NCBI RefSeq assembly: GCF_003029735.1
Contig: NZ_KZ686268.1
Location: 1,227,769-1,291,768, forward strand
Direction of reading: 5' to 3'
DNA length: 64,000 nt
DNA from: Pedobacter yulinensis
GTDB taxonomy: Bacteria > Bacteroidota > Bacteroidia > Sphingobacteriales > Sphingobacteriaceae
Part shown: positions 1-64,000 of the stretch, piece after piece
Layout of the letters: each line of letters opens with the position of its first letter
Numbering within the stretch: position 1 is the stretch's first letter
The notes under the pieces: model-generated
The model's database searches: none
What the model was told of the DNA's origin: nothing
Seen by the model: the letters and a program-made list of their open reading frames with translations, nothing else
Position numbers and translations under genes: made by a program

Positions 1-846
1 ACGGGTTTCAGTGGCATGATTACGCCAAAAGCGCCCGAAGATATTATTCCGCCAAGTATCAGCTTCAACCCCGAGTTCAATCCTTTCAACACTGGCGAAG
101 ACGGGAAACCTGCCGGCGGCAATGGGTACACGCGCAGCGGGGGTTCTTATCAGCCGGTAGCAAGCACCAAAAACTGGGGTTCGCTATACGAGATCAGCCG
201 GCAGCCTTTTCAGGAACAGGGAGAACTGCATCCTGAACAGGACTCCAGCCAATCTGAAGCGCTTGCGCATCCGCAGCCGAAACAACTCATGCAGGTACAT
301 AACCGTTATATCGTTTCGCAGATCAAATCAGGCATCATGCTGATAGACCAGCAGGCAGCACATGAGCGCATTTTGTATGAGCGGTTCCTGCTGCACCTGG
401 AAGACCGGAAAGGTGCGTCGCAGCAGAGCCTTTTTCCGCAGACCATTACGCTCAGTGCGCAAGACTATGAGCTGGTCAAAAACCTGCTCGATGATATCAA
501 GAGCCTTGGTTTCGAGGTCAGGGAATTTGGTAAAAATACACTGGTGGTAGAAGGGATACCGGTCGACCTGGGCAGTACAAACATAAATGAGATCCAGCTG
601 TTTGAACAGTTGATTGAAGGCTTCAAAAATTCCCAGCAGGAGCTAAAACTGGACAAACGCGACCGGCTTGCGCGAAGCCTTGCCCGCAACAGCGCCATTA
701 AAAGCGGGGTGCCTTTGGGGCAGGAAGAAATGAATACGCTCATTAATCAGCTGTTTGCCTGCGAAACGCCTAACTTCAGCATCAGCGGGAAACCGGTAAT
801 TCAGACGATCGGCCTGGCCGAACTCGATAAAAAATTTGACAAGTAA
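1..846 (+). CDS. mutL: DNA mismatch repair protein MutL, C-terminal part
   Basis: The reading frame is open from the window edge, so the N-terminal GHKL ATPase domain lies outside and only about 281 residues of linker and C-terminal dimerisation domain are visible. The C-terminal domain begins near the QLMQVHNRYIVSQ segment and carries DQQAAHERILYE, the equivalent of the MutL endonuclease motif DQHA(X)2E(X)4E with the histidine changed to glutamine. The later SAIKSG segment and the final GKPV block match MutL, but the usual CPHGRP motif is not intact. MutL couples MutS mismatch recognition to strand incision or removal. The stop lies 4 nt before the next gene, so mutL probably leads this operon. 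Confidence 0.93.
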   Translation, partial: TGFSGMITPKAPEDIIPPSISFNPEFNPFNTGEDGKPAGGNGYTRSGGSYQPVASTKNWGSLYEISRQPFQEQGELHPEQDSSQSEALAHPQPKQLMQVHNRYIVSQIKSGIMLIDQQAAHERILYERFLLHLEDRKGASQQSLFPQTITLSAQDYELVKNLLDDIKSLGFEVREFGKNTLVVEGIPVDLGSTNINEIQLFEQLIEGFKNSQQELKLDKRDRLARSLARNSAIKSGVPLGQEEMNTLINQLFACETPNFSISGKPVIQTIGLAELDKKFDK

Positions 847-850
847 GCAC

Positions 851-1555
851 ATGAACAACATTTATATTCCCCCTGTAGTTAAAAACCTGCTGATCATTAA
901 TGTGCTGTTTTTCCTGGTCACCTACGTCTTCAACGGGTTGCTGTCTGACCAGGTTGTTAACACCCTGCCGGTCTATTATTTCGGCTCGCCATTTTTTAAG
1001 GGCTGGCAGCCTGTAACCTATATGTTCATGCATGGAGGTTGGGCACACATCTTTTTTAACATGTTTGCTTTATACTCTTTCGGCAGCCTGCTCGAAAGCC
1101 GCTGGGGTGCCAAACGTTTCCTGATCTTTTACCTGGTAACCGGGCTGGGGGCCCTTGGCTTGCAATGGGCTGTACAGGCCTTTGAAATGTACCAGGCTAC
1201 CGGCCAGCTGGTGCCATCGCTGGATCTGTTGCGTACACTCGATATTGCAGATGCCCAGAAGGCAGTGGAGATTTACCAGAGCCCAATGGTGGGGGCATCA
1301 GGTGCTATTTTCGGCCTCCTCATTGCCTTTGGTATGCTGTATCCGAATGCCGAATTGTATGTTTTTTTAATTCCTGTACCCGTTAAAGCAAAATATCTCG
1401 TTCCTGTATATATACTGATCGAGCTTTCGCTCGGGCTGGCCCGTGTTCAAGGCGATTCGGTCGCGCATTTTGCCCACCTGGGCGGGGCGCTGATCGGCTT
1501 TATCCTGATTAAGCTGTGGAAAGACAACAATAACTTTTACAATTACTATGAGTAA
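851..1555 (+). CDS. Rhomboid family intramembrane serine protease (first of pair)
   Basis: A 234-residue polytopic membrane protein. It has the rhomboid signatures: HIFFN in the second transmembrane region, the catalytic serine in GASGAIFG, and the catalytic histidine in AHFAHLGGALIG, so the Ser-His dyad is intact. Rhomboids cleave transmembrane helices of substrates inside the bilayer; the substrate cannot be told. I chose the ATG at 851, just after the mutL stop, over a TTG at 836 that would overlap mutL. The gene overlaps the next rhomboid gene by 8 nt, indicating a translationally coupled pair. A roughly 40-residue loop before the active serine separates it from the second copy. Confidence 0.92.
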   Translation: MNNIYIPPVVKNLLIINVLFFLVTYVFNGLLSDQVVNTLPVYYFGSPFFKGWQPVTYMFMHGGWAHIFFNMFALYSFGSLLESRWGAKRFLIFYLVTGLGALGLQWAVQAFEMYQATGQLVPSLDLLRTLDIADAQKAVEIYQSPMVGASGAIFGLLIAFGMLYPNAELYVFLIPVPVKAKYLVPVYILIELSLGLARVQGDSVAHFAHLGGALIGFILIKLWKDNNNFYNYYE

Positions 1556-2420
1556 TACATTGTTCAGGGATCTCAGATTCAAGGTTTTCCAGTCGGGCAA
1601 CCCCCTGTTCCTTTATATCGGCGTAAACGCGCTGATCTTTGTTGCAGCGGCCTTGCTGAATATGCTTTTCGTTATCTCAGGGCAGGGCCCGGTGATCGAC
1701 CGGCTGGTTGCGACTTACCTGGCGCTCCCTGCTCCGTTTTCCCTCTTTCCGCAGCGGTTCTACACCCTGATCACGAGCATGTTCGTGCATGCAGGTTTTT
1801 TTCATGTCCTGTTTAACATGCTGTGGCTCTATTGGATGGGTCGTATTTTTCTTGATTTTTTAAATAACCGGCAGTTTCATTTCGTATACTGGGCCGGCGG
1901 AATAGCCGGCGGTATCTTGTTCCTGCTGGCTTTTAATTTCATTCCCTTTTTTGCGTCAAATACAGAACTGGCCATCCTGCTTGGCGCTTCGGGCGCTGTG
2001 ATGGCCATTGTAGTTGCAACGGCGACACTCGTTCCCGATTTTACGATCCGCCTGCTTTTTTTCGGCGATGTGAAATTAAAATATCTGGCTCTCGTTTACA
2101 TTGTACTGGACCTGATCGGTATCGCATCGGCAAATGCGGGGGGGAGTATTGCCCACCTCGGCGGAGCGCTGCTTGGTTTTCTTTATATTAAAAGCCTTAA
2201 AAGCGGAAATGACTGGAGCCGGCTTTTTAAACGGAAACCAAAACTGCGTGTGGTGAAGAACAGCCAGCCGAAAACGGCTGCAGCAGCGCAGGCCAGGCAC
2301 GCCGAACGGGTCAGGCAGGAAGAGATTGACGCGATTCTCGACAAGATCCTCAAGTCAGGTTACGACAAACTCAGCAAAGAAGAAAAAGACACGCTTTTTA
2401 AAGCGGGAAAACAGCAATGA
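1548..2420 (+). CDS. Rhomboid family intramembrane serine protease with C-terminal extension
   Basis: A 290-residue second rhomboid with its own intact dyad: serine in GASGAVMA and histidine in SIAHLGGALLG, plus HVLFN upstream. After the last membrane helix (about residue 220) comes a basic, alanine-rich linker and a short acidic helical tail ending in an EEKDTLF-type segment, resembling the small C-terminal domain (DUF6576) found on many Bacteroidota rhomboids. The first gene of the pair overlaps it by 8 nt and the following EEP gene overlaps it by 4 nt (ATGA), so all three are probably co-translated. The two rhomboids are diverged, so this is not a recent duplication. Confidence 0.92.
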   Translation: MSNTLFRDLRFKVFQSGNPLFLYIGVNALIFVAAALLNMLFVISGQGPVIDRLVATYLALPAPFSLFPQRFYTLITSMFVHAGFFHVLFNMLWLYWMGRIFLDFLNNRQFHFVYWAGGIAGGILFLLAFNFIPFFASNTELAILLGASGAVMAIVVATATLVPDFTIRLLFFGDVKLKYLALVYIVLDLIGIASANAGGSIAHLGGALLGFLYIKSLKSGNDWSRLFKRKPKLRVVKNSQPKTAAAAQARHAERVRQEEIDAILDKILKSGYDKLSKEEKDTLFKAGKQQ

Positions 2421-3541
2421 AAAAAAGAAAACGGCTTAGTTTTTTAGATAAATGTGTTTTGCTGGTCGCGCTTATCATGGCGGTTGCGCTCGTGCTTGGT
2501 TTTTCTGCTGGCTCGTTTGATCCCAGAAAACATGGTCTGATCGCTTTCTTCGGGCTGGCCTATCCCTATATTCTCTTCGTTAACGTAGTGTTGATTGCGT
2601 GGTGGGTTATCCGGGCCAAATGGTTCCTTGCCCTGGCAACCCTCGCACTGATCTTTACCGGCTGGACGACCCTGCATGCCACTTTTAGTTTCTCGGGGAA
2701 TACCGGACAATCCGCAAAGGCAGACAGCAGTTACCTGCGACTGCTGACTTACAATGTTCATAATTTCAAGGTATACGGAGGCGAGACCGACCGGGAAATC
2801 AAAGAAAAAATGTTCCGCACGGTGATCGCCGAAGCTCCCGATGTCGTTTGTTTCCAGGAATTTTATAGCCGAAATAAAGGTCCTTACAACAATGTCGATA
2901 CGCTGAAACGGCGGCTGGGTATGCGCCATTTCTATTTCGACGCTTCAATGAAAAATGAATATGAGTCGATCGGCCTGGCCATATTTTCAAAATACCCCAT
3001 TCGCAACCGCGGCACCATCCTTTTTGATCCGGCCAACCGTGGCAATGAAAGCATTTTTGCCGATCTCCAGGTCGGCAAAAGAGTATTGCGCGTCTACAAC
3101 GTCCATTTACAGTCGATCGGGTTCGATAAAGACGACTATGACTACATGGACCGGATGACCCACAAGATCGGTACAGAACTGAAACCTTCAAAAAAGATCC
3201 TGATTCGCCTGCGCAATGCTTTCAGGAAACGCAGTGAGCAGGTTGATGTAATCAAAGCCAATATGGCGCAGTGCCGCACGCCCTTTGTTATCGCTGGCGA
3301 TTTCAACGATACGCCGGCATCTTACGCCGTTACCGAGCTCACCCGGTCACTCAATAATGCATTTGCCGTACAGGGCAAGGGATTCGGAAAGACCTATAAC
3401 GGGAAGTTCCCGAATTTCCAGATTGACTACATAGCCTGCAGCAAAGCGCTTGATGTAAAAACCTACCGGATTATCGAAGCCAGATTATCTGACCATTTTC
3501 CGGTACGCAGCGACCTGCAATTCAGACCAGACAGCGAGTAA
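2417..3541 (+). CDS. Membrane-anchored endonuclease/exonuclease/phosphatase family protein
   Basis: A 374-residue protein. Three hydrophobic segments fill about the first 85 residues, followed by an EEP-fold domain from about residue 105. Family motifs are visible: LLTYNVHNF near the start of the domain, CFQEFY with the metal-binding glutamate, AGDFNDTP, and a final LSDHFPV with the catalytic Asp-His. The domain should sit outside the cytoplasmic membrane. The EEP family includes nucleases, sphingomyelinases and phosphoinositide phosphatases, so the substrate is open. The ATG overlaps the rhomboid stop, making this the last gene of the mutL operon. Confidence 0.88.
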   Translation: MKKRKRLSFLDKCVLLVALIMAVALVLGFSAGSFDPRKHGLIAFFGLAYPYILFVNVVLIAWWVIRAKWFLALATLALIFTGWTTLHATFSFSGNTGQSAKADSSYLRLLTYNVHNFKVYGGETDREIKEKMFRTVIAEAPDVVCFQEFYSRNKGPYNNVDTLKRRLGMRHFYFDASMKNEYESIGLAIFSKYPIRNRGTILFDPANRGNESIFADLQVGKRVLRVYNVHLQSIGFDKDDYDYMDRMTHKIGTELKPSKKILIRLRNAFRKRSEQVDVIKANMAQCRTPFVIAGDFNDTPASYAVTELTRSLNNAFAVQGKGFGKTYNGKFPNFQIDYIACSKALDVKTYRIIEARLSDHFPVRSDLQFRPDSE

Positions 3542-3643
3542 GTTTTATGCGACAACCCGAACCGGATTTTGTGCCGGCGGGGCCGGTATGTTCACGCAGT
3601 TGTCAACAGCTAAAAAACCGCTTAGATCGTTGCTTCATAATCT

Positions 3644-3651
3644 TATATTTG
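3644..3651 (+). promoter_or_regulatory. -7 box TAnnTTTG in front of cysS
   Basis: TATATTTG matches the Bacteroidota -7 consensus. Its last base is only 4 nt before the cysS ATG, so transcription would start at or beside the start codon. I do not see a well-spaced -33 TTG. Confidence 0.5.
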
Positions 3652-3655
3652 CTGC

Positions 3656-5116
3656 ATGATTACAGGTATACAGGTGTACAACACGCTGACACGCAAGAAA
3701 GAAATTTTTGAGCCCGTAAATGCGCCCCATGTGGGTATGTATGTTTGCGGTCCTACCGTTTACAACGATGTACACCTGGGCAATTGCCGCACCTTCATTT
3801 CCTTCGATGTTATTTTTCGCTACCTGCGTTATGCAGGCTATAAAGTACGTTATGTCAGGAACATTACCGATGCCGGGCATTTAGAGGGCGACAGGGACGA
3901 GGGCGATGACAAATTTGCCAAACGCGCCAAGCTTGAACAACTCGAGCCTATGGAGATCGTGCAAAAGTACACACTCGGTTTCCGGGATGTGATGCGTGTG
4001 TTCAATACCCTGCCGCCAAGCATTGAGCCTACTGCCACCGGGCACATCATTGAACAGATCGAAATGATCAAGGTGATCCTGGCCAACGGTTTCGCCTACG
4101 AAGTGAACGGAACGGTATACTTTGATGTTGAAAAGTACAGTCAAACGTACAACTATACAATTCTGACCAACCGGAACCTCGATGACATGCTGGCCAACAC
4201 ACGCGAACTGGGCGGGCAGGACGAGAAACGCGGCCGGCTGGATTTTGCGCTTTGGATCAAGGCCAAGCCAGAAACACTGATGAAATGGGTATCGCCCTGG
4301 GGCCTCGGTTTTCCGGGCTGGCACATTGAATGCTCGGCGATGAGCGCCAAATACCTGGGTGATACCTTTGATATACATGGCGGTGGAATGGACCTTGCCG
4401 CTACGCACCATACCAACGAAATTGCACAGTCAGAAGCCTGTAGCCACCAGCAGCCGGCAAAGTACTGGATGCACACAAATATGCTGACCGTAAACGGGGC
4501 CCGCATGTCTAAATCGGCGGGCAACGGCTTCCTTCCGCACGAGCTGTTTACCGGAACACATCCCCTGCTTAAAAAAGGGTACAGTCCCATGACGGTCAAG
4601 TTCTTTATGCTTCAGGCACATTACCGGAGCACGCTCGATTTTAGCAATGAGGCCCTTGAAGCTTCAGAAAAAGGATACCGGCGGCTCATGAATGCCCTGG
4701 CGCTGCTGCACAAAATCCAGGCTTCAAATGCGACCGACTTTCAGATCCTGCCGCTGCGCGAGCGCTGCCTGCAGGCCATGAACGATGATTTCAACACACC
4801 GGTCGTCATTGCTGAGCTTTTTGAAGGCGTACGCATTATCAATACGCTTTACGATGGTAAAGGAAAGATCGACGCGCAGAACCTGGACCAGTTGAAACAA
4901 TTGATGCAAGACTTTGTTGTTGACGTTTTCGGGCTTCAGGAAGAGGAGCAGGGTGACAGCGGCTTCAAAGAGGTACTCGATATGGTGATCAACCTGCGTC
5001 GCGAGGCCAAAGAAAATAAAGACTATGCAACGTCTGATAAGATCAGGATCGGCCTGCAGCAGATGGGCATCCAGCTAAAAGACAGCAAAGAAGGTACAAC
5101 CTGGAGCCGCAATTAA
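3656..5116 (+). CDS. cysS: Cysteinyl-tRNA synthetase
   Basis: A 486-residue class I aminoacyl-tRNA synthetase of normal length that charges tRNA-Cys with cysteine in the cytoplasm. The HIGH-type motif is HLGN after CGPTVYNDV, the zinc-binding cysteine and histidines appear in YVCGP, HIECSAM and THHTNEIAQSEA, and the KMSKS loop is MSKSAGNG. The C-terminal anticodon-binding helical domain ends in a TWSRN-type tail typical of CysRS. It stands alone, with its own -7 box directly upstream. The ATG at 3656 gives the standard N-terminus IQVYNTLTRKKE; no Shine-Dalgarno sequence precedes it. Confidence 0.97.
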   Translation: MITGIQVYNTLTRKKEIFEPVNAPHVGMYVCGPTVYNDVHLGNCRTFISFDVIFRYLRYAGYKVRYVRNITDAGHLEGDRDEGDDKFAKRAKLEQLEPMEIVQKYTLGFRDVMRVFNTLPPSIEPTATGHIIEQIEMIKVILANGFAYEVNGTVYFDVEKYSQTYNYTILTNRNLDDMLANTRELGGQDEKRGRLDFALWIKAKPETLMKWVSPWGLGFPGWHIECSAMSAKYLGDTFDIHGGGMDLAATHHTNEIAQSEACSHQQPAKYWMHTNMLTVNGARMSKSAGNGFLPHELFTGTHPLLKKGYSPMTVKFFMLQAHYRSTLDFSNEALEASEKGYRRLMNALALLHKIQASNATDFQILPLRERCLQAMNDDFNTPVVIAELFEGVRIINTLYDGKGKIDAQNLDQLKQLMQDFVVDVFGLQEEEQGDSGFKEVLDMVINLRREAKENKDYATSDKIRIGLQQMGIQLKDSKEGTTWSRN

Positions 5117-5152
5117 GGCCATACCGAATTGTAAAAAGAAACGTTAATGCTG

Positions 5153-5177
5153 AAACGGTGCCTCAGGCGGCACGTTT
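5153..5177 (+). terminator. Hairpin after cysS
   Basis: AAAC-(g)-GTGCC and GGCAC-GTTT form a 9-bp stem with one bulge and a 6-nt loop. There is no long T-run, so it is either a weak cysS terminator or a leader hairpin of the M28 gene that starts 20 nt further on. Confidence 0.35.
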
Positions 5178-5196
5178 ACACCGAATGCAATAAACA

Positions 5197-6189
5197 ATGA
5201 GAAAAATTACCGGGTTGTTACCCATTTTCGTGCTCCTGGCCCTGGCCGCATGCAACAATGAACCCAGGCAGTCAGAAGAGACCACCGGCGACAAGCAGGA
5301 AGTAAAGCTGGTATCGCCGGCTTTCGATGCAGACAGCGCTTATGCATTTGCAAAGGCCCAGGTCGATTTCGGGCCCCGGATACCCTCTACGAGTGCCCAC
5401 GCAGCCTGTGCAGCTTATCTTCAGCGCAAACTGCAAGACTTTGGGGCTGAAGTGCGCGTGCAGACCGCTGCGGTGAAAACCTACGATGGGAAAAGCCACC
5501 AGTTGAAAAATATCCTGGCTTCTTTTAACAAAGAGCGCAAAGCGCGCGTGCTGGTTACGGCGCATTGGGATGCAAGACCGTTTTCTGATCAGGATCCTGA
5601 CAGCAGCATGCGCAACAAACCGTTCGACGCCGCAAACGATGGCGCTAGCGGCGTAGCTGTCATTCTTGAAATGGCCAGACAGATCCAGCAAAAGCAGCCG
5701 AATGTCGGGGTCGATTTTATCTTGTGGGACCTTGAAGATTATGGCGACGCCAATGACAGTTCGCCAGAAGAGCTGACCTGGTGCCTCGGTTCGCAGTACT
5801 GGGCCAAGAGCGAACTGGCCAAACAGAATAAACCTTTGTATGGTATCAACCTGGATATGGTTGGCGGCGGCAATGCCCAATTTACACAAGATGAAGTATC
5901 GCGCCAGTATGCCGCAGATGTGGTAAAAAAGGTATGGGACATCGGCAATGAGATCGGTTATTCCTCCTATTTTGTTTACATGACGTCAGGCAGGCTCATC
6001 GACGACCATGCATGGGTCAATAAAGCCGGTATCCCATGTATCGACATTATTCACTATTCTGATAATGCAGGGTTTTATATGAACTGGCATACCCAGCTTG
6101 ATAACCTGGCCAACCTGGACCGGAATACCTTAAAGGCCGTAGGGCAAACCGTTCTCGAAACGATTTACAGGGAACAGCCTGCACCTTAA
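5197..6189 (+). CDS. M28 family lipoprotein, glutaminyl-peptide cyclotransferase-like
   Basis: A 330-residue exported lipoprotein: the signal peptide ends in LALAAC, a clear lipobox with Cys19. The rest is an M28 zinc-peptidase fold of the glutaminyl cyclase type. Zinc ligands can be placed as the aspartate in AANDGASGVA, the glutamate in LWDLEDYGD and the histidine in MNWHTQLD. TAHWDARPF and LDMVGGGNA are further family motifs. Such enzymes either convert N-terminal glutamine to pyroglutamate or act as aminopeptidases on exported peptides; the sequence alone does not separate these. It would act at the membrane facing the periplasm. Confidence 0.88.
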   Translation: MRKITGLLPIFVLLALAACNNEPRQSEETTGDKQEVKLVSPAFDADSAYAFAKAQVDFGPRIPSTSAHAACAAYLQRKLQDFGAEVRVQTAAVKTYDGKSHQLKNILASFNKERKARVLVTAHWDARPFSDQDPDSSMRNKPFDAANDGASGVAVILEMARQIQQKQPNVGVDFILWDLEDYGDANDSSPEELTWCLGSQYWAKSELAKQNKPLYGINLDMVGGGNAQFTQDEVSRQYAADVVKKVWDIGNEIGYSSYFVYMTSGRLIDDHAWVNKAGIPCIDIIHYSDNAGFYMNWHTQLDNLANLDRNTLKAVGQTVLETIYREQPAP

Positions 6190-6262
6190 ATGTCTACTTG
6201 TTAATTACTTTTAAATCAAGCCTGTCTTCAACAGATTATATTCGCATAACAATTACCCATAT

Positions 6263-7117
6263 ATGAGATCAATACTATCCACCTGCCTGGCACTTGCCAT
6301 TTCTGCAGGAGCTTTTGCACAGCGCGCCGACGGAACGACCAGGTCACTGGTAAAAGCCGAAAATGAATACGCTGCAGCAGCAGCCAAAAACGGCCTTAAA
6401 GCTGCTACAGATGAATATGCCTCGGCTACCGGGCTTGTGTTCAGGCCTAACCCGGTTAATGCCAGGACTTATAATTCCGGCGCAGCCGATATTCAGGGTA
6501 TGACCTGGGAGCCCGTTTTTGCCCGGGTTTCACGCAGCGGCGACTGGGGGGTAACAACCGGCGAGTACAGCATCGGAACCAGCGATAAAAAATACGGTTC
6601 TTACCTGTCTGTCTGGAAGGCTGAAAACGACCGCTGGAAAGTAGCGCTCGATATCGGTACCGAACACAACAAACCACTTGCGAAACCTGCAGCGCGTTTT
6701 GTGGAACCAAAAGACCATTACAAACCAAAGTTTGCGAATGCCAAAGAGATCAAGGCTGGTAAAGACATTATCCTGACTACCGAAAAGACCCTGAACACCA
6801 TGCTTAAGACCTATGGCGTGGCTGCATTTGCCGGTTTCTCGAATGCTGACGCCCGCCTGCTTTTCCCCGGGAACGAGCCGATCGTAGGGAAGGAGAAAAT
6901 TCTGCAATTCATGAACGGCATGGTCAGCAAGATTAACCTTAAAACAACCGAAGCCGACAAGGCTGCCGGCGGAGACCTGGCTTACACGTATGGCCTGGCT
7001 ACTGTTGATTACAAGACAGACCTTCGGGAGGCTTTCAATTATGTATTTGTCTGGGAACGCCAGAGCGACCACACCTGGAACATCATTGCGCAGGTCTTCG
7101 TTTCGGCAGAACGTTAG
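6263..7117 (+). CDS. Secreted NTF2-like (DUF4440/SnoaL-type) protein
   Basis: A 284-residue protein with a signal peptide cleaved after AGAFAQ (about residue 19). The mature part seems to hold two copies of the cone-shaped NTF2-like fold: residues 25-135, with a TGEYSIG...SVWKAENDRWKVALDIG pattern, and residues 165-284, ending in YVFVWERQSDHTWNIIAQVF. That strand pattern, with an aromatic-Trp pair near each end, is typical of DUF4440 domains. These are ligand pockets or small enzymes of unknown substrate. A strong terminator follows, so the gene is probably monocistronic. Family assignment is by pattern only. Confidence 0.7.
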   Translation: MRSILSTCLALAISAGAFAQRADGTTRSLVKAENEYAAAAAKNGLKAATDEYASATGLVFRPNPVNARTYNSGAADIQGMTWEPVFARVSRSGDWGVTTGEYSIGTSDKKYGSYLSVWKAENDRWKVALDIGTEHNKPLAKPAARFVEPKDHYKPKFANAKEIKAGKDIILTTEKTLNTMLKTYGVAAFAGFSNADARLLFPGNEPIVGKEKILQFMNGMVSKINLKTTEADKAAGGDLAYTYGLATVDYKTDLREAFNYVFVWERQSDHTWNIIAQVFVSAER

Positions 7118-7135
7118 ACCAGCGAGAAGATCAAG

Positions 7136-7164
7136 AACCTGCAGCGTGCTGCAGGTTTTTTTTT
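7136..7164 (+). terminator. Rho-independent terminator
   Basis: A perfect 9-bp stem, AACCTGCAG / CTGCAGGTT, with a CGTG loop runs into nine T residues. It lies 19 nt after the NTF2-like gene. Confidence 0.9.
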
Positions 7165-7230
7165 GCCCGGCCGCCTGGTAACGTTACCAGGGCAGGCAGG
7201 ATTTTTGTTCTTTTATCTGAAACCAACTGA

Positions 7231-8115
7231 ATGAATAGATACCTACTTCCATTTGTCTTTTTCCTGCTCGCCGCGCCCGGCGCCGGCGCCCAAAAGCGAA
7301 GTTTTGATGTGCAGGGTAAAGCCGGTGCAAGGGGATTGGCCCCTGAAAACACCATTCCCGGTATGCTGACGGCTCTCGATCTGGGTGTCAGTACGCTCGA
7401 GATGGACGCCGTGATTACCCGAGATAAAAAGGTAGTGCTCTCGCAGGAACCGTATTTTAATCATGAGATATCGCTTAGCCCAAAGGGAAAGCCGATCAGC
7501 CTGAAAGATCAGAAGCAGTACAATATCTACAAAATGGACTACGAGGAGGTGAAGACCTTCGATGTGGGAAGTAAAGTGCATCCGCGGTTTCCCGGGCAGC
7601 GCAAGATGAAAGCGATTAAACCGCTGCTTGAAGATGTGATCGACGCGGTTGAAACACACATCAAAACCAACCGGCTGGCGAAAGTGGATTATAGCATTGA
7701 AACGAAACTGATCCCCAAAGGCGATGGTGAATTTCAACCTGATCCAGCTGAGTTCGTTGAACTGATCATGGAGGTGGTGAACCGGAAAAAGATTGCCAGG
7801 CGAGTCATTATCCAGTCGTTCGATATGCGTACGCTTCAATACCTGCACGAAAAATATCCAAAGGTCCGCACCTCGCTGCTAATCGACGAAAAGGAACCGT
7901 TCGACAATTACATTAGTCAGCTGGGTTTTAAACCGACCATATACAGTCCGTATTCGCTGCTGGTGGGCAAAGGACTTGTTGACCGCTGCCATGAGGCGGG
8001 TGTAAAGATCATTCCCTGGACCATCAATTCGCTGAAAGAACTGCGGTACCTCCGGGACCTGGGGGTTGATGGGGTCATTACCGATTATCCGAACCTCATC
8101 AAGCAGCTGAATTAG
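7231..8115 (+). CDS. GDPD-family protein lacking both catalytic histidines
   Basis: A 294-residue exported TIM-barrel protein of the glycerophosphodiester phosphodiesterase family, with a signal peptide ending near AGAQ (residue 21). The metal-site residues are kept: PENT (38-41), E57 and D59 in LEMDAVIT, and the glutamate in YSIETK. However, the catalytic His-Arg that normally precedes GARG is Lys30-Ala31, and the second catalytic histidine in the S-H-[DE]-P motif is Gln72. DITDYP-like C-terminal motif TDYPN is present. GDPDs hydrolyse glycerophosphodiesters by acid-base catalysis through these two histidines, so this copy is probably catalytically inactive or altered. The gene is flanked upstream by a strong terminator. 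Confidence 0.88.
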   Translation: MNRYLLPFVFFLLAAPGAGAQKRSFDVQGKAGARGLAPENTIPGMLTALDLGVSTLEMDAVITRDKKVVLSQEPYFNHEISLSPKGKPISLKDQKQYNIYKMDYEEVKTFDVGSKVHPRFPGQRKMKAIKPLLEDVIDAVETHIKTNRLAKVDYSIETKLIPKGDGEFQPDPAEFVELIMEVVNRKKIARRVIIQSFDMRTLQYLHEKYPKVRTSLLIDEKEPFDNYISQLGFKPTIYSPYSLLVGKGLVDRCHEAGVKIIPWTINSLKELRYLRDLGVDGVITDYPNLIKQLN

Positions 8116-8141
8116 CGATAAAGGCCTGGCACGCGGGCGTC

Positions 8142-8663
8142 TTATTCTTCCAACCGGTAAACGAAGGGTGCATCACGCTTCATTTTGCTGTTCAGCGTTT
8201 TCAGCTGTTCAAGCATTTCTTTTTCCTGCTCGGGTTCATGTGCATGCAGCAGCGCCCTGTTCAGAAGTTCACGGGCTTCATTGTACTCGCGGCGCAGATC
8301 AGCGCTTCGGGCAAGTTCTTTGCAGAGCTGATAACGATCTGTACCCGCTACCCGCAGGCCTTTTTCGCCCAGTGTCCGGGCCAGTTTGTGCTTCCCGAGT
8401 TCATTGCATAACTTCAGGTAGGGCAGATAGACGTCGGGAAAATCCGGATCAATCTGTTCGCACTGCTGGTAGTGATAACCAGCGGCACGCAGGTCCCGGA
8501 ACTGTTCGTGCTGCAGCCTTGCCATCTGAAAATGTGCCCGGGCATATGCCGGTTCAGCGGCAAGTATCTCGTTTAGCAGGCGGAAAGCCTTAGGCAGCTC
8601 TCCGCAGTATAGTTCTTCCAGTACCTGGAGGTATTTCTCGTCGACAGATAATAACGTGTCCAT
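8142..8663 (-). CDS. Small tetratricopeptide-repeat protein
   Basis: A 173-residue, fully helical, soluble protein without signal peptide or membrane segment. The pattern of paired helices, for example AFRLLNEILAAEPAYARAHFQMARLQ and AGYHYQQCEQIDPDFPDVYLPYLKLC, fits four TPR-type repeats over about residues 10-150. TPR proteins are scaffolds for protein contacts; no partner is evident. It converges with the GDPD gene (26-nt gap) and lies 168 nt downstream of moxR. That 168-nt gap shows no obvious signal. Confidence 0.72.
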   Translation of the reverse strand: MDTLLSVDEKYLQVLEELYCGELPKAFRLLNEILAAEPAYARAHFQMARLQHEQFRDLRAAGYHYQQCEQIDPDFPDVYLPYLKLCNELGKHKLARTLGEKGLRVAGTDRYQLCKELARSADLRREYNEARELLNRALLHAHEPEQEKEMLEQLKTLNSKMKRDAPFVYRLEE

Positions 8664-8831
8664 TGATATGAGATTGTACGGCCATCGGCCGATAATGGTA
8701 AATAAGTTCGTGGCGGTTGTTTGCTGCAGAGATCAGTCTTATCCGGAAAATTGCCTTCAACCGAAACCCGACAGACTGTTTATTGCCCGCAGATCATAAA
8801 CAGCCACACTTGTGTCTGCCAGGATTGAACG

Positions 8832-9794
8832 CTAGAAAAGCCCCCGAATGATTTTTTCGACCGACAGGCCCTCGGCCTCCGCACGATAGTTCCTCACAAT
8901 GCGATGCCGCAAAATGGCCTCGGCCACCGCCTGTACATCTTCTATATCGGGCGCATATTTGCCTGAAAGTACGGCATGCGTTTTGGCGCCCAGTACCAGG
9001 AATTGCGAAGCCCTGGGACCAGCGCCCCAGCTGATGTATTTGTTTACGGCTTCCGTAGCCAGTTCTGTCTGGGGCCGGGTTTTTGAAGCCAGTTTTACAG
9101 CGTACTGCAGAACATGGTCGGTAACAGGCACCTCACGGATCAGCGACTGGAAATACTGGATCTGTTCCATGCCCATAACCTTGCTCAGCGACACCTGCCG
9201 TTGACTTGTGGTATTGCGAACAATATGCAGCTCTTCTTCGAGTGATGGATAACCGAGCTGAATGTTGAACATGAAGCGATCCAGCTGCGCTTCTGGCAGG
9301 GGATATGTTCCTTCCTGCTCAATGGGATTCTGGGTGGCCAGCACAAAAAACGGCTTTGGCAGTGCATGTGTCAGACCAGCTGCAGTAACCGCCTTTTCCT
9401 GCATGGCTTCAAGCAGGGCCGCCTGTGTTTTGGGCGGTGTGCGGTTAATTTCGTCGGCCAGGATGATGTTCGAAAATACAGGACCTTTTACAAATTTGAA
9501 TTGCCGGTCTTCGCCAAGAATTTCAGAGCCGATGATGTCGCTTGGCATCAGGTCTGGCGTAAACTGAATTCGGTTAAAACCGAGATCGAGTACGCTGGCA
9601 ACAGTTTGCACAAGCAGGGTTTTGGCCAGCCCGGGAACGCCGACAAGCAGGCAGTGCCCGTTGCTGAAAATGGCGATCAGCACCGATTTGACTACATCGT
9701 CCTGACCTACGACAACCTTGGCTACTTCGGCCCTGATCTGTTTATAAGCTGTTTGCAGCGCATGTACTGCCTCGACCTCGTCTTTGTATTGCAT
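8832..9794 (-). CDS. MoxR-family AAA+ ATPase
   Basis: A 320-residue AAA+ ATPase with Walker A GVPGLAKT, Walker B IILADEINR, the sensor-1 region FVLATQNP and the C-terminal lid domain. MoxR proteins act as chaperones that mature or activate partner proteins, often with von Willebrand factor A proteins. Here the expected DUF58/VWA partners are not next to it; the gene follows surA by 4 nt in the same direction, so the two are probably cotranscribed. The length is normal for the family. The start at 9794 gives MQYKDEVEAV, with no competing start close by. Confidence 0.92.
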   Translation of the reverse strand: MQYKDEVEAVHALQTAYKQIRAEVAKVVVGQDDVVKSVLIAIFSNGHCLLVGVPGLAKTLLVQTVASVLDLGFNRIQFTPDLMPSDIIGSEILGEDRQFKFVKGPVFSNIILADEINRTPPKTQAALLEAMQEKAVTAAGLTHALPKPFFVLATQNPIEQEGTYPLPEAQLDRFMFNIQLGYPSLEEELHIVRNTTSQRQVSLSKVMGMEQIQYFQSLIREVPVTDHVLQYAVKLASKTRPQTELATEAVNKYISWGAGPRASQFLVLGAKTHAVLSGKYAPDIEDVQAVAEAILRHRIVRNYRAEAEGLSVEKIIRGLF

Positions 9795-9798
9795 CAGG

Positions 9799-11166
9799 CT
9801 ATTTTGATTCTTTCTGGTCCTGATTTTTTGCCCAGATTTTCAGCTGTTCGCAGGTTGCAAACTCGGGGTCTATTTTGATGTATGTGCTTTCGCGGCGTTT
9901 CTCGAACCATTCGCTCAGTGTGCGGTTTACCTTATCGGTTTGGGCAGCCTCCCTGATTTTAGGGTAATCCTGTTCCAGGTTCGCCTTGTGCGGTGGAATT
10001 TTTGATTTCAGCGTAAGGATGCGGTATCCGGTTTTGCCATCCTGTCCGGTAAATTCGGTGGGACGCGACAGGCCGCCAACTTTCATGGTATCAATGACAA
10101 CAAAGACGTTCGGATCCAGTTTGTCTACCGGGATAAAGGTTGTACGGGAAGATACTTCGTCTGAGTGCAGGATCATGCCGCCGGTATATTTGGTCTCATC
10201 GTTGTTCGAGTACAGCGAAGCGGCAGTCGAAAACGGTATCTTGTCGGTTTTGATGTTCTGGTAAATGCTGTCTGCATGTAACTTCAGGCGCTGCATGCTT
10301 TCAGGTGTGTTTTTCGGAATAACCAGGATGTGGCGTGCGTGAACCTGCTCACCACGGCGCTCAATAACCTGCAGAAAGTGGTAACCGTACTGCGTTTCAA
10401 AAACCGGCGAGATGTCGCCGGCTTTCAGCTTAAATGCCCAGGCCGTAAATTCCTTTGCCATGGTTGAACGGTCAAAAAATCCAAGGTCACCGCCGTCGGC
10501 AGCCGATCCCGGGTCTTCTGAATACGTTTTGGCCAGAAAGGCAAAGTCTTCGCCGCTTTTAATGCGCAAACGCATGGCTTCTGCCTTGTCGTAGTATTTC
10601 TGTTTTTCTTCTTTGGTCAGCTTGGGGTATAAAACGATTTCGCCCACTTCGACCTCTGTATTGAACTGTGGAACGCTGTCGCCGAGCGATTGAAAATATT
10701 TCTTTACCTCGAGCGGGGTTACGTTTACATCTTTGGTAATCTGTCCCTGCATTTTGTTCGAAATAAGGGCTTCTTTTACATCGGGTCTGATCTCGTCCTT
10801 GTACTGCAGCACAGAGCGGTTCAGCATTTGCTCGAGGCGTTCCTGGCCACCTGCGCGCCTGATGCTGTAACGCATGCGGCGGTCTACTTCGTCGTCAATC
10901 TGGCCCTCATCTACCATGACCGAGTCGATCTCGGCCTGCTGCTTCAAAAGTTTTTGTGTAAGTAACTGCTGCAAAAAGTAACATTTTACTTCCGGGTTTG
11001 CCGGATTGCCCTGTGCCAGGTATTGTGTGTATTGCTGATCAAGATCGGAAGCCAGGATAATGTTGTTACCTACAATGGCAGCAACCTTATCTATCGCTTT
11101 TTTTTGAGCCTTCGCACTGATCGCCAGGCAGAGCACAAAAGGCACCGCCACAAGAATTCTCTTCAT
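9799..11166 (-). CDS. SurA-like periplasmic peptidylprolyl isomerase
   Basis: A 455-residue exported foldase. The signal peptide is cleaved near AISAKAQ. The N-terminal SurA_N-type chaperone region (about 25-165) is followed by a clear parvulin domain (about 165-270, with YSEDPGSAADGGDLGFF and YGYHFLQV) and a second, weaker parvulin domain containing GEQVHARHIL. SurA helps outer-membrane proteins fold in the periplasm. I chose the ATG at 11166, which begins directly with the signal peptide, over an upstream TTG at 11181. A -7 box lies 28 nt before it. It heads a two-gene unit with moxR. Confidence 0.9.
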   Translation of the reverse strand: MKRILVAVPFVLCLAISAKAQKKAIDKVAAIVGNNIILASDLDQQYTQYLAQGNPANPEVKCYFLQQLLTQKLLKQQAEIDSVMVDEGQIDDEVDRRMRYSIRRAGGQERLEQMLNRSVLQYKDEIRPDVKEALISNKMQGQITKDVNVTPLEVKKYFQSLGDSVPQFNTEVEVGEIVLYPKLTKEEKQKYYDKAEAMRLRIKSGEDFAFLAKTYSEDPGSAADGGDLGFFDRSTMAKEFTAWAFKLKAGDISPVFETQYGYHFLQVIERRGEQVHARHILVIPKNTPESMQRLKLHADSIYQNIKTDKIPFSTAASLYSNNDETKYTGGMILHSDEVSSRTTFIPVDKLDPNVFVVIDTMKVGGLSRPTEFTGQDGKTGYRILTLKSKIPPHKANLEQDYPKIREAAQTDKVNRTLSEWFEKRRESTYIKIDPEFATCEQLKIWAKNQDQKESK

Positions 11167-11194
11167 TCTGATTGATTTCAATTTTAATATCCCG

Positions 11195-11202
11195 CAAATT
11201 TA
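11195..11202 (-). promoter_or_regulatory. -7 box of the surA-moxR unit
   Basis: Read on the minus strand this is TAAATTTG, matching TAnnTTTG. It leaves a leader of about 25 nt before the ATG. No well-spaced -33 TTG is seen. Confidence 0.4.
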
Positions 11203-11353
11203 CAACTAATTCTGCAACTGACAGATGAACATTTTTGAATCTGCCCGGCACAGGGTATGAAGGGTGTTTCGGGAACATAAAAGTAAGAATATCGGGTTGC
11301 TATTGGAGATATTTAACTAATTTTAACAGAAAATCTGCTGCCGCAATAAACAC

Positions 11354-11956
11354 ATGGACACCCAGACAAGTACCGATCCCGCAACCCTTTCGCTGTTTTT
11401 TACCGAAGAGATTTTCCTGGTCGAGGAGCCCACGTTAGTGGTGCCGCTGCAAAGCGTTGGGGCGCACCGGGAACCGGATCTGCAGGTCGCAAAGCCAGAG
11501 TTCGTAGTGCCGCAGGCGGAGGCAAAGGTTGTTATCGCGCCGGATACAGCCGCAAAACCAGCCCGGAGTTTTTCTTTTGTCGGAAAAAATGCACGCAACG
11601 TGGTCATCCTGGTAAACGATGAAACGCATGAAATAGGCAGCGAAGCCGGCAGGGAACTGCTGCGCAAGATCGTGAAATCGGTAAACCTTTCCGGAAATGA
11701 CTTTGCCCTGCTCAACCATGCCCGGAATGCCGGTGCTACCTTCAACGAATATACCGCCTTTTTCCCGGGCTGTCATTTTATCATTTTCGGCGTTCCGGCA
11801 TCCAGCCTGGGCCTGGGCGACTTTCCATTGCACCGGTCTGCCGAGCTGGGCGGTCAGACCGTTGTGCTTACAGCCGGCCTCGATGCACTGAATGCAGACG
11901 CGATGGCGAAAAAGGAGCTTTGGGGCACGCTTCAAAAACTCAATTTCCCTGCCTGA
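11354..11956 (+). CDS. Unnamed protein; layout resembles DNA polymerase III psi subunit
   Basis: A 200-residue soluble protein I cannot assign with confidence. A short hydrophobic peptide near the N-terminus (LSLFF...IFLVEEP, residues 12-26) is followed by a disordered Pro/Ala/Val linker (about 30-75) and a compact alpha/beta domain (80-200) that starts with the strand VVILVNDE and ends with AKKELWGTLQKL. That order, short peptide then Rossmann-like domain ending in an LW-containing helix, recalls HolD, which binds chi through its N-terminus. This is inference only. The gene ends in TGATG, overlapping rdgB by one base, so the two are translationally coupled. Confidence 0.6.
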   Translation: MDTQTSTDPATLSLFFTEEIFLVEEPTLVVPLQSVGAHREPDLQVAKPEFVVPQAEAKVVIAPDTAAKPARSFSFVGKNARNVVILVNDETHEIGSEAGRELLRKIVKSVNLSGNDFALLNHARNAGATFNEYTAFFPGCHFIIFGVPASSLGLGDFPLHRSAELGGQTVVLTAGLDALNADAMAKKELWGTLQKLNFPA

Positions 11957-12534
11957 TGAAACAAAAGCTTGTTTTTGCAACCAACAACGACCATAAAGCC
12001 GCCGAAGTACGCGCCTATCTTGGCGACGCGTACGAGGTGCTTAACCTGAAAGACATTGGCTGTACCACCGATATTCCCGAAACCGGAACCAGTTTCAATG
12101 AGAACGCCTTGCTGAAAAGCAAGTTCGTAAAAGATAATTTCGGGGTTGATTGTTTTTCTGATGACAGCGGACTGGAAGTTGCCGCTCTAAACGAGGAACC
12201 GGGCGTCTTTTCAGCACGGTATGCCGGTGGTGGCGGTGACGCCGCGAATATGGCGCTGCTGCTGAAAAATATGGAAGGCATTGCCGACCGCAGGGCGCAG
12301 TTCCGTACGGTTATCTGTCTCATACAAGGATCAGAAACCTATTATTTCGAAGGTTTTGCAACGGGGACCATCAGAACCGCGCCATCGGGAAGCAAAGGTT
12401 TTGGATATGACCCGGTTTTTCAGCCGGAAGGCTACGACTGCACTTTTGCTGAAATGGCGACTGAACAAAAGAACGCGATTAGCCACCGGGCAAAGGCCAT
12501 GGCCAAACTGATCGCTTTTCTGCAGGGGCAGTAG
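11956..12534 (+). CDS. rdgB: XTP/dITP diphosphohydrolase (RdgB/HAM1)
   Basis: A 192-residue enzyme that hydrolyses non-canonical purine nucleoside triphosphates (ITP, dITP, XTP) to monophosphates, cleaning the nucleotide pool. The N-terminal VFATNNDHKAAEV is the family substrate-binding motif (T/S-x-N-x-x-K), and DDSGLEV, YAGG and the C-terminal SHRAKAMAKL (SHR-x-KA) are all present. I used the ATG at 11956, sharing its A with the stop of the upstream gene; a longer reading from 11920 would overlap that gene more. Length is standard for the family. Confidence 0.95.
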   Translation: MKQKLVFATNNDHKAAEVRAYLGDAYEVLNLKDIGCTTDIPETGTSFNENALLKSKFVKDNFGVDCFSDDSGLEVAALNEEPGVFSARYAGGGGDAANMALLLKNMEGIADRRAQFRTVICLIQGSETYYFEGFATGTIRTAPSGSKGFGYDPVFQPEGYDCTFAEMATEQKNAISHRAKAMAKLIAFLQGQ

Positions 12535-12589
12535 CCGGTATGTTCTCTGGCAGTTGCACAACGCATGGCGCAGGCAGCTGCAGCGGTAC

Positions 12590-14944
12590 TTAATTATTTC
12601 TTTTTGCAGCGCTGTCTGCCTGTTTTTTCAGTGTGCTTCCCGGGCGGACAATCGGCGGCTCAGTTCTGCCGGTTGTATCAGGAATGAGGTTTGGCAGCTT
12701 TCGTACCGGCGCAGCGGTCGTGTCTTGCAGTGTGGCCGGGCGTGGCCTGGTACCTGTGCCGCTTGCCGGCGCAGCTGTTGCAGGCGTTGTAACACCCGGT
12801 TGCCGGGCCGGTTTGCCGGCAGTGCCTGGTTTTGCCTGGGTTTGGGCGCGGGCTCCAGGTTTTTTCGCCGCCGCCGCTTTACTTGTCTTTTTCTTTGGCG
12901 CCCTGATGGCATCGAGCTTTGATTTAGGCCGGTCTTCAGGTTTCCAGATAAATCCTTTTAAAAAAGATTCTTTGGGGGCTTCTTCTACAGGATAAAGTAC
13001 ACCCTCGGGCTTTTTGATGTTGACGATCTTCTCGATCTCGTTATCTGCGAAAGAAATTTTCAGCCGGCTGCCTACCGTCTGGTTCATTTCCTTGTAAAGT
13101 TTCGTGCTGTCGTCCTGCGTGAAGTAAATACTTTCTGCATTGCCGTCAACGAAAAGCGTGTTGAGTTTGCCTTTGCTGAAGAAACCGGTTAATATTTTTC
13201 CCTTGATCTGGTTAAACCGCAGGGAATCTGGCGGGGTATTAACCAGGAATGCCGACTGGATAACCTGTACAGAATTAACCTTTTTATTGACAAACTGGAT
13301 ATGAATGGTATCGCCGGTTTGCTGCGATCCCTGCGACCAGAGTATGGGGTTCTGGTAACAGCGAAGTGTGGAGTCTGCGCTGGTATAAAAAAGTGAGTCG
13401 GCCTTGGCCTGCATATCGCTTTTGTATACCCTTACATTGTGGTAGGCGTTGATCACCCGTGTGCGCATAGTATCCAGCGGCGTAACCGGAGCTTGCTTTT
13501 TGGGCTGTGCGGCCGCATTAGCGGCAGATTGGGTCACCGTTCGGGCCGCCCGGCCTGCTTTTCTGATCTCGGCACGCGTAAGGCCATTTGGTTTTGATGC
13601 GACAGAATCGGCACGGGCCTTTGCTGCTGTTCTGACCAGGCTGTCTGCCGCCTTGCTGCGCAGCAGGCTGTCTGCCGCTGCTTTTAACTTCACTGAATCT
13701 GTTGCCAGGGCGGCTGGGCTCGCCACTTCCGGCCTCGCTCCTGCAGGTTCGCCCGCTTTTTCGGCCCGGCGCTTTCGGCGCCGCTCTGCCGGCGTTTCTT
13801 TTTTCGGGGAAGAAGTTTTTGCCTGCTCAACCGAAGGAGCGGTTGCTGGTGCGCTGGCTTTTTCACCCGGTGCTGACATCGGAGGCCTTACAGCAGCCGT
13901 GCTGTCACTTTGTGACTCGGCACCGCCGCGCTCTTCGAAATCCAGTTCATTGTTTGCCTTTACGGATATCTTTGGTAATAATTTGAGCGTTTTCTGAAGC
14001 ACCATCTGTGTTTCCAGGGTATCAGCGCCCATCCAGAGGCTGTCGAGGGTCATCTTCTTGCCAACCTTGACAGAATCTGATGTTTCTATGCCGAAATACG
14101 CATTTTTGGTAACGAGCGTGCGTTCAGTTTTTTTAAAATACTCCCCAACCTCACCGCGCAGCAGGGTTTTGTCTGTTGTGTCCCGGAAAAAGATATTCCC
14201 AACCGCCTTGCCATATCCGGCTTTTCCGTCCCAGGTCAGGCTGTCGCCCTTAAGCGACTTGCTGCCGTTTTTATACAGGTTCCTTTTTCCAAAAAAAGCT
14301 TTTTCAGAAAGCGTATTGTAGAGTCCGTTTTCAGTGTACAAATTATCGTCCTTGCCCTTGATATTTGTCGGGCCATAAAAATAGGTCCATTTGCTTTGCG
14401 TATTGTACCGCATCGTATCTGAAGTAATCGTACTCTGCGGCGTTTTGACCAGGACATTGTAGCGAAAATACGAGTCATTGGTGTTGGCAAAGTAATAGCC
14501 ATTGCGGCTGGTCACCGTTACGTCCTTGTTTACGATTTTCCCGCCGTTGGTGTATGTGCCGATTTTACTCACCATGTTGTAATCGAGCACATTGGTGGTC
14601 AGTACCGATTCCCGCTGCACCAGGCGTACATTATTGGTCAGGTGTGCCTGTTTTTTGTTTCCGTCGTAATGAAGCTGGTCAGAAAAGATATTAACGGTGT
14701 CGGCCTGATTAATGTGAACATTTCCAAAGGCTTCGAAGACATTTTTTTTCTGGTAAAAATGTGCGCTGTCTGCAGTCAGAATAGCATTGTCCTGTCTGAA
14801 CGTAGGTTTGCCCAACCTGACCAGGTCCTGTGCAGGCACGCCATTGATAATGGTATAACTGGTTAGCTGTATGGGCGATTTGCTCTGCGCAAGGAGAATT
14901 CCTGGCAACAAGATCAGGCAGAGCAGAAAAGGCAACTTTTTCAC
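12590..14944 (-). CDS. OstA/LptA-like exported protein, very long, low-complexity linkers
   Basis: A 784-residue protein with a signal peptide (cleavage near LLAQS). Residues 20-330 form repeated beta-strand segments of the OstA/LptA type (the NVHINQADTVNIFSDQLHYDG pattern), as in the periplasmic bridge that moves lipopolysaccharide to the outer membrane. An Ala/Ser/Lys/Arg-rich linker (about 340-490) separates this from a second OstA-like segment (about 490-660), and a Pro/Ala/Lys-rich tail ends the protein. Bacteroidota commonly carry such large OstA-like proteins. The start is GTG at 14944; no ATG precedes the signal peptide. The -7 box ends 4 nt before it. It is divergent from tilS. Confidence 0.82.
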   Translation of the reverse strand: MKKLPFLLCLILLPGILLAQSKSPIQLTSYTIINGVPAQDLVRLGKPTFRQDNAILTADSAHFYQKKNVFEAFGNVHINQADTVNIFSDQLHYDGNKKQAHLTNNVRLVQRESVLTTNVLDYNMVSKIGTYTNGGKIVNKDVTVTSRNGYYFANTNDSYFRYNVLVKTPQSTITSDTMRYNTQSKWTYFYGPTNIKGKDDNLYTENGLYNTLSEKAFFGKRNLYKNGSKSLKGDSLTWDGKAGYGKAVGNIFFRDTTDKTLLRGEVGEYFKKTERTLVTKNAYFGIETSDSVKVGKKMTLDSLWMGADTLETQMVLQKTLKLLPKISVKANNELDFEERGGAESQSDSTAAVRPPMSAPGEKASAPATAPSVEQAKTSSPKKETPAERRRKRRAEKAGEPAGARPEVASPAALATDSVKLKAAADSLLRSKAADSLVRTAAKARADSVASKPNGLTRAEIRKAGRAARTVTQSAANAAAQPKKQAPVTPLDTMRTRVINAYHNVRVYKSDMQAKADSLFYTSADSTLRCYQNPILWSQGSQQTGDTIHIQFVNKKVNSVQVIQSAFLVNTPPDSLRFNQIKGKILTGFFSKGKLNTLFVDGNAESIYFTQDDSTKLYKEMNQTVGSRLKISFADNEIEKIVNIKKPEGVLYPVEEAPKESFLKGFIWKPEDRPKSKLDAIRAPKKKTSKAAAAKKPGARAQTQAKPGTAGKPARQPGVTTPATAAPASGTGTRPRPATLQDTTAAPVRKLPNLIPDTTGRTEPPIVRPGSTLKKQADSAAKRNN

Positions 14945-14948
14945 GTTA

Positions 14949-14956
14949 CAAAGTTA
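14949..14956 (-). promoter_or_regulatory. -7 box TAnnTTTG in front of the OstA-like gene
   Basis: On the minus strand this reads TAACTTTG and ends 4 nt before the GTG start, predicting a leaderless mRNA. It sits inside the 52-bp gap shared with the divergent tilS promoter. Confidence 0.5.
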
Positions 14957-14961
14957 GTTGT

Positions 14962-14992
14962 TTGCGGAGCCATTTTAAATTAAATATTTTTG
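14962..14992 (+). promoter_or_regulatory. tilS promoter, TTG-N20-TATTTTTG
   Basis: Both Bacteroidota elements are present: TTG at 14962-14964 and TATTTTTG at 14985-14992, 20 nt apart. The box ends 4 nt before the tilS ATG, so the predicted start of transcription falls on or next to the start codon. Confidence 0.68.
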
Positions 14993-14996
14993 ACAC

Positions 14997-16337
14997 ATGC
15001 TTCCGCTCAGCGCGTTCCGTAAGTTTATTGCCGATAAGCAGCTTTTCAGCCCCGAAGAGCGTGTGCTGCTTGCAGTAAGCGGCGGGCGTGATTCGGTTCT
15101 CATGGCCCGGCTGTTCCACGCAGCAGGGTATAACTTTTCGATCATACACTGCAATTTCGGCCTGCGGGGGGCTGAGTCTGAACGGGATGAGGCCTTTGTT
15201 TGCCGGCTGGCAGCCGAGCTTGGTGTTCCATTTTTAAGCAGGAAGTTCGATACACGCGCTTATGCCAAAGAAAAGCAGCTTTCTATCCAGATGGCTGCCC
15301 GCGAACTCAGGTACCAATGGTTCGAGGAACAGCGTGTTGAGGGCGGTTTTGCCTGTATTGCGCTTGCACAACACCAGACAGACCTGGTCGAAACGGTGCT
15401 CATTAACCAGTTACGTGGTACCGGTATTAGCGGCATGCACGGCATCCGGTCAAAAAACGGAAAGCTGATCCGCCCGCTGTTGTTCTTAACTGCTGCAGGC
15501 ATACACGAAATTGCGCGAAGCTGCGGCATGGGCTGGGTAGAAGACAGCTCGAATGCCAGCACCGATTATCAGCGCAACAAGATCCGTCAAGAAGTGCTGC
15601 CAGTGTTGCGCCAGATCAATCCCTCGCTCGAAGCAACCTTTAGCGACAACGCGGCGCGGATGGAACAGGCAGAGCGGTTGCTCGGCAATACGGTCGCGGC
15701 GTTACGCAAGTCGTTTATTCATGACGGCCCCCTACAAAAATTGCCCCTGGAACTGGTTAGAAGCCTCGACCCGCAAGAGCTGCTTTTGTTCGAACTGCTG
15801 AGGCCTTTCGGCTTTCATGCAGAAGCTGTGACGCGCATCATCAGCGTACTGGATGCGCCGAGTGGCCGGCAATTCTTCAGCTCCGGCCACCGCCTGATCA
15901 AGGACCGTAACCACCTGGTCATTGAACCGGTTCAGATAGCCGGAACAACAACATGGATCCTGCAGCCTGACGATGAGGCCGTTATCGCCACCGGTTGGAC
16001 GGTCAGCCAGCATGCAGGCCTTCCCGGACAGCCACCCGACGAACAGCATGTTGCCTGGTGCGACCGCGATAAACTTGTGTACCCGCTTACGCTGCGGTTC
16101 TGGCAGCAGGGCGATCGTTTTCGGCCGCTGGGTATGAAAGGATTCAAAAAGGTCAGCGATTTTTTTGTAGACCGGAAACTCAGTCTTGCCGAGAAAGAAA
16201 GGGTACCTTTGCTGGTAAACGGCAACGGAGACATTGTCTGGGTTGCAGGCATGCGCCTGGACGACCGCTACAAAGTGGGCCCAGGCACAGAAAAAGTTAT
16301 TATATTCGAATTTAAAATTAATCCAGTTGGAAGGTAA
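14997..16337 (+). CDS. tilS: tRNA(Ile)-lysidine synthetase
   Basis: A 446-residue enzyme that attaches lysine to the wobble cytidine of the CAU-anticodon tRNA-Ile, switching it from Met to Ile decoding; it is essential in most bacteria. The PP-loop ATP-binding motif is SGGRDS (residues 28-33). Further TilS motifs, such as HCNFGLRG, LAQHQTDLVETVL and the EDSSN segment, are clear. The C-terminal half holds the TilS substrate-binding and C-terminal domains ending in GDRFRPLGMKG and KVSDFFVDRK. Length is normal. The next gene overlaps its 3' end. Confidence 0.95.
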   Translation: MLPLSAFRKFIADKQLFSPEERVLLAVSGGRDSVLMARLFHAAGYNFSIIHCNFGLRGAESERDEAFVCRLAAELGVPFLSRKFDTRAYAKEKQLSIQMAARELRYQWFEEQRVEGGFACIALAQHQTDLVETVLINQLRGTGISGMHGIRSKNGKLIRPLLFLTAAGIHEIARSCGMGWVEDSSNASTDYQRNKIRQEVLPVLRQINPSLEATFSDNAARMEQAERLLGNTVAALRKSFIHDGPLQKLPLELVRSLDPQELLLFELLRPFGFHAEAVTRIISVLDAPSGRQFFSSGHRLIKDRNHLVIEPVQIAGTTTWILQPDDEAVIATGWTVSQHAGLPGQPPDEQHVAWCDRDKLVYPLTLRFWQQGDRFRPLGMKGFKKVSDFFVDRKLSLAEKERVPLLVNGNGDIVWVAGMRLDDRYKVGPGTEKVIIFEFKINPVGR

Positions 16338-16827
16338 ATACGCATATCTCGAGAAACAATACATCGGCAGGGACTACATCCGCATCTGTATCAGGCTGGT
16401 CATGGCAGCATTCTGTTTTGCCGCTTATGTTTACGAGCGCGACCGCGATCGCACAAAAGACCTGTTCCTGGTTGTTGGTTTCGGCATCATCGGCGTGTCC
16501 ATAATTTTACTGTTCCTGATCCAGTACAAAATCATTGTTCACAACAGGAGCGTTATTCTCGATGGCCTCTGGACAGCAAAAAAGGTAAAGATCGACCTGG
16601 CAGGAATTGTAGATGTTCGTAAAGACAGTTACAGCACTTATCTCTTCAATAACCCTGTTTACAACCTTCACCGCAAAGGCAGCATCCGTTTTTACGCCTC
16701 AGGCAAAGATGCCGTTGTGCTGACAGACCGGGACGGCCTGGAATACTACATTGGCACGCAACGCCCGAACGAGCTTTACCTTGTGATCAGGGAAGAAATG
16801 AACAGCCCCGAAACCGGGCTCAAATAA
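16327..16827 (+). CDS. Small membrane protein with PH-like domain
   Basis: A protein of about 166 residues with two adjacent transmembrane helices (about residues 20-37 and 48-70 from the chosen start) and a C-terminal beta-rich domain that resembles a bacterial PH domain (strands through VDVRKDSYSTYLF and a final amphipathic helix). No named function can be given. The start is uncertain: the frame has no ATG in a sensible place, and TTG at 16327, overlapping the tilS stop by 11 nt, keeps both helices and implies coupling to tilS. A methionine start just before the first helix would cut into it. Confidence 0.6.
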   Translation: MEGKYAYLEKQYIGRDYIRICIRLVMAAFCFAAYVYERDRDRTKDLFLVVGFGIIGVSIILLFLIQYKIIVHNRSVILDGLWTAKKVKIDLAGIVDVRKDSYSTYLFNNPVYNLHRKGSIRFYASGKDAVVLTDRDGLEYYIGTQRPNELYLVIREEMNSPETGLK

Positions 16828-16940
16828 TTGCAATCGCTTAACACAATATTCGCCGAAAGCCTTTTTATTTGTACATCAGTTAACAAGGCAATGACAGGTT
16901 CGTAAGGACGCGTCAGCGCATTTTTCATTAGATCCTGTTC

Positions 16941-18092
16941 ATGAAGATAGGTATTGTTTGTTATCCCACCTTTGGTGGAAGCGGTGTTGTAGCGACAGAA
17001 TTGGGTAAAGCGCTCGCGGAAGAAGGACACCAGGTTCATTTCATTACCTACAGCCAGCCAGCCAGGCTGGATTTTTTCTCCCAGAATCTGTTTTATCATG
17101 AGGTATCGGTACGCGACTATCCGCTGTTCGATTATGCCCCCTACGAGTCGGCCCTGGCCAGTAAACTTGTGGATGTGGTGCGTTTCGAGAGCCTCGACCT
17201 GCTGCATGTACATTACGCCATTCCGCATGCCTCGGCCGCCTTCATGGCCAAACAGATCCTGGCCAGTTATGGCATCAGGATCCCGGTTGTCACCACACTG
17301 CACGGTACAGATATCACGCTCGTAGGCAAGGACCCGACCTATAAACCGGTGGTTACTTTTTCCATTAACCAGTCTGACGGTGTTACAACCGTTTCGGCCG
17401 ACCTGAAAGAGGATACTTATAACCATTTCGAGATCAAGAAAGACATTCGTGTGATCCCGAACTTCATCGATTTCAGAAGGTTTAGCCTGCAGGCCAAGGA
17501 CCACTTCAAAAAAGCCATAGCGCCAAACAATGAGCGCATCCTGATCCACACGTCCAATTTCAGGAAAGTGAAGCGCACAGATGATGTGATCAGGGTCTTT
17601 GAAAAAGTATTGCAGCAGATCCCTTCAAAACTGCTAATGGTGGGCGATGGGCCGGAACGGGCTTACAACGAGCAGCTGTGCCGCAGCATGGAGATCTGTG
17701 ACCATGTTCGTTTTTTAGGTAAGCAGGATGCTGTCGAGGAAATTCTGTCTGTGTCAGACCTCTTTCTTATTCCCTCTGAATCTGAAAGTTTCGGACTGGC
17801 TGCGCTTGAAGCGATGGCTTGTAAAGTTCCCGTTATTTCTTCCAACGCGGGCGGCCTGCCCGAACTGAATGTTCAGGGTTTCTCAGGCTTTTTGAACGAC
17901 GTTGGGGACGTAGATGGCATGGCAGAGAACGCCATTACCATTTTGAAAGACGACGAAACGCTTGCCGGGTTTAAGAACAATGCGCTTGCCAGGGCCAGGG
18001 ACTTTGACCTCAAGCTGATCCTGCCAAAATACATCGAATATTACACGGAAATTCTGGAGAAAGCACAGGCAGACCTTCGGGTAAATGCCTGA
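16941..18092 (+). CDS. bshA: N-acetyl-alpha-D-glucosaminyl L-malate synthase BshA
   Basis: A 383-residue GT4-family glycosyltransferase that joins UDP-GlcNAc and L-malate in the first step of bacillithiol synthesis. The BshA hallmark N-terminus is IGIVCYPTFGGSGVVATELG, followed by HFITYSQPARLD and HVHYAIPHA. The C-terminal donor-binding half contains SESESFGLAALEAMAC, the E(X)7E retaining-glycosyltransferase motif. No bshB or bshC is in the window, but ytxJ (33.2 kb) and ypdA (43.7 kb) are, supporting bacillithiol use in this organism. The gene stands alone, converging with the lactonase gene. Confidence 0.93.
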   Translation: MKIGIVCYPTFGGSGVVATELGKALAEEGHQVHFITYSQPARLDFFSQNLFYHEVSVRDYPLFDYAPYESALASKLVDVVRFESLDLLHVHYAIPHASAAFMAKQILASYGIRIPVVTTLHGTDITLVGKDPTYKPVVTFSINQSDGVTTVSADLKEDTYNHFEIKKDIRVIPNFIDFRRFSLQAKDHFKKAIAPNNERILIHTSNFRKVKRTDDVIRVFEKVLQQIPSKLLMVGDGPERAYNEQLCRSMEICDHVRFLGKQDAVEEILSVSDLFLIPSESESFGLAALEAMACKVPVISSNAGGLPELNVQGFSGFLNDVGDVDGMAENAITILKDDETLAGFKNNALARARDFDLKLILPKYIEYYTEILEKAQADLRVNA

Positions 18093-18115
18093 TCTGAATA
18101 CTTTAAACTCCGTGC

Positions 18116-19231
18116 TTAACGTACCGGGGTAAAAACCAGGCAAACCGGTGCGCCGACCTTAATCTCAGATTTCATATCTGTTAAAAGGCCTGTAGTTTTA
18201 TCGCGTCTGAAGATGACCACGTTGTCCGTGTACTGGTGTGCAACCAATACATAGTTTCCTGTGGGGTCAATCACGAAGTTACGCGGCCCTTTGCCTTTGG
18301 TCGATATGCGCTGAACAAATGTCAGGCGGCCATCGTTACCGATGGAAAAGACGCTGATGCTGTTGGCATCCCCACGGTTTGTTTCATAGAGGAATTTGCC
18401 ATCAGGCGATACATGAATGTCGGCCGCATCTACATTGCCTCTGAAACCGGCATCGATCGTGGTGATCTGTTGCAGCAGATCCAGTTCCCCGTTCCGGTAG
18501 CGGTATGCCGAAACGCTGCCGTTAAACTCGTGTACCAGGTAGGCGAAGCGCCCGTTCGGGCTGAAGGTCAGGTGCCGCGGGCCGGTGCCTGCAGTCGTTT
18601 TAACAACTGATTTCACTGACAAGGGCCGTTCGGCCGTTTTGTCGTAGCGATACACGTAAATGTGGTCCTCACCGAGGTCGGTTGCGAGCAGAAATTTTTT
18701 GTCAGGTGTAAACCGCACCATGTGTACGTGCGCACTTTCCTGTCTTTTTTTTGCGTCGATACCCTTGCCGGTATGCTGAAGTTGTTGTTTGAGATCTGTC
18801 AGTTTTCCGCTTTCGCTGCGGCCGAAAACGGAAAGGCTTCCGCCGCCGTAGTTTGCCGTGATCACATGGTGCCGGTTGGCGGTAACGAAACAGGGTGCCT
18901 CGGCATTGGTCAGCGCTTTGTTCAGGAAAAGAAGTGTCCCATTCTTTTTGTCAAATTTAAACGCGCTGACCGCACTTTTTTCTTCACTACCTTCGGTTAC
19001 AGCATAAACAAAGCGTTGATCTGGCGATACGCACAGGTAACTGGGATCTGAGAGTTTTGTTACACCCTGCCGCATGTAAGAGAACGAGTCTCTTGCTGCT
19101 GTGAAACGATAGGAATAAATGCCTTCGCTCTTGCCCCCATGGGTGTAAGTGCCGATAAGCAGGTTAAACTGTTGCGCCGGGGCTTCTGTTGCTGTCATGA
19201 CTATGAGTAACAAATAGAAAAACTTTTTCAT
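18116..19231 (-). CDS. Exported lactonase family (6-phosphogluconolactonase-like) beta-propeller
   Basis: A 371-residue protein with a signal peptide ending near APAQQ (residues 1-20) and a seven-bladed beta-propeller of the lactonase family. Repeated blade motifs include SPDQRFVYAV, TPDKKFLLATDLG, SPNGRFAYLVHE and SPDGKFLYETNRGDANSISVF. Cytoplasmic members hydrolyse 6-phosphogluconolactone; exported Bacteroidota members have no settled substrate, so I do not assign the pentose phosphate step. The start at 19231 places the signal peptide directly at the N-terminus. It is monocistronic, with the pseudouridine synthase gene 77 nt beyond its start. Confidence 0.85.
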   Translation of the reverse strand: MKKFFYLLLIVMTATEAPAQQFNLLIGTYTHGGKSEGIYSYRFTAARDSFSYMRQGVTKLSDPSYLCVSPDQRFVYAVTEGSEEKSAVSAFKFDKKNGTLLFLNKALTNAEAPCFVTANRHHVITANYGGGSLSVFGRSESGKLTDLKQQLQHTGKGIDAKKRQESAHVHMVRFTPDKKFLLATDLGEDHIYVYRYDKTAERPLSVKSVVKTTAGTGPRHLTFSPNGRFAYLVHEFNGSVSAYRYRNGELDLLQQITTIDAGFRGNVDAADIHVSPDGKFLYETNRGDANSISVFSIGNDGRLTFVQRISTKGKGPRNFVIDPTGNYVLVAHQYTDNVVIFRRDKTTGLLTDMKSEIKVGAPVCLVFTPVR

Positions 19232-19307
19232 TCCGATTGTTTAAATTTTTTTTAAGTCCTGGCAAGCGTGGCCTGAAAGCCCCGGAGCAATCTGTTTCTG
19301 CTGCAGT

Positions 19308-20756
19308 TTATTTGATCAGGTGTTTGATCTGGATCAGTTCATGTTCTTCCAGGTAACGCCAGCGGCCGCGCGGAAGATCTTTTTTTGTCAGGTTGGCAAA
19401 CACCACGCGGTCCAGCTTGACCACCTCATAGCCGAGGTGTTCGAATATACGGCGTACAATGCGGTTTTTACCGCTGTGAATTTGAATGCCGATCTCTTTT
19501 TTAGAGCCGCCTGTAACATAAGAAACGCTGTCCGGTTTGATCACGCCGTCTTCAAGTTCAATGCCGAAGGCAATCTTGTTCATGTCGCCCTGCGTCAGGT
19601 TCTTGTTCAGTTCTACCTGGTAAATTTTGGTCACACCATTTTTAGGATGCGAAAGTTTATCGGCAAGGTCGCCGTCATTTGTCATCAGCAGCAGCCCGGT
19701 GGTATTCCGGTCAAGTCTGCCTACGGGATAAATGCGTTCTTTGCTCGCCTTTTCAACCAGCGCCATGACGGTTCTGCGTTCCTGCGGATCGTCTGTCGTG
19801 GTGATATAATCTTTGGGTTTATTCAGGAGTACATAAACTTTTTTCTCGCGCTTCAAGAGTTCGCCGTTGTAACGGATCTCATCTTTAGCAGGGTCAACTT
19901 TATGGCCGAGTTCGCTGATCACTTCGCCGTTTACCATTACGGTACCTGCTTCAATGAGTTCGTCGGCCTTGCGGCGTGAGCAAATGCCCGAATTGGCAAT
20001 GTAGCGGTTCAGGCGGATCAGGCCCTTGTCTTCGGCTGTCTTGCGGACGGGGGCAGCATCACCTGCTTCTCGCCTGACAGTTGGTTTCCTTCCTGTGGTT
20101 TCCCGTTTTCTGAATGGGCGCGAATCTGAAAATCCGCGATCTGTATCGGCGCTTTTTTCGCGGCTGAAACGCTCGGGGCGCTCAGAACGCGGTGCCCGGT
20201 CTGCTCTTTCTGTACGTGGTGCGCGTTCCGTTCTTTCACCTCTTGGTGCTCGTTCCGTTCTTTCACCTCTCGGCGCGCGTTCCGGTCTTTCACCTCTTGA
20301 AGCACGTTCCGGTCTTTCACCTCGTGAAGCACGTTCCGGTCTCTCACCTCTTGGAGCACGTTCCGGTCTTTCGCCTCTTGGTGCACGTTCGGATCTTTCT
20401 CCCCATGGGGCGCGCTCATTTCGTTCAGGGCGGTCATTGCTGCGGGCAGCGCTGCGTCCGCGTTCGGGGTTCTCGCGTGTGCTGCGGGCCCTCGATGAGT
20501 AATCTCTTTCTCCTTCGCTGCTTTCAGATTTGCGTCTTACAGGCGCTTTGCGGGCGCCAGAAGCGCTGTCCTCTCGGCTGCCTGCCGGCTTCTTCCTGGC
20601 TCCGCTCAGGCTGCCCGGCCTTTCGGGCCTCGCGCCCCGGGTTCCGCCGGTTTTCCGGTCTGTGCTGCCTGTGCTTCTTCCCCGCTTGTTTTCGGATCCT
20701 TGGCGATCCGATCCGGACTTGTCATCCCGACTGTTCCTCTTGTTCTGACTACTCAT
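19308..20756 (-). CDS. RsuA/RluB-family pseudouridine synthase with long basic repeat N-terminus
   Basis: A 482-residue protein. The C-terminal 240 residues are a standard ribosomal pseudouridine synthase: an S4 RNA-binding domain (about 247-300) and the catalytic domain with GRLDRNTTG, whose Asp349 is the nucleophile. By family it modifies uridine in 23S rRNA (RluB/RluE) or 16S rRNA (RsuA). The N-terminal 240 residues are disordered and rich in Arg, Glu, Ser and Gly, with nine copies of a GERPERAPR-type 9-mer at 119-199. Such RGG-like tails are common on Bacteroidota members and probably add RNA affinity. The start at 20756 is well placed behind a -7 box. Confidence 0.9.
   Translation of the reverse strand: MSSQNKRNSRDDKSGSDRQGSENKRGRSTGSTDRKTGGTRGARPERPGSLSGARKKPAGSREDSASGARKAPVRRKSESSEGERDYSSRARSTRENPERGRSAARSNDRPERNERAPWGERSERAPRGERPERAPRGERPERASRGERPERASRGERPERAPRGERTERAPRGERTERAPRTERADRAPRSERPERFSREKSADTDRGFSDSRPFRKRETTGRKPTVRREAGDAAPVRKTAEDKGLIRLNRYIANSGICSRRKADELIEAGTVMVNGEVISELGHKVDPAKDEIRYNGELLKREKKVYVLLNKPKDYITTTDDPQERRTVMALVEKASKERIYPVGRLDRNTTGLLLMTNDGDLADKLSHPKNGVTKIYQVELNKNLTQGDMNKIAFGIELEDGVIKPDSVSYVTGGSKKEIGIQIHSGKNRIVRRIFEHLGYEVVKLDRVVFANLTKKDLPRGRWRYLEEHELIQIKHLIK
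20160..20402 (-). repeat. 27-bp in-frame tandem repeat, nine units
   Basis: Nine tandem 27-bp units encode GERPERAPR and variants (T for P, S for P) inside the pseudouridine synthase gene. Because the unit length is a multiple of three, unit gain or loss keeps the frame. It is not a CRISPR array: there are no spacers. Confidence 0.9.
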
Positions 20757-20790
20757 GTGTTCTATGTAAACGCATAAAAATATGCAACAG

Positions 20791-20798
20791 CAAATTTA
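20791..20798 (-). promoter_or_regulatory. -7 box of the pseudouridine synthase gene
   Basis: On the minus strand this reads TAAATTTG and leaves a leader of about 30 nt. No correctly spaced TTG is present; a TTCG lies 18 nt upstream. Confidence 0.38.
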
Positions 20799-20905
20799 CG
20801 AAAAAAGCGCGGATGCCGAAGGCAAAAACACGCCAATTCTCTGTTTTGAAAAACGGCCTTCACGGCTGTTTAAACGCCGATTTTGGAATGATTTTTTGTA
20901 ACTAT

Positions 20906-20936
20906 TTGATAATTAGATATATATATCGTACATTTG
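20906..20936 (+). promoter_or_regulatory. Lytic transglycosylase promoter, TTG-N20-TACATTTG
   Basis: TTG at 20906-20908 and TACATTTG at 20929-20936 are 20 nt apart, a full match to the Bacteroidota promoter, set in very AT-rich DNA. It gives a leader of roughly 35 nt. Confidence 0.65.
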
Positions 20937-20966
20937 TTGCCGCTTTTAAATTGTTCACCAAAAAAA

Positions 20967-20971
20967 GGAGG
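20967..20971 (+). promoter_or_regulatory. Strong Shine-Dalgarno sequence at the transglycosylase start
   Basis: GGAGG directly precedes the ATG at 20975, with 3 nt between. Almost no other gene in the window has such a site, and the spacing is shorter than usual. Confidence 0.55.
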
Positions 20972-20974
20972 AAA

Positions 20975-21745
20975 ATGATAAAGAAACACCTGTTAACATG
21001 CTCAATAATTATTGTTTTATTGATCATGGCAAAAGTGTTCGCTTACCAATTGCCCCAAGCAAAAAACAAGTCCTTAAAAGAAGTAAAAAATGAACCCAAA
21101 CCACGGTTAAGGGTTGAGAAGGCGGCGCCGGAGACGCCATATATTTCCCGGTTCAGCTTCGCAAACGAAGATCTCCCTGCCGGCGACCGGCGGGTAGAAA
21201 AAAAACTCAGGAAAACGCTTACTGCGCATTCCTACGGCAAACTGCAAACCAATCTGTTGCACATTAAGGCGGCCAGGTGGTTTCCCGTTATCGAACCCAT
21301 TTTGGCTGCATACCGCATTCCCAACGATTTTAAATACATCGTGCTGGTCGAATCTGGTCTTAAAGTCGGCATTTCACCAAAGGGTGCTGCCGGCATCTGG
21401 CAATTCATGCCGCAGACCGCCCGCAGCTATGGCCTTAAGGTAAACCGCCATGTCGATGAGCGGCATAACCTGCGCAAATCTACCGTTGCAGCCTGCAAGT
21501 ACATCAGGGAACTCTACAGCATTTTCGATAACTGGACACTCGTGGCGGCAGCTTACAATGTAGGCGATGTCAAACTGATGCGCCAGATACACCGGCAAAA
21601 TCAGGACAACTATTACAAAATGAGGCTGAACCGGGAAACCGGGGCGTATGTCTATAAACTGATCTCCATGAAACAGATCCTGGAAGATCCGGTCCGGTAT
21701 GGCTATAACAAGAATAAATCGCTTCTGGCCATGAATAACGACTAA
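20975..21745 (+). CDS. Lytic transglycosylase, SLT (GH23) domain
   Basis: A 256-residue protein. An N-terminal signal anchor (residues 6-22) is followed by a lysine-rich linker and an SLT lysozyme-like domain at about 100-230. The catalytic glutamate is in VLVESGLKVG, and GAAGIWQFMPQTARSYGL and AAYNVGD are the other family motifs. It cleaves peptidoglycan between MurNAc and GlcNAc, leaving 1,6-anhydro ends. I chose the ATG at 20975: GGAGG stands 3 nt before it and the promoter lies upstream. The same frame stays open 783 nt further upstream, but that part is antisense to the pseudouridine synthase repeats and is spurious. Confidence 0.92.
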   Translation: MIKKHLLTCSIIIVLLIMAKVFAYQLPQAKNKSLKEVKNEPKPRLRVEKAAPETPYISRFSFANEDLPAGDRRVEKKLRKTLTAHSYGKLQTNLLHIKAARWFPVIEPILAAYRIPNDFKYIVLVESGLKVGISPKGAAGIWQFMPQTARSYGLKVNRHVDERHNLRKSTVAACKYIRELYSIFDNWTLVAAAYNVGDVKLMRQIHRQNQDNYYKMRLNRETGAYVYKLISMKQILEDPVRYGYNKNKSLLAMNND

Positions 21746-21767
21746 AAAAATAAAAGCGAGCACAACG

Positions 21768-21799
21768 AAAAGGATGTCCGGCAAGGATGTCCTTTTTTT
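21768..21799 (+). terminator. Rho-independent terminator after the transglycosylase gene
   Basis: A 12-bp stem with two G-U pairs, beginning AAAAGGA and ending TCCTTTT, with a GGCAA loop, runs into a T-tract. It lies 22 nt after the stop. Confidence 0.85.
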
Positions 21800-21942
21800 A
21801 TGCAAAGCCCCGGGCGGCGCCAAACAACAGGCGGCTTCGTTTGTTCAACATCAGAATAATTCCGGCTTTTCTTTTGATAAAATTTTTAGCATTTTTGTGC
21901 TTTGAAAATGCCGGTTACCGGCGTTGATCTTCAACTTAATAT

Positions 21943-24786
21943 ATGAGCAAAAATACCGTCGATCTGGGCGAGCAAAAGGATGTAGAAGTGTATGGTGCCC
22001 GGGTCCATAATTTAAAAAATATCGACGTCAGTTTCCCGCGCAACCAGCTCGTCGTGGTAACGGGGTTGAGCGGCAGTGGAAAGTCTTCGCTTGCGTTCGA
22101 CACCATTTACGCCGAAGGCCAGCGCCGGTACATGGAAACCTTCAGTGCATATTCCCGGCAATTTATGGGCGGCATGGAAAGGCCCGACGTGGATAAGGTA
22201 TCGGGGCTGAGCCCGGTTATCGCCATCGAGCAGAAAACGACCAGCAAAAACCCGCGTTCTACGGTAGGCACGATCACCGAGATCTATGATTTCATGCGCC
22301 TGCTGTTTGCGCGGGTGGCAGATGCCTTTTCGTACAACACCGGTGAGAAGATGGAACGCATGTCTGAAGACCAGATCGTGGAAGCCATTTTCAAAAAATT
22401 CGACGGCATGCCCGTCAATATCCTTGCGCCGGTCGTAAAGGGCCGCAAGGGGCACTACCGCGAACTGTTTGAGCAGATCCGTAAGCAAGGTTACGTCAAG
22501 GTCAGGGTAGACGGGGAGATCAAAGACATCGGTCCGAAAATGCAGGTAGACAGGTACAAGATCCACGATATCGAAGTGGTCGTAGACCGCCTGCTCGTAG
22601 ACCGGAAAGACCGGAAGCGTTTGCTCGACTCCCTGCAAACGGCCATGAAAATGGGCAAGGGCATTATCAAGATCAGCGACAAGGATAACAACGTAGCCCA
22701 TTTCAGCCGCTTTCTGATGTGCCCGACAACGGGTATATCGTATGACGAACCGCAACCGAACAGCTTCTCGTTTAACTCGCCGTACGGCGCCTGTGAGCGC
22801 TGCAGCGGCCTGGGATATATTACTGTGGTTGACCGCGAATCAGTTATCCCCAATCCGAAACTCAGCATCGTGAACGGCGGTCTTGCCCCGCTTGGCGAGT
22901 ACCGGGACACCTGGATGTTCCAGGTATTGAAGGCTTTGGGCAAGAAATACAATTTTTCATTGTCTACACCGATCGAGAAACTGGCTGAAGAAGCAGTCGA
23001 TATTATTCTGAATGGCAGCCCGGACCTGATCACCGTGCCGGTCGAATATAACAAGTGGAATGTTCAGAACTACAGCATTACCTTTGATGGCATTATCAAA
23101 ACGCTCGAAGAACAGCAGGAGCGGCGTACCGAAGGGGTAACTGATGATATGGATGCTTTCCGGAAGCTGAAAACCTGTCCTGAATGCAGCGGCGCGCGAC
23201 TGAAACAGGAAAGCCTGCATTTCAAAGTAGCCGGAAAAAATATTTTCGAACTGGCATCTATCGATATCGGTGAATTGAAAGGCTGGTTCTCGGGAGTAGA
23301 AGCACAGCTTTCTGAGCGCCAGAATACCATTGCCCGCGAGATCCTGAAAGAGATACGCGCCAGGATCGGTTTCCTGACCGATGTTGGCCTGACCTACCTG
23401 ACCCTGGACCGTACGTCCAGGACGCTTTCGGGCGGCGAAGCGCAGCGCATTCGCCTCGCTACGCAAATCGGCTCCCAGCTCATGAATGTGATGTATATTC
23501 TTGATGAGCCGAGTATCGGACTGCACCAGCGCGACAATGAACGCCTCATCAAGGCCCTAAAGGACCTGCGCGACCTGGGCAATACAGTCCTCGTCGTCGA
23601 ACACGATAAAGATATGATCCTGGAAGCCGATTACGTCATCGACGTGGGGCCGGCTGCAGGTTTACATGGCGGAACCATCGTTGCACAGGGCAAACCCGCA
23701 GACATCCTGAAATCGGACACGCTCACGGCAGCTTACCTGAACGGCCGGAAGGAAATTCCCGTGCCGGCAAAACGCCGCAAAGGGAACGGACATAAGCTTT
23801 CCATCACCAAGGCAACCGGACATAACCTTAAGGAAGTGTCTGTCGACTTTCCGCTCGGCAAGTTTATTGCCGTAACCGGTGTTTCCGGCAGCGGGAAGTC
23901 CAGCTTGATCACCGAAACGCTTTACCCCATCCTGAACCACCATTTTTTCAGGGCCAAAAAAACGCCGCTGCCGTATGAAAAAGTTACCGGGCTAAAGGAA
24001 ATAGATAAGGTGATCGAGATCGACCAGACGCCGATCGGCCGCACGCCGCGTTCAAATCCTTCTACCTATACCGGCGTGTTTTCAGACATCCGCAACCTGT
24101 TTGTGCAATTGCCTGAAGCAAAGATCAGAGGCTACAAACCGGGGCGCTTTTCTTTCAATGTGAAGGGTGGGCGCTGCGAAACCTGTCAGGGCGCTGGCAT
24201 GAAAGTGATCGAAATGAATTTCCTGCCAGATGTGCAGGTTCCCTGCGAGGAATGCTCAGGCAAGCGGTACAACCGCGAAACGCTCGAGGTGCGCTATCGC
24301 GGCAAATCGATCAGCGATGTGCTGGATATGAGCATTGAAGCTGCAGTAGAGTTTTTCGAACATATTCCTGCCATATACCGCAAGATCAAAACGCTCAAAG
24401 ATGTTGGCCTCGGATACATCACCCTGGGGCAGTCGTCTGTGACCCTGTCTGGCGGCGAAGCGCAGCGGGTGAAACTCGCAACCGAATTGTCGAAAAAAGA
24501 TACGGGCAAAACATTTTACATCCTTGACGAGCCTACAACCGGCCTGCATTTCGAAGATATCCGCGTACTGCTGGGTGTACTCGACGAGCTGGTAGACCGT
24601 GGCAATACCGTGCTGGTCATTGAACACAACCTGGATGTGGTTAAAGTGGCCGACTGGGTCATCGACCTCGGCGAAGAGGGCGGCTCAGGCGGCGGAAGGA
24701 TCATTTTTGAGGGCACGCCCGAAGGGTTGATCCAGAATCCGATCAGCCTGACGGGCAAGTTCCTGCGCAAGGAAATGGAAGGTTAA
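21943..24786 (+). CDS. uvrA: Excinuclease ABC subunit A
   Basis: A 947-residue ABC-type ATPase that scans DNA for bulky lesions and loads UvrB in nucleotide excision repair. Both nucleotide-binding domains are complete: Walker [10 protein letters not shown] at 41-49 and GVSGSGKSS near 646, and two LSGGEAQR signature motifs. The zinc-binding CxxC pairs are present, including CETCQGAG and CEECSGKR in the second half. Length is typical. It is monocistronic: a terminator lies upstream and a bidirectional terminator follows. No LexA-type site is recognisable in the 143 nt before it. Confidence 0.98.
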
Positions 24787-24800
24787 AATCCTGATAAGAC

Positions 24801-24838
24801 AAAAAACAGGCGGTTTCATCGAAGCCGCCCGTTTTTTT
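24801..24838. terminator. Bidirectional terminator between uvrA and the hexosaminidase gene
   Basis: AAAAAACAGGCGGTTTC and GAAGCCGCCCGTTTTTT form a long stem with two G-U pairs around an ATC loop. A-run and T-run on opposite sides let it end both converging transcripts. Confidence 0.88.
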
Positions 24839-26750
24839 ATTTGCCTGACCGCTTGTTCAGGTCACTTACGGCGATCGTTATCAGCCTGCCCACCTGCTTC
24901 TTACCCCTATAGGTCACAACCCGGAGCAGCGAAGCATCTTTCGGTACGGCTACCGGTTCTGTGTATTTTGGGTAGAAATGGTCTGGTGTCGAGTTATCGA
25001 AGCTGTAATAAATATCGAGCCCTTGAATTTCTGGTGTTAATTCGACTGACAACTGTTTATCAGCCGTACGGCGAACGCGAACTGCCGGGTCATAAATGGC
25101 CGGCGAATACTTGGTTTCTGCAAGGTCAAGACGCCTGAAGTGGTCTTCTGTACGTGTTACGAAATTATTCCAGTCTTTTTTATCGGGCTGAGACCAGGCC
25201 GACTCGGCAATGGCGAAGCCGCGCGGCCAGGTCATGTACTCGGCCTGACGGATGTTATAAATCTGCTCGGTCCAAAGGTTTGCCTGTGCACCCAGTACGT
25301 TTTTTGGATCCAGGCCCGGAGGAACCGGCTCAAACTGGTAACTTTTGTTCAGCCGCAGGCTGGCATACACGCGCGGCTCGGTGGCCTCATCTGCCTGCAT
25401 GTAGTCGAGGTACGCAAACTCAGTCGGGCTGATCACTACCTTGTGGCCGGCCTTCGCCGCTTCGATCCCGTATTTCATGCCGCGCCAGCTCATCACAGCG
25501 GCTGTAGGCGAGGCACCACCCTCCAGGATCTCGTCCCAGGCCATGAATTTCTTCCCTTTGGCCACGACAATCTGTTCTACACGTTTTTCGAAGTAAGCCT
25601 GTACCTGTGGAATCGTTTTCAGGCCTTCCCGTTTCATGAGTTGTTTGACCTGCTCATTTTTCTCCCAAAAATTGTGGGGGGCCTCATCTCCGCCCATATG
25701 GATGTATTCGAACGGAAAAAGTTTGGCTACCTGGGTAATGACCGTGTCCAGGAAGGTGTAGACCTTCTCATTAGCCGGGCAAAGTGTATTGTCTACCAAT
25801 GCAATTGGCGGCGCGCCGCGCGACCAGTCCATGATCTGCTCACCTGAACGTACCCTGTATTTTTCAGCGCCCGGGGTGCATGACAGTTCAGGGTAGGAGG
25901 CGATCACGGCGAGGCTGTGGCCCGGCACATCGATCTCAGGAATGATGTTTACGAACCGGTCTTTTGCATACTTTACCAGCTCACGGATGTCATCCTGGGT
26001 GTAAAATCCACCATATGTACGGGGCTCATCGGGGCCCGGAGGCGAAAACGTACCGAATGAGCCGACTTTCTTAACGTTCCAGGCGCCGATCTCGGTCAGT
26101 TTGGGCAGTCCTTTGATTTCAAGCCGCCAGCCTTCATCGTCGGTGAGGTGAAAGTGAAGCATGTTGAACTTATACCTGACCATGGCGTCAATGTATTGTT
26201 TGACCTCATCTTTGGTAAAGAAGTGTCTGGCTACGTCAAACATCAGGCCGCGCCAACCCAGGCGCGGATAGTCGGTAATTTCGAGGCACGGTACCTGCCA
26301 TTTTACGCCGGCTTGTTTTTCTTTACTCTCTATATCGGCAGGAAATAACTGCAGCAGCGTTTGCACCCCGTAAAACAGGCCGGCAGGTTCGTTTGCCTTC
26401 ACAACGATCTGCTGTGGGGTTACGCTCAACTGGTAGCCTTCGGTGCCGAGCGTCTGCTCCTTTTTGGCAAGGATAGCCAGCCGGATCGCCGGCGTTTTTT
26501 CGCTGTGTGTTACATGGCTCACAAAACTGCCGGTAGCAGTACCGATCTTTTGTTTCAGCAGGTCTAACGCCACCTTTAATTCAGGAATGGCGGCCGACTG
26601 GATGGTTACATGCTGAGGCAGAACAAAATGGCCGCCATTGTTAACAACAGATACAGGTTCCGGAATCAGGTTAACATGCGCGGACCGTTGCCGAGCGGCT
26701 GCTGAGAGCGAGAAAATACAGGCCAGTAAGATACAGGTCAGTTGTTTCAT
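24837..26750 (-). CDS. Beta-N-acetylhexosaminidase, GH20
   Basis: A 637-residue exported glycosidase. A signal peptide (residues 1-18) is followed by the GH20b N-terminal domain and the GH20 TIM barrel from about residue 155. HFHLTDDEGWRLEI and the catalytic Asp-Glu pair in HMGGDEAPHNFW are intact, and WTEQI and a tryptophan-rich active-site wall follow. It releases terminal GlcNAc or GalNAc residues from chitin fragments, glycans or peptidoglycan by substrate-assisted catalysis. The C-terminal 80 residues form a small beta domain. No polysaccharide-utilisation genes lie next to it. Confidence 0.95.
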   Translation of the reverse strand: MKQLTCILLACIFSLSAAARQRSAHVNLIPEPVSVVNNGGHFVLPQHVTIQSAAIPELKVALDLLKQKIGTATGSFVSHVTHSEKTPAIRLAILAKKEQTLGTEGYQLSVTPQQIVVKANEPAGLFYGVQTLLQLFPADIESKEKQAGVKWQVPCLEITDYPRLGWRGLMFDVARHFFTKDEVKQYIDAMVRYKFNMLHFHLTDDEGWRLEIKGLPKLTEIGAWNVKKVGSFGTFSPPGPDEPRTYGGFYTQDDIRELVKYAKDRFVNIIPEIDVPGHSLAVIASYPELSCTPGAEKYRVRSGEQIMDWSRGAPPIALVDNTLCPANEKVYTFLDTVITQVAKLFPFEYIHMGGDEAPHNFWEKNEQVKQLMKREGLKTIPQVQAYFEKRVEQIVVAKGKKFMAWDEILEGGASPTAAVMSWRGMKYGIEAAKAGHKVVISPTEFAYLDYMQADEATEPRVYASLRLNKSYQFEPVPPGLDPKNVLGAQANLWTEQIYNIRQAEYMTWPRGFAIAESAWSQPDKKDWNNFVTRTEDHFRRLDLAETKYSPAIYDPAVRVRRTADKQLSVELTPEIQGLDIYYSFDNSTPDHFYPKYTEPVAVPKDASLLRVVTYRGKKQVGRLITIAVSDLNKRSGK

Positions 26751-26847
26751 GGAGTTTATGTGTTACATTAAGCTGGCAATTTATCAATTAATCTCCTGAT
26801 TTAAACGGTTTAAAACATTTTCATTCGCTGCAGACTTTTGCTAATGA

Positions 26848-26855
26848 TATTTTTG
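26848..26855 (+). promoter_or_regulatory. -7 box TAnnTTTG in front of nnr
   Basis: TATTTTTG ends 3 nt before the ATG at 26859, again predicting a leaderless start. The -33 position holds TTCG rather than TTTG, 20 nt upstream. Confidence 0.48.
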
Positions 26856-26858
26856 ATT

Positions 26859-28349
26859 ATGCAAACGATCCTGACGGCACAGCAAATGCGCCTGGCCGAT
26901 GAACATACCATCAGCCAACGGTCCATCTCATCACTGACCCTGATGGAAGAAGCCTCCCGGGCTTTTGTCAATGCCTTTCTGGCCTGCGAAGCTGACAAAA
27001 AGGTAAGCATCCATGTTTTTGCCGGCCAGGGCAATAATGGTGGCGACGGACTGGCCATTGCACGGCTGCTCCAGGCCGAAGGATACCCCGGACTGCAGGT
27101 AAGCATTGCTGCCTTTACCGGACGTCAGAGTGCCGATTTTTCCGTAAACCTGGCCAGGCTAAAGGAAGCCGGTATCGAGCCTGTGTGGATTACCGTGCCC
27201 GGCAGGGTACCGGACAGTTCGGCAGTCGTTATCGACGCGTTGTTTGGTTCCGGGCTGAACAGGCCGCTCGATGAAAATTATAACCGGCTCGCCGCGCAGA
27301 TCAATCACATGGGTGCCAGGGTGTACGCAGTCGATGTACCAAGTGGCCTGGCTTCGGAGCGCCCTTTTCCCGGCGAATACAATGGGGTCCGGGCACTGCG
27401 GACATTTACTTTCCAGCGGCCTAAACGAAGTTTTTTCTTGCCGGAATCTGCGGCCGCCCAACAGGCTTTTGAGGTACTGGATATTGGCTTGGATGAGCGG
27501 TTCATCGAATCGCAGCACTCAGATATGGTGCTGCTGGAGCCGGAAGATATGCGTTCGCTGCTACGGCCCAGGAAACCATTCAGCCACAAGGGCACATATG
27601 GGCATGCGTTGCTGGTTGCGGGAAGTCCGGCCACTATGGGAGCGGCCTTGCTTGCGGCGAAAGGTTGCTTAAACGCGGGGGCCGGCCTGACTACCCTTGC
27701 CATTCCTGCCAGCGGGCTGACGGCATTGAATACTGCCCTGCCCGAAGTGATGGCCCTGCCAGAGGCAGAAATGGCAAACGCCGCAGGGCTTGCCCGGTTC
27801 AGCGTTCTGGCCGCCGGCCCCGGGCTGGGTACCGATGAAAGTGCAGCAGCGAAGGTCAACCTGTTGCTGACCACCGGGCGGCCCCTGCTGCTCGATGCAG
27901 ATGCTCTCAATATCCTGGCTGACCGACAATGGCTTGATCGCTTGCCTTGCGGTTCCGTGCTTACACCGCACATGAAAGAATTTGACCGCTTGTTTGGGCC
28001 TGCAACAGACTGGAATGAACGGCTGGAAAACGCGCTCGGCCAGGCTACAGCCAGGAAGATCACGATCGTACTAAAAAATCAGTATACCTTTGTTGTGCCG
28101 CCGGGGGGCAGGGCATTTGTCAATCCGACCGGAGACCCCGCTATGGCGCAGGGTGGTATGGGCGATGTGCTGACGGGAATTTTGGCGGCCCTGCTTGCGC
28201 AAGGATACGCGGCCGATGACGCTTGCAAGATCGGGTGTTACATACACGGGGCAGCCGGCATGCGCCTGGCAAGCCAGCAGTTTGTGGTCAGCGCCTCGGC
28301 GGTTGCAGCCGAAATACCGGCGGTTTTAAAACATTGTTTGTTAAATTGA
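26859..28349 (+). CDS. nnr: Bifunctional NAD(P)H-hydrate epimerase / ADP-dependent dehydratase
   Basis: A fusion of about 496 residues that repairs damaged NADH and NADPH hydrates. The N-terminal YjeF_N epimerase domain (1-210) has GQGNNGGDGLAIARLL; the C-terminal ribokinase-like dehydratase domain (225-496) has the YGHALLVAGSP start, LLDADALN and the NPTGDPAMAQGGMGDVLTG nucleotide-binding motif. I chose the ATG at 26859 because it gives the family-standard MQTILTAQQMRLADEH; a TTG and an ATG lie a few codons upstream. Its 3' end overlaps that of the convergent anti-sigma gene by 9 bp. Confidence 0.94.
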   Translation: MQTILTAQQMRLADEHTISQRSISSLTLMEEASRAFVNAFLACEADKKVSIHVFAGQGNNGGDGLAIARLLQAEGYPGLQVSIAAFTGRQSADFSVNLARLKEAGIEPVWITVPGRVPDSSAVVIDALFGSGLNRPLDENYNRLAAQINHMGARVYAVDVPSGLASERPFPGEYNGVRALRTFTFQRPKRSFFLPESAAAQQAFEVLDIGLDERFIESQHSDMVLLEPEDMRSLLRPRKPFSHKGTYGHALLVAGSPATMGAALLAAKGCLNAGAGLTTLAIPASGLTALNTALPEVMALPEAEMANAAGLARFSVLAAGPGLGTDESAAAKVNLLLTTGRPLLLDADALNILADRQWLDRLPCGSVLTPHMKEFDRLFGPATDWNERLENALGQATARKITIVLKNQYTFVVPPGGRAFVNPTGDPAMAQGGMGDVLTGILAALLAQGYAADDACKIGCYIHGAAGMRLASQQFVVSASAVAAEIPAVLKHCLLN

Positions 28350-29204
28350 TACGGCTCCCATTACAACCATGCGCTCCAGCGTTGGGTTTTTGCTTCCTCC
28401 GGCTGGTTCGAGTGTAACGGCAAATGCCTGCGCAGTTGCGATCTCTTTCATGCGGATCATCATGCTGCTGGTATCTTTGCCTGCATCGAAGACGCCCAGG
28501 TCTACAGGTTTGCCGTTAACCAGTGCCCAAAGCTGGTATTGGTGGTTTTTGTCGTGCTCAGGCAGCTTGAGGTTTACGTTGTTGACCATAACCTGTTTGC
28601 TTTCTTTGTGCCAGTAAACCATCATCCGTGCTTCAGGAGCCTGTGCGGTACCGGCGAGTCTGACAGCCGACCAGCCTGCATCTGCATTCATGTTCAGCAT
28701 GGTTCTCAGCTCTTCATTGCTTTTTAGCATGTAGGTTGCATTGCGGGTATACTGCTGGTTTTGCAGGCTCAGGCCTGTTATGCGTTCGCGGGCAGCACTT
28801 AATTCACTGTAGGTGTAAAACAGCGCACCGGCACTGACAACAAGCAGTGTAACGGCAGCGGCCAGCCAGAACTGCAGCCTGCGTAACCGGGCAGACTGGT
28901 TCCCTGTTTCAGGATCAGTGACCGTTTGGTGCTGGGGCGGAACTGCCGCAGCCACGGGCGATGCGGGTAATGAAATTGCGGGGCCTATTTCAGCAAAGAT
29001 GCGCTGCCCGACCGCGGTGTCTGGTTCAATGGCGTTGCTTTGTGCATACTGCTCCAGCGCAAGCTCAATTGCAGCGATCTCATCAGCGATCTCCGGGTGT
29101 TTCACGGCGAGAGCCTGCACTTCTGCGGCTTCTTCATGCGAAAGCTCACCCAGCACGTACAGCTCGAGAATTCCTGATTCCAAATATGATCTGATATCTT
29201 CCAC
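28341..29204 (-). CDS. Anti-sigma factor, RskA-type
   Basis: A 287-residue single-pass membrane protein. The cytoplasmic N-terminus (1-115) contains a helical anti-sigma region (LYVLGELSHEEAAEV) without the His-Cys-Cys zinc motif. One transmembrane helix lies at about 123-145, then a periplasmic coil and an RskA domain (about 180-287, with HQYQLWALVNGKPVDLGVFD). It should hold the adjacent ECF sigma factor at the membrane until a signal releases it. The sigma gene lies 2 nt upstream in the same direction. The signal is unknown. Confidence 0.9.
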   Translation of the reverse strand: MEDIRSYLESGILELYVLGELSHEEAAEVQALAVKHPEIADEIAAIELALEQYAQSNAIEPDTAVGQRIFAEIGPAISLPASPVAAAVPPQHQTVTDPETGNQSARLRRLQFWLAAAVTLLVVSAGALFYTYSELSAARERITGLSLQNQQYTRNATYMLKSNEELRTMLNMNADAGWSAVRLAGTAQAPEARMMVYWHKESKQVMVNNVNLKLPEHDKNHQYQLWALVNGKPVDLGVFDAGKDTSSMMIRMKEIATAQAFAVTLEPAGGSKNPTLERMVVMGAVSI

Positions 29205-29206
29205 CG

Positions 29207-29758
29207 CTAATTAAAGTTCTTTCTCAATTCCATGATGGCCAAGCGTATCCGGGTCTTGACCGTACCCAATGGCAAATCTAAGGTTTCTGCAACCTCGACG
29301 TGTGTATATCCCTTAAAATAGACGAGTTCCAATACCCTTTGTAAATCCGGCTTCAAACTTCCCATTAAATCTCTCATCCCTAACGTATCGGGGTTAAAAC
29401 TCACATTGTTTCCCCTGTCGATATCATTTACGTTATTTTCAATGTCCTGGTTTTTTGCCGCGTTCTTAAAATCTTTGGAACGAAGTTTATCAATACTCAG
29501 GTTCCTGGCAATGTTCATCATCCAGGTAAAAAGACGGCCTTTTGAAGAATCGTAGCTGTCTGCCGAATTCCAGATCTTCAGAAAAGTTTCCTGCAGCAGG
29601 TCTTCGGCGATCTCGGTCTGGATAACGATGCGTGAAATAACACCATACAGCGCTGCCGAATACATTTGATAAAGGCGCTTCAGAATGACCGGATCTCTGC
29701 GTTGCAGAGCAAGGACAAGTTCAGGCTCAGAAATAGGTGTTTTTTTCAGTGATGTCAC
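29207..29758 (-). CDS. ECF-type RNA polymerase sigma factor
   Basis: A 183-residue sigma-70 family factor with region 2 (about 25-95; DLLQETFLKIWNSADSYD then RLFTWMMNIARNLSIDKLRS) and region 4 (about 125-180; YFKGYTHVEVAETLDLPLGTVKTR, a helix-turn-helix). Pairing with an RskA-type anti-sigma suggests the SigK-like group. It is the first gene of the sigma/anti-sigma unit. I see no clear self-regulated promoter in the 50 nt between it and lipA. Confidence 0.93.
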   Translation of the reverse strand: MTSLKKTPISEPELVLALQRRDPVILKRLYQMYSAALYGVISRIVIQTEIAEDLLQETFLKIWNSADSYDSSKGRLFTWMMNIARNLSIDKLRSKDFKNAAKNQDIENNVNDIDRGNNVSFNPDTLGMRDLMGSLKPDLQRVLELVYFKGYTHVEVAETLDLPLGTVKTRIRLAIMELRKNFN

Positions 29759-29807
29759 TCCAGTTGGCTAAGATAAAGAATTAAACAGCAAAATGAAGTC
29801 TTTGTTT

Positions 29808-30698
29808 TTAGTCAATGAGTGCGAGATCAAAGAGGTGTTTCTCTGCGTGGTACGAGGAGCGCACAAGCGGTCCGCTTTCCACGTACTTCAGTCCCCTGGC
29901 CAGGCCTTCTTCCTTGTATTTGGCAAACTGGTCCGGGTGGATCCAGTCTACCACCGGGTGGTGGCTTTTTGTCGGCTGCAGGTACTGACCCAGCGTCAGG
30001 ATGTGTACGCCGTTCGCTACCAGGTCGTCCATGGCTTCGTAAATATCGTCTTCGGTTTCGCCAAGGCCGAGCATGATACCGGTCTTTGTGCGCAACCGGT
30101 GTTCTGAAATCCTTTTCAGGCATTCCAGGCTGCGGTCATATTTGGCCTGTATACGTACCTGCCGGGTAAGGCGGCGTACCGTTTCCATATTGTGCGATAC
30201 CACCTCTGGCCGCTCTTCCAATACACGGTACAGGTTATCCCATTGTCCTTTGAAATCAGGGATCAGCGTTTCCAGTGTCGTTTCGGGACTTTCCCGTCTG
30301 ATGGCCTGCAGGGTTTCGGCCCAGATGATGGATCCGCCATCTTTCAGGTCGTCACGGTCTACAGAAGTAATGACGCAGTGTTTCACCCCCATGAGCCTCA
30401 CTGAGTCTGCTACGCGGTTCGGCTCGCCGGCGTCGACAGCCAGCGGGCGCCCGGTTGCCACTGCGCAAAAAGAACAGGAGCGCGTACAGATATTACCGAG
30501 GATCATGAATGTAGCCGTTCCGGCTCCCCAGCACTCGCCCATATTCGGGCAATTGCCGCTCTCGCAGATCGTATGCAGCTTGTGTGTGTCGACCAGGTTA
30601 CGTACCTGGGCGTACTCTTTGCCAACCGGTAGCTTAACACGAAGCCAGTCCGGTTTTCTCTTTACCTCTACTGCGGGAACTACAGGCAATTCAATCAT
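29808..30698 (-). CDS. lipA: Lipoyl synthase
   Basis: A 296-residue radical-SAM enzyme that inserts two sulfur atoms into protein-bound octanoate to make lipoate. It has both iron-sulfur sites: the auxiliary CxxxxCxxxxxC in [12 protein letters not shown] and the radical-SAM CxxxCxxC in CTRSCSFC. The conserved C-terminal RSSYHAE is present. I chose the ATG at 30698 (MIELPVVP); a -7 box ends 4 nt upstream. Lipoate serves the 2-oxoacid dehydrogenases, which links it functionally to the fused E1 gene at 50-52 kb. No lipB is adjacent. Confidence 0.96.
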
Positions 30699-30702
30699 AT
30701 TA

Positions 30703-30710
30703 CAAAGGTA
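30703..30710 (-). promoter_or_regulatory. -7 box TAnnTTTG in front of lipA
   Basis: The minus strand reads TACCTTTG, then TAAT, then ATG. The mRNA is predicted to be leaderless. A TTTCG lies 20 nt upstream at the -33 position. Confidence 0.48.
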
Positions 30711-30877
30711 AAGAATAGAAAACAAATCAGCGAAAAACAGACTGTCGGCGGCATGTAAGAAGATGTGCCTTGCTTACACCGTTCCCTGAGCCCTGCCATT
30801 TTCACAAGAACTTCAAATTTAGGCCCTAAGCCGCCGAATTTGCCCGAGAAAGCGTAATCTTGTAAAAAAAACCAACG

Positions 30878-31282
30878 ATGGCAACCTCGAAAATAACTTA
30901 TAACGGTGGTTTGCGGACCACTTCTGTACACCTGAAATCTGGTAGTGAAATCCTGACCGATGCCCCGGTCGATAACAAAGGAAAAGGGGAGGCTTTTTCG
31001 CCCACCGATCTGTTGGCAACATCACTGGGAAATTGTATGCTTACTATTGCCGGGATTGCGGCGGCTGAACATGGTTTCAGTATCGACGGTACAACGGCCG
31101 AAGTAACGAAGGTTATGGGCGAACAGCCACGCCGCGTTGTTGAGATCATCGTCGATTTTCAGTTTCCTGACCAGCAGTACAGCGACAAACAGAAAGCCAT
31201 CATTGAACATTCGGCAAGAACCTGCCCGGTCGCACACAGTTTACACCCTGATATTGTAAAAACCATCAGGTTCAATTATTAA
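30878..31282 (+). CDS. OsmC/Ohr-family protein
   Basis: A 134-residue protein of the OsmC superfamily, which contains thiol-dependent peroxidases that reduce organic hydroperoxides. Both redox cysteines are in place, one in LGNCMLTIAG and one in ARTCPVAHSL, with the family's DLLATSLG helix before the first. Dimeric OsmC proteins use a low-molecular-weight thiol or lipoyl carriers for re-reduction; bacillithiol genes and lipA are both in this window, but a functional link is only a suggestion. Monocistronic, ATG start without Shine-Dalgarno. Confidence 0.92.
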   Translation: MATSKITYNGGLRTTSVHLKSGSEILTDAPVDNKGKGEAFSPTDLLATSLGNCMLTIAGIAAAEHGFSIDGTTAEVTKVMGEQPRRVVEIIVDFQFPDQQYSDKQKAIIEHSARTCPVAHSLHPDIVKTIRFNY

Positions 31283-31337
31283 TCCGATATTTTTTCTATT
31301 TCCTGGCAAAAGGCAGGAATTTTGTTGAGAATCGTTC

Positions 31338-31345
31338 TAAATTTG
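31338..31345 (+). promoter_or_regulatory. -7 box of mqo
   Basis: TAAATTTG ends 18 nt before the mqo ATG. No correctly spaced -33 TTG is seen. Confidence 0.4.
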
Positions 31346-31363
31346 CGCATCGCGAGAAAATGA

Positions 31364-32869
31364 ATGAAAAATAGATCGAAAACCGAGTTTAAGGCAGATG
31401 CAGATGTTATTTTAATTGGCGCAGGGATCATGAGTGCTACCTTGGGCGTCATGCTGAAAGAACTCAACCCGGCACTTAAAATAGAAATTTACGAGCGTTT
31501 GGATATAGCCGCTGCAGAGAGCTCTGACGCCTGGAACAATGCGGGCACAGGACATTCGGCTTTTTGCGAACTGAATTATACTCCCGAACTTCCTGATGGC
31601 AGTGTCGAAACAAGTAAGGCCTTCAAAATTGCCGAGTCTTTCGAGGTGTCTAAACAGTTCTGGGCCTACCTGCTTGATAAAGGTATTGTTTCAGATCCCG
31701 GAAGTTTTATCCGGAACATACCCCACATGAGTTTTGTATGGGGAGAAAAGAATGTCTCATACCTCAGAAAGCGTTTTGAAGCGCTGCAAAAAGGTGTGCT
31801 GTTCAGCGACATGAAGTACACCGAGTCTTTCGACGAGATCAAGTCGTGGATACCCCTGGTGATGCAGGGCCGCGACCGGACAGAAAAGGTGGCTGCCACG
31901 CGAATGGATATCGGTACCGATGTCAATTTCGGCGCCCTGACCCGGGCCATGTTCAATACCCTGAAAGATACGTCGCCGCTTTATTTTAACCATGATGTCA
32001 GAAGCCTGAAACGAAACCGTGAAGGGGGCTGGAAAGTCGTGGTACGCGACCTGGCTACACGCGAGAAACGAAGCCGCACGGCACGTTTTGTTTTTATAGG
32101 CGCCGGCGGAGGCTCACTGCCCCTGCTGGAAAAGTCTGATATTCCTGAAGGAAAAGGTTTTGGCGGTTTCCCGGTTAGCGGACAATGGCTGAAATGTACC
32201 AACGAAGAGGTGATTGGACGTCACCACGCCAAAGTATACGGTAAGGCGGCAGTCGGGGCACCCCCCATGTCTGTGCCCCACCTCGATACACGCATGATCG
32301 ACGGCAAACAAGCCTTGCTGTTTGGTCCTTATGCGGGCTTTTCGACCAAATTCCTGAAACATGGCTCGTACTTCGATTTGCCGTTATCCATTAAACTGAA
32401 CAACATCAGGCCAATGCTGTCGGCCGGTATCCATAACCTTCCGCTCACCAAATACCTTATTGACCAGGTCAGACAATCGAATGAAGACCGTCTGGCAGCG
32501 CTGCGTGAGTACATGCCCGAGGCGCAAATGAAGGACTGGGAACTTGAAACTGCGGGACAGCGCGTCCAGGTTATTAAAAAAGACGAGGAGCAGGGCGGAA
32601 TCCTGGAGTTCGGGACCGAAGTAGTCAGCGCAGCCGATGGCTCGATCGCCGCGTTACTCGGTGCCTCGCCGGGAGCCTCTACCGCCGTCTCGATCATGAT
32701 CGACCTGCTGCACCGTTGTTTCAAGGACGAGGTTGAGAGTGCCGCCTGGCAGCAGAAATTGCGCGAGATGATCCCAACCTATGGCAAGTCACTTTCGGCC
32801 AACGAAGACCTTTGCCGGGAAGTCCGGGAGCGCACGGCACGGTCTCTGCATATTGAAGCAACAGCCTAA
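31364..32869 (+). CDS. mqo: Malate:quinone oxidoreductase
   Basis: A 501-residue FAD-dependent, membrane-associated enzyme that oxidises malate to oxaloacetate and passes electrons to quinone, replacing or adding to NAD-linked malate dehydrogenase in the TCA cycle. The FAD-binding N-terminus is ADVILIGAGIMSATLG; the Mqo signatures NNAGTGHSAFCELNYTP, GAGGGSLPLLEKS and FGPYAGFSTKFLK follow. The C-terminus ends with the LLGASPGAS segment typical of the family. Length is normal. The gene stands alone; a hairpin with a short T-run lies 200 nt downstream. Confidence 0.96.
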   Translation: MKNRSKTEFKADADVILIGAGIMSATLGVMLKELNPALKIEIYERLDIAAAESSDAWNNAGTGHSAFCELNYTPELPDGSVETSKAFKIAESFEVSKQFWAYLLDKGIVSDPGSFIRNIPHMSFVWGEKNVSYLRKRFEALQKGVLFSDMKYTESFDEIKSWIPLVMQGRDRTEKVAATRMDIGTDVNFGALTRAMFNTLKDTSPLYFNHDVRSLKRNREGGWKVVVRDLATREKRSRTARFVFIGAGGGSLPLLEKSDIPEGKGFGGFPVSGQWLKCTNEEVIGRHHAKVYGKAAVGAPPMSVPHLDTRMIDGKQALLFGPYAGFSTKFLKHGSYFDLPLSIKLNNIRPMLSAGIHNLPLTKYLIDQVRQSNEDRLAALREYMPEAQMKDWELETAGQRVQVIKKDEEQGGILEFGTEVVSAADGSIAALLGASPGASTAVSIMIDLLHRCFKDEVESAAWQQKLREMIPTYGKSLSANEDLCREVRERTARSLHIEATA

Positions 32870-33183
32870 GGCCTGAGCCCCCGTGATATGCCGGGATAGC
32901 TGCGCCCGACCGGTTAAAGGCCCAGGGACTCGGCACCTGAGCATCTGTATGTGATCTTTATGATCAGCGCGGCAGGTCGCAGTTAAATACTGCGAAGGTT
33001 ATGATTTGCCCCGGCCGGTTGCTTAAGGTTAATCAATGGGCAAAACCATCAATAACTCATACAAGCCCCGACCCCTCCGCATGGCCGGGCTGAGGGTCTT
33101 TTTGCCGGAAGTTTGACAGTGCAGCCGGCGGCGAGTAATTACAGCCTGTAGTTTTCCGTTTCGGGGATAGTGCGAACGCGCAG
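32870..33183. other. Gap of about 314 bp between mqo and ytxJ
   Basis: I see no convincing gene here. The only structure is a GC-rich hairpin, GACCCCTC...GAGGGTC at about 33070-33098, followed by five T residues, which could end mqo transcription. The rest gives only short, non-conserved-looking reading frames on the minus strand. Confidence 0.5.
33070..33103 (+). terminator. Possible mqo terminator
   Basis: GACCC(C)TC pairs with GAGGGTC around a GC-rich loop and leads into TTTTT. Distance from the mqo stop (about 200 nt) lowers confidence. Confidence 0.4.
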
Positions 33184-33513
33184 CTACCGGATCTCGCCGG
33201 CAACTTCCTCTGCCGAAATATCGCCGTGCGACGATTCCAACACGCAATCGCCATTCCTGATCAGCAGTACCTGCGGGCTCTGGTGCGCCACACTGAAGTC
33301 TTCGGCAATCTGGTTTGAAATTTCCCGGTACTGGATCAGATCAAGGAAATACAGCGGAACGTCTGATGGCAGTAGATCGCCATCCATTTCAAAACGCCTC
33401 TTTGCCATGGCGCTGATGGGACAGCGCGTACTGTGTTTGAAGATGACGCTGTATCCGTCCCTGTTCTTGATTTCCTCAAGTTGCTCTTTCGTAGAAAATG
33501 CTATCCAATCCAT
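33184..33513 (-). CDS. ytxJ: Bacillithiol system redox-active protein YtxJ
   Basis: A 109-residue thioredoxin-fold protein of the YtxJ (BrxC) family. A single active-site cysteine (Cys31) sits in TRCPIS, the monothiol pattern of this group, and the following helix and SPQVLLI cis-proline segment fit the fold. In Firmicutes, BrxC is a bacilliredoxin-like partner that removes bacillithiol from S-bacillithiolated proteins. The presence of bshA and ypdA in the same window supports that role. It starts 12 nt after the ribH stop in the same direction, so the two may share a transcript. Confidence 0.88.
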   Translation of the reverse strand: MDWIAFSTKEQLEEIKNRDGYSVIFKHSTRCPISAMAKRRFEMDGDLLPSDVPLYFLDLIQYREISNQIAEDFSVAHQSPQVLLIRNGDCVLESSHGDISAEEVAGEIR

Positions 33514-33525
33514 CTTGTAGTTGTT

Positions 33526-34017
33526 TTACAGACTTGCAGCCAACTCAGCCATTTTCAGGGCGGTGATTGCTGCTTCGTCTCCTTTGTTTCCATGTTTGCC
33601 GCCTGACCGGTCAAGGGCCTGCTCCTGGTTGTCTGTGGTCAGCACACCGAAAATAACCGGCTTGCTGTGTTTGATGCCTACATTTGTCAGTCCCTGGGCA
33701 ACCGCGTCACAGATGAAATCGAAATGACGCGTTTCTCCCTGGATCACACAGCCCAGGCAAATAACACCGTCCAGCTCAGGTTGTTTTGAGAGCAGCAACT
33801 CAGCACCAACAGTTAGTTCAAAACTTCCCGGTACAGTTACAGACAAGATGTGATCATCAGACACGCCATGCGCCTTTAATGTGTTAAGGGCACCTTCATA
33901 AAGGCTTCCGGTAATGGCTGCATTCCATTCGGCCACGACGATGCCGAATTTAAAGCCGGTACCTGTAGGTACCGTCGTGTGCGAAAAATCTGAAAGGTTT
34001 TTTAGTTGTGTTGCCAT
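33526..34017 (-). CDS. ribH: 6,7-dimethyl-8-ribityllumazine synthase
   Basis: A 163-residue riboflavin pathway enzyme that condenses 5-amino-6-ribitylaminouracil with 3,4-dihydroxybutanone phosphate; it forms pentamers or capsids in the cytoplasm. Motifs in order: VVAEWNAAITGSLYEGA, VPGSFELTVGAELLL, CLGCVIQGETRHFDFIC (catalytic His in RHFDF) and FGVLTTDNQEQALDRSGG. No FMN riboswitch is visible in the 130 nt upstream, which hold instead the terminator of the neighbouring TPR gene. ytxJ follows closely downstream. Confidence 0.96.
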   Translation of the reverse strand: MATQLKNLSDFSHTTVPTGTGFKFGIVVAEWNAAITGSLYEGALNTLKAHGVSDDHILSVTVPGSFELTVGAELLLSKQPELDGVICLGCVIQGETRHFDFICDAVAQGLTNVGIKHSKPVIFGVLTTDNQEQALDRSGGKHGNKGDEAAITALKMAELAASL

Positions 34018-34096
34018 ATTCTGCAGGTACGTTTAATGTGTCATGCCCGGTAGACCGGAGCGTTTACCGCAGTGGTGCCGCCGCAAGGTCCGGGCC

Positions 34097-34129
34097 AAAA
34101 AAAAAGACCCCGCCCGTGGCGAAGTCTTT
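34097..34129 (-). terminator. Rho-independent terminator of the TPR membrane protein gene
   Basis: On the minus strand, AAAGACTTCGCC and GGCGGGGTCTTT form a 12-bp stem with two G-U pairs, followed by a run of nine T residues. Confidence 0.85.
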
Positions 34130-34147
34130 GAAAAGCTTTTGTCTTAA

Positions 34148-34813
34148 TTACTTGGTTTTTGCCTCAGCGCGGGCAATGTATGCATCGATCATCTGCGCTT
34201 CCTGGCTTTCAGGATATTGCGTTTTAATTTTTGTATAGGCCTCTGCTGCAGCTTTATAGTCTTTCTGAGCTTCCTGAACCAGGCCCAGTTTTTTCAGAAA
34301 CATGGGCGACGTGAACTTTGCATTTTTATCTGCTGCTTTCTGGTAATAACTTGCCGCCTGTTTGTAGTCTTTCAGTTCACTATAGGCATCGCCAAGCAGG
34401 CCAAGTGCAAGCGGGTCTGCTACCGGGCTGCCGGTTGAACTGTATTTGTTCAACGCATCTACCGCTTTTTTGTACTCGCCTTTGCGCAGGTAAATACCAC
34501 CCAGGTACAGGTTGGCTAGGTTCGCTGACTTGGTGTTGTTGTATTCTTCGGCAATCTTCTCAAGGCCGGGGTAACCGCCTTCGCCTTTAATCGCTTTATC
34601 TGCAAGTGAATCGATACCGAGGTATTGCTCGGCTCTGAACATCTGGGCAGCAGCTTCCTGTGCACGGTCTTTCAGGTAAACATTCTGGTACCAGATGTAG
34701 ATGCCCGCCAATACGACGATCGCACCTGCAATGAACAGAATGCTCTTGCTGTTTTCTTCAAAGAAAGAACCCTTTCTCACCTTTACTGTTGTCTCTTTTT
34801 CTGTCGCAGACAT
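34148..34813 (-). CDS. Membrane-anchored TPR protein (YfgM-like)
   Basis: A 221-residue protein: a basic cytoplasmic N-terminus (1-25), one transmembrane helix at about 26-46 (ILFIAGAIVVLAGIYIWY) and a periplasmic domain of tetratricopeptide repeats from about residue 60, for example ANLYLGGIYLRKGEYKKAVDAL and GLLGDAYSELKDYKQAASYYQKA. The layout matches YfgM-type ancillary translocon proteins, which aid export of envelope proteins, but no partner gene is adjacent. It has a full promoter upstream and a strong terminator, so it is expressed alone. Confidence 0.82.
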   Translation of the reverse strand: MSATEKETTVKVRKGSFFEENSKSILFIAGAIVVLAGIYIWYQNVYLKDRAQEAAAQMFRAEQYLGIDSLADKAIKGEGGYPGLEKIAEEYNNTKSANLANLYLGGIYLRKGEYKKAVDALNKYSSTGSPVADPLALGLLGDAYSELKDYKQAASYYQKAADKNAKFTSPMFLKKLGLVQEAQKDYKAAAEAYTKIKTQYPESQEAQMIDAYIARAEAKTK

Positions 34814-34837
34814 AGTTGTTTAAAAAAATTAAGTGTG

Positions 34838-34867
34838 CAAAAATACAATATTCGGCCAAAGTATCAA
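34838..34867 (-). promoter_or_regulatory. TPR-gene promoter, TTG-N19-TATTTTTG
   Basis: On the minus strand TTG (34867-34865) and TATTTTTG (34845-34838) are 19 nt apart, fitting the Bacteroidota consensus. The leader is about 20 nt. Confidence 0.62.
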
Positions 34868-34921
34868 CCCCCTGCTGAAAGTATTTGATTAATCTTTAGC
34901 GTATTAAAGACGGCAAAAGGT

Positions 34922-34929
34922 TAACTTTG
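34922..34929 (+). promoter_or_regulatory. -7 box in front of recF
   Basis: TAACTTTG ends 9 nt before the recF ATG, predicting a leader of about 5 nt. No spaced -33 TTG is seen. Confidence 0.42.
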
Positions 34930-34938
34930 AAGCCTGAC

Positions 34939-36048
34939 ATGCACCTCAAAAATCTAAGTCTGCTGCATTTTAAAAATTACGCAGACGCTTCTATTGTCTT
35001 TTCTGAAAGTGTGAACGCGTTTGTGGGCAGCAACGGGGCGGGCAAGACAAATCTGCTCGATGCCATTCATTATCTCTGCTTGTGTAAAAGTTATTTTAAT
35101 CCGGTCGATGTTCAGCAGATCAGGCGGGGCGAGGAACTGTTCCTGATACAGGGTGATTTTGAACGCAATGGCGCAAACGAAAAAATCAGCTGCGGGCTTA
35201 AACGCGGCCATAAAAAACAATTTAAACGCAACAAAAAGGAGTACGTCAAGCTGGCCGATCACATCGGCCTGTTCCCGGTGGTGATGATCACACCAAACGA
35301 CAGTGCGCTGATCCTCGAAGGCAGCGAAGAACGCAGGCGGTTTATGGATAATGTGATCTCGCAGACCGATGCTGCTTACCTGGATGAACTGATTGCCTAC
35401 AACCGCCACCTGCTGAACCGCAATGCCCTGTTGAAGCAGATTGCTGAAACGCGCCGCTATGATCCGGCCCTGCTCGAAATTTACGACGAACAACTTGTAG
35501 CCTCCGGCAACCGGCTGTTCGATAAACGCCGGGCCTTCATGGACCACTTTATCCCTTACTTCGATAAGTATTATGCCTTCCTGACCGGCGGAGGCGAAGC
35601 GGTACAGCTGGGTTATTACTCACAGTTGAACGAGGCCTCATTTGCGCAGCTGCTCATCAATACCGCAGACAAGGACAGAGCCCTGGAACGCACCACCACC
35701 GGCATTCACAAAGACGACCTGCTGTTTCACATTCATGGCGATATGCAGTTGAAAAAGTTCGGTTCGCAGGGCCAGCAAAAATCATTTCTCATTGCGCTGA
35801 AACTGGCGCAGTATGCCTACCTGCAGCAGCACAAGGGGTTCAAGCCGCTGCTGCTGCTCGATGATATCTTCGACAAGCTGGACGATCAGCGGATCCACAA
35901 ACTGATGGAAATGGTTTCGCACCACGACTTTGGCCAGATCTTCATCACCGACACCGGGAAAGAAAGGGTGAGATTCATTTTCAATAGTATAGGTGTAGAC
36001 GTACATTTGTTCGACGTAGAAAACGGAACAGTTCACAGCCATGCGTAA
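34939..36048 (+). CDS. recF: DNA replication and repair protein RecF
   Basis: A 369-residue SMC-like ATPase that binds gapped DNA and helps load RecA during gap repair. The N-terminal LSLLHFKNYADA and Walker A VGSNGAGKTNLLDAI are present, as is the C-terminal signature segment GSQGQQKSF and Walker B LLLLDDIFDKLD. Length is typical. I chose the ATG at 34939; a TTG 12 nt earlier overlaps the -7 box. It overlaps the next gene by 8 nt. recF is often near dnaA/dnaN, but neither is here. Confidence 0.95.
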   Translation: MHLKNLSLLHFKNYADASIVFSESVNAFVGSNGAGKTNLLDAIHYLCLCKSYFNPVDVQQIRRGEELFLIQGDFERNGANEKISCGLKRGHKKQFKRNKKEYVKLADHIGLFPVVMITPNDSALILEGSEERRRFMDNVISQTDAAYLDELIAYNRHLLNRNALLKQIAETRRYDPALLEIYDEQLVASGNRLFDKRRAFMDHFIPYFDKYYAFLTGGGEAVQLGYYSQLNEASFAQLLINTADKDRALERTTTGIHKDDLLFHIHGDMQLKKFGSQGQQKSFLIALKLAQYAYLQQHKGFKPLLLLDDIFDKLDDQRIHKLMEMVSHHDFGQIFITDTGKERVRFIFNSIGVDVHLFDVENGTVHSHA

Positions 36049-36331
36049 GCCCAATGACATCAGCCTGAAAGACGCGATCGGCAAAATGCTCGATACGTAT
36101 CGCCTGCGCCAGAAATTCGACGAAACCTCAATCGTATCGCTTTGGCCGGAGATCGTTGGCATTGCTGTCGGCAACCGCACCAAACAGATCTATATACACA
36201 ACCGGCGCCTCTTTGTCCGGATTGAGTCTTCAGTAATTAAAAACGAGCTGGTGCTTGTGCGCCAGGGCATTCTGCAGAAGATCAACGAACGGGTAGGAAA
36301 CAGCGTTGTGGATGAAATCGTCTTTCTGTAG
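36041..36331 (+). CDS. DUF721 protein, short DciA-like
   Basis: A 96-residue protein of the DUF721/DciA family. The core LWPEIVGIAVGNRTKQIYIHNRRLFVRIESSVIKNELVLVRQGILQKINE is the conserved KH-like fold. In bacteria without DnaC, DciA loads or assists the DnaB replicative helicase. This copy is short, lacking the extended C-terminal helicase-binding tail of actinobacterial DciA. Overlap with recF (8 nt) means joint translation, and the recF-dciA order is known from other phyla. Confidence 0.85.
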   Translation: MRKPNDISLKDAIGKMLDTYRLRQKFDETSIVSLWPEIVGIAVGNRTKQIYIHNRRLFVRIESSVIKNELVLVRQGILQKINERVGNSVVDEIVFL

Positions 36332-36332
36332 G

Positions 36333-36515
36333 TTAACGGCGACCGCCGAATACCCTGCTGATGAGCCAGATAATGAGCGCCACGACCACCACCACCAGGA
36401 TAACGCCTGTCCACACACCGGCCTTGAAAATTCCTTGTACAAGATCACAGCTGCTCAGTGTTGTCAGCAGCAGCAACAGGACGGAAAAGGGGACGAATTT
36501 TTTTAGTGAAGCCAT
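36333..36515 (-). CDS. Small lipoprotein with a second membrane helix
   Basis: A 60-residue protein. The signal peptide ends in TTLSSC, a lipobox with the cysteine at residue 23, and after a short spacer a strong transmembrane helix (about 35-53, VILVVVVVALIIWLI) precedes a basic end, GGRR. Function is unknown. Such tiny membrane proteins are common in Bacteroidota. It converges with the DUF721 gene with 1 nt between stops. Coding status is supported by the complete lipobox and helix rather than by a known family. Confidence 0.68.
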   Translation of the reverse strand: MASLKKFVPFSVLLLLLTTLSSCDLVQGIFKAGVWTGVILVVVVVALIIWLISRVFGGRR

Positions 36516-36584
36516 GTTGTTCAGAGTTTATTTGAAAAAATAACAACATGCCCCTGAAATTGTTTTGCGCCGTTCTGAAGCAAC

Positions 36585-36613
36585 AAGCCCCTTCAGAATG
36601 GCTGAAAGGGCTT
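36585..36613 (-). terminator. Hairpin after the FKBP gene
   Basis: A 12-bp stem (AAGCCCTTTCAG / CTGAAGGGGCTT on the minus strand) lies 14 nt downstream of the FKBP stop. The following T-run is poor on the minus strand and better on the plus strand. Confidence 0.5.
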
Positions 36614-36626
36614 GCTTTGATTTTTT

Positions 36627-37391
36627 CTATTGTCCTTTTTGGTCGGCTGCCTGATCTGCAGCCTTGCCAATTTTGATCAGTTCGATCTCGAAGACCAGGG
36701 TGCTGTAAGGCGGAATATCAGCCCCCGCGCCGCGCTCGCCATATGCGAGGTCGTAGGGGATCCAGAATTTATATTTGGCACCGGGCGACATCAGCTGCAC
36801 GCCTTCTGTCCAGCCGCGGATAACACCGTTCAGCGGCAGTGCCAGCGGCTCATTCCGGTCGTATGAACTGTCGAATTGTTTTCCGTTCAGTAAAGTTCCT
36901 TTATAATGTACCGTAACGGTGTCTTCTGCAGCAGGATGCGCACCGGTTCCTTCTTTCAGCACCTGGTATTGCAGGCCAGATGCGGTCGATTTCACGCCTG
37001 CCGCCGATTTATTCCTGGCCAGGAAGATTTTTCCTTCAGTGATGTTGGCTGAGAATTTTTGTTCACCTGCTTTTTTGATCTGTTTTTCGATGGCCTGCTG
37101 GGCGGCATACTGATCAAGAACGAGCTTACCGTCTGTAAAGGCATCTTTGATTCCCCTGAGCAGGATGTCATAGTTCAGCGTGCTTAAGCCGGTCGATTGC
37201 AGGCTTTTGCCTATAGATGAACCGAATGCGTAACTGGCACTGTCAAGCGGCGTTTTCAGGACCGCTGCCGGTACTCCGGCTTTTACTGCTGCGGGTTTTG
37301 CCGGTGCAGGTTTTTTGGCAGGCGCCTTCCTGACCTGCGCCGAAGCGGCCAGGGCGCCGATGGCCAGCATGGCCGTCAGTATTTTCTTCAT
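36627..37391 (-). CDS. Exported FKBP-type peptidylprolyl isomerase
   Basis: A 254-residue exported protein. A signal peptide (1-18) is followed by an Ala/Pro/Lys-rich linker, an FKBP N-terminal dimerisation helix region (about 45-130, with SYAFGSSIGKSLQ) and a full FKBP domain at about 145-245 (VTVHYKGTLLNGKQFDSSYDRNEPLALPLN and PYDLAYGERGAGADIPPYSTLVFEIELI). It is MIP/FkpA-like: it speeds proline isomerisation during folding in the periplasm. It lies downstream of ndk on the same strand, with an ndk terminator between them. Confidence 0.93.
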   Translation of the reverse strand: MKKILTAMLAIGALAASAQVRKAPAKKPAPAKPAAVKAGVPAAVLKTPLDSASYAFGSSIGKSLQSTGLSTLNYDILLRGIKDAFTDGKLVLDQYAAQQAIEKQIKKAGEQKFSANITEGKIFLARNKSAAGVKSTASGLQYQVLKEGTGAHPAAEDTVTVHYKGTLLNGKQFDSSYDRNEPLALPLNGVIRGWTEGVQLMSPGAKYKFWIPYDLAYGERGAGADIPPYSTLVFEIELIKIGKAADQAADQKGQ

Positions 37392-37413
37392 GTTGTCTGG
37401 ATGGTTAGGGAAT

Positions 37414-37445
37414 TAAAACAAAGCCACTGCAGGCGGCAGTGGCTT
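37414..37445 (-). terminator. Rho-independent terminator of ndk
   Basis: A perfect 10-bp stem, AAGCCACTGC / GCAGTGGCTT, with a 5-nt loop, followed by TTTGTTTT on the minus strand, 20 nt after the ndk stop. Confidence 0.85.
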
Positions 37446-37464
37446 ATCTGTGTGGTTATCTTGT

Positions 37465-37884
37465 TTAGAAGCGTTCAAAGGCCGAAAAGAAAAAGCTGCC
37501 TTCGATGGCCGCATTTTCGTCTGAATCAGAACCGTGAACAGCGTTCGCATCGATCGATTTGGCATATTTGCGGCGAATGGTGCCTTCGTCTGCTTTTGAA
37601 GGATCGGTAGCGCCGATCAGTTTGCGAAAATCTTCAACCGCGTTCTCTTTTTCAAGGATCGCAGCCACGATCGGTCCTGACGACATAAAATTGACCAGGT
37701 CGTTGTAAAAAGGGCGTTCCCGGTGAACGGCGTAAAATGCGCCGGCCGTTTCTGCCGTAAGCCTGGTGTATTTAAGGGCAATGATTTTAAATCCGGCTGA
37801 AGTAATATCATTGATGATCGCGCCGATGTGGCCGTTTGCAACCGCATCGGGTTTAATCATCGTAAAAGTTCTGTTCGTGCTCAT
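37465..37884 (-). CDS. ndk: Nucleoside diphosphate kinase
   Basis: A 139-residue enzyme that transfers the terminal phosphate of ATP to other nucleoside diphosphates through a phospho-histidine. [17 protein letters not shown] is the N-terminal motif; the active histidine is in [12 protein letters not shown] (about residue 116). Length is standard. The gene is divergent from nrnA with a 121-nt gap holding -7 boxes for both. The start at 37884 is the only sensible ATG. Confidence 0.97.
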
Positions 37885-37912
37885 CTTGTCTGGGTATATT
37901 TAAAATTTTTTA

Positions 37913-37920
37913 CAAAAGTA
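37913..37920 (-). promoter_or_regulatory. -7 box of ndk
   Basis: The minus strand reads TACTTTTG, giving a leader of about 25 nt. No spaced -33 TTG is seen. Confidence 0.4.
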
Positions 37921-37984
37921 AGCTTTATAGTATTAATATTATAGCAGGTTTGAAATACGCTGCCAATTATCATTTATAATTAGT

Positions 37985-37992
37985 TAGCTTTG
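37985..37992 (+). promoter_or_regulatory. -7 box of nrnA
   Basis: TAGCTTTG ends 13 nt before the nrnA ATG. No spaced -33 TTG is seen. Confidence 0.4.
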
Positions 37993-38005
37993 CAAGCTGA
38001 ATAAA

Positions 38006-39013
38006 ATGACCAAGGCCGAATTACAATCTTTACTTGCACAACCCCAGCACATTGTGATCACAACGCATCACAAACCTGATGGAGATGCGATGGGCTCATC
38101 GCTGGGACTTTATGCCTGCCTGGTACAGAAGGGCCATCATGTACAGGTCATTACACCGACCGACTATCCCCAGTTTCTGCACTGGATGCCCAACAATGCT
38201 GAAGTCCTGGTTTTCACCGAAGACCGCTCAAGGGCTGAAAAGCTGGTGGCAGCCGCTTCGCTGATCTTTTGCCTGGATTTCAATAACCTGTCGCGCATCA
38301 ATGAACTGGGCGAATTGGTCCGAAATGCAGAGGGCAAAAAGATCATGATAGACCACCATCTTGATCCTGAAGACTTTGATGACTACCGCCATTGGAACAT
38401 CAATGCCTGTGCAACGGCGCAGCTTATCTATGATTTCGTTATCAACGAGCTGCAGGAACCGGCGCTGGTTACCAAAGACGTTGCCACCTGCCTGTACACA
38501 GGCATCATGACAGACTCCGGTTCTTTCCGGTTCCCCTCGGCTACGGCAGACGTTTACCGGATCGCGGCGAACCTGATCGATCTTGGAGCCCAGCACTGGC
38601 GCATTCACCAACTGGTATACGACAATGCGTCAGAAAACAGGCTGCGGTTTCTGGGCCACTGCCTGTCTGAAAAATTGGTCGTGCTGCACGAATACAACGC
38701 AGCGTACATCTCCGTTACCCGGGAGGAACTTCAGCAATATGCCATTGAAACCGGCGATACGGAAGGCGTGGTGAATTATGCCCTTTCGGTGAACGGGATC
38801 AGACTCGCTGCGCTGATTATTGACCGGCCCGACAGGGTTAAGTTATCGCTCCGTTCTACCGGCGATTTCCCTGCCAACGAGATCTGCAAGAAGTATTTCA
38901 ATGGCGGCGGCCACCGGAATGCCGCCGGCGGTGTCTCTGAAGAGCCGCTCGAAGCTGTTATTGAAAAATTCAAAAACATATTAAAAGAATATAAAACACA
39001 GTTATTACAATAA
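38006..39013 (+). CDS. DHH/DHHA1 phosphoesterase, NrnA-like
   Basis: A 335-residue cytoplasmic phosphoesterase. The DHH domain (1-190) has HHKPDGDAMGSSLG, the DHH motif in IMIDHHLD, and TGIMTDSGSFRF; the DHHA1 domain ends with GGGHRNAAGG. Proteins of this group degrade nanoRNAs and convert pAp to AMP, the latter tying into sulfate assimilation; some act on cyclic dinucleotides. It is followed within 54 nt by an FKBP lipoprotein on the same strand, an order typical for Bacteroidota. Confidence 0.92.
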   Translation: MTKAELQSLLAQPQHIVITTHHKPDGDAMGSSLGLYACLVQKGHHVQVITPTDYPQFLHWMPNNAEVLVFTEDRSRAEKLVAAASLIFCLDFNNLSRINELGELVRNAEGKKIMIDHHLDPEDFDDYRHWNINACATAQLIYDFVINELQEPALVTKDVATCLYTGIMTDSGSFRFPSATADVYRIAANLIDLGAQHWRIHQLVYDNASENRLRFLGHCLSEKLVVLHEYNAAYISVTREELQQYAIETGDTEGVVNYALSVNGIRLAALIIDRPDRVKLSLRSTGDFPANEICKKYFNGGGHRNAAGGVSEEPLEAVIEKFKNILKEYKTQLLQ

Positions 39014-39067
39014 ACGCCGGCCGGCTGAACCACAGGCGGCAGCGTTTGAAAAACCAAATTGATTCAA

Positions 39068-40042
39068 ATGAAAAAACAAGTTATTTTTCTGCTGGCAGCA
39101 GCGATGGGCTTCACCGCCTGTAAGCAATACAAAAAAGGCCCCGGCGATTTGCAGTACAAAGTCCATAAATCGGGCAGCGGTGAGACACTGAAAGAAGGCG
39201 ATTTTGTCAAGCTGAATGCAGTAGAAAAAACCGAAGGTGATTCTGTTAAAATGAGCACCTATGACATGGAGCGCCCATTCTATTTCCCAATTGGCAAGAC
39301 CATGTTCCCCGGCGACATCACTGACGCAGTGAAACAACTGCACGAGGGCGACAGTGCTACCTTTAAAATTAACCTGGACTCTGTAGCAAAATATACCGGT
39401 CAGCCTAAGCAGGCAGGAGTAAAAGATAAATACACTGTTTACACTGTTAAGGTAGAGAAAGTCTTGCGTAAAGGTGCCAACGAGCCTGACTCTGTGGCCG
39501 ACCGCAAGCGCCGTGAGTTTTACGAAAAAGAGTACAAAGCACTGGTTGCTGCCAATAAAGCGTCAGAGCCCGTTAAAATTAAAAAATATATTGACGACAA
39601 CAACCTGAAGACCCAAACCAGCGCGTCAGGACTGCAGTATGTAATCCAGGCACCAGGCAGCGGTGCAAAGGCTGCGGCAGGTGATACGGTTATGGTGAAT
39701 TACGTTGGTAAATTCCCGATGAAACGTCAGGATGGCAAATACAATATCTTCGACACCAACATTGAGAAAGTAGCAAAAGAAAATAACAACTATACGCCGA
39801 TGAAACAATATGGCCCTGTGCCCATGCTGATTGGTCAGACCATTCCAGGATTTGACGAAGGCATGAAACTGTTGGCCAAAGGCGGTAAAGCCGTGTTGGT
39901 TATTCCTTCAAAGCTGGGTTATGGCGAAAATGGTTTCCAAAGCATCAATCCCTTCAGTCCGCTGGTATTTGAAATCGAAGTAATCGACATCAAGAAACCG
40001 AAGGCAGGCGCACCCGTTGCGGCCGCACCGGTAAAAAGGTAA
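39068..40042 (+). CDS. FKBP-type peptidylprolyl isomerase lipoprotein, two FKBP-like domains
   Basis: A lipoprotein of about 324 residues: the signal peptide ends in MGFTAC (Cys18). Residues 25-140 form a degenerate FKBP-like domain and residues 180-310 a full one (VMVNYVGKF ... IPGFDEGMKLLAKGGKAVLVIPSKLGYGENG ... PLVFEIEVIDI). It should assist folding of exported proteins at the membrane. I chose the ATG at 39068, which begins the signal peptide; a TTG 9 nt upstream is less likely. A strong hairpin terminator follows. A second FKBP gene lies on the far side of ndk. Confidence 0.92.
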   Translation: MKKQVIFLLAAAMGFTACKQYKKGPGDLQYKVHKSGSGETLKEGDFVKLNAVEKTEGDSVKMSTYDMERPFYFPIGKTMFPGDITDAVKQLHEGDSATFKINLDSVAKYTGQPKQAGVKDKYTVYTVKVEKVLRKGANEPDSVADRKRREFYEKEYKALVAANKASEPVKIKKYIDDNNLKTQTSASGLQYVIQAPGSGAKAAAGDTVMVNYVGKFPMKRQDGKYNIFDTNIEKVAKENNNYTPMKQYGPVPMLIGQTIPGFDEGMKLLAKGGKAVLVIPSKLGYGENGFQSINPFSPLVFEIEVIDIKKPKAGAPVAAAPVKR

Positions 40043-40060
40043 TACAGGAGTTCTTCCCTT

Positions 40061-40104
40061 CAAAGGCGCAAAGTTTGCATAACTTTGTGCCTTTGTTGTT
40101 TTTA
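40061..40104 (+). terminator. Long hairpin terminator after the FKBP lipoprotein gene
   Basis: A 15-bp stem with one G-U pair, CAAAGGCGCAAAGTT / AACTTTGTGCCTTTG, and a 5-nt loop, followed by TTGTTTTT. Its right arm also contains TAACTTTG, a -7 box, so it may double as the start of the tatD transcript. Confidence 0.8.
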
Positions 40105-40117
40105 ACGTTTTTAGCCC

Positions 40118-40885
40118 ATGGTCCTGACCGATACACATACGCATATTTATTATGAAAAAGACCCGGAACAGCGCGCTGAACAGGTGCAGCGTTGCCTTGA
40201 TGCAGGCATCAGCCGGCTTTTCCTGCCGAATGTTGATGTGGAATCGGTAGCCATGATCGACGAAATGACGGCCACCTGGCCTGAGTACTGTTTTGCCATG
40301 ACCGGGCTGCATCCCTGCGATGTAAAGGACGATTATCAGCGGCAGCTGGCTCAGCTGCATGCCGGGATTGCCGGCCGGCAGATCTGTGCCATTGGCGAAA
40401 TTGGCATTGACCTTCACTGGGATAAATCCACCCTGACCATCCAGCAGGACGCCTTCAGGCAACAGATTGCCTGGGCTAAGTCACTGCAGCTACCCATTGT
40501 GATACACTGCCGGGAGGCCTTTGACGAGGTGTTCGAGGTGCTGGAGTCAGAACGTGATGAACGCCTCAGGGGTATTTTTCATTGCTTTACCGGCAATGCG
40601 ATACAGGCAGAGCAGGCCATCGGACTGAATTTTTACCTTGGCATTGGTGGTGTGGTGACGTATAAAAATTCAGGGCTCGATGCGGTTGTGGCGCTGCAGA
40701 ACCTGGAACACCTGGTGCTCGAGACTGATGCGCCTTACCTGGCGCCGGTGCCGCACCGGGGCAAGCGAAATGAGAGCAGTTACCTGGTACATATTGCCCG
40801 CCGCGTAGCCGAGATCAAAGGCGTCAGTCTTGAAGAAGTGGCGCGCATCACGACCGCAAATTCACAACAGGTTTTCGGCATCTGA
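40118..40885 (+). CDS. TatD-family metal-dependent hydrolase
   Basis: A 255-residue TIM-barrel hydrolase. Metal ligands are visible in order: DTHTHIYY, the glutamate in IGEIGIDLHW, HCREAFDE, HCFTGN and ETDAPYLAP. TatD proteins are 3'-5' exonucleases or D-aminoacyl-tRNA deacylase-like enzymes; the exact substrate is open. The asparaginase gene follows 193 nt later on the same strand, a pairing common in Bacteroidota. The ATG at 40118 begins the standard LTDTHTH start. Confidence 0.93.
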   Translation: MVLTDTHTHIYYEKDPEQRAEQVQRCLDAGISRLFLPNVDVESVAMIDEMTATWPEYCFAMTGLHPCDVKDDYQRQLAQLHAGIAGRQICAIGEIGIDLHWDKSTLTIQQDAFRQQIAWAKSLQLPIVIHCREAFDEVFEVLESERDERLRGIFHCFTGNAIQAEQAIGLNFYLGIGGVVTYKNSGLDAVVALQNLEHLVLETDAPYLAPVPHRGKRNESSYLVHIARRVAEIKGVSLEEVARITTANSQQVFGI

Positions 40886-41078
40886 TCAACCGCTTTCGAG
40901 GTACTTACCTGCAGCGCAACCAGCGCCGCTGCCGTTTAAGCCGGGCAGCAGCGGCAGCCCCCGGGTACCGGGCTACAGCGAGTAGCCGGTGGGGACCTGC
41001 CCAGGCCTTCCGGAGAACAGCAAAGGTCCTGAATGCTTCTGTCAAAAATTTTCTGCTATCAAAAAAATGCGTTAATTC

Positions 41079-42119
41079 GTGTCTCAAACCAGAGCAACAT
41101 TGACGAACATACTTATTATTTATACCGGCGGTACCATTGGCATGGTAAACGACCCGGCCACGGGTGCGCTCATGCCGTTCGATTTTAAGCAGATCAAGGA
41201 AAACGTTCCTGAACTGGGCCGCCTGGAATACAACCTTTCTGTTCACTCATTTGATCCGCTGATCGATTCCTCAAACATGACGCCCGAGATCTGGGTGCAA
41301 CTGGCTGAACTGATCGCCAAAGAATATGACCGGTATGATGGTTTTGTTATCCTGCATGGTTCAGATACCATGTCTTTCACGGCCTCGGCGCTGAGTTTCA
41401 TGCTGGAGAACCTGGGCAAGCCAGTGGTTTTTACGGGGTCGCAACTGCCCATCGGTGAGATCCGGACAGATGCCAAGGAAAACATCATCACCGCCCTGGA
41501 GATCGCTGCAACCCGGCAAAACGGCTTGGCCATGGTGCCCGAAGTCTGTGTTTATTTTGATTACCAGCTTTTCAGGGGCAATCGGTCCATTAAGTACAAT
41601 TCAGAAAAGTTTGAGGCCTTCCGCTCGCCGAACTACCCGATCATGGCCGAAGCCGGTGTACACCTCAGGTTTTACCAGAATTACATCCTTCCTGCACCTG
41701 AGGGCTCTTTGCGTCTTCAGACCCGTTTTAATCCGAATATTGGCGTGTTGAAGTTGTACCCGGGCATTTCGGTACAGGCGGTCGAAGCCATCACCGAATC
41801 GCCGGTCGAAGCGATCATCCTGGAGGCCTTTGGTTCGGGCAATGCGCCGACTGCCGGCTGGTTTATTGACCGGCTGAAAAAGGCCGTCGATTTGGGTAAG
41901 ATCATCGTCGACATTACGCAGTGTAAAAGAGGATCGGTACAGCTTGGTGTTTACGAAACAAGTAAACAGTTGCAGGAGATCGGTGTGCTGAGCGGCTTTG
42001 ACATGACCTACGAAGCTACAGTAACGAAACTGATGTATGTGCTGGGACTGCGGCTGCCTATGGCAGAGACCCGGGCACTGGTGGAGAGGCCATTGCGTGG
42101 CGAGTTAACGCCGGTATAG
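41079..42119 (+). CDS. ansA: Type I (cytoplasmic) L-asparaginase
   Basis: A 346-residue enzyme that hydrolyses asparagine to aspartate and ammonia. There is no signal peptide, which fits type I. The nucleophile threonine is in YTGGTIGM; the second catalytic set is HGSDTMSFTASAL with a lysine in DAKENI. The start is GTG at 41079, giving a 7-residue extension before LTNILIIYTGG; a TTG at 41100 is an alternative. An ATG at 41067 in the same frame is closed by a stop after two codons. The 190-nt gap before it is GC-rich without a clear promoter. Confidence 0.93.
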   Translation: MSQTRATLTNILIIYTGGTIGMVNDPATGALMPFDFKQIKENVPELGRLEYNLSVHSFDPLIDSSNMTPEIWVQLAELIAKEYDRYDGFVILHGSDTMSFTASALSFMLENLGKPVVFTGSQLPIGEIRTDAKENIITALEIAATRQNGLAMVPEVCVYFDYQLFRGNRSIKYNSEKFEAFRSPNYPIMAEAGVHLRFYQNYILPAPEGSLRLQTRFNPNIGVLKLYPGISVQAVEAITESPVEAIILEAFGSGNAPTAGWFIDRLKKAVDLGKIIVDITQCKRGSVQLGVYETSKQLQEIGVLSGFDMTYEATVTKLMYVLGLRLPMAETRALVERPLRGELTPV

Positions 42120-42133
42120 GGTAAAAGTTCTGT

Positions 42134-42170
42134 AAATTGCCGGCTTCAAAAATTGCCGGCCCGTAAATTG
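42134..42170 (+). repeat. Three short direct repeats (AAATTG) upstream of the CstB-like gene
   Basis: AAATTGCCGGC occurs at 42134-42144 and 42150-42160, and AAATTG again at 42165-42170, with start-to-start spacing of 16 and 15 nt. The array overlaps the -33 region, which is where a repressor or activator would bind. Confidence 0.5.
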
Positions 42171-42181
42171 GGGTATTTTTG
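42153..42181 (+). promoter_or_regulatory. Promoter of the CstB-like/ypdA unit, TTG-N18-TATTTTTG
   Basis: TTG at 42153-42155 and TATTTTTG at 42174-42181 are 18 nt apart. The leader to the ATG would be about 70 nt and contains a GGTACGC/GCGTACC hairpin at 42208-42226. Confidence 0.55.
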
Positions 42182-42255
42182 CTGAAAAGCATACGGGGAA
42201 AATGCCCGGTACGCAAGCGGCGTACCCCCGGGGCCGCTTTGCTAACTTAGAAAAC

Positions 42256-43656
42256 ATGAAGATCGAACAAATTTACACAGGCTGTCTGGCCGAAGCGGCG
42301 TATTACATTACCAGCGGCGGTGAGGCCGCGATCATTGATCCGCTGCGCGAGGTTGACCCTTACCTGCATAAAGCAAAAAAAGACGGCGTAGCGATCAGGT
42401 ATATTTTCGAAACACATTTCCATGCCGATTTCGTTTCAGGCCACGTTGAGCTGTCTGAGCGTTCTGGCGCACCGATCGTGTATGGCCCGACTGCCGTTAC
42501 AGACTTTCCCGCACACATTGCAACCGACGGGGAGGTGTTCAGGATCGGGGAGTGTACCATCGAGGTATTGCATACGCCCGGCCACACCCCTGAATCGTCT
42601 ACTTACCTGCTTCGTGATGAGCAGAGTAATCCTTATTGCATTTTCACCGGCGACACTCTTTTTATAGGCGATGTGGGCCGGCCGGACCTGGCCCAGCAGG
42701 GTGAGCTGACCGAGCGCGATATGGCCGGAAGCCTGTACGATTCGCTGCACAGTAAGATCCTAAACCTTCCTGACGAGGTGATCGTTTATCCGGCGCACGG
42801 CGCCGGCTCCGCCTGTGGTAAAAACATGAGCAAAGAAACCTTCGATACGCTTGGAAACCAGAAAAAGGTGAATTATGCTTTGCGTGCCGGCAGCCGCGAG
42901 CAGTTTATCGATGAGGTAACATCCGGCATCCTGCCGCCGCCGCAGTACTTTGCCAAAAATGCCTTCATCAATAAAACGGGTTATGACAACCTGCAGGAGG
43001 TGTATGAAAAAGGACTGCAGCCTCTCAAACCCGCAGACTTTGAAGCACAGGCCAATGCCGTTTCGGCCCTGGTGATCGACACCCGCGATCCGCAGGTATT
43101 TGCGAAGGGGTTCGTTCCCCGTTCGGTAAATATCGGACTGAACGGACAGTTTGCGCCCTGGGTTGGAGCGCTGATCACAGACCTGCGCCAGCCCCTGTTG
43201 CTGGTTACCGACCCGGGCAAAGAAGAAGAGACCATCACTCGACTGGCACGGGTGGGTTATGACAACACGATCGGTTACCTGGAGGGGGGCATAGCCGCCT
43301 GGACAGCTGCCGGCAAGGAAATCGATACGATCGAATCGGTATCGGCAGCCGAGTTTGCGCAGCAGGCACAAACCGGCGGGGTGTTTACCCTCGATGTGCG
43401 TAAGCCGGGTGAGTATGAAAGCGGCCACCTCGACTTTACGCTCAGCCGCCCGCTCGATTATCTGAACGATTGGATGCCGGGTATTGATAAAGAAAAAACG
43501 TATTACATTCATTGCGCCGGCGGCTACCGGTCCATGATCGCTGCTTCGATCCTCCGGTCGCGGGGGGTAGAAAACGTCATTGATGTGGCCGGCGGATATG
43601 CGGCGATTAAAACCACCGAATTGCCGCGCAGCGGCGAGGCTTGTCAGACAAGCTGA
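42256..43656 (+). CDS. Persulfide dioxygenase-rhodanese fusion, CstB-like
   Basis: A 466-residue three-domain protein. Residues 1-230 are a metallo-beta-lactamase-fold persulfide dioxygenase (ETHE1 type) with THFHADFVSGH, HTPGHTPES and TGDTLFIGDVGRPDL. Residues about 265-355 are a rhodanese fold without an active cysteine: the loop reads VTDPGKEEE. Residues about 370-455 are an active rhodanese with Cys420 in HCAGGYRS. This order (dioxygenase, pseudo-rhodanese, rhodanese) is that of staphylococcal CstB, which turns low-molecular-weight persulfides into thiosulfate. The stop shares bases with the ypdA start (TGATG). I used ATG 42256 rather than an upstream start in the leader. Confidence 0.9.
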   Translation: MKIEQIYTGCLAEAAYYITSGGEAAIIDPLREVDPYLHKAKKDGVAIRYIFETHFHADFVSGHVELSERSGAPIVYGPTAVTDFPAHIATDGEVFRIGECTIEVLHTPGHTPESSTYLLRDEQSNPYCIFTGDTLFIGDVGRPDLAQQGELTERDMAGSLYDSLHSKILNLPDEVIVYPAHGAGSACGKNMSKETFDTLGNQKKVNYALRAGSREQFIDEVTSGILPPPQYFAKNAFINKTGYDNLQEVYEKGLQPLKPADFEAQANAVSALVIDTRDPQVFAKGFVPRSVNIGLNGQFAPWVGALITDLRQPLLLVTDPGKEEETITRLARVGYDNTIGYLEGGIAAWTAAGKEIDTIESVSAAEFAQQAQTGGVFTLDVRKPGEYESGHLDFTLSRPLDYLNDWMPGIDKEKTYYIHCAGGYRSMIAASILRSRGVENVIDVAGGYAAIKTTELPRSGEACQTS

Positions 43657-44624
43657 TGGCGATGGAAGAATTTGATGTAGTTATTGTAGGCGGCGGGCCC
43701 ATTGGTATGGCCTGTGCCATCGAGGCCGGGCGTGCGGGTCTTACGTATGTGGTCATTGAGAAAGGTACCCTCGTCAACAGCCTGTTCAATTACCCGGTGT
43801 TTATGACCTTTTTCTCCACCTCACAGCGCCTGGAGATCGGCGGACTTCCGTTTGTGACCGTTCATCCGAAACCAAACCGGAATGAAGCAGTTGAATACTA
43901 CCGCCGGGTGGCCGAGACCTGCAAGCTCAACATGAGGCTGTTCGAAACGGTTACGCAGGTCAATAAACAGGCCGATGGCAGTTTCCTGACCGAAACAGTG
44001 CGGGGGACCTACCGTTCCCGGAAGGTTATTGTGGCTACCGGCTTTTATGACGTTCCGGTCATGATGGATATTCCCGGAGAGGAACTTTCAAAGGTTACGC
44101 ATTATTATAAAGATCCTCATTTTTATGCCTTCCAGGATGTGATCGTGGTGGGTGCTAACAATTCTGCCATCGACGCGGCTCTGGAAACCTACCGTAAAGG
44201 CGCGCGGGTTACGCTCATTATCCGGGGCGATGAGATCGGCCCGAACGTTAAATACTGGGTGCGGCCGGATATAGAAAACCGGATAAAGGAAGGTTCCATC
44301 CGTGCATACTTTGGTTCGAGGCTCTCAGCCATTCGTGAAACCGAAGCGGATATCGAAACTCCAGGAGGCCTGGTAACGCTGAAGAATGATTTTGTGATTG
44401 CTATGACAGGCTATCATCCCGATTTCAAGTTGCTCAGTCGTTTCGGTATCAATTTGTCTGAAGCGCTCCGACCCGAATACCTGGAAAACAACATGGAAAC
44501 AAATGTGCCGGGACTGTACCTGGCCGGTGTTGTTTGCGGAGGTATGGATACGCACAAGCTGTTCATTGAAAACTCACGCGTACATGCCGGGCTCATTATA
44601 CAGGACATCACCAAACGCGGTTAA
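43656..44624 (+). CDS. ypdA: YpdA-family bacillithiol disulfide reductase
   Basis: A 322-residue FAD/NADPH oxidoreductase of the YpdA (Bdr) family, which reduces oxidised bacillithiol. Two dinucleotide-binding sites are seen: VVIVGGGPIGMACAIEA near the N-terminus and VIVVGANNSAIDAALE near 165. Like YpdA, it lacks the CxxC redox pair of thioredoxin reductases, and the FFSTSQRLEIGG segment is a family marker. The ATG at 43656 overlaps the upstream stop by one base, so translation is coupled to the CstB-like gene. Together with bshA and ytxJ this makes a bacillithiol redox set. Confidence 0.9.
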   Translation: MAMEEFDVVIVGGGPIGMACAIEAGRAGLTYVVIEKGTLVNSLFNYPVFMTFFSTSQRLEIGGLPFVTVHPKPNRNEAVEYYRRVAETCKLNMRLFETVTQVNKQADGSFLTETVRGTYRSRKVIVATGFYDVPVMMDIPGEELSKVTHYYKDPHFYAFQDVIVVGANNSAIDAALETYRKGARVTLIIRGDEIGPNVKYWVRPDIENRIKEGSIRAYFGSRLSAIRETEADIETPGGLVTLKNDFVIAMTGYHPDFKLLSRFGINLSEALRPEYLENNMETNVPGLYLAGVVCGGMDTHKLFIENSRVHAGLIIQDITKRG

Positions 44625-44905
44625 GCTGCGAAAATTGCTTTATCAGATTGGGTTGAACACCCTGTGCTGGGAAGCGGCTCAGGTTTTGCCCGCAGCGGTT
44701 TGTTTCGGGGCAATCCCCGCTGAGCGAGCTTTTCCGGAGGCCGGCTGCGAGCGCGACCCAAACCTGTCAGGATGTATCAGCGCAGTTTTTCAGCCCGGCC
44801 GGAAAACCGGATGTACGACGGTGTCAAAATCGATACGAAATGCTGTGACATTGTGGTTTTAGCAGAAATTCACTTAAGTTTGCACACACATTCAGACCAG
44901 CGTAC
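44625..44905. other. 281-bp gap with GC-rich hairpins and the polyprenyl synthase promoter
   Basis: The middle holds GC-rich imperfect inverted repeats, including CGGGG-CAAT-CCCCG at 44706-44719, that look like a degenerate dispersed repeat. No credible gene is seen. The right end carries the promoter described separately. Confidence 0.4.
44851..44882 (+). promoter_or_regulatory. Polyprenyl synthase-terC promoter, TTG-N21-TAAGTTTG
   Basis: TTG at 44851-44853 and TAAGTTTG at 44875-44882 are 21 nt apart; the leader before the ATG at 44906 is about 20 nt. Confidence 0.6.
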
Positions 44906-45877
44906 ATGCAGGGAATAGAACGCATCAAACAACCCATTGCCGAAGATATACAAGCCTTTGAAAAAAATTTCAAGGCGTCTATGCACAGCGATGCGCCCCT
45001 GTTAGACCGCATTACCCATTACATCGTAAAACAAAAGGGCAAACAGGTCAGGCCTATGTTCGTGTTTTTTGCTGCAAAACTATGCGGCGGGATCAGCGAG
45101 TCCACACACCGTGGCGCATCGCTTGTTGAATTGCTGCATACGGCCACGCTTGTGCATGACGATGTGGTCGACAACGCCTATGAACGCCGGGGATTTTTCT
45201 CCATTAATGCACTTTGGAAAAACAAGATCGCGGTTTTGGTGGGCGACTACCTGCTTGCCAAAGGATTGCTGTTATCTGTAAACAATAATGAACACCGCCT
45301 GTTGAAGATCGTATCAGAGGCTGTAAAGCAGATGAGTGAGGGCGAGCTGCTCCAGATTGAGAAAGTGCGGCGAATGGACATCAGTGAAGATCTGTATTTT
45401 GATGTCATCAGGCAAAAAACGGCTTCGCTCATTGCATCGTGCTGTGCTTGTGGAGCTGCTTCGGCTGGTGCCGATGAGGAGACGGTCGAAAAGATGCGTT
45501 ACTTCGGTGAGCTGGTTGGCATTGCTTTCCAGATCAAGGACGACACGTTTGATTTCGGTACTGATGATGTGGGCAAACCGCTCGGCATAGACATTAAAGA
45601 GAAAAAAGTGACCCTGCCGCTGATTTATGCGCTTAACCGCGCAGACCGGGCCGACAAGAGGCGGATCATTAACCTGGTGAAGAACCACAGAGAAGAGCCG
45701 GCTAAAATACATGAGATCATCGACTTCGTAAACCACATGCAAGGTGTCAGGTATGCGAATGAGAAAATGCAGGCATACCAGGAACAGGCATTTGAAATTC
45801 TCGCCACATTCCCGGCGGGCGAAGCCAGGACAGGCCTGGAAGAACTGGTACGTTATACGACCGAGAGAAAAAAATAA
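44906..45877 (+). CDS. Polyprenyl diphosphate synthase
   Basis: A 323-residue all-trans prenyltransferase that extends isopentenyl units, by family most likely for the menaquinone side chain. The first aspartate-rich motif is in LVHDDVVDNA and the second in FQIKDDTFDFG, with GKQVRPMFVFFAAKL before them and the GEXXQ-type GELLQIEK between. Length is right for octaprenyl/heptaprenyl synthases; chain length cannot be read from the sequence. terC follows 3 nt downstream, forming a two-gene operon. Confidence 0.94.
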   Translation: MQGIERIKQPIAEDIQAFEKNFKASMHSDAPLLDRITHYIVKQKGKQVRPMFVFFAAKLCGGISESTHRGASLVELLHTATLVHDDVVDNAYERRGFFSINALWKNKIAVLVGDYLLAKGLLLSVNNNEHRLLKIVSEAVKQMSEGELLQIEKVRRMDISEDLYFDVIRQKTASLIASCCACGAASAGADEETVEKMRYFGELVGIAFQIKDDTFDFGTDDVGKPLGIDIKEKKVTLPLIYALNRADRADKRRIINLVKNHREEPAKIHEIIDFVNHMQGVRYANEKMQAYQEQAFEILATFPAGEARTGLEELVRYTTERKK

Positions 45878-45880
45878 GAC

Positions 45881-46927
45881 ATGTCGAACGAATTGCTTTT
45901 TAGTGCAGGCTTTCTTGGCCTGATCCTGCTCATCCTGGTGCTTGACCTCGGACTTTTCAGTAAAAAGGAACACGTAGTCAGCCTGAAGCAGGCAGGTATC
46001 ATGAGTGCGATTATGGTCAGCCTGGCGCTGGGATTTTATGTTTTTCTGCGTTTGGAGGGGCATCAGCTGCATGGCATTCATGACATGGCCCGCCTGGCAG
46101 AAGTCGTGACCAGCCACCGGCACCCGGTTACGCTTATACCTGGCGATTTTCAGGCCAGCCTGGATCTTTACCGGGCCAACCTGGGCATCGAGTTCCTTAC
46201 AGGGTACGTTGTTGAATATGCCTTATCGATCGACAACATTTTTGTCATTGTCCTGATCTTTTCTGCCTTTTCGGTTCCCGAAAAATACTACCACCGCGTA
46301 CTGTTTTGGGGCATCCTCGGTGCCATCATCATGCGTTTTATTTTCATTTTTGTCGGGGCCGCGCTTATCAGTCGTTTCGAATGGATCCTGCTGGTATTTG
46401 GCGCTTTCCTGGTTTTTACGGGCCTTAAGATGTTTTTCTCCAAAGATGAAGACGAAAAGATAGACCCGCAGAACCACCCGGTTGTAAAGTGGGCTTCTAA
46501 AATATTTGCCATTCACCCGCATTATGACGGAAAAAAATTCTTCTTAAAGCGCGACGGGAAAAAAATGATCACGCCGCTGTTCCTCGTGCTGCTCATTGTC
46601 GAGTTTACAGACCTGTTGTTTGCAGTCGATTCCATCCCTGCTATTTTCGCCGTTACACACGATCCATTTATCGTTTTCTTTTCAAACATTTTTGCGATCA
46701 TGGGTCTCCGTTCGCTGTTCTTCCTGCTGGTCAACATCATTCACCGTTTCCATTACCTGAAAGCGGGTCTGGCCGTGCTCCTCACGTTTATCGGTTTGAA
46801 AATGCTGTTGCACGGGTACCTGGAAAGCTGGGGTTTTTCAACCCAGCATTCGCTCATTGTGATCGTGAGCATCCTGGCAATCAGCATTCTGGCTTCCCTG
46901 GTCTTTCCAAAAAAAGCCAAAACTTAA
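45881..46927 (+). CDS. TerC-family integral membrane protein
   Basis: A 348-residue membrane protein with about eight or nine helices. TerC motifs: EYALSIDNIFVIVLIF in the middle and VEFTDLLFAVDSIPAIFAVT, each with conserved acidic residues inside a membrane segment, then NIFAIMGLRSLFFLL. TerC proteins are linked to tellurite resistance and to metal (manganese) export that metallates exported enzymes. No ter gene cluster is present, so a metal homeostasis role is more likely than phage or tellurite defence. It is cotranscribed with the prenyl synthase. Confidence 0.93.
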   Translation: MSNELLFSAGFLGLILLILVLDLGLFSKKEHVVSLKQAGIMSAIMVSLALGFYVFLRLEGHQLHGIHDMARLAEVVTSHRHPVTLIPGDFQASLDLYRANLGIEFLTGYVVEYALSIDNIFVIVLIFSAFSVPEKYYHRVLFWGILGAIIMRFIFIFVGAALISRFEWILLVFGAFLVFTGLKMFFSKDEDEKIDPQNHPVVKWASKIFAIHPHYDGKKFFLKRDGKKMITPLFLVLLIVEFTDLLFAVDSIPAIFAVTHDPFIVFFSNIFAIMGLRSLFFLLVNIIHRFHYLKAGLAVLLTFIGLKMLLHGYLESWGFSTQHSLIVIVSILAISILASLVFPKKAKT

Positions 46928-47035
46928 TTTCATTGCGCCGGGCGACTGGATTGCGTTTGAAAATTCTTAATTTCCGGCAGTAAACAGGAGCAGTTATCCC
47001 TGCACCTGAACAACGTCCCTTTACTAAACCGATTC

Positions 47036-48484
47036 ATGAAAAAACTCACTTTATTACTGCTGTGCCTGGCTGCTGCAGCCGTGCAGGCGCAGGACAATTT
47101 CTCAGCTGCTTTCGAGGCCATTAACCGCGACGTACAACAGAATTCCAGGGCCTACAGCAGCCTCAAAGACGCAACCACGACCATTGGGCACCGCCTTACG
47201 GGCTCGCCCCAGGGTGCACAAGCCGAGACTTATGCTTATAACCTGTTGAAATCGTATGGTTATCAGGTCAAATACCAGCCTTTCAGTGTAGAAAGCTGGG
47301 CCAGGAAGACCGTCAATGTGCAGACAGGCGCAACGCCGGCATCATTACAGCCGGTTAAAGCAGTAACCCTGGCCCATTCGCCGGTCAGTGCCGATGTTTC
47401 AGCTGAGGTTGTTGATATGGGCAACGGCCTGGAAGCAGATTACCAGGCAAATCCCGATCGCGCTAGGGGCAAGATCGCTCTGCTTTATCTTGGTGTACTC
47501 CCCGGTTCGCCGCGGGGAACCAAGAGCCTGCATCGCTCTGAAAAAACAGCGATCGCCATTAAATACGGCGCGAAGGGTGTCATAATTATCAACTCGGTCA
47601 AAGATGGCGTATTGTTGACAGGTACGGCCTCGGTAACCGGAAAACTGATCCCGATACCGGCAGTCTGCATAGGCCTGGAAGACGGCATGAAATTAAAGAC
47701 CGCCCTGACTACAAGCAAACAGTTTGCCCGCCTGCAGATGACCAACTTCTCGGGCATGATCAAAGCCAGAAACGTGATCGCTACGCTGAAAGGGTCGTTG
47801 CCGAAAGAGAAAATTGTCATTGGCGGGCACCTGGACAGCTGGGACCTGGCCACAGGCGCGATAGACAACGGCATCGGCTCATTTGCGATTATTGATATGG
47901 CGCGCAGTTTCTCGGCGCTGAAGGTTAAACCCCGGCGGACGATAGAGTTTGTGCTGTTTATGGGGGAGGAGCAGGGCCTGCTGGGTTCTAAAGCCTATGT
48001 GGCGGCTGCAGAGCAGGCGCACGAGCTGGACAACATCCGCTTCATGCTGAATTACGACATGACCAATGACCCGAAGGGTTTTTCCACTTCCCGGCAGGAA
48101 ATGCGGCAGCTGTTTACCAATTGGGGTGGCCAGGCCGCAGCCATAGACAGCAGTTTTAAAAATCTCTTTCATGCCGGTGCCGGACTGCACAGCGATCACC
48201 AGCCTTTCCTGCTGGCAGGCATTCCGACCGGGGGCGGAGCAGGCGGCAAACTGCCGAATAACTCCGGGCCCTATTACCATTCAGACAAAGACGGCTTTCA
48301 TCTGGTCGATGAACAGGAGCTTAAAAACACGGTCAGGTTCAGTGCCATGCTGCTTTACGGACTTGCACAGACACCCGAAATTCCAGTCAGAAGACTGGGC
48401 GATGCGGAACTGAAGCCCTTTCTGGAATCGCAGAACCTGAAGGAGCCGCTCACCATTGCCGGCGAATGGCGCTGGAAAGACTAG
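47036..48484 (+). CDS. Exported M28 family zinc aminopeptidase with PA-like domain
   Basis: A 482-residue exported peptidase. The signal peptide ends near AVQAQ (residue 20). The M28 catalytic part is complete: first zinc histidine in IGGHLDSW, bridging Asp in GAIDNGIGSF, catalytic pair in FMGEEQGLLGSKAY, Asp in LNYDMTND and the last histidine in PYYHSDKDG. An inserted PA-like domain (about 125-225) probably gates the substrate. It resembles carboxypeptidase Q / aminopeptidases that act on periplasmic peptides. It is monocistronic. Confidence 0.92.
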   Translation: MKKLTLLLLCLAAAAVQAQDNFSAAFEAINRDVQQNSRAYSSLKDATTTIGHRLTGSPQGAQAETYAYNLLKSYGYQVKYQPFSVESWARKTVNVQTGATPASLQPVKAVTLAHSPVSADVSAEVVDMGNGLEADYQANPDRARGKIALLYLGVLPGSPRGTKSLHRSEKTAIAIKYGAKGVIIINSVKDGVLLTGTASVTGKLIPIPAVCIGLEDGMKLKTALTTSKQFARLQMTNFSGMIKARNVIATLKGSLPKEKIVIGGHLDSWDLATGAIDNGIGSFAIIDMARSFSALKVKPRRTIEFVLFMGEEQGLLGSKAYVAAAEQAHELDNIRFMLNYDMTNDPKGFSTSRQEMRQLFTNWGGQAAAIDSSFKNLFHAGAGLHSDHQPFLLAGIPTGGGAGGKLPNNSGPYYHSDKDGFHLVDEQELKNTVRFSAMLLYGLAQTPEIPVRRLGDAELKPFLESQNLKEPLTIAGEWRWKD

Positions 48485-48625
48485 TGTGCGGTACCAGTAA
48501 GTTGTTGCGGCCCGTGGCCAGGCGTAGAAAAAAGTGGGCGTGGCTGCAAAATCACCGGGCCAGTCTGTATCCTGTCAGGTTCTGCCTGGAACGTGTGTCA
48601 GTTAACCTGTTGCGTTTAAATTTCT

Positions 48626-48633
48626 TATTTTTG
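48626..48633 (+). promoter_or_regulatory. -7 box TAnnTTTG in front of the SprT-like gene
   Basis: TATTTTTG ends 4 nt before the GTG start at 48638, predicting a leaderless mRNA. No well-spaced -33 TTG is seen. Confidence 0.45.
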
Positions 48634-48637
48634 CAGC

Positions 48638-49267
48638 GTGAATAAAGTGATGGTCCTGGCCCAGTACATGCCCGAGGGCGCTGCACCACTCGTGGCGCGG
48701 TGGATCGACTACTTTCAGTGTGAGTTCAAGATTGCCCGGAACCGAAACACGAAACTTGGCGATTACCGCCATCCTTTTGGGAGCAAAGGCCACCGCATTT
48801 CCGTGAATCACAACCTGAATAATTATGCCTTCCTGGTAACCACCGTTCATGAGTTTGCGCATTTGCTTACCTGGAACGACCACAAGAACCGGGTAAAGCC
48901 ACACGGCGCCGAGTGGAAGCAGAATTTTAAGCGCATGATGCAGCCATTTTTCGAACTTCGTGTGTTTCCGGAAGATATTCACCGCGCCATTGACCGCTAC
49001 CTGTCTAACCCGGCAGCTGCAAGCTGCACCGATCTGCATTTGGCCAGGGCGCTGAAAAAATATGACCGGAAGAATGAAAACCAGGTGCACCTTGAGCAGC
49101 TGCCCCTGCATGCGGTGTTCTCGATCAAAGATGGCCGCAGGTTTAGAAAAGGGGAGCAGATTCGCAAAAGGTTTCGCTGCCTTTGCCTGGACAACGGGCA
49201 AATGTATTTATTCAATGCCCTGGCCGAAGTCGTACGCGGCACCGAATCGCCTGTTTCAGGAACCTGA
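48638..49267 (+). CDS. SprT-like zinc metalloprotease-domain protein
   Basis: A 209-residue protein with the zincin motif HEFAH in TTVHEFAHLLTW and the family's PHGAEWKQNF, which supplies the third ligand. The N-terminus DYFQCEFKIARNRNTKLGDYR matches SprT-like domains. The C-terminal part (about 150-209) is a beta-rich tail without the four-cysteine zinc ribbon usual in SprT. Eukaryotic SPRTN cleaves DNA-protein crosslinks; the role of bacterial SprT is unsettled. The start is GTG at 48638, directly behind a -7 box; no nearby in-frame ATG precedes it except codon 5. Confidence 0.86.
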   Translation: MNKVMVLAQYMPEGAAPLVARWIDYFQCEFKIARNRNTKLGDYRHPFGSKGHRISVNHNLNNYAFLVTTVHEFAHLLTWNDHKNRVKPHGAEWKQNFKRMMQPFFELRVFPEDIHRAIDRYLSNPAAASCTDLHLARALKKYDRKNENQVHLEQLPLHAVFSIKDGRRFRKGEQIRKRFRCLCLDNGQMYLFNALAEVVRGTESPVSGT

Positions 49268-49307
49268 CACATGGATCTGGCAGCCAGGCACGCGCCTGCC
49301 CCCGCAG

Positions 49308-50132
49308 CTATTGGTGCTTTGTTGCTCCGGCCATTTGATCAGCTTCACTGCCGGCATAAATGGCTTCGCCGTTCTCGATCCTGAAACGCACATTTAAATG
49401 TTTGTCTTTGAACATGCCTACATTGTTTTCCACACTGTCTACCCAGGCGTCCCGGTCTTTTACCAGGACACTCGAGGTGTAACCGTTGGGATCTTTGCTT
49501 TTTAAAACGATGTAGGCCGCTTCGGGATGGGCCGTGATGTTGTCAAAGACCATATCGAACCTGTTGCGCCGGTGCAGGGCGTCTTCGAGGGTTTCCAGGT
49601 TAGCGAGAAGGTTTTTGTAAGCAGGGACTGCCGCCGGATCATCGCCGGGCTGTACGGTAAGAAAGGGCTGGTTTTGCAGGGCTTCGTACATCGAAGCCGT
49701 TCTGGAGTCGGTTTTGAAACCGACGCCATTGCGAAAAAACGTCCGGCTCTCCTTAAACACTTCTGCATCATCGTTGCTGAGGGTGCTGGCTTCCTTGTGC
49801 AGCACCAGGCTGTCGTTACGCAGGTAATAACATTTTGTGGTGCTTCCGTTCCCGTTCACAATGTGTTCGATGTAAAGCACGGGCTCGTCGCGCAGGCTGT
49901 ATTTTTCTGTGTAAAAGGAAGATCCGCCGAGCATGTATACCAGGCTGTAGGCTTTTTCGGCCTGTGTGCGCATCTTTTCTATTGAATCGGCGTAATGCGT
50001 AATGTTGGCTGCATTGAGCGATGTTGCGGTTGTATCACGATCAATTCCCGCCTGGGGATGATCTGAGCGAAGCTTGTTGCAGGCGCTGGAAAACAAGGCG
50101 ACCAGCAAGAGCAGAGATGGCAGGCATTTCAT
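49308..50132 (-). CDS. Uncharacterised lipoprotein
   Basis: A 274-residue lipoprotein: the signal peptide ends in ALFSSAC (Cys18). The mature protein has a short helical stretch with EKMRTQAEKAYSLVYML and mostly beta-strand content, but no family I recognise. It faces the periplasm or outer membrane by its lipid anchor. The gene lies 52 nt downstream of the fused E1 gene on the same strand, so it might be cotranscribed, and it converges with the SprT-like gene. Confidence 0.75.
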   Translation of the reverse strand: MKCLPSLLLLVALFSSACNKLRSDHPQAGIDRDTTATSLNAANITHYADSIEKMRTQAEKAYSLVYMLGGSSFYTEKYSLRDEPVLYIEHIVNGNGSTTKCYYLRNDSLVLHKEASTLSNDDAEVFKESRTFFRNGVGFKTDSRTASMYEALQNQPFLTVQPGDDPAAVPAYKNLLANLETLEDALHRRNRFDMVFDNITAHPEAAYIVLKSKDPNGYTSSVLVKDRDAWVDSVENNVGMFKDKHLNVRFRIENGEAIYAGSEADQMAGATKHQ

Positions 50133-50184
50133 AATTGTTTTTCTAAGTAGGTACTGCTACCGGGGCGATTATCGTGCCAAGGGC

Positions 50185-52161
50185 TCAGAACGCAAGGAGC
50201 GTAGCGATTTTTTCGGCCAGGCGCGATTCCGCCAGGAAACCTGCTTCAAGGTCTTTGTTCATGGGAATGGCGGTATCCAGGCTGGCACAGCGTATCACAG
50301 GGGCATCCAGGTCGCGAAAGCAGTGTTCACCGATCCATGCAGCGATCTCGGCGCCGAAGCCGCAGGTAAGCGTATCTTCGTGCAGGACGAGCACCCTTCC
50401 TGTTGCCCGAACGGCCTGTGCTACGGTGTCCTTGTCCCAGGGCTGCAGCGTCTGCAGATCGACCAGGAAGGCGTCTGCCTCAGGGTGTTGCTGCAGGTAG
50501 GCCAGTGCCCAATGCACCCCGAGCCCGTATGTAATGATACTGAACTGTTTTCCTGTTCTCAGCACCGCTGCCTGCCCAATAGGAGTCAGGAAGTATCCCT
50601 CAGGAACCCCTGCTGTCAGGCTGCGATACAGGAGCTTGTGCTCAAAGTACAAAACCGGGTTCGGATCGGCCAGGGCAGACAAAAGAAGACCTTTCGCTTC
50701 TTTCGGAAAGGCCGGGTAAACGACTTTCAGTCCCGGGGTTTTGGTGAACCAGGCCTCATTGCTCTGTGAGTGAAAAGGGCCTGCACCTGTGCCGGCGCCT
50801 GCGGGCATGCGAATAACCACATCGGCCTTTTCGCCCCAGCGGTAATGGGTCTTGGCCAGGTTGTTGACAACCTGGTTAAATCCGCAGCTCACAAAATCGG
50901 CAAACTGCATTTCGACCAGGGCTTTCGCCCCATTAATGGAAAGGCCCAGGCCTGCACCAACAATCGCCGACTCGCAGATCGGTGTATTGCGGATCCGGTC
51001 CCTGCCAAATTCAGTGACAAAACCTTCGGTGATCTTGAAGGCACCTCCGTATTCCGCTATGTCCTGTCCCATCAGCACCAGTTCAGGGTGTTTTTTCAAT
51101 CCTTCGCGAAGCGCATCGCTGATGGCGTCAATATACCGCATGGCCTTGTTTCCCTGCGGCATGCCGGTTTCTTCGGCAACGTAGGGCACATACATGTCAG
51201 CCTCTTCGGCGGCTGCATCAAAAACGGGCTCTGGCGCAGCGAAGCCGCGTTCGCAGGACTCATCTATTTCTTTTTTATAAGCTGCACGAAGTTCCAGGCG
51301 GTGGCCGGGCGTCAGTACGCCGGTCTGCAGCAGGTAGTTTTCATAATTTGTCAGCGGATCTTTTGCCGCCCAGTGTTCGAGCAGTTCTGGCGGTACATAT
51401 TTGGTTCCTGAAGCCTCCTCATGGCCACGCATGCGAAAGGTCATACATTCAAGAAGTACTGGCCGCGGCCGTACCCGGAGCTCCTGCGCCAGGCGGTTTA
51501 CGGTATCAAATACTTCAAGAACGTTGTTGCCATCAATTTGCAGGCCTTCCATGCCATAGCCAGCAGCCTTGTCACTGATCCGTTCGCAGCGGTACTGTTC
51601 GGTTACAGGCGTAGACAGGCCATAGCCATTATTTTCGACAAGGAAGATCACAGGCAGGTCCCAGACGGCGGCCACATTGAGCGCCTCATGAAAATCACCC
51701 TCGCTTGTCGCCCCTTCGCCGGTAAATACCAGTGTAACATGCGGCCTCCCTGCCAGCCGGTCGGCCAGCGCAATGCCGGCTGCCAGGGCCAGCTGGGGGC
51801 CAAGGTGTGAGATCATGCCGATGATTTTGTGCTCCTGAGTGCCAAAATGGAAAGACCGGTCGCGCCCTTTGGTAAAGCCGGTCGCTTTGCCCTGCCATTG
51901 GGCAACGAGTTTTTCGAGCGGGATGTTCCGGGTAGTAAAGACACCCAGGTTGCGGTGCATCGGCAGGATGTATTCACTGGCGTTCATAGCCAGGGAGCTG
52001 CCTACGGCGATCGCTTCCTGCCCAATCCCCGAAAACCATTTGCCAATTCTCCCCTGCCTGAGCAGGATGAGCATTTTTTCTTCGACCATGCGGGGGTAAA
52101 GCAGCTTCTGATAGATGCTGAGCAGCATGTCAGGCGACCGGTTAGCCCCTTGGTAAAGCAT
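50185..52161 (-). CDS. Fused E1 alpha-beta 2-oxoacid dehydrogenase (branched-chain/acetoin type)
   Basis: A 658-residue fusion of the two E1 subunits of a thiamine-diphosphate 2-oxoacid dehydrogenase. The alpha part (1-325) has the ThDP motif starting at GEG (148-150) and ending in NN (177-178), as in branched-chain E1. The beta part (about 335-658) has GQDIAEYGGAFKIT, TPICESAIVGAGLG and the FADF segment. With lipoate-bearing E2 and E3 it would oxidatively decarboxylate branched-chain 2-oxoacids; no E2/E3 gene is nearby. The lutB-like gene lies 4 nt upstream, so they are cotranscribed. Confidence 0.92.
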   Translation of the reverse strand: MLYQGANRSPDMLLSIYQKLLYPRMVEEKMLILLRQGRIGKWFSGIGQEAIAVGSSLAMNASEYILPMHRNLGVFTTRNIPLEKLVAQWQGKATGFTKGRDRSFHFGTQEHKIIGMISHLGPQLALAAGIALADRLAGRPHVTLVFTGEGATSEGDFHEALNVAAVWDLPVIFLVENNGYGLSTPVTEQYRCERISDKAAGYGMEGLQIDGNNVLEVFDTVNRLAQELRVRPRPVLLECMTFRMRGHEEASGTKYVPPELLEHWAAKDPLTNYENYLLQTGVLTPGHRLELRAAYKKEIDESCERGFAAPEPVFDAAAEEADMYVPYVAEETGMPQGNKAMRYIDAISDALREGLKKHPELVLMGQDIAEYGGAFKITEGFVTEFGRDRIRNTPICESAIVGAGLGLSINGAKALVEMQFADFVSCGFNQVVNNLAKTHYRWGEKADVVIRMPAGAGTGAGPFHSQSNEAWFTKTPGLKVVYPAFPKEAKGLLLSALADPNPVLYFEHKLLYRSLTAGVPEGYFLTPIGQAAVLRTGKQFSIITYGLGVHWALAYLQQHPEADAFLVDLQTLQPWDKDTVAQAVRATGRVLVLHEDTLTCGFGAEIAAWIGEHCFRDLDAPVIRCASLDTAIPMNKDLEAGFLAESRLAEKIATLLAF

Positions 52162-52165
52162 GAGA

Positions 52166-53551
52166 TCAGTCTGTTTTGGTTTTCTGTTGCGCTTCCCACT
52201 GCGCAGCGAACGATTTGGGCGCTACTTCCGGCAATTCCCGGTATTTACTCCACTTCTTTTTGAAAAAGGTGCGGAGCACGAAATTCTTAATCTTTCCGCC
52301 AACAAGATCGACGAGGTTACGCTTTTGCATGCTCTTTTTCCAGAGCGTCCAGCCAAAATCTTCCACCTTGCCGTTCTTGTGTCCCTGCGCCGCATCGCGC
52401 CTGTTCAGCAGCAGCATCTTGTGGATATCGATCTTAACCGGGCAAACTTCAGAACATTTGCCGCACAGACTGGAAGCATAACTCAGGTGCTTAAACTCTT
52501 CCATGCCTTTCAGGTGTGGTGTAATGACCGAACCAATGGGTCCGCTGTAAGTCGTGTTATATGTATGGCCGCCGATGTTTTTGTACACCGGACAGGCATT
52601 GAGGCAGGCGCCGCAGCGAATGCAGTAGAGGCCCTGACGCTGGTCTTTTTGGGCAAGCAAATTGGTACGGCCGTTATCGAGCAGCACCACGTACATCTCT
52701 TCGGGCCCGTCGGTTTCGCCGGGCTGGCGGGGCCCACTTAGCACCGTATTATACACTGTCAGGTTTTGTCCGGTTCCATGGCTGGCCAGCAGGGGCCAGA
52801 AAAGGTCCAGGTCGGCCAGGGAAGGGATTAGCTTTTCAATGCCTACCACGGCAATATGCACCTTTGGGAAGGTGGTCGAAAGGCGGGCATTCCCTTCATT
52901 TTCGGTGAGCGCGATGCTGCCCGTATCGGCGATCAGGAAATTGCCGCCGGTGATGCCCACATCGGCTGTAAGGTATTTATCCCGCAGCAATTCGCGTGCT
53001 TTCTGCGTCAGCTCTTCGGGCGTAGCCGTTAGCGGTGTGCCGAAACGCTCATGAAACAGCGCGGCAATCTCTTCCTTACTCAGGTGCATGGCCGGTGTAA
53101 CGATGTGGTAGGGCGGCTGGCCGAGCAACTGGACAATGTATTCTCCGAGGTCGCTTTCGAGCGATTCGACACCATTTTTTTCGAGGAACTCATTCAGATG
53201 GAGTTCTTCTGTGGTCATTGATTTCGACTTGATCACCGTTTTGGCATTCTTGCGACGCAGAATGTTCAGGATTTCACGGTTGGCTTCTTCCGCATCATTT
53301 GCCCAGATCACTTTGCCGCCGCGACGCTGAAAATTCGCCTCGAATTCTGGAAGGAATTTATCGAGATTTTCCATGACGCGCCACTTGATCACATGGGCCT
53401 TCCGCTTGGAGGCTTCCAGGTTTTCGAAACGTGAAAGACCTTTTGCGACGGCCAGGTCATACTTGCCAATGTTGTAATTGATGGTATGGCGGTGTTTCTC
53501 ATCAAAAGCCTTGTCGTCGGCCTGTACCAAAAAATCTTCAGCAATGCTCAT
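52166..53551 (-). CDS. LutB-like iron-sulfur protein (LUD domain)
   Basis: A protein of about 461 residues with an N-terminal LUD domain (about 70-290, including SKSMTTEELHLNEFLEKNG and GITGGNFLIADTGS) and two 4Fe-4S sites: C310, C313, C316 and C320 in CIRCGACLNACP, and a second set in CGKCSEVCPVKID. LutB is a subunit of the LutABC L-lactate oxidation complex, but lutA and lutC are missing here. I start at the ATG at 53551, with a -7 box 5 nt upstream; the longer frame begins inside the promoter. It precedes the fused E1 gene by 4 nt. Confidence 0.9.
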   Translation of the reverse strand: MSIAEDFLVQADDKAFDEKHRHTINYNIGKYDLAVAKGLSRFENLEASKRKAHVIKWRVMENLDKFLPEFEANFQRRGGKVIWANDAEEANREILNILRRKNAKTVIKSKSMTTEELHLNEFLEKNGVESLESDLGEYIVQLLGQPPYHIVTPAMHLSKEEIAALFHERFGTPLTATPEELTQKARELLRDKYLTADVGITGGNFLIADTGSIALTENEGNARLSTTFPKVHIAVVGIEKLIPSLADLDLFWPLLASHGTGQNLTVYNTVLSGPRQPGETDGPEEMYVVLLDNGRTNLLAQKDQRQGLYCIRCGACLNACPVYKNIGGHTYNTTYSGPIGSVITPHLKGMEEFKHLSYASSLCGKCSEVCPVKIDIHKMLLLNRRDAAQGHKNGKVEDFGWTLWKKSMQKRNLVDLVGGKIKNFVLRTFFKKKWSKYRELPEVAPKSFAAQWEAQQKTKTD

Positions 53552-53556
53552 GTTTT

Positions 53557-53564
53557 CAAATATA
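53557..53564 (-). promoter_or_regulatory. -7 box TAnnTTTG in front of the LutB-like gene
   Basis: The minus strand reads TATATTTG and ends 5 nt before the ATG. The mRNA is predicted to have almost no leader. Confidence 0.45.
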
Positions 53565-53610
53565 GGAAATAGGGTTGAGGATACCATCGGCCTCCCGGAC
53601 GCAAAAAGCC

Positions 53611-53645
53611 AAAAAAAGCGCCTCTGGCTGGAGGCGCTTTTTGTT
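53611..53645 (-). terminator. Rho-independent terminator of the M28 peptidase gene
   Basis: A perfect stem, AAAAGCGCCTC / GAGGCGCTTTT, with a 6-nt loop and a T-run of seven on the minus strand, lies just after the peptidase stop. Confidence 0.88.
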
Positions 53646-53655
53646 ATGCTGGCGG

Positions 53656-55248
53656 TTATTTTGTTTTTGGTGTACCGTCGTCGTTCTTATCAACAACCGG
53701 TCTTTTGGCACCATTGGCCAGTTCCCATGCGGTGAAGTAAACGAGGCGGGCGCGCTTGGCCAGCATCGGGAAATCGATCTTGCTGATCTCGTCTCCGGGC
53801 TGGTGGTACTCAGGGTGAACACCGTTGAAATAAAAGATAACCGGTATACCATGTTTAGCAAAGTTATAATGATCTGAACGGTAGTAGAAACGGTTCGGAT
53901 CAGTCCGGTTGTTGTAAGTTTCGTCGAGTTTAATGTTCACGTAATCTGCGTTCGCTTTCTTGCCAATTCTGTCCAGGTCGCTGCTCAGCATGTCTGAGCC
54001 GATGATGTACACGAAGTTGTTGTCGTCCTTGTGTTTTTCATCGCCCCGGCCAATCATATCGATGTTCAGGTTGGCAATTGTATTGGCCAGCGGGAATATC
54101 GGGTGTTCTGAATACCACTCAGAACCAAGCAGGCCTTTTTCTTCGCCCACCACGGTCATGAACAGGATGCTGCGTTTCGGGCCGTTGCCTGCTTTTTTTG
54201 CCTTGGCGAAAGCTTCGGCAATCATCAGCACGCCGGTCGTTCCTGAACCGTCGTCGTCTGCGCCATTGTTGATCATGTCTCCTTTAAGTGTTGAGTCGAT
54301 ACCGATGTGGTCATAGTGACCGGTAATTACCAGGACTTCGTCTTTCAGTTTGGGGTCAGATCCAGGCAGGAAGCCCAGAACGTTTTCTGCCCGCAATGGC
54401 GTTTCTTTAACAACGGCGCTCGCAGAAACCGGGATCGTAATTTCCTGCGAAGCAGGCTGTCCGCTATCAGAAATTTTCTTTTTAACGTCTTCGATATTCG
54501 TTTTAGCTCCTGCCAGGAGGGTATTTCCAACGCTGGTGCCAACCACCACTACCGGGGTCTTTTTCGCTTTTCGGGCTGCTACGACCTCATCTGTGAGCAA
54601 AATTTCACGGCCGGCTTTCAGATAACCCCACTGGCTTGCGCCGAATTTATCTACCCGCGGATCAATAACAATCACCGCCGCGGCGTTTTGCTCGCCCAGG
54701 TATGCGAGTTTCTTTGGCAGGGTAGCGTTTGCACCACCTACGTTCGCTTTGTCGCCGGGTGTGCCAGAGGCAAAGATCAGAACCACTTTACCCGCTACGT
54801 TCTGGCCGGCAAACTCATTGTAGTTATCGGTTTTGATGCCGTAACCTGCAAACAGAATGCTGTTGGCGTTGAAGGTAAAACCTTCGGCCGACAGGCTGGT
54901 TGGGTTAAAATAAAAGTCTTTCAGGTACTCTGCCGGCTGCCCGTTGATGGTTAGGATTCCCTGGCCGATCGATGATTTGATCATGTCGATCTTCTGGAAG
55001 TAATCTCCGTTAACAGGTCCTTTCAGGCCAATCTTTCTGAAATGGTTGCGAATATATTCTGCAGCCATCCATGCGCCTTTCTTTCCGGTTTCACGGCCTT
55101 CGTACTCGTCTGAGGCCAGGACGGAAAGGTGCTTATAAGCATTGTCTTTTGTAATGGTCTGGCCGAATTTTATGGCGTTCTTGTTTTGCGCCACGCAGCC
55201 AAACCCCAGCCCTGCAAGCAGTCCCAGGGTTAAAAAATATTTATTCAT
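53656..55248 (-). CDS. Exported M28 family zinc aminopeptidase
   Basis: A 530-residue exported peptidase with a signal sequence at 1-20 (a cysteine at 18 could be lipidated, but the lipobox is weak). The N-terminal cap contains SDEYEGRETGKKG, a PA-like domain is inserted, and the M28 core has all ligands: ITGHYDHIG, NGADDDGSGT, VVGEEKGLLGSEWY, NIDMIGR and HPEYHQPGDE. It should trim exported peptides from the N-terminus. rpiB lies 18 nt upstream on the same strand, so the two probably share a transcript. This is the third M28 enzyme in the window. Confidence 0.92.
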   Translation of the reverse strand: MNKYFLTLGLLAGLGFGCVAQNKNAIKFGQTITKDNAYKHLSVLASDEYEGRETGKKGAWMAAEYIRNHFRKIGLKGPVNGDYFQKIDMIKSSIGQGILTINGQPAEYLKDFYFNPTSLSAEGFTFNANSILFAGYGIKTDNYNEFAGQNVAGKVVLIFASGTPGDKANVGGANATLPKKLAYLGEQNAAAVIVIDPRVDKFGASQWGYLKAGREILLTDEVVAARKAKKTPVVVVGTSVGNTLLAGAKTNIEDVKKKISDSGQPASQEITIPVSASAVVKETPLRAENVLGFLPGSDPKLKDEVLVITGHYDHIGIDSTLKGDMINNGADDDGSGTTGVLMIAEAFAKAKKAGNGPKRSILFMTVVGEEKGLLGSEWYSEHPIFPLANTIANLNIDMIGRGDEKHKDDNNFVYIIGSDMLSSDLDRIGKKANADYVNIKLDETYNNRTDPNRFYYRSDHYNFAKHGIPVIFYFNGVHPEYHQPGDEISKIDFPMLAKRARLVYFTAWELANGAKRPVVDKNDDGTPKTK

Positions 55249-55266
55249 AATAGTTAGTTAGTGATG

Positions 55267-55710
55267 TTAGCATTCAATTTTGTCCACGCGCCGGCTGTGA
55301 CGGCCGCCTTCGAAGTCTGTAGTCAGGAAAGCTTCAGTCATTTCGGTGGCCAGGCCTTCAGAAACAAAACGCGAAGGGATACAGATCACGTTTGCATTGT
55401 TGTGCTGCCGGGACAAGCGGGCAATGTCAACCGTCCAGCAAAGGGCTGCACGAATGTGCTGGTGTTTGTTGGCAGTGATGGCGACTCCCTGGCCGCTTCC
55501 GCATACGAGTACGCCGAAATCAAATTCGCCGCTCTCAACAGCAAGTGACACCGGGTGTGCAAAATCAGGGTAGTCGGCCGATTCAGAAGAGTAGGTGCCA
55601 AAATCCTTCAGTTCATATTGGTTGGCCAGGTAATCCCTGAGCATTTCCTTGTAATCGAAACCGGCATGGTCTGCGCCTATTGCGATCTTCAGTTTTTTGT
55701 TTTCTGACAT
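55267..55710 (-). CDS. rpiB: Ribose-5-phosphate isomerase B
   Basis: A 147-residue enzyme that interconverts ribose 5-phosphate and ribulose 5-phosphate in the pentose phosphate pathway. Motifs: IAIGADHAGFDYKE at the N-terminus, the catalytic cysteine in LVCGSGQGVAI, and NKHQHIRAALCWTVD with substrate-binding residues, then RQHNNANVICI. I chose the ATG at 55710 (MSENKKLK); upstream codons fall in the -7 box. Length matches RpiB exactly. Confidence 0.95.
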   Translation of the reverse strand: MSENKKLKIAIGADHAGFDYKEMLRDYLANQYELKDFGTYSSESADYPDFAHPVSLAVESGEFDFGVLVCGSGQGVAITANKHQHIRAALCWTVDIARLSRQHNNANVICIPSRFVSEGLATEMTEAFLTTDFEGGRHSRRVDKIEC

Positions 55711-55716
55711 GATGAT

Positions 55717-55724
55717 CAAAAATA
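55717..55724 (-). promoter_or_regulatory. -7 box TAnnTTTG in front of rpiB
   Basis: The minus strand reads TATTTTTG and ends 6 nt before the ATG, leaving a leader of about 2-3 nt. Confidence 0.42.
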
Positions 55725-55770
55725 ACAAGAATATCGGCTTATTGCCGTAAATATTTCGTTAACCTCGGGA

Positions 55771-56652
55771 TCAGGCGGCGCCGTTCAGTTCTTTGTTTCG
55801 CTTGCGCTCAATGTTGGCAGAAATGAAAATGCTCAGTTCAAACAGCAGGAAGAGCGGCGCACTGACAATCAGCATGGTCATGATATCCGCCGTAGGTGTA
55901 ACAATGGCAGATATGACCAGGATCAGGACCACCGCATACCGGCGGTTTGAACGCATAAACTTCGGCGTCATGATGCCCAGTTTAGACAAGACATAAATAA
56001 TAACGGGCAGTTCAAAGATGATCCCGGTTCCCAGCGTGAGCGTGGCCACAGAGGAGAGGTAAGAATCGATCGTAATCGTATTTTCTATCTCCTTGCTGAC
56101 AGAGTAGTTGCTCAAAAAATTAACCGAAAGGGGGCTTACGATGTAATAACCAAACAAGACGCCGAGCAGGAACAGAACAGAAGCAAAAAACACAAAGCCG
56201 CTGGCAGATCTCCTTTCATTTTCGTGTAATGCCGGCCGGATGAATTTCCAGAGCTCAAACAGGAGATAGGGGATGCCCAGCACAATACCGCAAATGACCG
56301 ATGAGTTCAGCTGCAGGGTGAACTGTCCGGCCATCTGGGTGTTGATGATCTTTCCGGGTATGCTGGTGATGCAGAAATCTTTGTCGATATATTTGGGGAA
56401 GGCCTCGACCATTTTGCACATCATGCGGTAAGTCCAGAAGTCGCCCTTCCGGGGGCCCATAACGACCGTGTCGAAAATAAAATCATAGTAATAAAAAGCA
56501 AGGCCGGTAAAGACCGCGATCGCGAGTACCGAACGTACAAGGTGTTTGCGCAGCACGTCGAGGTGATCGAAAAACGACATTTCAGCTTCCATCGTTTTTC
56601 CTTTTTCAGTAATGCTTTTTACAAGTGACTTTCTTTCTTTAGTTACGCTCAT
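55771..56652 (-). CDS. tatC: Twin-arginine translocase subunit TatC
   Basis: A 293-residue membrane protein with six helices, the receptor subunit of the twin-arginine export pathway for folded proteins. The family N-terminus MSFFDHLDVLRKHLVRS is at about residue 25, and a conserved glutamate-rich loop and NERRSASGFVFFASVLFLLGVLFGYY follow. The first periplasmic loop is long, as in other Bacteroidota. TatA/B are not in the window. An alternative start at the later methionine (MEAEMSFF) would remove a basic 20-residue extension. A hairpin separates it from accC upstream. Confidence 0.94.
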   Translation of the reverse strand: MSVTKERKSLVKSITEKGKTMEAEMSFFDHLDVLRKHLVRSVLAIAVFTGLAFYYYDFIFDTVVMGPRKGDFWTYRMMCKMVEAFPKYIDKDFCITSIPGKIINTQMAGQFTLQLNSSVICGIVLGIPYLLFELWKFIRPALHENERRSASGFVFFASVLFLLGVLFGYYIVSPLSVNFLSNYSVSKEIENTITIDSYLSSVATLTLGTGIIFELPVIIYVLSKLGIMTPKFMRSNRRYAVVLILVISAIVTPTADIMTMLIVSAPLFLLFELSIFISANIERKRNKELNGAA

Positions 56653-56661
56653 ACGGGAAAC

Positions 56662-56693
56662 AAAAATACCATTCTGGTCTAATAGAATGGTAT
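56662..56693 (-). terminator. Hairpin between accC and tatC
   Basis: A perfect 10-bp stem, ATACCATTCT / AGAATGGTAT, with an 8-nt loop, followed on the minus strand by TTTTTG. It would end the fatty-acid operon before tatC. Confidence 0.68.
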
Positions 56694-56725
56694 GTACGGA
56701 TAAAATATCTTGATTGGTTTGCCGA

Positions 56726-56787
56726 TGTTACAAACGAAAGATCAAAAGTGCGGAAAAACGGCATTTTTGATCTTTCGCTGTTACAAA
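56726..56787. repeat. 13-bp inverted repeat inside 9-bp direct repeats
   Basis: CGAAAGATCAAAA (56735-56747) and TTTTGATCTTTCG (56765-56777) are perfect inverted repeats. They are flanked by identical TGTTACAAA copies at 56726-56734 and 56779-56787. It sits 4 nt beyond the accC stop, so it may be a first terminator or a tiny inserted element. Confidence 0.6.
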
Positions 56788-56791
56788 ATAC

Positions 56792-58135
56792 TTAGTCGGC
56801 GGTCAGTTCAAAAGTTTCCATGAACTTCGTGGTGAAGTTGCCGGCCCTGAAATTGGGATCTTTCATCAGCTTCAGGTGGAAAGGAATGGTGGTCTTTACA
56901 CCTTCAATGACAAACTCACTCAGTGCGCGCTCCATGGTGCAGATGGCCTCTTCACGGGTTTGGGCCACGCATATCAGCTTGGCGATCATAGAATCATAGT
57001 TCGGTGGAATTTGGTACCCCGCATATACATGGGTATCTACGCGAACGCCATGCCCGCCCGGCGAGTGGAAATTAGTAATTTTTCCCGGCGAAGGCCTGAA
57101 GCCGTTAAACGGATCTTCTGCGTTGATGCGGCACTCGATCGCGTGCATGTCTGGCAGGTAATTGGCGCCTGAGATTGGAACACCGGCAGCCACTTTGATC
57201 TGTTCTTTGATCAGGTCGTAATTGATCACCTCTTCAGTAACGGGATGTTCTACCTGGATACGGGTATTCATTTCCATAAAGTAGAAATTGCGGTGCTTGT
57301 CTACCAGGAACTCAATGGTACCTGCACCTTCATACTGAACGGCTACGGCGCCTTTAATGGCCGCTTCACCCATTTTTTCGCGCAGTTCATCGGTCATGAA
57401 AGGAGAAGGCGATTCCTCGACCAGCTTCTGGTGCCGACGCTGGATTGAACAGTCACGCTCAGACAGGTGGCAGGCCTTTCCATACTGGTCGCCGATTACC
57501 TGAATCTCGATGTGCCGCGGGTCTTCGATAAATTTCTCGAGGTAAATGCCATCGTTGCCAAAGGCTGCGCCGGCTTCCTGGCGTGCACTGTCCCAGGCAT
57601 TTTCAAACTCCTCATCTTTCCAGACGATACGCATACCACGGCCACCGCCGCCTGCCGTTGCTTTCAGGATAACCGGGTAACCAATCTCGTTGGCCACCTG
57701 GATGCCTTGTTTCACATCAGACAGCAGGCCATCTGAACCCGGAATGGTAGGCACACCGGCAGCTTTCATGGTGTCTTTGGCAGAGGCCTTGTCGCCCATG
57801 GCATTGATCTGATCAGCCGTGGCGCCAATAAACTTGATGCCGTACTCATGGCAGATTTTCGAGAACTTGGCGTTCTCTGAAAGAAAGCCGTATCCCGGAT
57901 GAATGGCATCTGCATTGGTAACCTCGGCAGCAGAAATGATATTTGGAATATTGAGGTAAGAGTCTTTGCTTGGAGGCGGACCGATGCAAACCGCTTCATC
58001 GGCAAAACGCACATGCAGGCTTTCGCGGTCGGCGGTAGAATAAACGGCAACGGTCTTGATGCCCATTTCTTTGCAGGTGCGGATAATGCGCAAGGCAATC
58101 TCGCCCCTGTTGGCAATTAATATCTTTTTAAACAT
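56792..58135 (-). CDS. accC: Acetyl-CoA carboxylase, biotin carboxylase subunit
   Basis: A 447-residue ATP-grasp enzyme that carboxylates the biotin on AccB, the first half of malonyl-CoA synthesis. Motifs: [15 protein letters not shown] at the N-terminus, [12 protein letters not shown] (glycine-rich ATP loop), [31 protein letters not shown] and the INAEDP segment. I chose the ATG at 58135; the seven extra codons upstream are not conserved. It lies 65 nt after accB. accA and accD are elsewhere. Confidence 0.97.
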
Positions 58136-58200
58136 ATTTGAGCTGCTAACAGGCAAAGCCGGGCACTAGCCCCGGCGTCCTGAAGTTAAAATAAGTTAGG

Positions 58201-58686
58201 CTATGCGGGTTCGACCAGGAAAAGCGGCTGGTCGTATTCTACCGGCGAGGCATTGTCTACCAGTACCTTAACGATTCTTCCTGAAACTTCACTTTCAATT
58301 TCGTTGAAGAGCTTCATGGCTTCGATGATACAGATCACCTTTCCGGCGGTCACCTCATCGCCCACGTTGACAAAGGATGGCTTTTCGGGGCTTGCTGAAC
58401 GGTAAAAAGTTCCGATCATCGGCGATTTGATGGTGATGTATTTAGACGTATCATCTGCGGCAGGAGCCGATTTTGTTTCAACTGCCGGGCTGGCAGCAGG
58501 AGGCGCAACGGGAGGGGCCGCCTGTTGTACTTGCTGAACCGGAAGTGCTGGTACAGTAGCGTTTACGACAGTAGGGGCCTGGTTGGTTTTAATGGTGATT
58601 TTAAAATTCTCCTGTTCGATCGCAACCTCATTTACGCCGGAGCGTGAAACAAACTTGATCAGTTCCTGAATTTGTTTGATATCCAT
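58201..58686 (-). CDS. accB: Biotin carboxyl carrier protein
   Basis: A 161-residue carrier subunit of acetyl-CoA carboxylase. The N-terminal helical region (1-35) is followed by a Pro/Ala linker (about 38-78) and the biotinyl domain, where Lys125 in [10 protein letters not shown] receives biotin. It shuttles the carboxyl group from AccC to the carboxyltransferase. It lies downstream of fabH after a 119-nt gap that holds a small palindrome (58720-58732). Confidence 0.97.
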
Positions 58687-58805
58687 TCTTTGTCTTGTTA
58701 AGTAAACTTGTCTTAATGTATAACTAAGTTATGTTTTTTCTTTAGTAATTAATTGTCAGCAGGTTAATGCCGCAAGGTTCGTGCCGTCAGGGCCGTTTTA
58801 TGGTA

Positions 58806-59795
58806 CTAGTAGGCCCATTTAAGATAAACTGACCCCCAGGTAAAGCCACCGCCGAACGCAGCAAGGACAACATTGTCGCCTTTTTTGAGCTTATCTTCCC
58901 ATTCCCAGAGGCAGAGGGGGATGGTTCCGTTCGTGGTATTGCCATACCGTTCAATGTTAATCATCACCTTATCGCTGCCCACACCCATCCGGTTGGCCGT
59001 TGCGTCGATGATCCGTTTATTGGCCTGGTGCGGAACCAGCCAGGCCACATCGTCGGCGGTAAGCTGGTTGCGGTCCATGATCTCGGCGGCTACGTCTGCC
59101 ATATTGGTCACCGCAAATTTGAACACGGCCTGACCTTCCTGGTAGACATAGTGCTCGCGGTTGTCAATGGTTTCGTGCGTGGCAGGTTTAACCGAGCCCC
59201 CCGCTTTCTGATGCAGGTGTTTGATGCCTGAACCATCGCTGCGAAGAATGGAGTCGATAACGCCCAGCCCTTCGTGATTCGGTTCGAGCAATACGGCGCC
59301 GCAGCCGTCGCCGAAAATAATGCAGGTGGTGCGGTCGGTATAGTCGATAATAGACGACATTTTGTCGCCCGCTACGACCAGTACTTTTTGGTGTTTGCCG
59401 GTTTCAATGAACTGCGATCCGATGGTCAGTCCGTAAATAAAGCCTGAACAGGCGGCCTGGACATCGTAACCCCAGGCGTTTTTAGCGCCTACTTTTTCGC
59501 CGAGTATATTGGCCGAAGCGGGGAAAGAAAGGTCGGGCGTAGTGGTGCAGAAAACGATCATGTCAATCTCTTCAGCAGAGATGCCGCGTTTTTCTAAAAG
59601 GCCGTTTACAGCATGCATGGCCATATCGGTGGTGCCAAGGCCTTCACCTTTTAAGATTCGCCGCTCTTTTATACCTGTACGGGTGGTGATCCATTCGTCT
59701 GTGGTATCTACCATCGATTCGAGCTCTTTATTGGTCAGCACATAGTCGGGTGCATAACCGTGAACCGCGGTAATCGCAGCGTGAATTTTGCTCAT
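58806..59795 (-). CDS. fabH: 3-oxoacyl-ACP synthase III
   Basis: A 329-residue enzyme that starts fatty-acid synthesis by condensing acyl-CoA primers with malonyl-ACP; in Bacteroidota it also selects branched primers. The triad is visible: Cys116 in [12 protein letters not shown], histidine in [11 protein letters not shown] and asparagine in [10 protein letters not shown]. The start at 59795 (MSKIHAAI) follows the plsX stop by 16 nt; a TTG 9 nt upstream is an unlikely alternative. Branched-chain primers would come from a branched-chain 2-oxoacid dehydrogenase such as the one at 50-52 kb. Confidence 0.97.
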
Positions 59796-59811
59796 TTTAT
59801 TCAATTTAGAA

Positions 59812-60750
59812 TTACTTGAAAGCTTTTTTAATCTTTTCGACCAGCTGCGTTTCGATCATGTCTTTAGATTGCAGGACCATATTTTTCACGGCTTCGGGAC
59901 TGGAAATGCCGTGCCCGATGATAACGGGGGCATTGACACCGAGAATGGGACTGCCGCCGTATTTTTCGTAGTTAAAGCGGTCAAAAAATTCGTCTTTGAA
60001 GCCTTTCTTAAGGGTGAGAATATAAAACGATTCGGCCATTTTGAGTACGATATTGCCGGTAAAACCATCGCAAACGATGACATCGGCTTTATCGTTGAAG
60101 AGATCGCGTCCTTCTACGTTACCTACAAAGTTGAAAAACCTGGTATCGCGCATAAGCGGAAAGGTAGCCATGGCGACCATGTTTCCTTTTTCTTCCTCTT
60201 CCCCGATGTTCATCAGCGCTACGCGCGGATTGGCGATCTGCAGGATATTCTCTGCATACAGGTTGCCCAGTATGCCAAATTGCAGCAGGGTGTCGGGCTT
60301 GCAGTCTGCATTTGCGCCCACATCGAGCAACAGGCCTGCGCCACCTTTTAACTTGGGAACGAGTGTAGATAGACACGGGCGGATAATGCCCGGAATCGTC
60401 TTTACGCTGAACACAGCGCCGACGAGCATGGCGCCTGAGTTGCCGGCACTGGCAAAAGAATCGATCTTGCCTTCTTTCAAAAGCTGGAAACCAACTGCGA
60501 TACTCGAGTTGGGCTTTTGAACAATAGCTTTGGTGGGATGTTCGCCCATGCCGATTGCTTCCTCGGTATGGACATATTCAAAATGGTCGGGGTTAAACCC
60601 TTGCTCGGCCAGAACAGGCTTGATCAGTGAAGTATCACCGATAAGCACAAGTCTCTCTCCCGCCGAAAGTGCTTCATGGGCTGCTATTGCTCCCAAAACG
60701 ATCGCTTTGGGAGCATAGTCTCCACCCATTATATCCAGGCCTATTTTCAT
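59812..60750 (-). CDS. plsX: Phosphate acyltransferase PlsX
   Basis: A 312-residue peripheral membrane enzyme that converts acyl-ACP to acyl-phosphate, the first step of phospholipid synthesis by the PlsX/PlsY route. Motifs: [46 protein letters not shown], and [13 protein letters not shown]. It stands between rpmF and fabH, the classic order in many bacteria. A 100-nt gap separates it from rpmF. Confidence 0.97.
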
Positions 60751-60850
60751 AGTAAAATTCTGTTTGTGCTTTTGCGGTAAGTTACCGGTCGTTTCAGACG
60801 GCTAAGGTAAAGCTTAAGCCCATGAAAACACAAACAAATTTTTAAGAAAA

Positions 60851-61042
60851 CTAACCTATTGTTGTGTTTTCAATAACCAGTTTGCCGTTGTAGTAAAGGT
60901 TACCATCAACGTTGTATGCACGGTGAGGCACGTGTACGGCACCTGTTGTCTGGCAGGTTGCCAAAGAAGGAAGTTCAGCTTTGTAATGCGTCCTTCTTTT
61001 ATCTCTTCTCGATTTAGAAAGCTTACGTTTTGGATGTGCCAT
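60851..61042 (-). CDS. rpmF: 50S ribosomal protein L32
   Basis: A 63-residue basic ribosomal protein with the family start [21 protein letters not shown]. It has a single cysteine (TCQTTG) instead of the four of the zinc-ribbon form, so it is the zinc-independent C-minus version usual in this part of the phylum. It follows the DUF177 gene by 17 nt and leads into plsX, coupling ribosome and lipid genes. Confidence 0.96.
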
Positions 61043-61059
61043 TTTAGTAAATTTTTATT

Positions 61060-61587
61060 TTATTTTAATTTTTTCAGGGCTTCCCAGCGTGGGTCGACCG
61101 TCTCTGTTTCTTCATTATTTTCGGCAGAAAGACTTTCCAGCTTGTCAATCATCTGCTGATCGCATTGCTGGCCGTTCCCGCCGTTGCTGCAGTTCTTGAT
61201 ATACGGAACCGCCACGTTGATCATCTCATACAACAGGCCCGATACATCAATCTCGCTTTCGCTCCTGTTCAGGATGATGATCTCCGGATCATCACTTTCC
61301 AAATTGTCTTCAGCAAATTTTACAATCTGCCGTTCCTCAATTGTAACCTGCTGATCAAAATCAGACAGGCATTTGTCGCAGTTCAACCTGACACTGCCCG
61401 AAATCCTGAAATTCAGCAGCAGCATGGTTTCCTGCTTGTCCATTTCCATCTGGACTTTCAGTTTTCCGCTCTTGATCAATGAATACTCAAATTCATTGAA
61501 GAAGGCATCATCGATTTCAAATTCAAAATCGTGCTTGCCTAATTTTAATCCGGTAAACGGAACTGAAAACTGTTTTAGCGGTTTCAA
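61060..61587 (-). CDS. yceD: DUF177 (YceD) protein
   Basis: A protein of about 175 residues of the YceD/DUF177 family, which is almost always encoded before rpmF and is linked to 23S rRNA maturation. Two CxxC-type sites are seen: NCDKC in the middle and a Cys pair in NCSNGGNGQQC near the C-terminus; the final PRWEALKKL is a family ending. The start is not certain: no ATG fits, and TTG at 61587 gives the typical LKQFSVPFTGLKLGKHDFEF beginning. The longer frame to 61689 runs through the promoter box and is unlikely. Confidence 0.86.
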   Translation of the reverse strand: MKPLKQFSVPFTGLKLGKHDFEFEIDDAFFNEFEYSLIKSGKLKVQMEMDKQETMLLLNFRISGSVRLNCDKCLSDFDQQVTIEERQIVKFAEDNLESDDPEIIILNRSESEIDVSGLLYEMINVAVPYIKNCSNGGNGQQCDQQMIDKLESLSAENNEETETVDPRWEALKKLK

Positions 61588-61893
61588 AATGCGACGAAAT
61601 TTGAGCCTGCAAATGTAGGAATATTTTTTAGATATCGAAAATGTTTGGCGAAAATTGTGTGCGGCTAAATACCTGGTTTTCTTTAACAAGGCATCTTGCG
61701 GGAAGCCCGGTCATCGCATGCTGCTCTCATCTGGGTGCCTGTTTTCTTTTTGAAAAGCAAGGGCCCTGCACAGATGAGCGGCAGTCCCGCTTTCGCTGCA
61801 AGCCGCATCGTGCCGCTGCGGGCTTTCCGCGCCAATCGGGTTTATTGAACCCTGGCCGCTGCACCATCGCGCAGGTCTGTTCCTGTTTTGCGC
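61588..61893. repeat. 306-bp gap with a probable degenerate dispersed repeat
   Basis: No gene is seen. Next to the DUF177 gene there is a -7 box. Further right lie inverted repeats: CTCATCTG / CAGATGAG at about 61726 and 61772, and an imperfect palindrome around 61785-61835 (CCCGCTTTCGCTGCAAGCC ... GCGGGCTTTCCGCGCC). The wording resembles GC-rich palindromic repeats scattered through related genomes, but I cannot confirm other copies. Confidence 0.42.
61610..61617 (-). promoter_or_regulatory. -7 box of the DUF177-rpmF-plsX-fabH operon
   Basis: The minus strand reads TACATTTG, 22 nt before the proposed TTG start of the DUF177 gene. No spaced -33 TTG is seen. It supports the shorter start. Confidence 0.42.
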
Positions 61894-62973
61894 TTAAGAT
61901 GCGTCGTCCTTGATGTCGAGCGCAGTTTCAATGACTTTTCCGCCGGTACGCAGTTTATTGCTCAGCAGTTCTTCATGCTCGCGGCGGTTCTTGACGATAT
62001 GAATGGCCGTGAACAGGGCTTCGGTAAACGACGCATGGTCGGCAATGCCTTTGCCTGCAATGTCGTAACCGGTGCCGTGATCGGGCGAAGTGCGGATCAC
62101 TTTGAGCCCGGCGGTGTAGTTGACCCCGGTGCTGAACGCAAGCGTTTTGAACGGGATCAAACCTTGGTCGTGGTACATGGCCAGTACGGCGTCGAACTGC
62201 CTGAAACTTCCTTTGCCGAAAAAGCCATCGGCCGGATACGGCCCGAACGCCATGATCCCTTTGTCAAAAGCTTCCTGTATGGCGGGGGTAATGATCGCTT
62301 CTTCTTCTTTGCCAAGCAGGCCGCTGTCGCCGGCGTGCGGGTTCAATCCGAGCACGGCAATTTTCGGTTTTTCGATCCAGAAATCTTTTTTCAGGCTTTC
62401 GTTCATCAGTTTCAATTTCCGCAGAATGCCTTCCTTAGTGATCTGGGCAGCAACCTCCTGCACCGGGATGTGACCGGTAACAACACCTACTTTGAGATCA
62501 TCGCTGAGCAGGAACATGAGGACATCACTGCTGCCGCTTTTTTCCTGGAGGTATTCGGTATGGCCGGGAAAACGGAAATCTTCAGACTGGATATTGTGCT
62601 TGTTGATCGGTGCGGTAACCAGGGCATCGATTTCACCGTTAACAAGGTCCTGCGTGGCTCTTTCCAGCGATAGAAAAGCGTATTTGCCGCCCGTTTCATT
62701 TGCCGTGCCCAATTCCACACGTACGTCCTCTTCCCAGCAATTGATGATATTGGCCTTCGTTGCACTGGCCTGTGCAGCTGAAGGGATGACCTGGAAACTG
62801 AAGTCGCTCACACCGGTGGCTTTGCGGTGAAAAGATGCCACCTTGGTATGTCCGTAAACAATGGGAATACAATAATTCAGAATATGGCTGTTTGCCAGTG
62901 TTTTGATAATTACTTCGAGCCCGATGCCGTTTACATCGCCTATGCTGATTCCGATCTTTACTTTATTGCTCAT
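61894..62973 (-). CDS. pdxA: 4-hydroxythreonine-4-phosphate dehydrogenase
   Basis: A 359-residue metal- and NAD-dependent enzyme of vitamin B6 (pyridoxal phosphate) synthesis by the DXP-dependent route. Metal-binding histidines appear in FPGHTEYLQ, TGHIPVQEV and AMYHDQGLIPFK; IGISIGDVNGIGLEVI and TAPINKHNI are further motifs, and RTSPDHGTGYDIAGKG near the end is diagnostic. Length is slightly above the usual 330 because of the extra C-terminal residues seen in Bacteroidota. It is divergent from rsmA. Confidence 0.96.
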   Translation of the reverse strand: MSNKVKIGISIGDVNGIGLEVIIKTLANSHILNYCIPIVYGHTKVASFHRKATGVSDFSFQVIPSAAQASATKANIINCWEEDVRVELGTANETGGKYAFLSLERATQDLVNGEIDALVTAPINKHNIQSEDFRFPGHTEYLQEKSGSSDVLMFLLSDDLKVGVVTGHIPVQEVAAQITKEGILRKLKLMNESLKKDFWIEKPKIAVLGLNPHAGDSGLLGKEEEAIITPAIQEAFDKGIMAFGPYPADGFFGKGSFRQFDAVLAMYHDQGLIPFKTLAFSTGVNYTAGLKVIRTSPDHGTGYDIAGKGIADHASFTEALFTAIHIVKNRREHEELLSNKLRTGGKVIETALDIKDDAS

Positions 62974-63114
62974 GCTTCAGAGTGCAGAAATTTAAGCGCA
63001 AATTACAGTTTTTGAACGGAACCAGCCTCAAAGCCATAAAACTTTACTTAATTTGTATATTAAAAAAAGGCTGTACAGCCAGGCAACGGCCTGACCAAAG
63101 GCCGGCCCTTCTGT

Positions 63115-63900
63115 ATGAGTTTGGTAAAAGCAAAAAAGCACCTCGGACAACATTTTTTAACCGATAAAAACATTGCCGGTCGCATTGTTGACAGCCTGAG
63201 CCGTACTACAGCATATACCCAGGTACTGGAGGTTGGGCCGGGTATGGGGATACTTTCTGATTTCCTGGTCAAACGGACCGATTTTGAAACCTGGCTGATT
63301 GACATTGATGAGGAGTCGTACACCTTTTTGCAGGAAAAATATCCTGACCTGGGCAAGAGGCTCATTAACGGTGATTTTCTGCAGCTGGACTTTTCTGCCT
63401 ACTTCCCTGATAAATTTGCCATCATTGGCAATTTCCCATACAACATATCTTCGCAGATCCTTTTTAAGGTCCTCGACAACCGCCAGCAGGTGGTAGAGAT
63501 GGTCGGTATGTTTCAGAAAGAGGTGGCGCAGCGCTGTGCGGCTGCCGCCGGTTCAAAAGAGTATGGCATACTGAGCGTTTTTCTCCAGGCGTATTACCAC
63601 ATTGATTATTTGTTTACGGTAAAGCCGGGTACCTTCAATCCGCCTCCTAAAGTACATTCTGCCGTTATTCGTTTGCTGCGCAATGAAGTGGAAGCCTTGC
63701 CCTGCGATGAAAAACTTTTCTGGCGCGTGGTCAAGGCCGGTTTCAACCAGCGCCGGAAAACGTTACGCAACGCCTTGTCTGTAGTGTTGCCCAAAGATAA
63801 AATGGACCAGCATACCTACTTTGAAAAACGCGCTGAGCAGCTGACCGTAGCAGATTTTGTGGCCCTGACACTGCACCTGCAGGAGCTTGCCGCCAGATAA
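63115..63900 (+). CDS. rsmA: 16S rRNA (adenine1518/1519-N6)-dimethyltransferase
   Basis: A 261-residue SAM-dependent methyltransferase (KsgA) that dimethylates two adjacent adenines at the 3' end of 16S rRNA late in 30S assembly. KKHLGQHFLTDKNIAGRIV is the family start, VLEVGPGMGILSDFL the SAM site and IIGNFPYNISSQ the catalytic motif. The C-terminal helical domain has the typical FNQRRKTLRNAL. A 15-nt gap leads to the next gene. Confidence 0.97.
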   Translation: MSLVKAKKHLGQHFLTDKNIAGRIVDSLSRTTAYTQVLEVGPGMGILSDFLVKRTDFETWLIDIDEESYTFLQEKYPDLGKRLINGDFLQLDFSAYFPDKFAIIGNFPYNISSQILFKVLDNRQQVVEMVGMFQKEVAQRCAAAAGSKEYGILSVFLQAYYHIDYLFTVKPGTFNPPPKVHSAVIRLLRNEVEALPCDEKLFWRVVKAGFNQRRKTLRNALSVVLPKDKMDQHTYFEKRAEQLTVADFVALTLHLQELAAR

Positions 63901-63915
63901 GAAAATATTTAACAC

Positions 63916-64000
63916 ATGAAAGGAAAGATACTGATTGCCGATGCCCTGCACCCGGTTTTTGCATCGCGTTCGCGCAGCATGGGTTATGAGGTCGACGATC
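63916..64000 (+). CDS. Start of a 2-hydroxyacid (D-3-phosphoglycerate-like) dehydrogenase, cut by window end
   Basis: Only 28 codons are visible. MKGKILIADALHPVFASRS followed by GYEVDD resembles the N-terminal substrate-binding strand and helix of D-isomer 2-hydroxyacid dehydrogenases such as SerA. It follows rsmA by 15 nt and should be cotranscribed. The assignment rests on a short stretch. Confidence 0.55.
   Translation, partial: MKGKILIADALHPVFASRSRSMGYEVDD

Follow-up and report, generated by a model that had tools for sequence, protein, structure and literature searches.

Divergent tilS and OstA-like genes and their promoters

The window, which is the whole 64-kb stretch of DNA analysed, contains a 52-bp intergenic gap (14945-14996) between two divergent genes. 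On one side lies tilS (14997..16337, + strand), encoding tRNA(Ile)-lysidine synthase with the Pfam domains ATP_bind_3 and TilS_C, and on the other an OstA_2/LptA-like LPS-transport gene (12590..14944, - strand; Pfam OstA_2, 5.6e-55). The start codon of tilS is ATG (14997-14999) and that of the OstA-like gene is GTG (14944-14942), from which the N-terminal signal peptide MKKLPFLLCLILLPGILLAQ is read. The -7 box of tilS, TATTTTTG (14985..14992, +), is separated from the ATG by 4 nt (ACAC), and the -7 box of the OstA-like gene, TAACTTTG (14949..14956, -), is separated from the GTG by 4 nt (TAAC). The original prediction had described this divergent gap of 52 bp with boxes 4 nt before the ATG and the GTG, and the sequence agrees with it base for base. 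An in-frame TGA (14991-14993) overlaps the -7 box in the tilS frame, and an in-frame TAA (14956-14954), 12 nt upstream in the OstA frame, is part of the OstA box. These in-frame stops rule out a start codon further upstream for both genes. Furthermore, the N-terminus of TilS (M1-L2) was invariant in an alignment of 12 relatives.

Both TATTTTTG and TAACTTTG match the sigma-ABfr -7 box TAnnTTTG with non-G middle positions (TAHHTTTG) and are conserved in relatives. An AT-rich tract, TTTTAAATTAAA (14973..14984, +; the -18 region), lies directly 5' of the tilS box, and an A-rich tract, CAAACAAC (14957..14964, -), which is mostly CAAAAAAC in relatives, lies directly 5' of the OstA box. Base counts over 70 distinct sequences brought out both boxes and both start codons, together with conserved A/T columns near -18 on the 5' side of each box; in the tilS promoter these columns span -20 to -13, and in the OstA promoter 90-100% of the 70 sequences have A at -19 to -15. 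An AT-rich motif at -18 is also present in the promoters of F. johnsoniae (PMC6847099).

In regards to the -33 region, TTTG at 14961..14964 (+) is a possible element of the tilS promoter, with a 20-nt spacer to TATTTTTG; on the opposite strand, the same bases fall in the OstA promoter's A-rich tract, and that promoter has no -33 TTTG. The earlier statement that only the tilS promoter is complete was confirmed, as the OstA promoter lacks a TTG at 16-24 nt and has just TTTA at 19 nt. The -33 TTG claimed for tilS is present as TTTG at 20 nt and appears to add little. Among relatives, the TTTG stands 17-20 nt from the box where gaps are short and 33 nt from it in the clade with a 65-bp gap, a correctly spaced TTTG is missing from one Pedobacter clade, and no fixed -33 motif appeared in the base counts of the 70 distinct sequences. 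A -33 element was also considered as a hallmark of leaderless-type genes in this genome and was dropped, because a TTG at 17-23 nt was found in just 8 of 39 such genes. The -33 element is itself weak in F. johnsoniae (PMC6847099).

A perfect 16-bp palindrome, TTCCGAACGTTCGGAA, was rejected as a shared operator here, being absent from this genome and from the window. In one Pedobacter clade (e.g. loci L015, L026, L129, and L130), TTCCGAACGTTCGGAA lies between the two promoters as a possible operator, and in the six genomes tested it occurred once per genome, solely at the tilS/OstA locus.

Distances between box and start codon

We determined the frequency of TANNTTTG in the 64-kb window as 3.9e-4 per position and strand, at which the chance of two boxes spaced exactly in this way from two given starts is ~1e-7. 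No further box was found within 180 nt of either start. The window contains the pattern TANNTTTGN4RTG 5 times (1.3 expected), and the genome contains it 118 times, against 82 for the reversed pattern. Elsewhere in the window, TATTTTTG is followed after 4 nt by a GTG (48626-48640, +) that opens an ORF of ~210 codons reaching to 49267 and is a candidate leaderless GTG start; ATG codons of the leaderless type, with TAnnTTTG 3-6 nt before them, are also located at 3656 and 26859 (+) and at 53551 and 55710 (-).

The distances from TAnnTTTG to the start codon were counted for 988 called genes in 1.26 Mb of the genome, taken as stretches, with 29 permuted motifs as controls. The distribution was bimodal. 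The sharpest peak was at 4 nt, with 17 genes against 0.34 expected from the permuted motifs, and distances of 3, 5, and 6 nt were found for 8, 7, and 7 genes, respectively (controls, 0.3-0.5 per distance). A trough of 0-2 genes per position followed at 7-14 nt, and a second, leadered peak was located at 15-24 nt. These results indicate that the leaderless-type genes form a discrete class, and they suggest that 5' leaders of ~3-10 nt are avoided in this genome. A recognisable box lies no more than 60 nt from the start in ~170 genes, and 39 of these have the leaderless spacing. The simple gene caller prefers ATG and placed the OstA start at an inner TTG, so the candidate starts were recounted without picking one; when all were counted, a GTG with a box at 4 nt occurred 3 times against 0.28 expected.

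Among 112 divergent pairs, one other double leaderless-type pair was found (C1:1026032/1026127), and the arrangement at tilS is therefore not unique in the genome. A further possible pair is located at C2:731139-731217.

Conservation of the layout

The original prediction had proposed an alignment of the gap across related genomes as a check. We used two partly overlapping sets, 80 named Sphingobacteriaceae genomes and 37 from the same genus, and found the layout and the box spacing kept in ~80 genomes and most of the gap not. All 30 genus loci examined first, and all 7 examined later, had tilS and the OstA gene as divergent neighbours; the OstA gene lay beside tilS in only 1 of 13 genomes of other families. 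The OstA start was GTG in 80/80 named Sphingobacteriaceae (Pedobacter, Mucilaginibacter, and relatives). TAnnTTTG preceded this GTG in 77 of the 80, at 4 nt (51 genomes) or 5 nt (26), and the tilS ATG was accompanied by a box in 74, at 4 nt (62), 3 nt (9), or 5 nt (3). The box at the usual spacing was missing from 6 of the 80 tilS loci and from 3 of the 80 OstA loci.

The gap measured 29-537 bp in nearly all relatives. In three Pedobacter genomes, the gap is just 29 bp and holds little beyond the two boxes, which are 5 bp apart, so that any -33 region would fall within the opposite gene; both 4-nt distances to the start codons are nevertheless retained. In one relative (G009, L024:465-1500), tilS and the OstA gene are separated by ~1 kb and the tilS box retains its 4-nt spacing.

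Predicted transcription starts

The sigma-A box of F. psychrophilum is located at -12 to -5 (PMC9723704), and 4 or 5 nt separate the box from the start site in F. johnsoniae (PMC6847099). With this published spacing, which is carried over from Flavobacterium, a different order, the 4 nt between box and start codon place +1 on the start codon itself. The predicted transcription start of tilS is the A of the ATG (14997, +), from the 4-nt box-to-+1 spacing in PMC9723704, and that of the OstA-like gene is the G of the GTG (14944, -), from the spacing of its box; the latter base is G in 80/80 relatives. The claim that both mRNAs begin at the start codon thus gains support from the Flavobacterium spacing, from the conservation across ~80 genomes, and from the discrete gene class. 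On the basis of sequence and analogy, both genes are very probably leaderless, tilS with AUG and the OstA/LptA-like gene with GUG.

The 52-bp gap would then hold two divergent promoters for sigma-ABfr, the housekeeping sigma factor of Bacteroidota, each of which would set +1 at the start codon, give or take one base, and so yield a leaderless AUG mRNA for tilS and a leaderless GUG mRNA for the OstA/LptA-like gene. Judging from other bacteria, ribosomes would initiate at the extreme 5' end by the known route for leaderless mRNAs. The polymerase footprints at the two promoters would probably overlap, and only one promoter could be occupied at a time. Weak structure was looked for over 50 nt from the 5' end of each mRNA, and these segments were no less structured than shuffled sequences. 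This result counts against the leaderless reading, as do the few relatives that lack a box at the usual spacing and the low share of leaderless mRNAs in published maps of the phylum.

If the boxes are promoters whose starts lie 1-3 nt upstream or downstream of the predicted positions, or vary, the mRNAs would be nearly rather than strictly leaderless. Start sites at both 4 and 5 nt in F. johnsoniae (PMC6847099), the distances of 3 and 5 nt among relatives, and those of 3, 5, and 6 nt in other genes of this genome are compatible with such a shift. However, the distribution peaks most sharply at exactly 4 nt, and A and G, with which the two start codons open, are both good bases for initiating transcription; we regard near-leaderless mRNAs as unlikely, although they deserve to be kept in mind. 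It is much less probable that the main transcripts begin further upstream, within the opposite gene, and that the boxes are minor promoters or something else. TAGGTTTG, 186 nt before tilS, could serve such a transcript, but it has a G in a middle position, which is almost absent from mapped promoters (PMC6847099), and the boxes and their spacing are conserved over two large genera, whereas most of the gap is not. Least credible of all is the possibility that the GTG does not serve as the start and that translation begins further in, behind a short leader. Some relatives (loci L003, L009, L011, and L023) do have an ATG ~20 codons in; in contrast, the first ~30 codons of many Pedobacter contain no other ATG, GTG, or TTG, the signal peptide would be lost with a later start, and an untranslated GTG would not stay invariant.

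Leaderless mRNAs transcribed from sigma-ABfr promoters are already known as a kind. Those of Flavobacterium and Bacteroides arise from TAnnTTTG promoters (PMC9723704, PMC6847099, PMC7366714), with the same box as here and presumably an identical +1 spacing, and their start codon is at or beside the 5' end, as predicted for the two genes. They are a minority in those bacteria, accounting for 5.5% in F. psychrophilum (PMC9723704), and in B. thetaiotaomicron 3.7% of the 5' UTRs are <10 nt (PMC7366714); here, 39 of the ~170 boxed genes have the leaderless spacing, and a back-to-back pair is conserved throughout the family. We did not find start-site maps of Pedobacter or Chitinophaga mentioning leaderless mRNAs in open-licence papers.

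Invariant GTG start codon

We compared the GTG of the OstA gene with the A/G wobble positions of eight conserved two-fold codons (K/E/Q) by parsimony on a tree of 80 tilS sequences. The GTG showed 0 changes in the 80 genomes, and the comparison sites showed 6-23 A/G changes on the same tree. These results indicate that the GTG is kept beyond the neutral expectation; the contrast is large, even though parsimony was used and the comparison comprises just eight sites. In many Pedobacter, the GTG is the sole possible start within the first ~30 codons and stands directly before the signal peptide. No ATG was found ahead of the hydrophobic segment in two relatives with a longer N-terminus (loci L167 and L172).

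The original prediction had called GTG unusual for a leaderless start. This holds by the standard of E. coli, in which leaderless GTG starts are reported to be non-functional, and does not hold for M. tuberculosis, in which they are normal and are used like ATG (PMC3898074), nor for the OstA gene, in which GTG is the rule in all relatives. GTG is thus accepted as a leaderless start in M. tuberculosis as it would be here. M. tuberculosis belongs to a different phylum, has a different promoter type, and uses ATG and GTG alike, whereas the OstA gene has GTG in every relative.

The mfd gene (L082:13764-17102, corresponding to G000:C1:613764-617102, in this genome; loci L301-L329 in relatives) is also of the leaderless type, with a box 4-5 nt before the start. 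Its start codon was non-AUG in 30/30 genus genomes, namely GTG (16) or TTG (14), and never ATG. In regards to hemW, the gene is of the leaderless type in most relatives, and its start codon is ATG in every relative that could be read, this genome aside. In the Flavobacteriaceae, where start codons were taken as the outermost candidate and are less certain, OstA_2 often starts with TTG 16-18 nt after TAnnTTTG, behind a leader of ~12 nt (loci L206, L208-L210, L213, L214, L217, L220, L253, L263, L265, and L269). The mfd genes of this family mostly start with GTG or TTG, and the box of OstA and mfd is usually 15-20 nt upstream; where mfd has ATG, the box tends to be at 5-8 nt.

Conserved weak (non-AUG) start codons reflect selection against AUG and are expected for low-abundance proteins. 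The codon of the OstA gene, invariably GTG and never ATG, suggests selection for weak translation initiation of this LPS-transport gene, and a GUG retained in this way would most likely keep the LptA-like protein low. Alternatively, the GTG may be retained because transcription requires a G as its first base, for instance to be controlled by the GTP pool. The G found in 80/80 genomes at the predicted +1 agrees with this idea, but in mfd the corresponding codon may be either GTG or TTG, and the Flavobacteriaceae often have TTG behind a leader, with +1 elsewhere. As the trait common to OstA and mfd is "not AUG", weak translation is favoured over a requirement for G as the first transcribed base, which we consider improbable. 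Compared with conserved non-AUG genes in general, the weak codon is here joined to a predicted leaderless 5' end in at least two genes (OstA/LptA-like and mfd).

The new detail is the invariant leaderless GUG, of a kind common to mfd. A wider reading, which we put forward tentatively as a real possibility, is that certain leaderless mRNAs of Bacteroidota have been selected never to start with AUG (GUG for OstA/LptA-like and GUG or UUG for mfd), that ribosomes routinely initiate there, and that the codon holds the output of low-abundance proteins at a fixed low level. Bacteroidota ribosomes use nearly no Shine-Dalgarno pairing. A leaderless pair with AUG and an invariant GUG, expressed from a single 52 bp, would be a compact natural test bed for start-codon choice.

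The hemW gene of this genome (L108, near 7702, -) has a leaderless-type GTG, unlike the ATG of its relatives.
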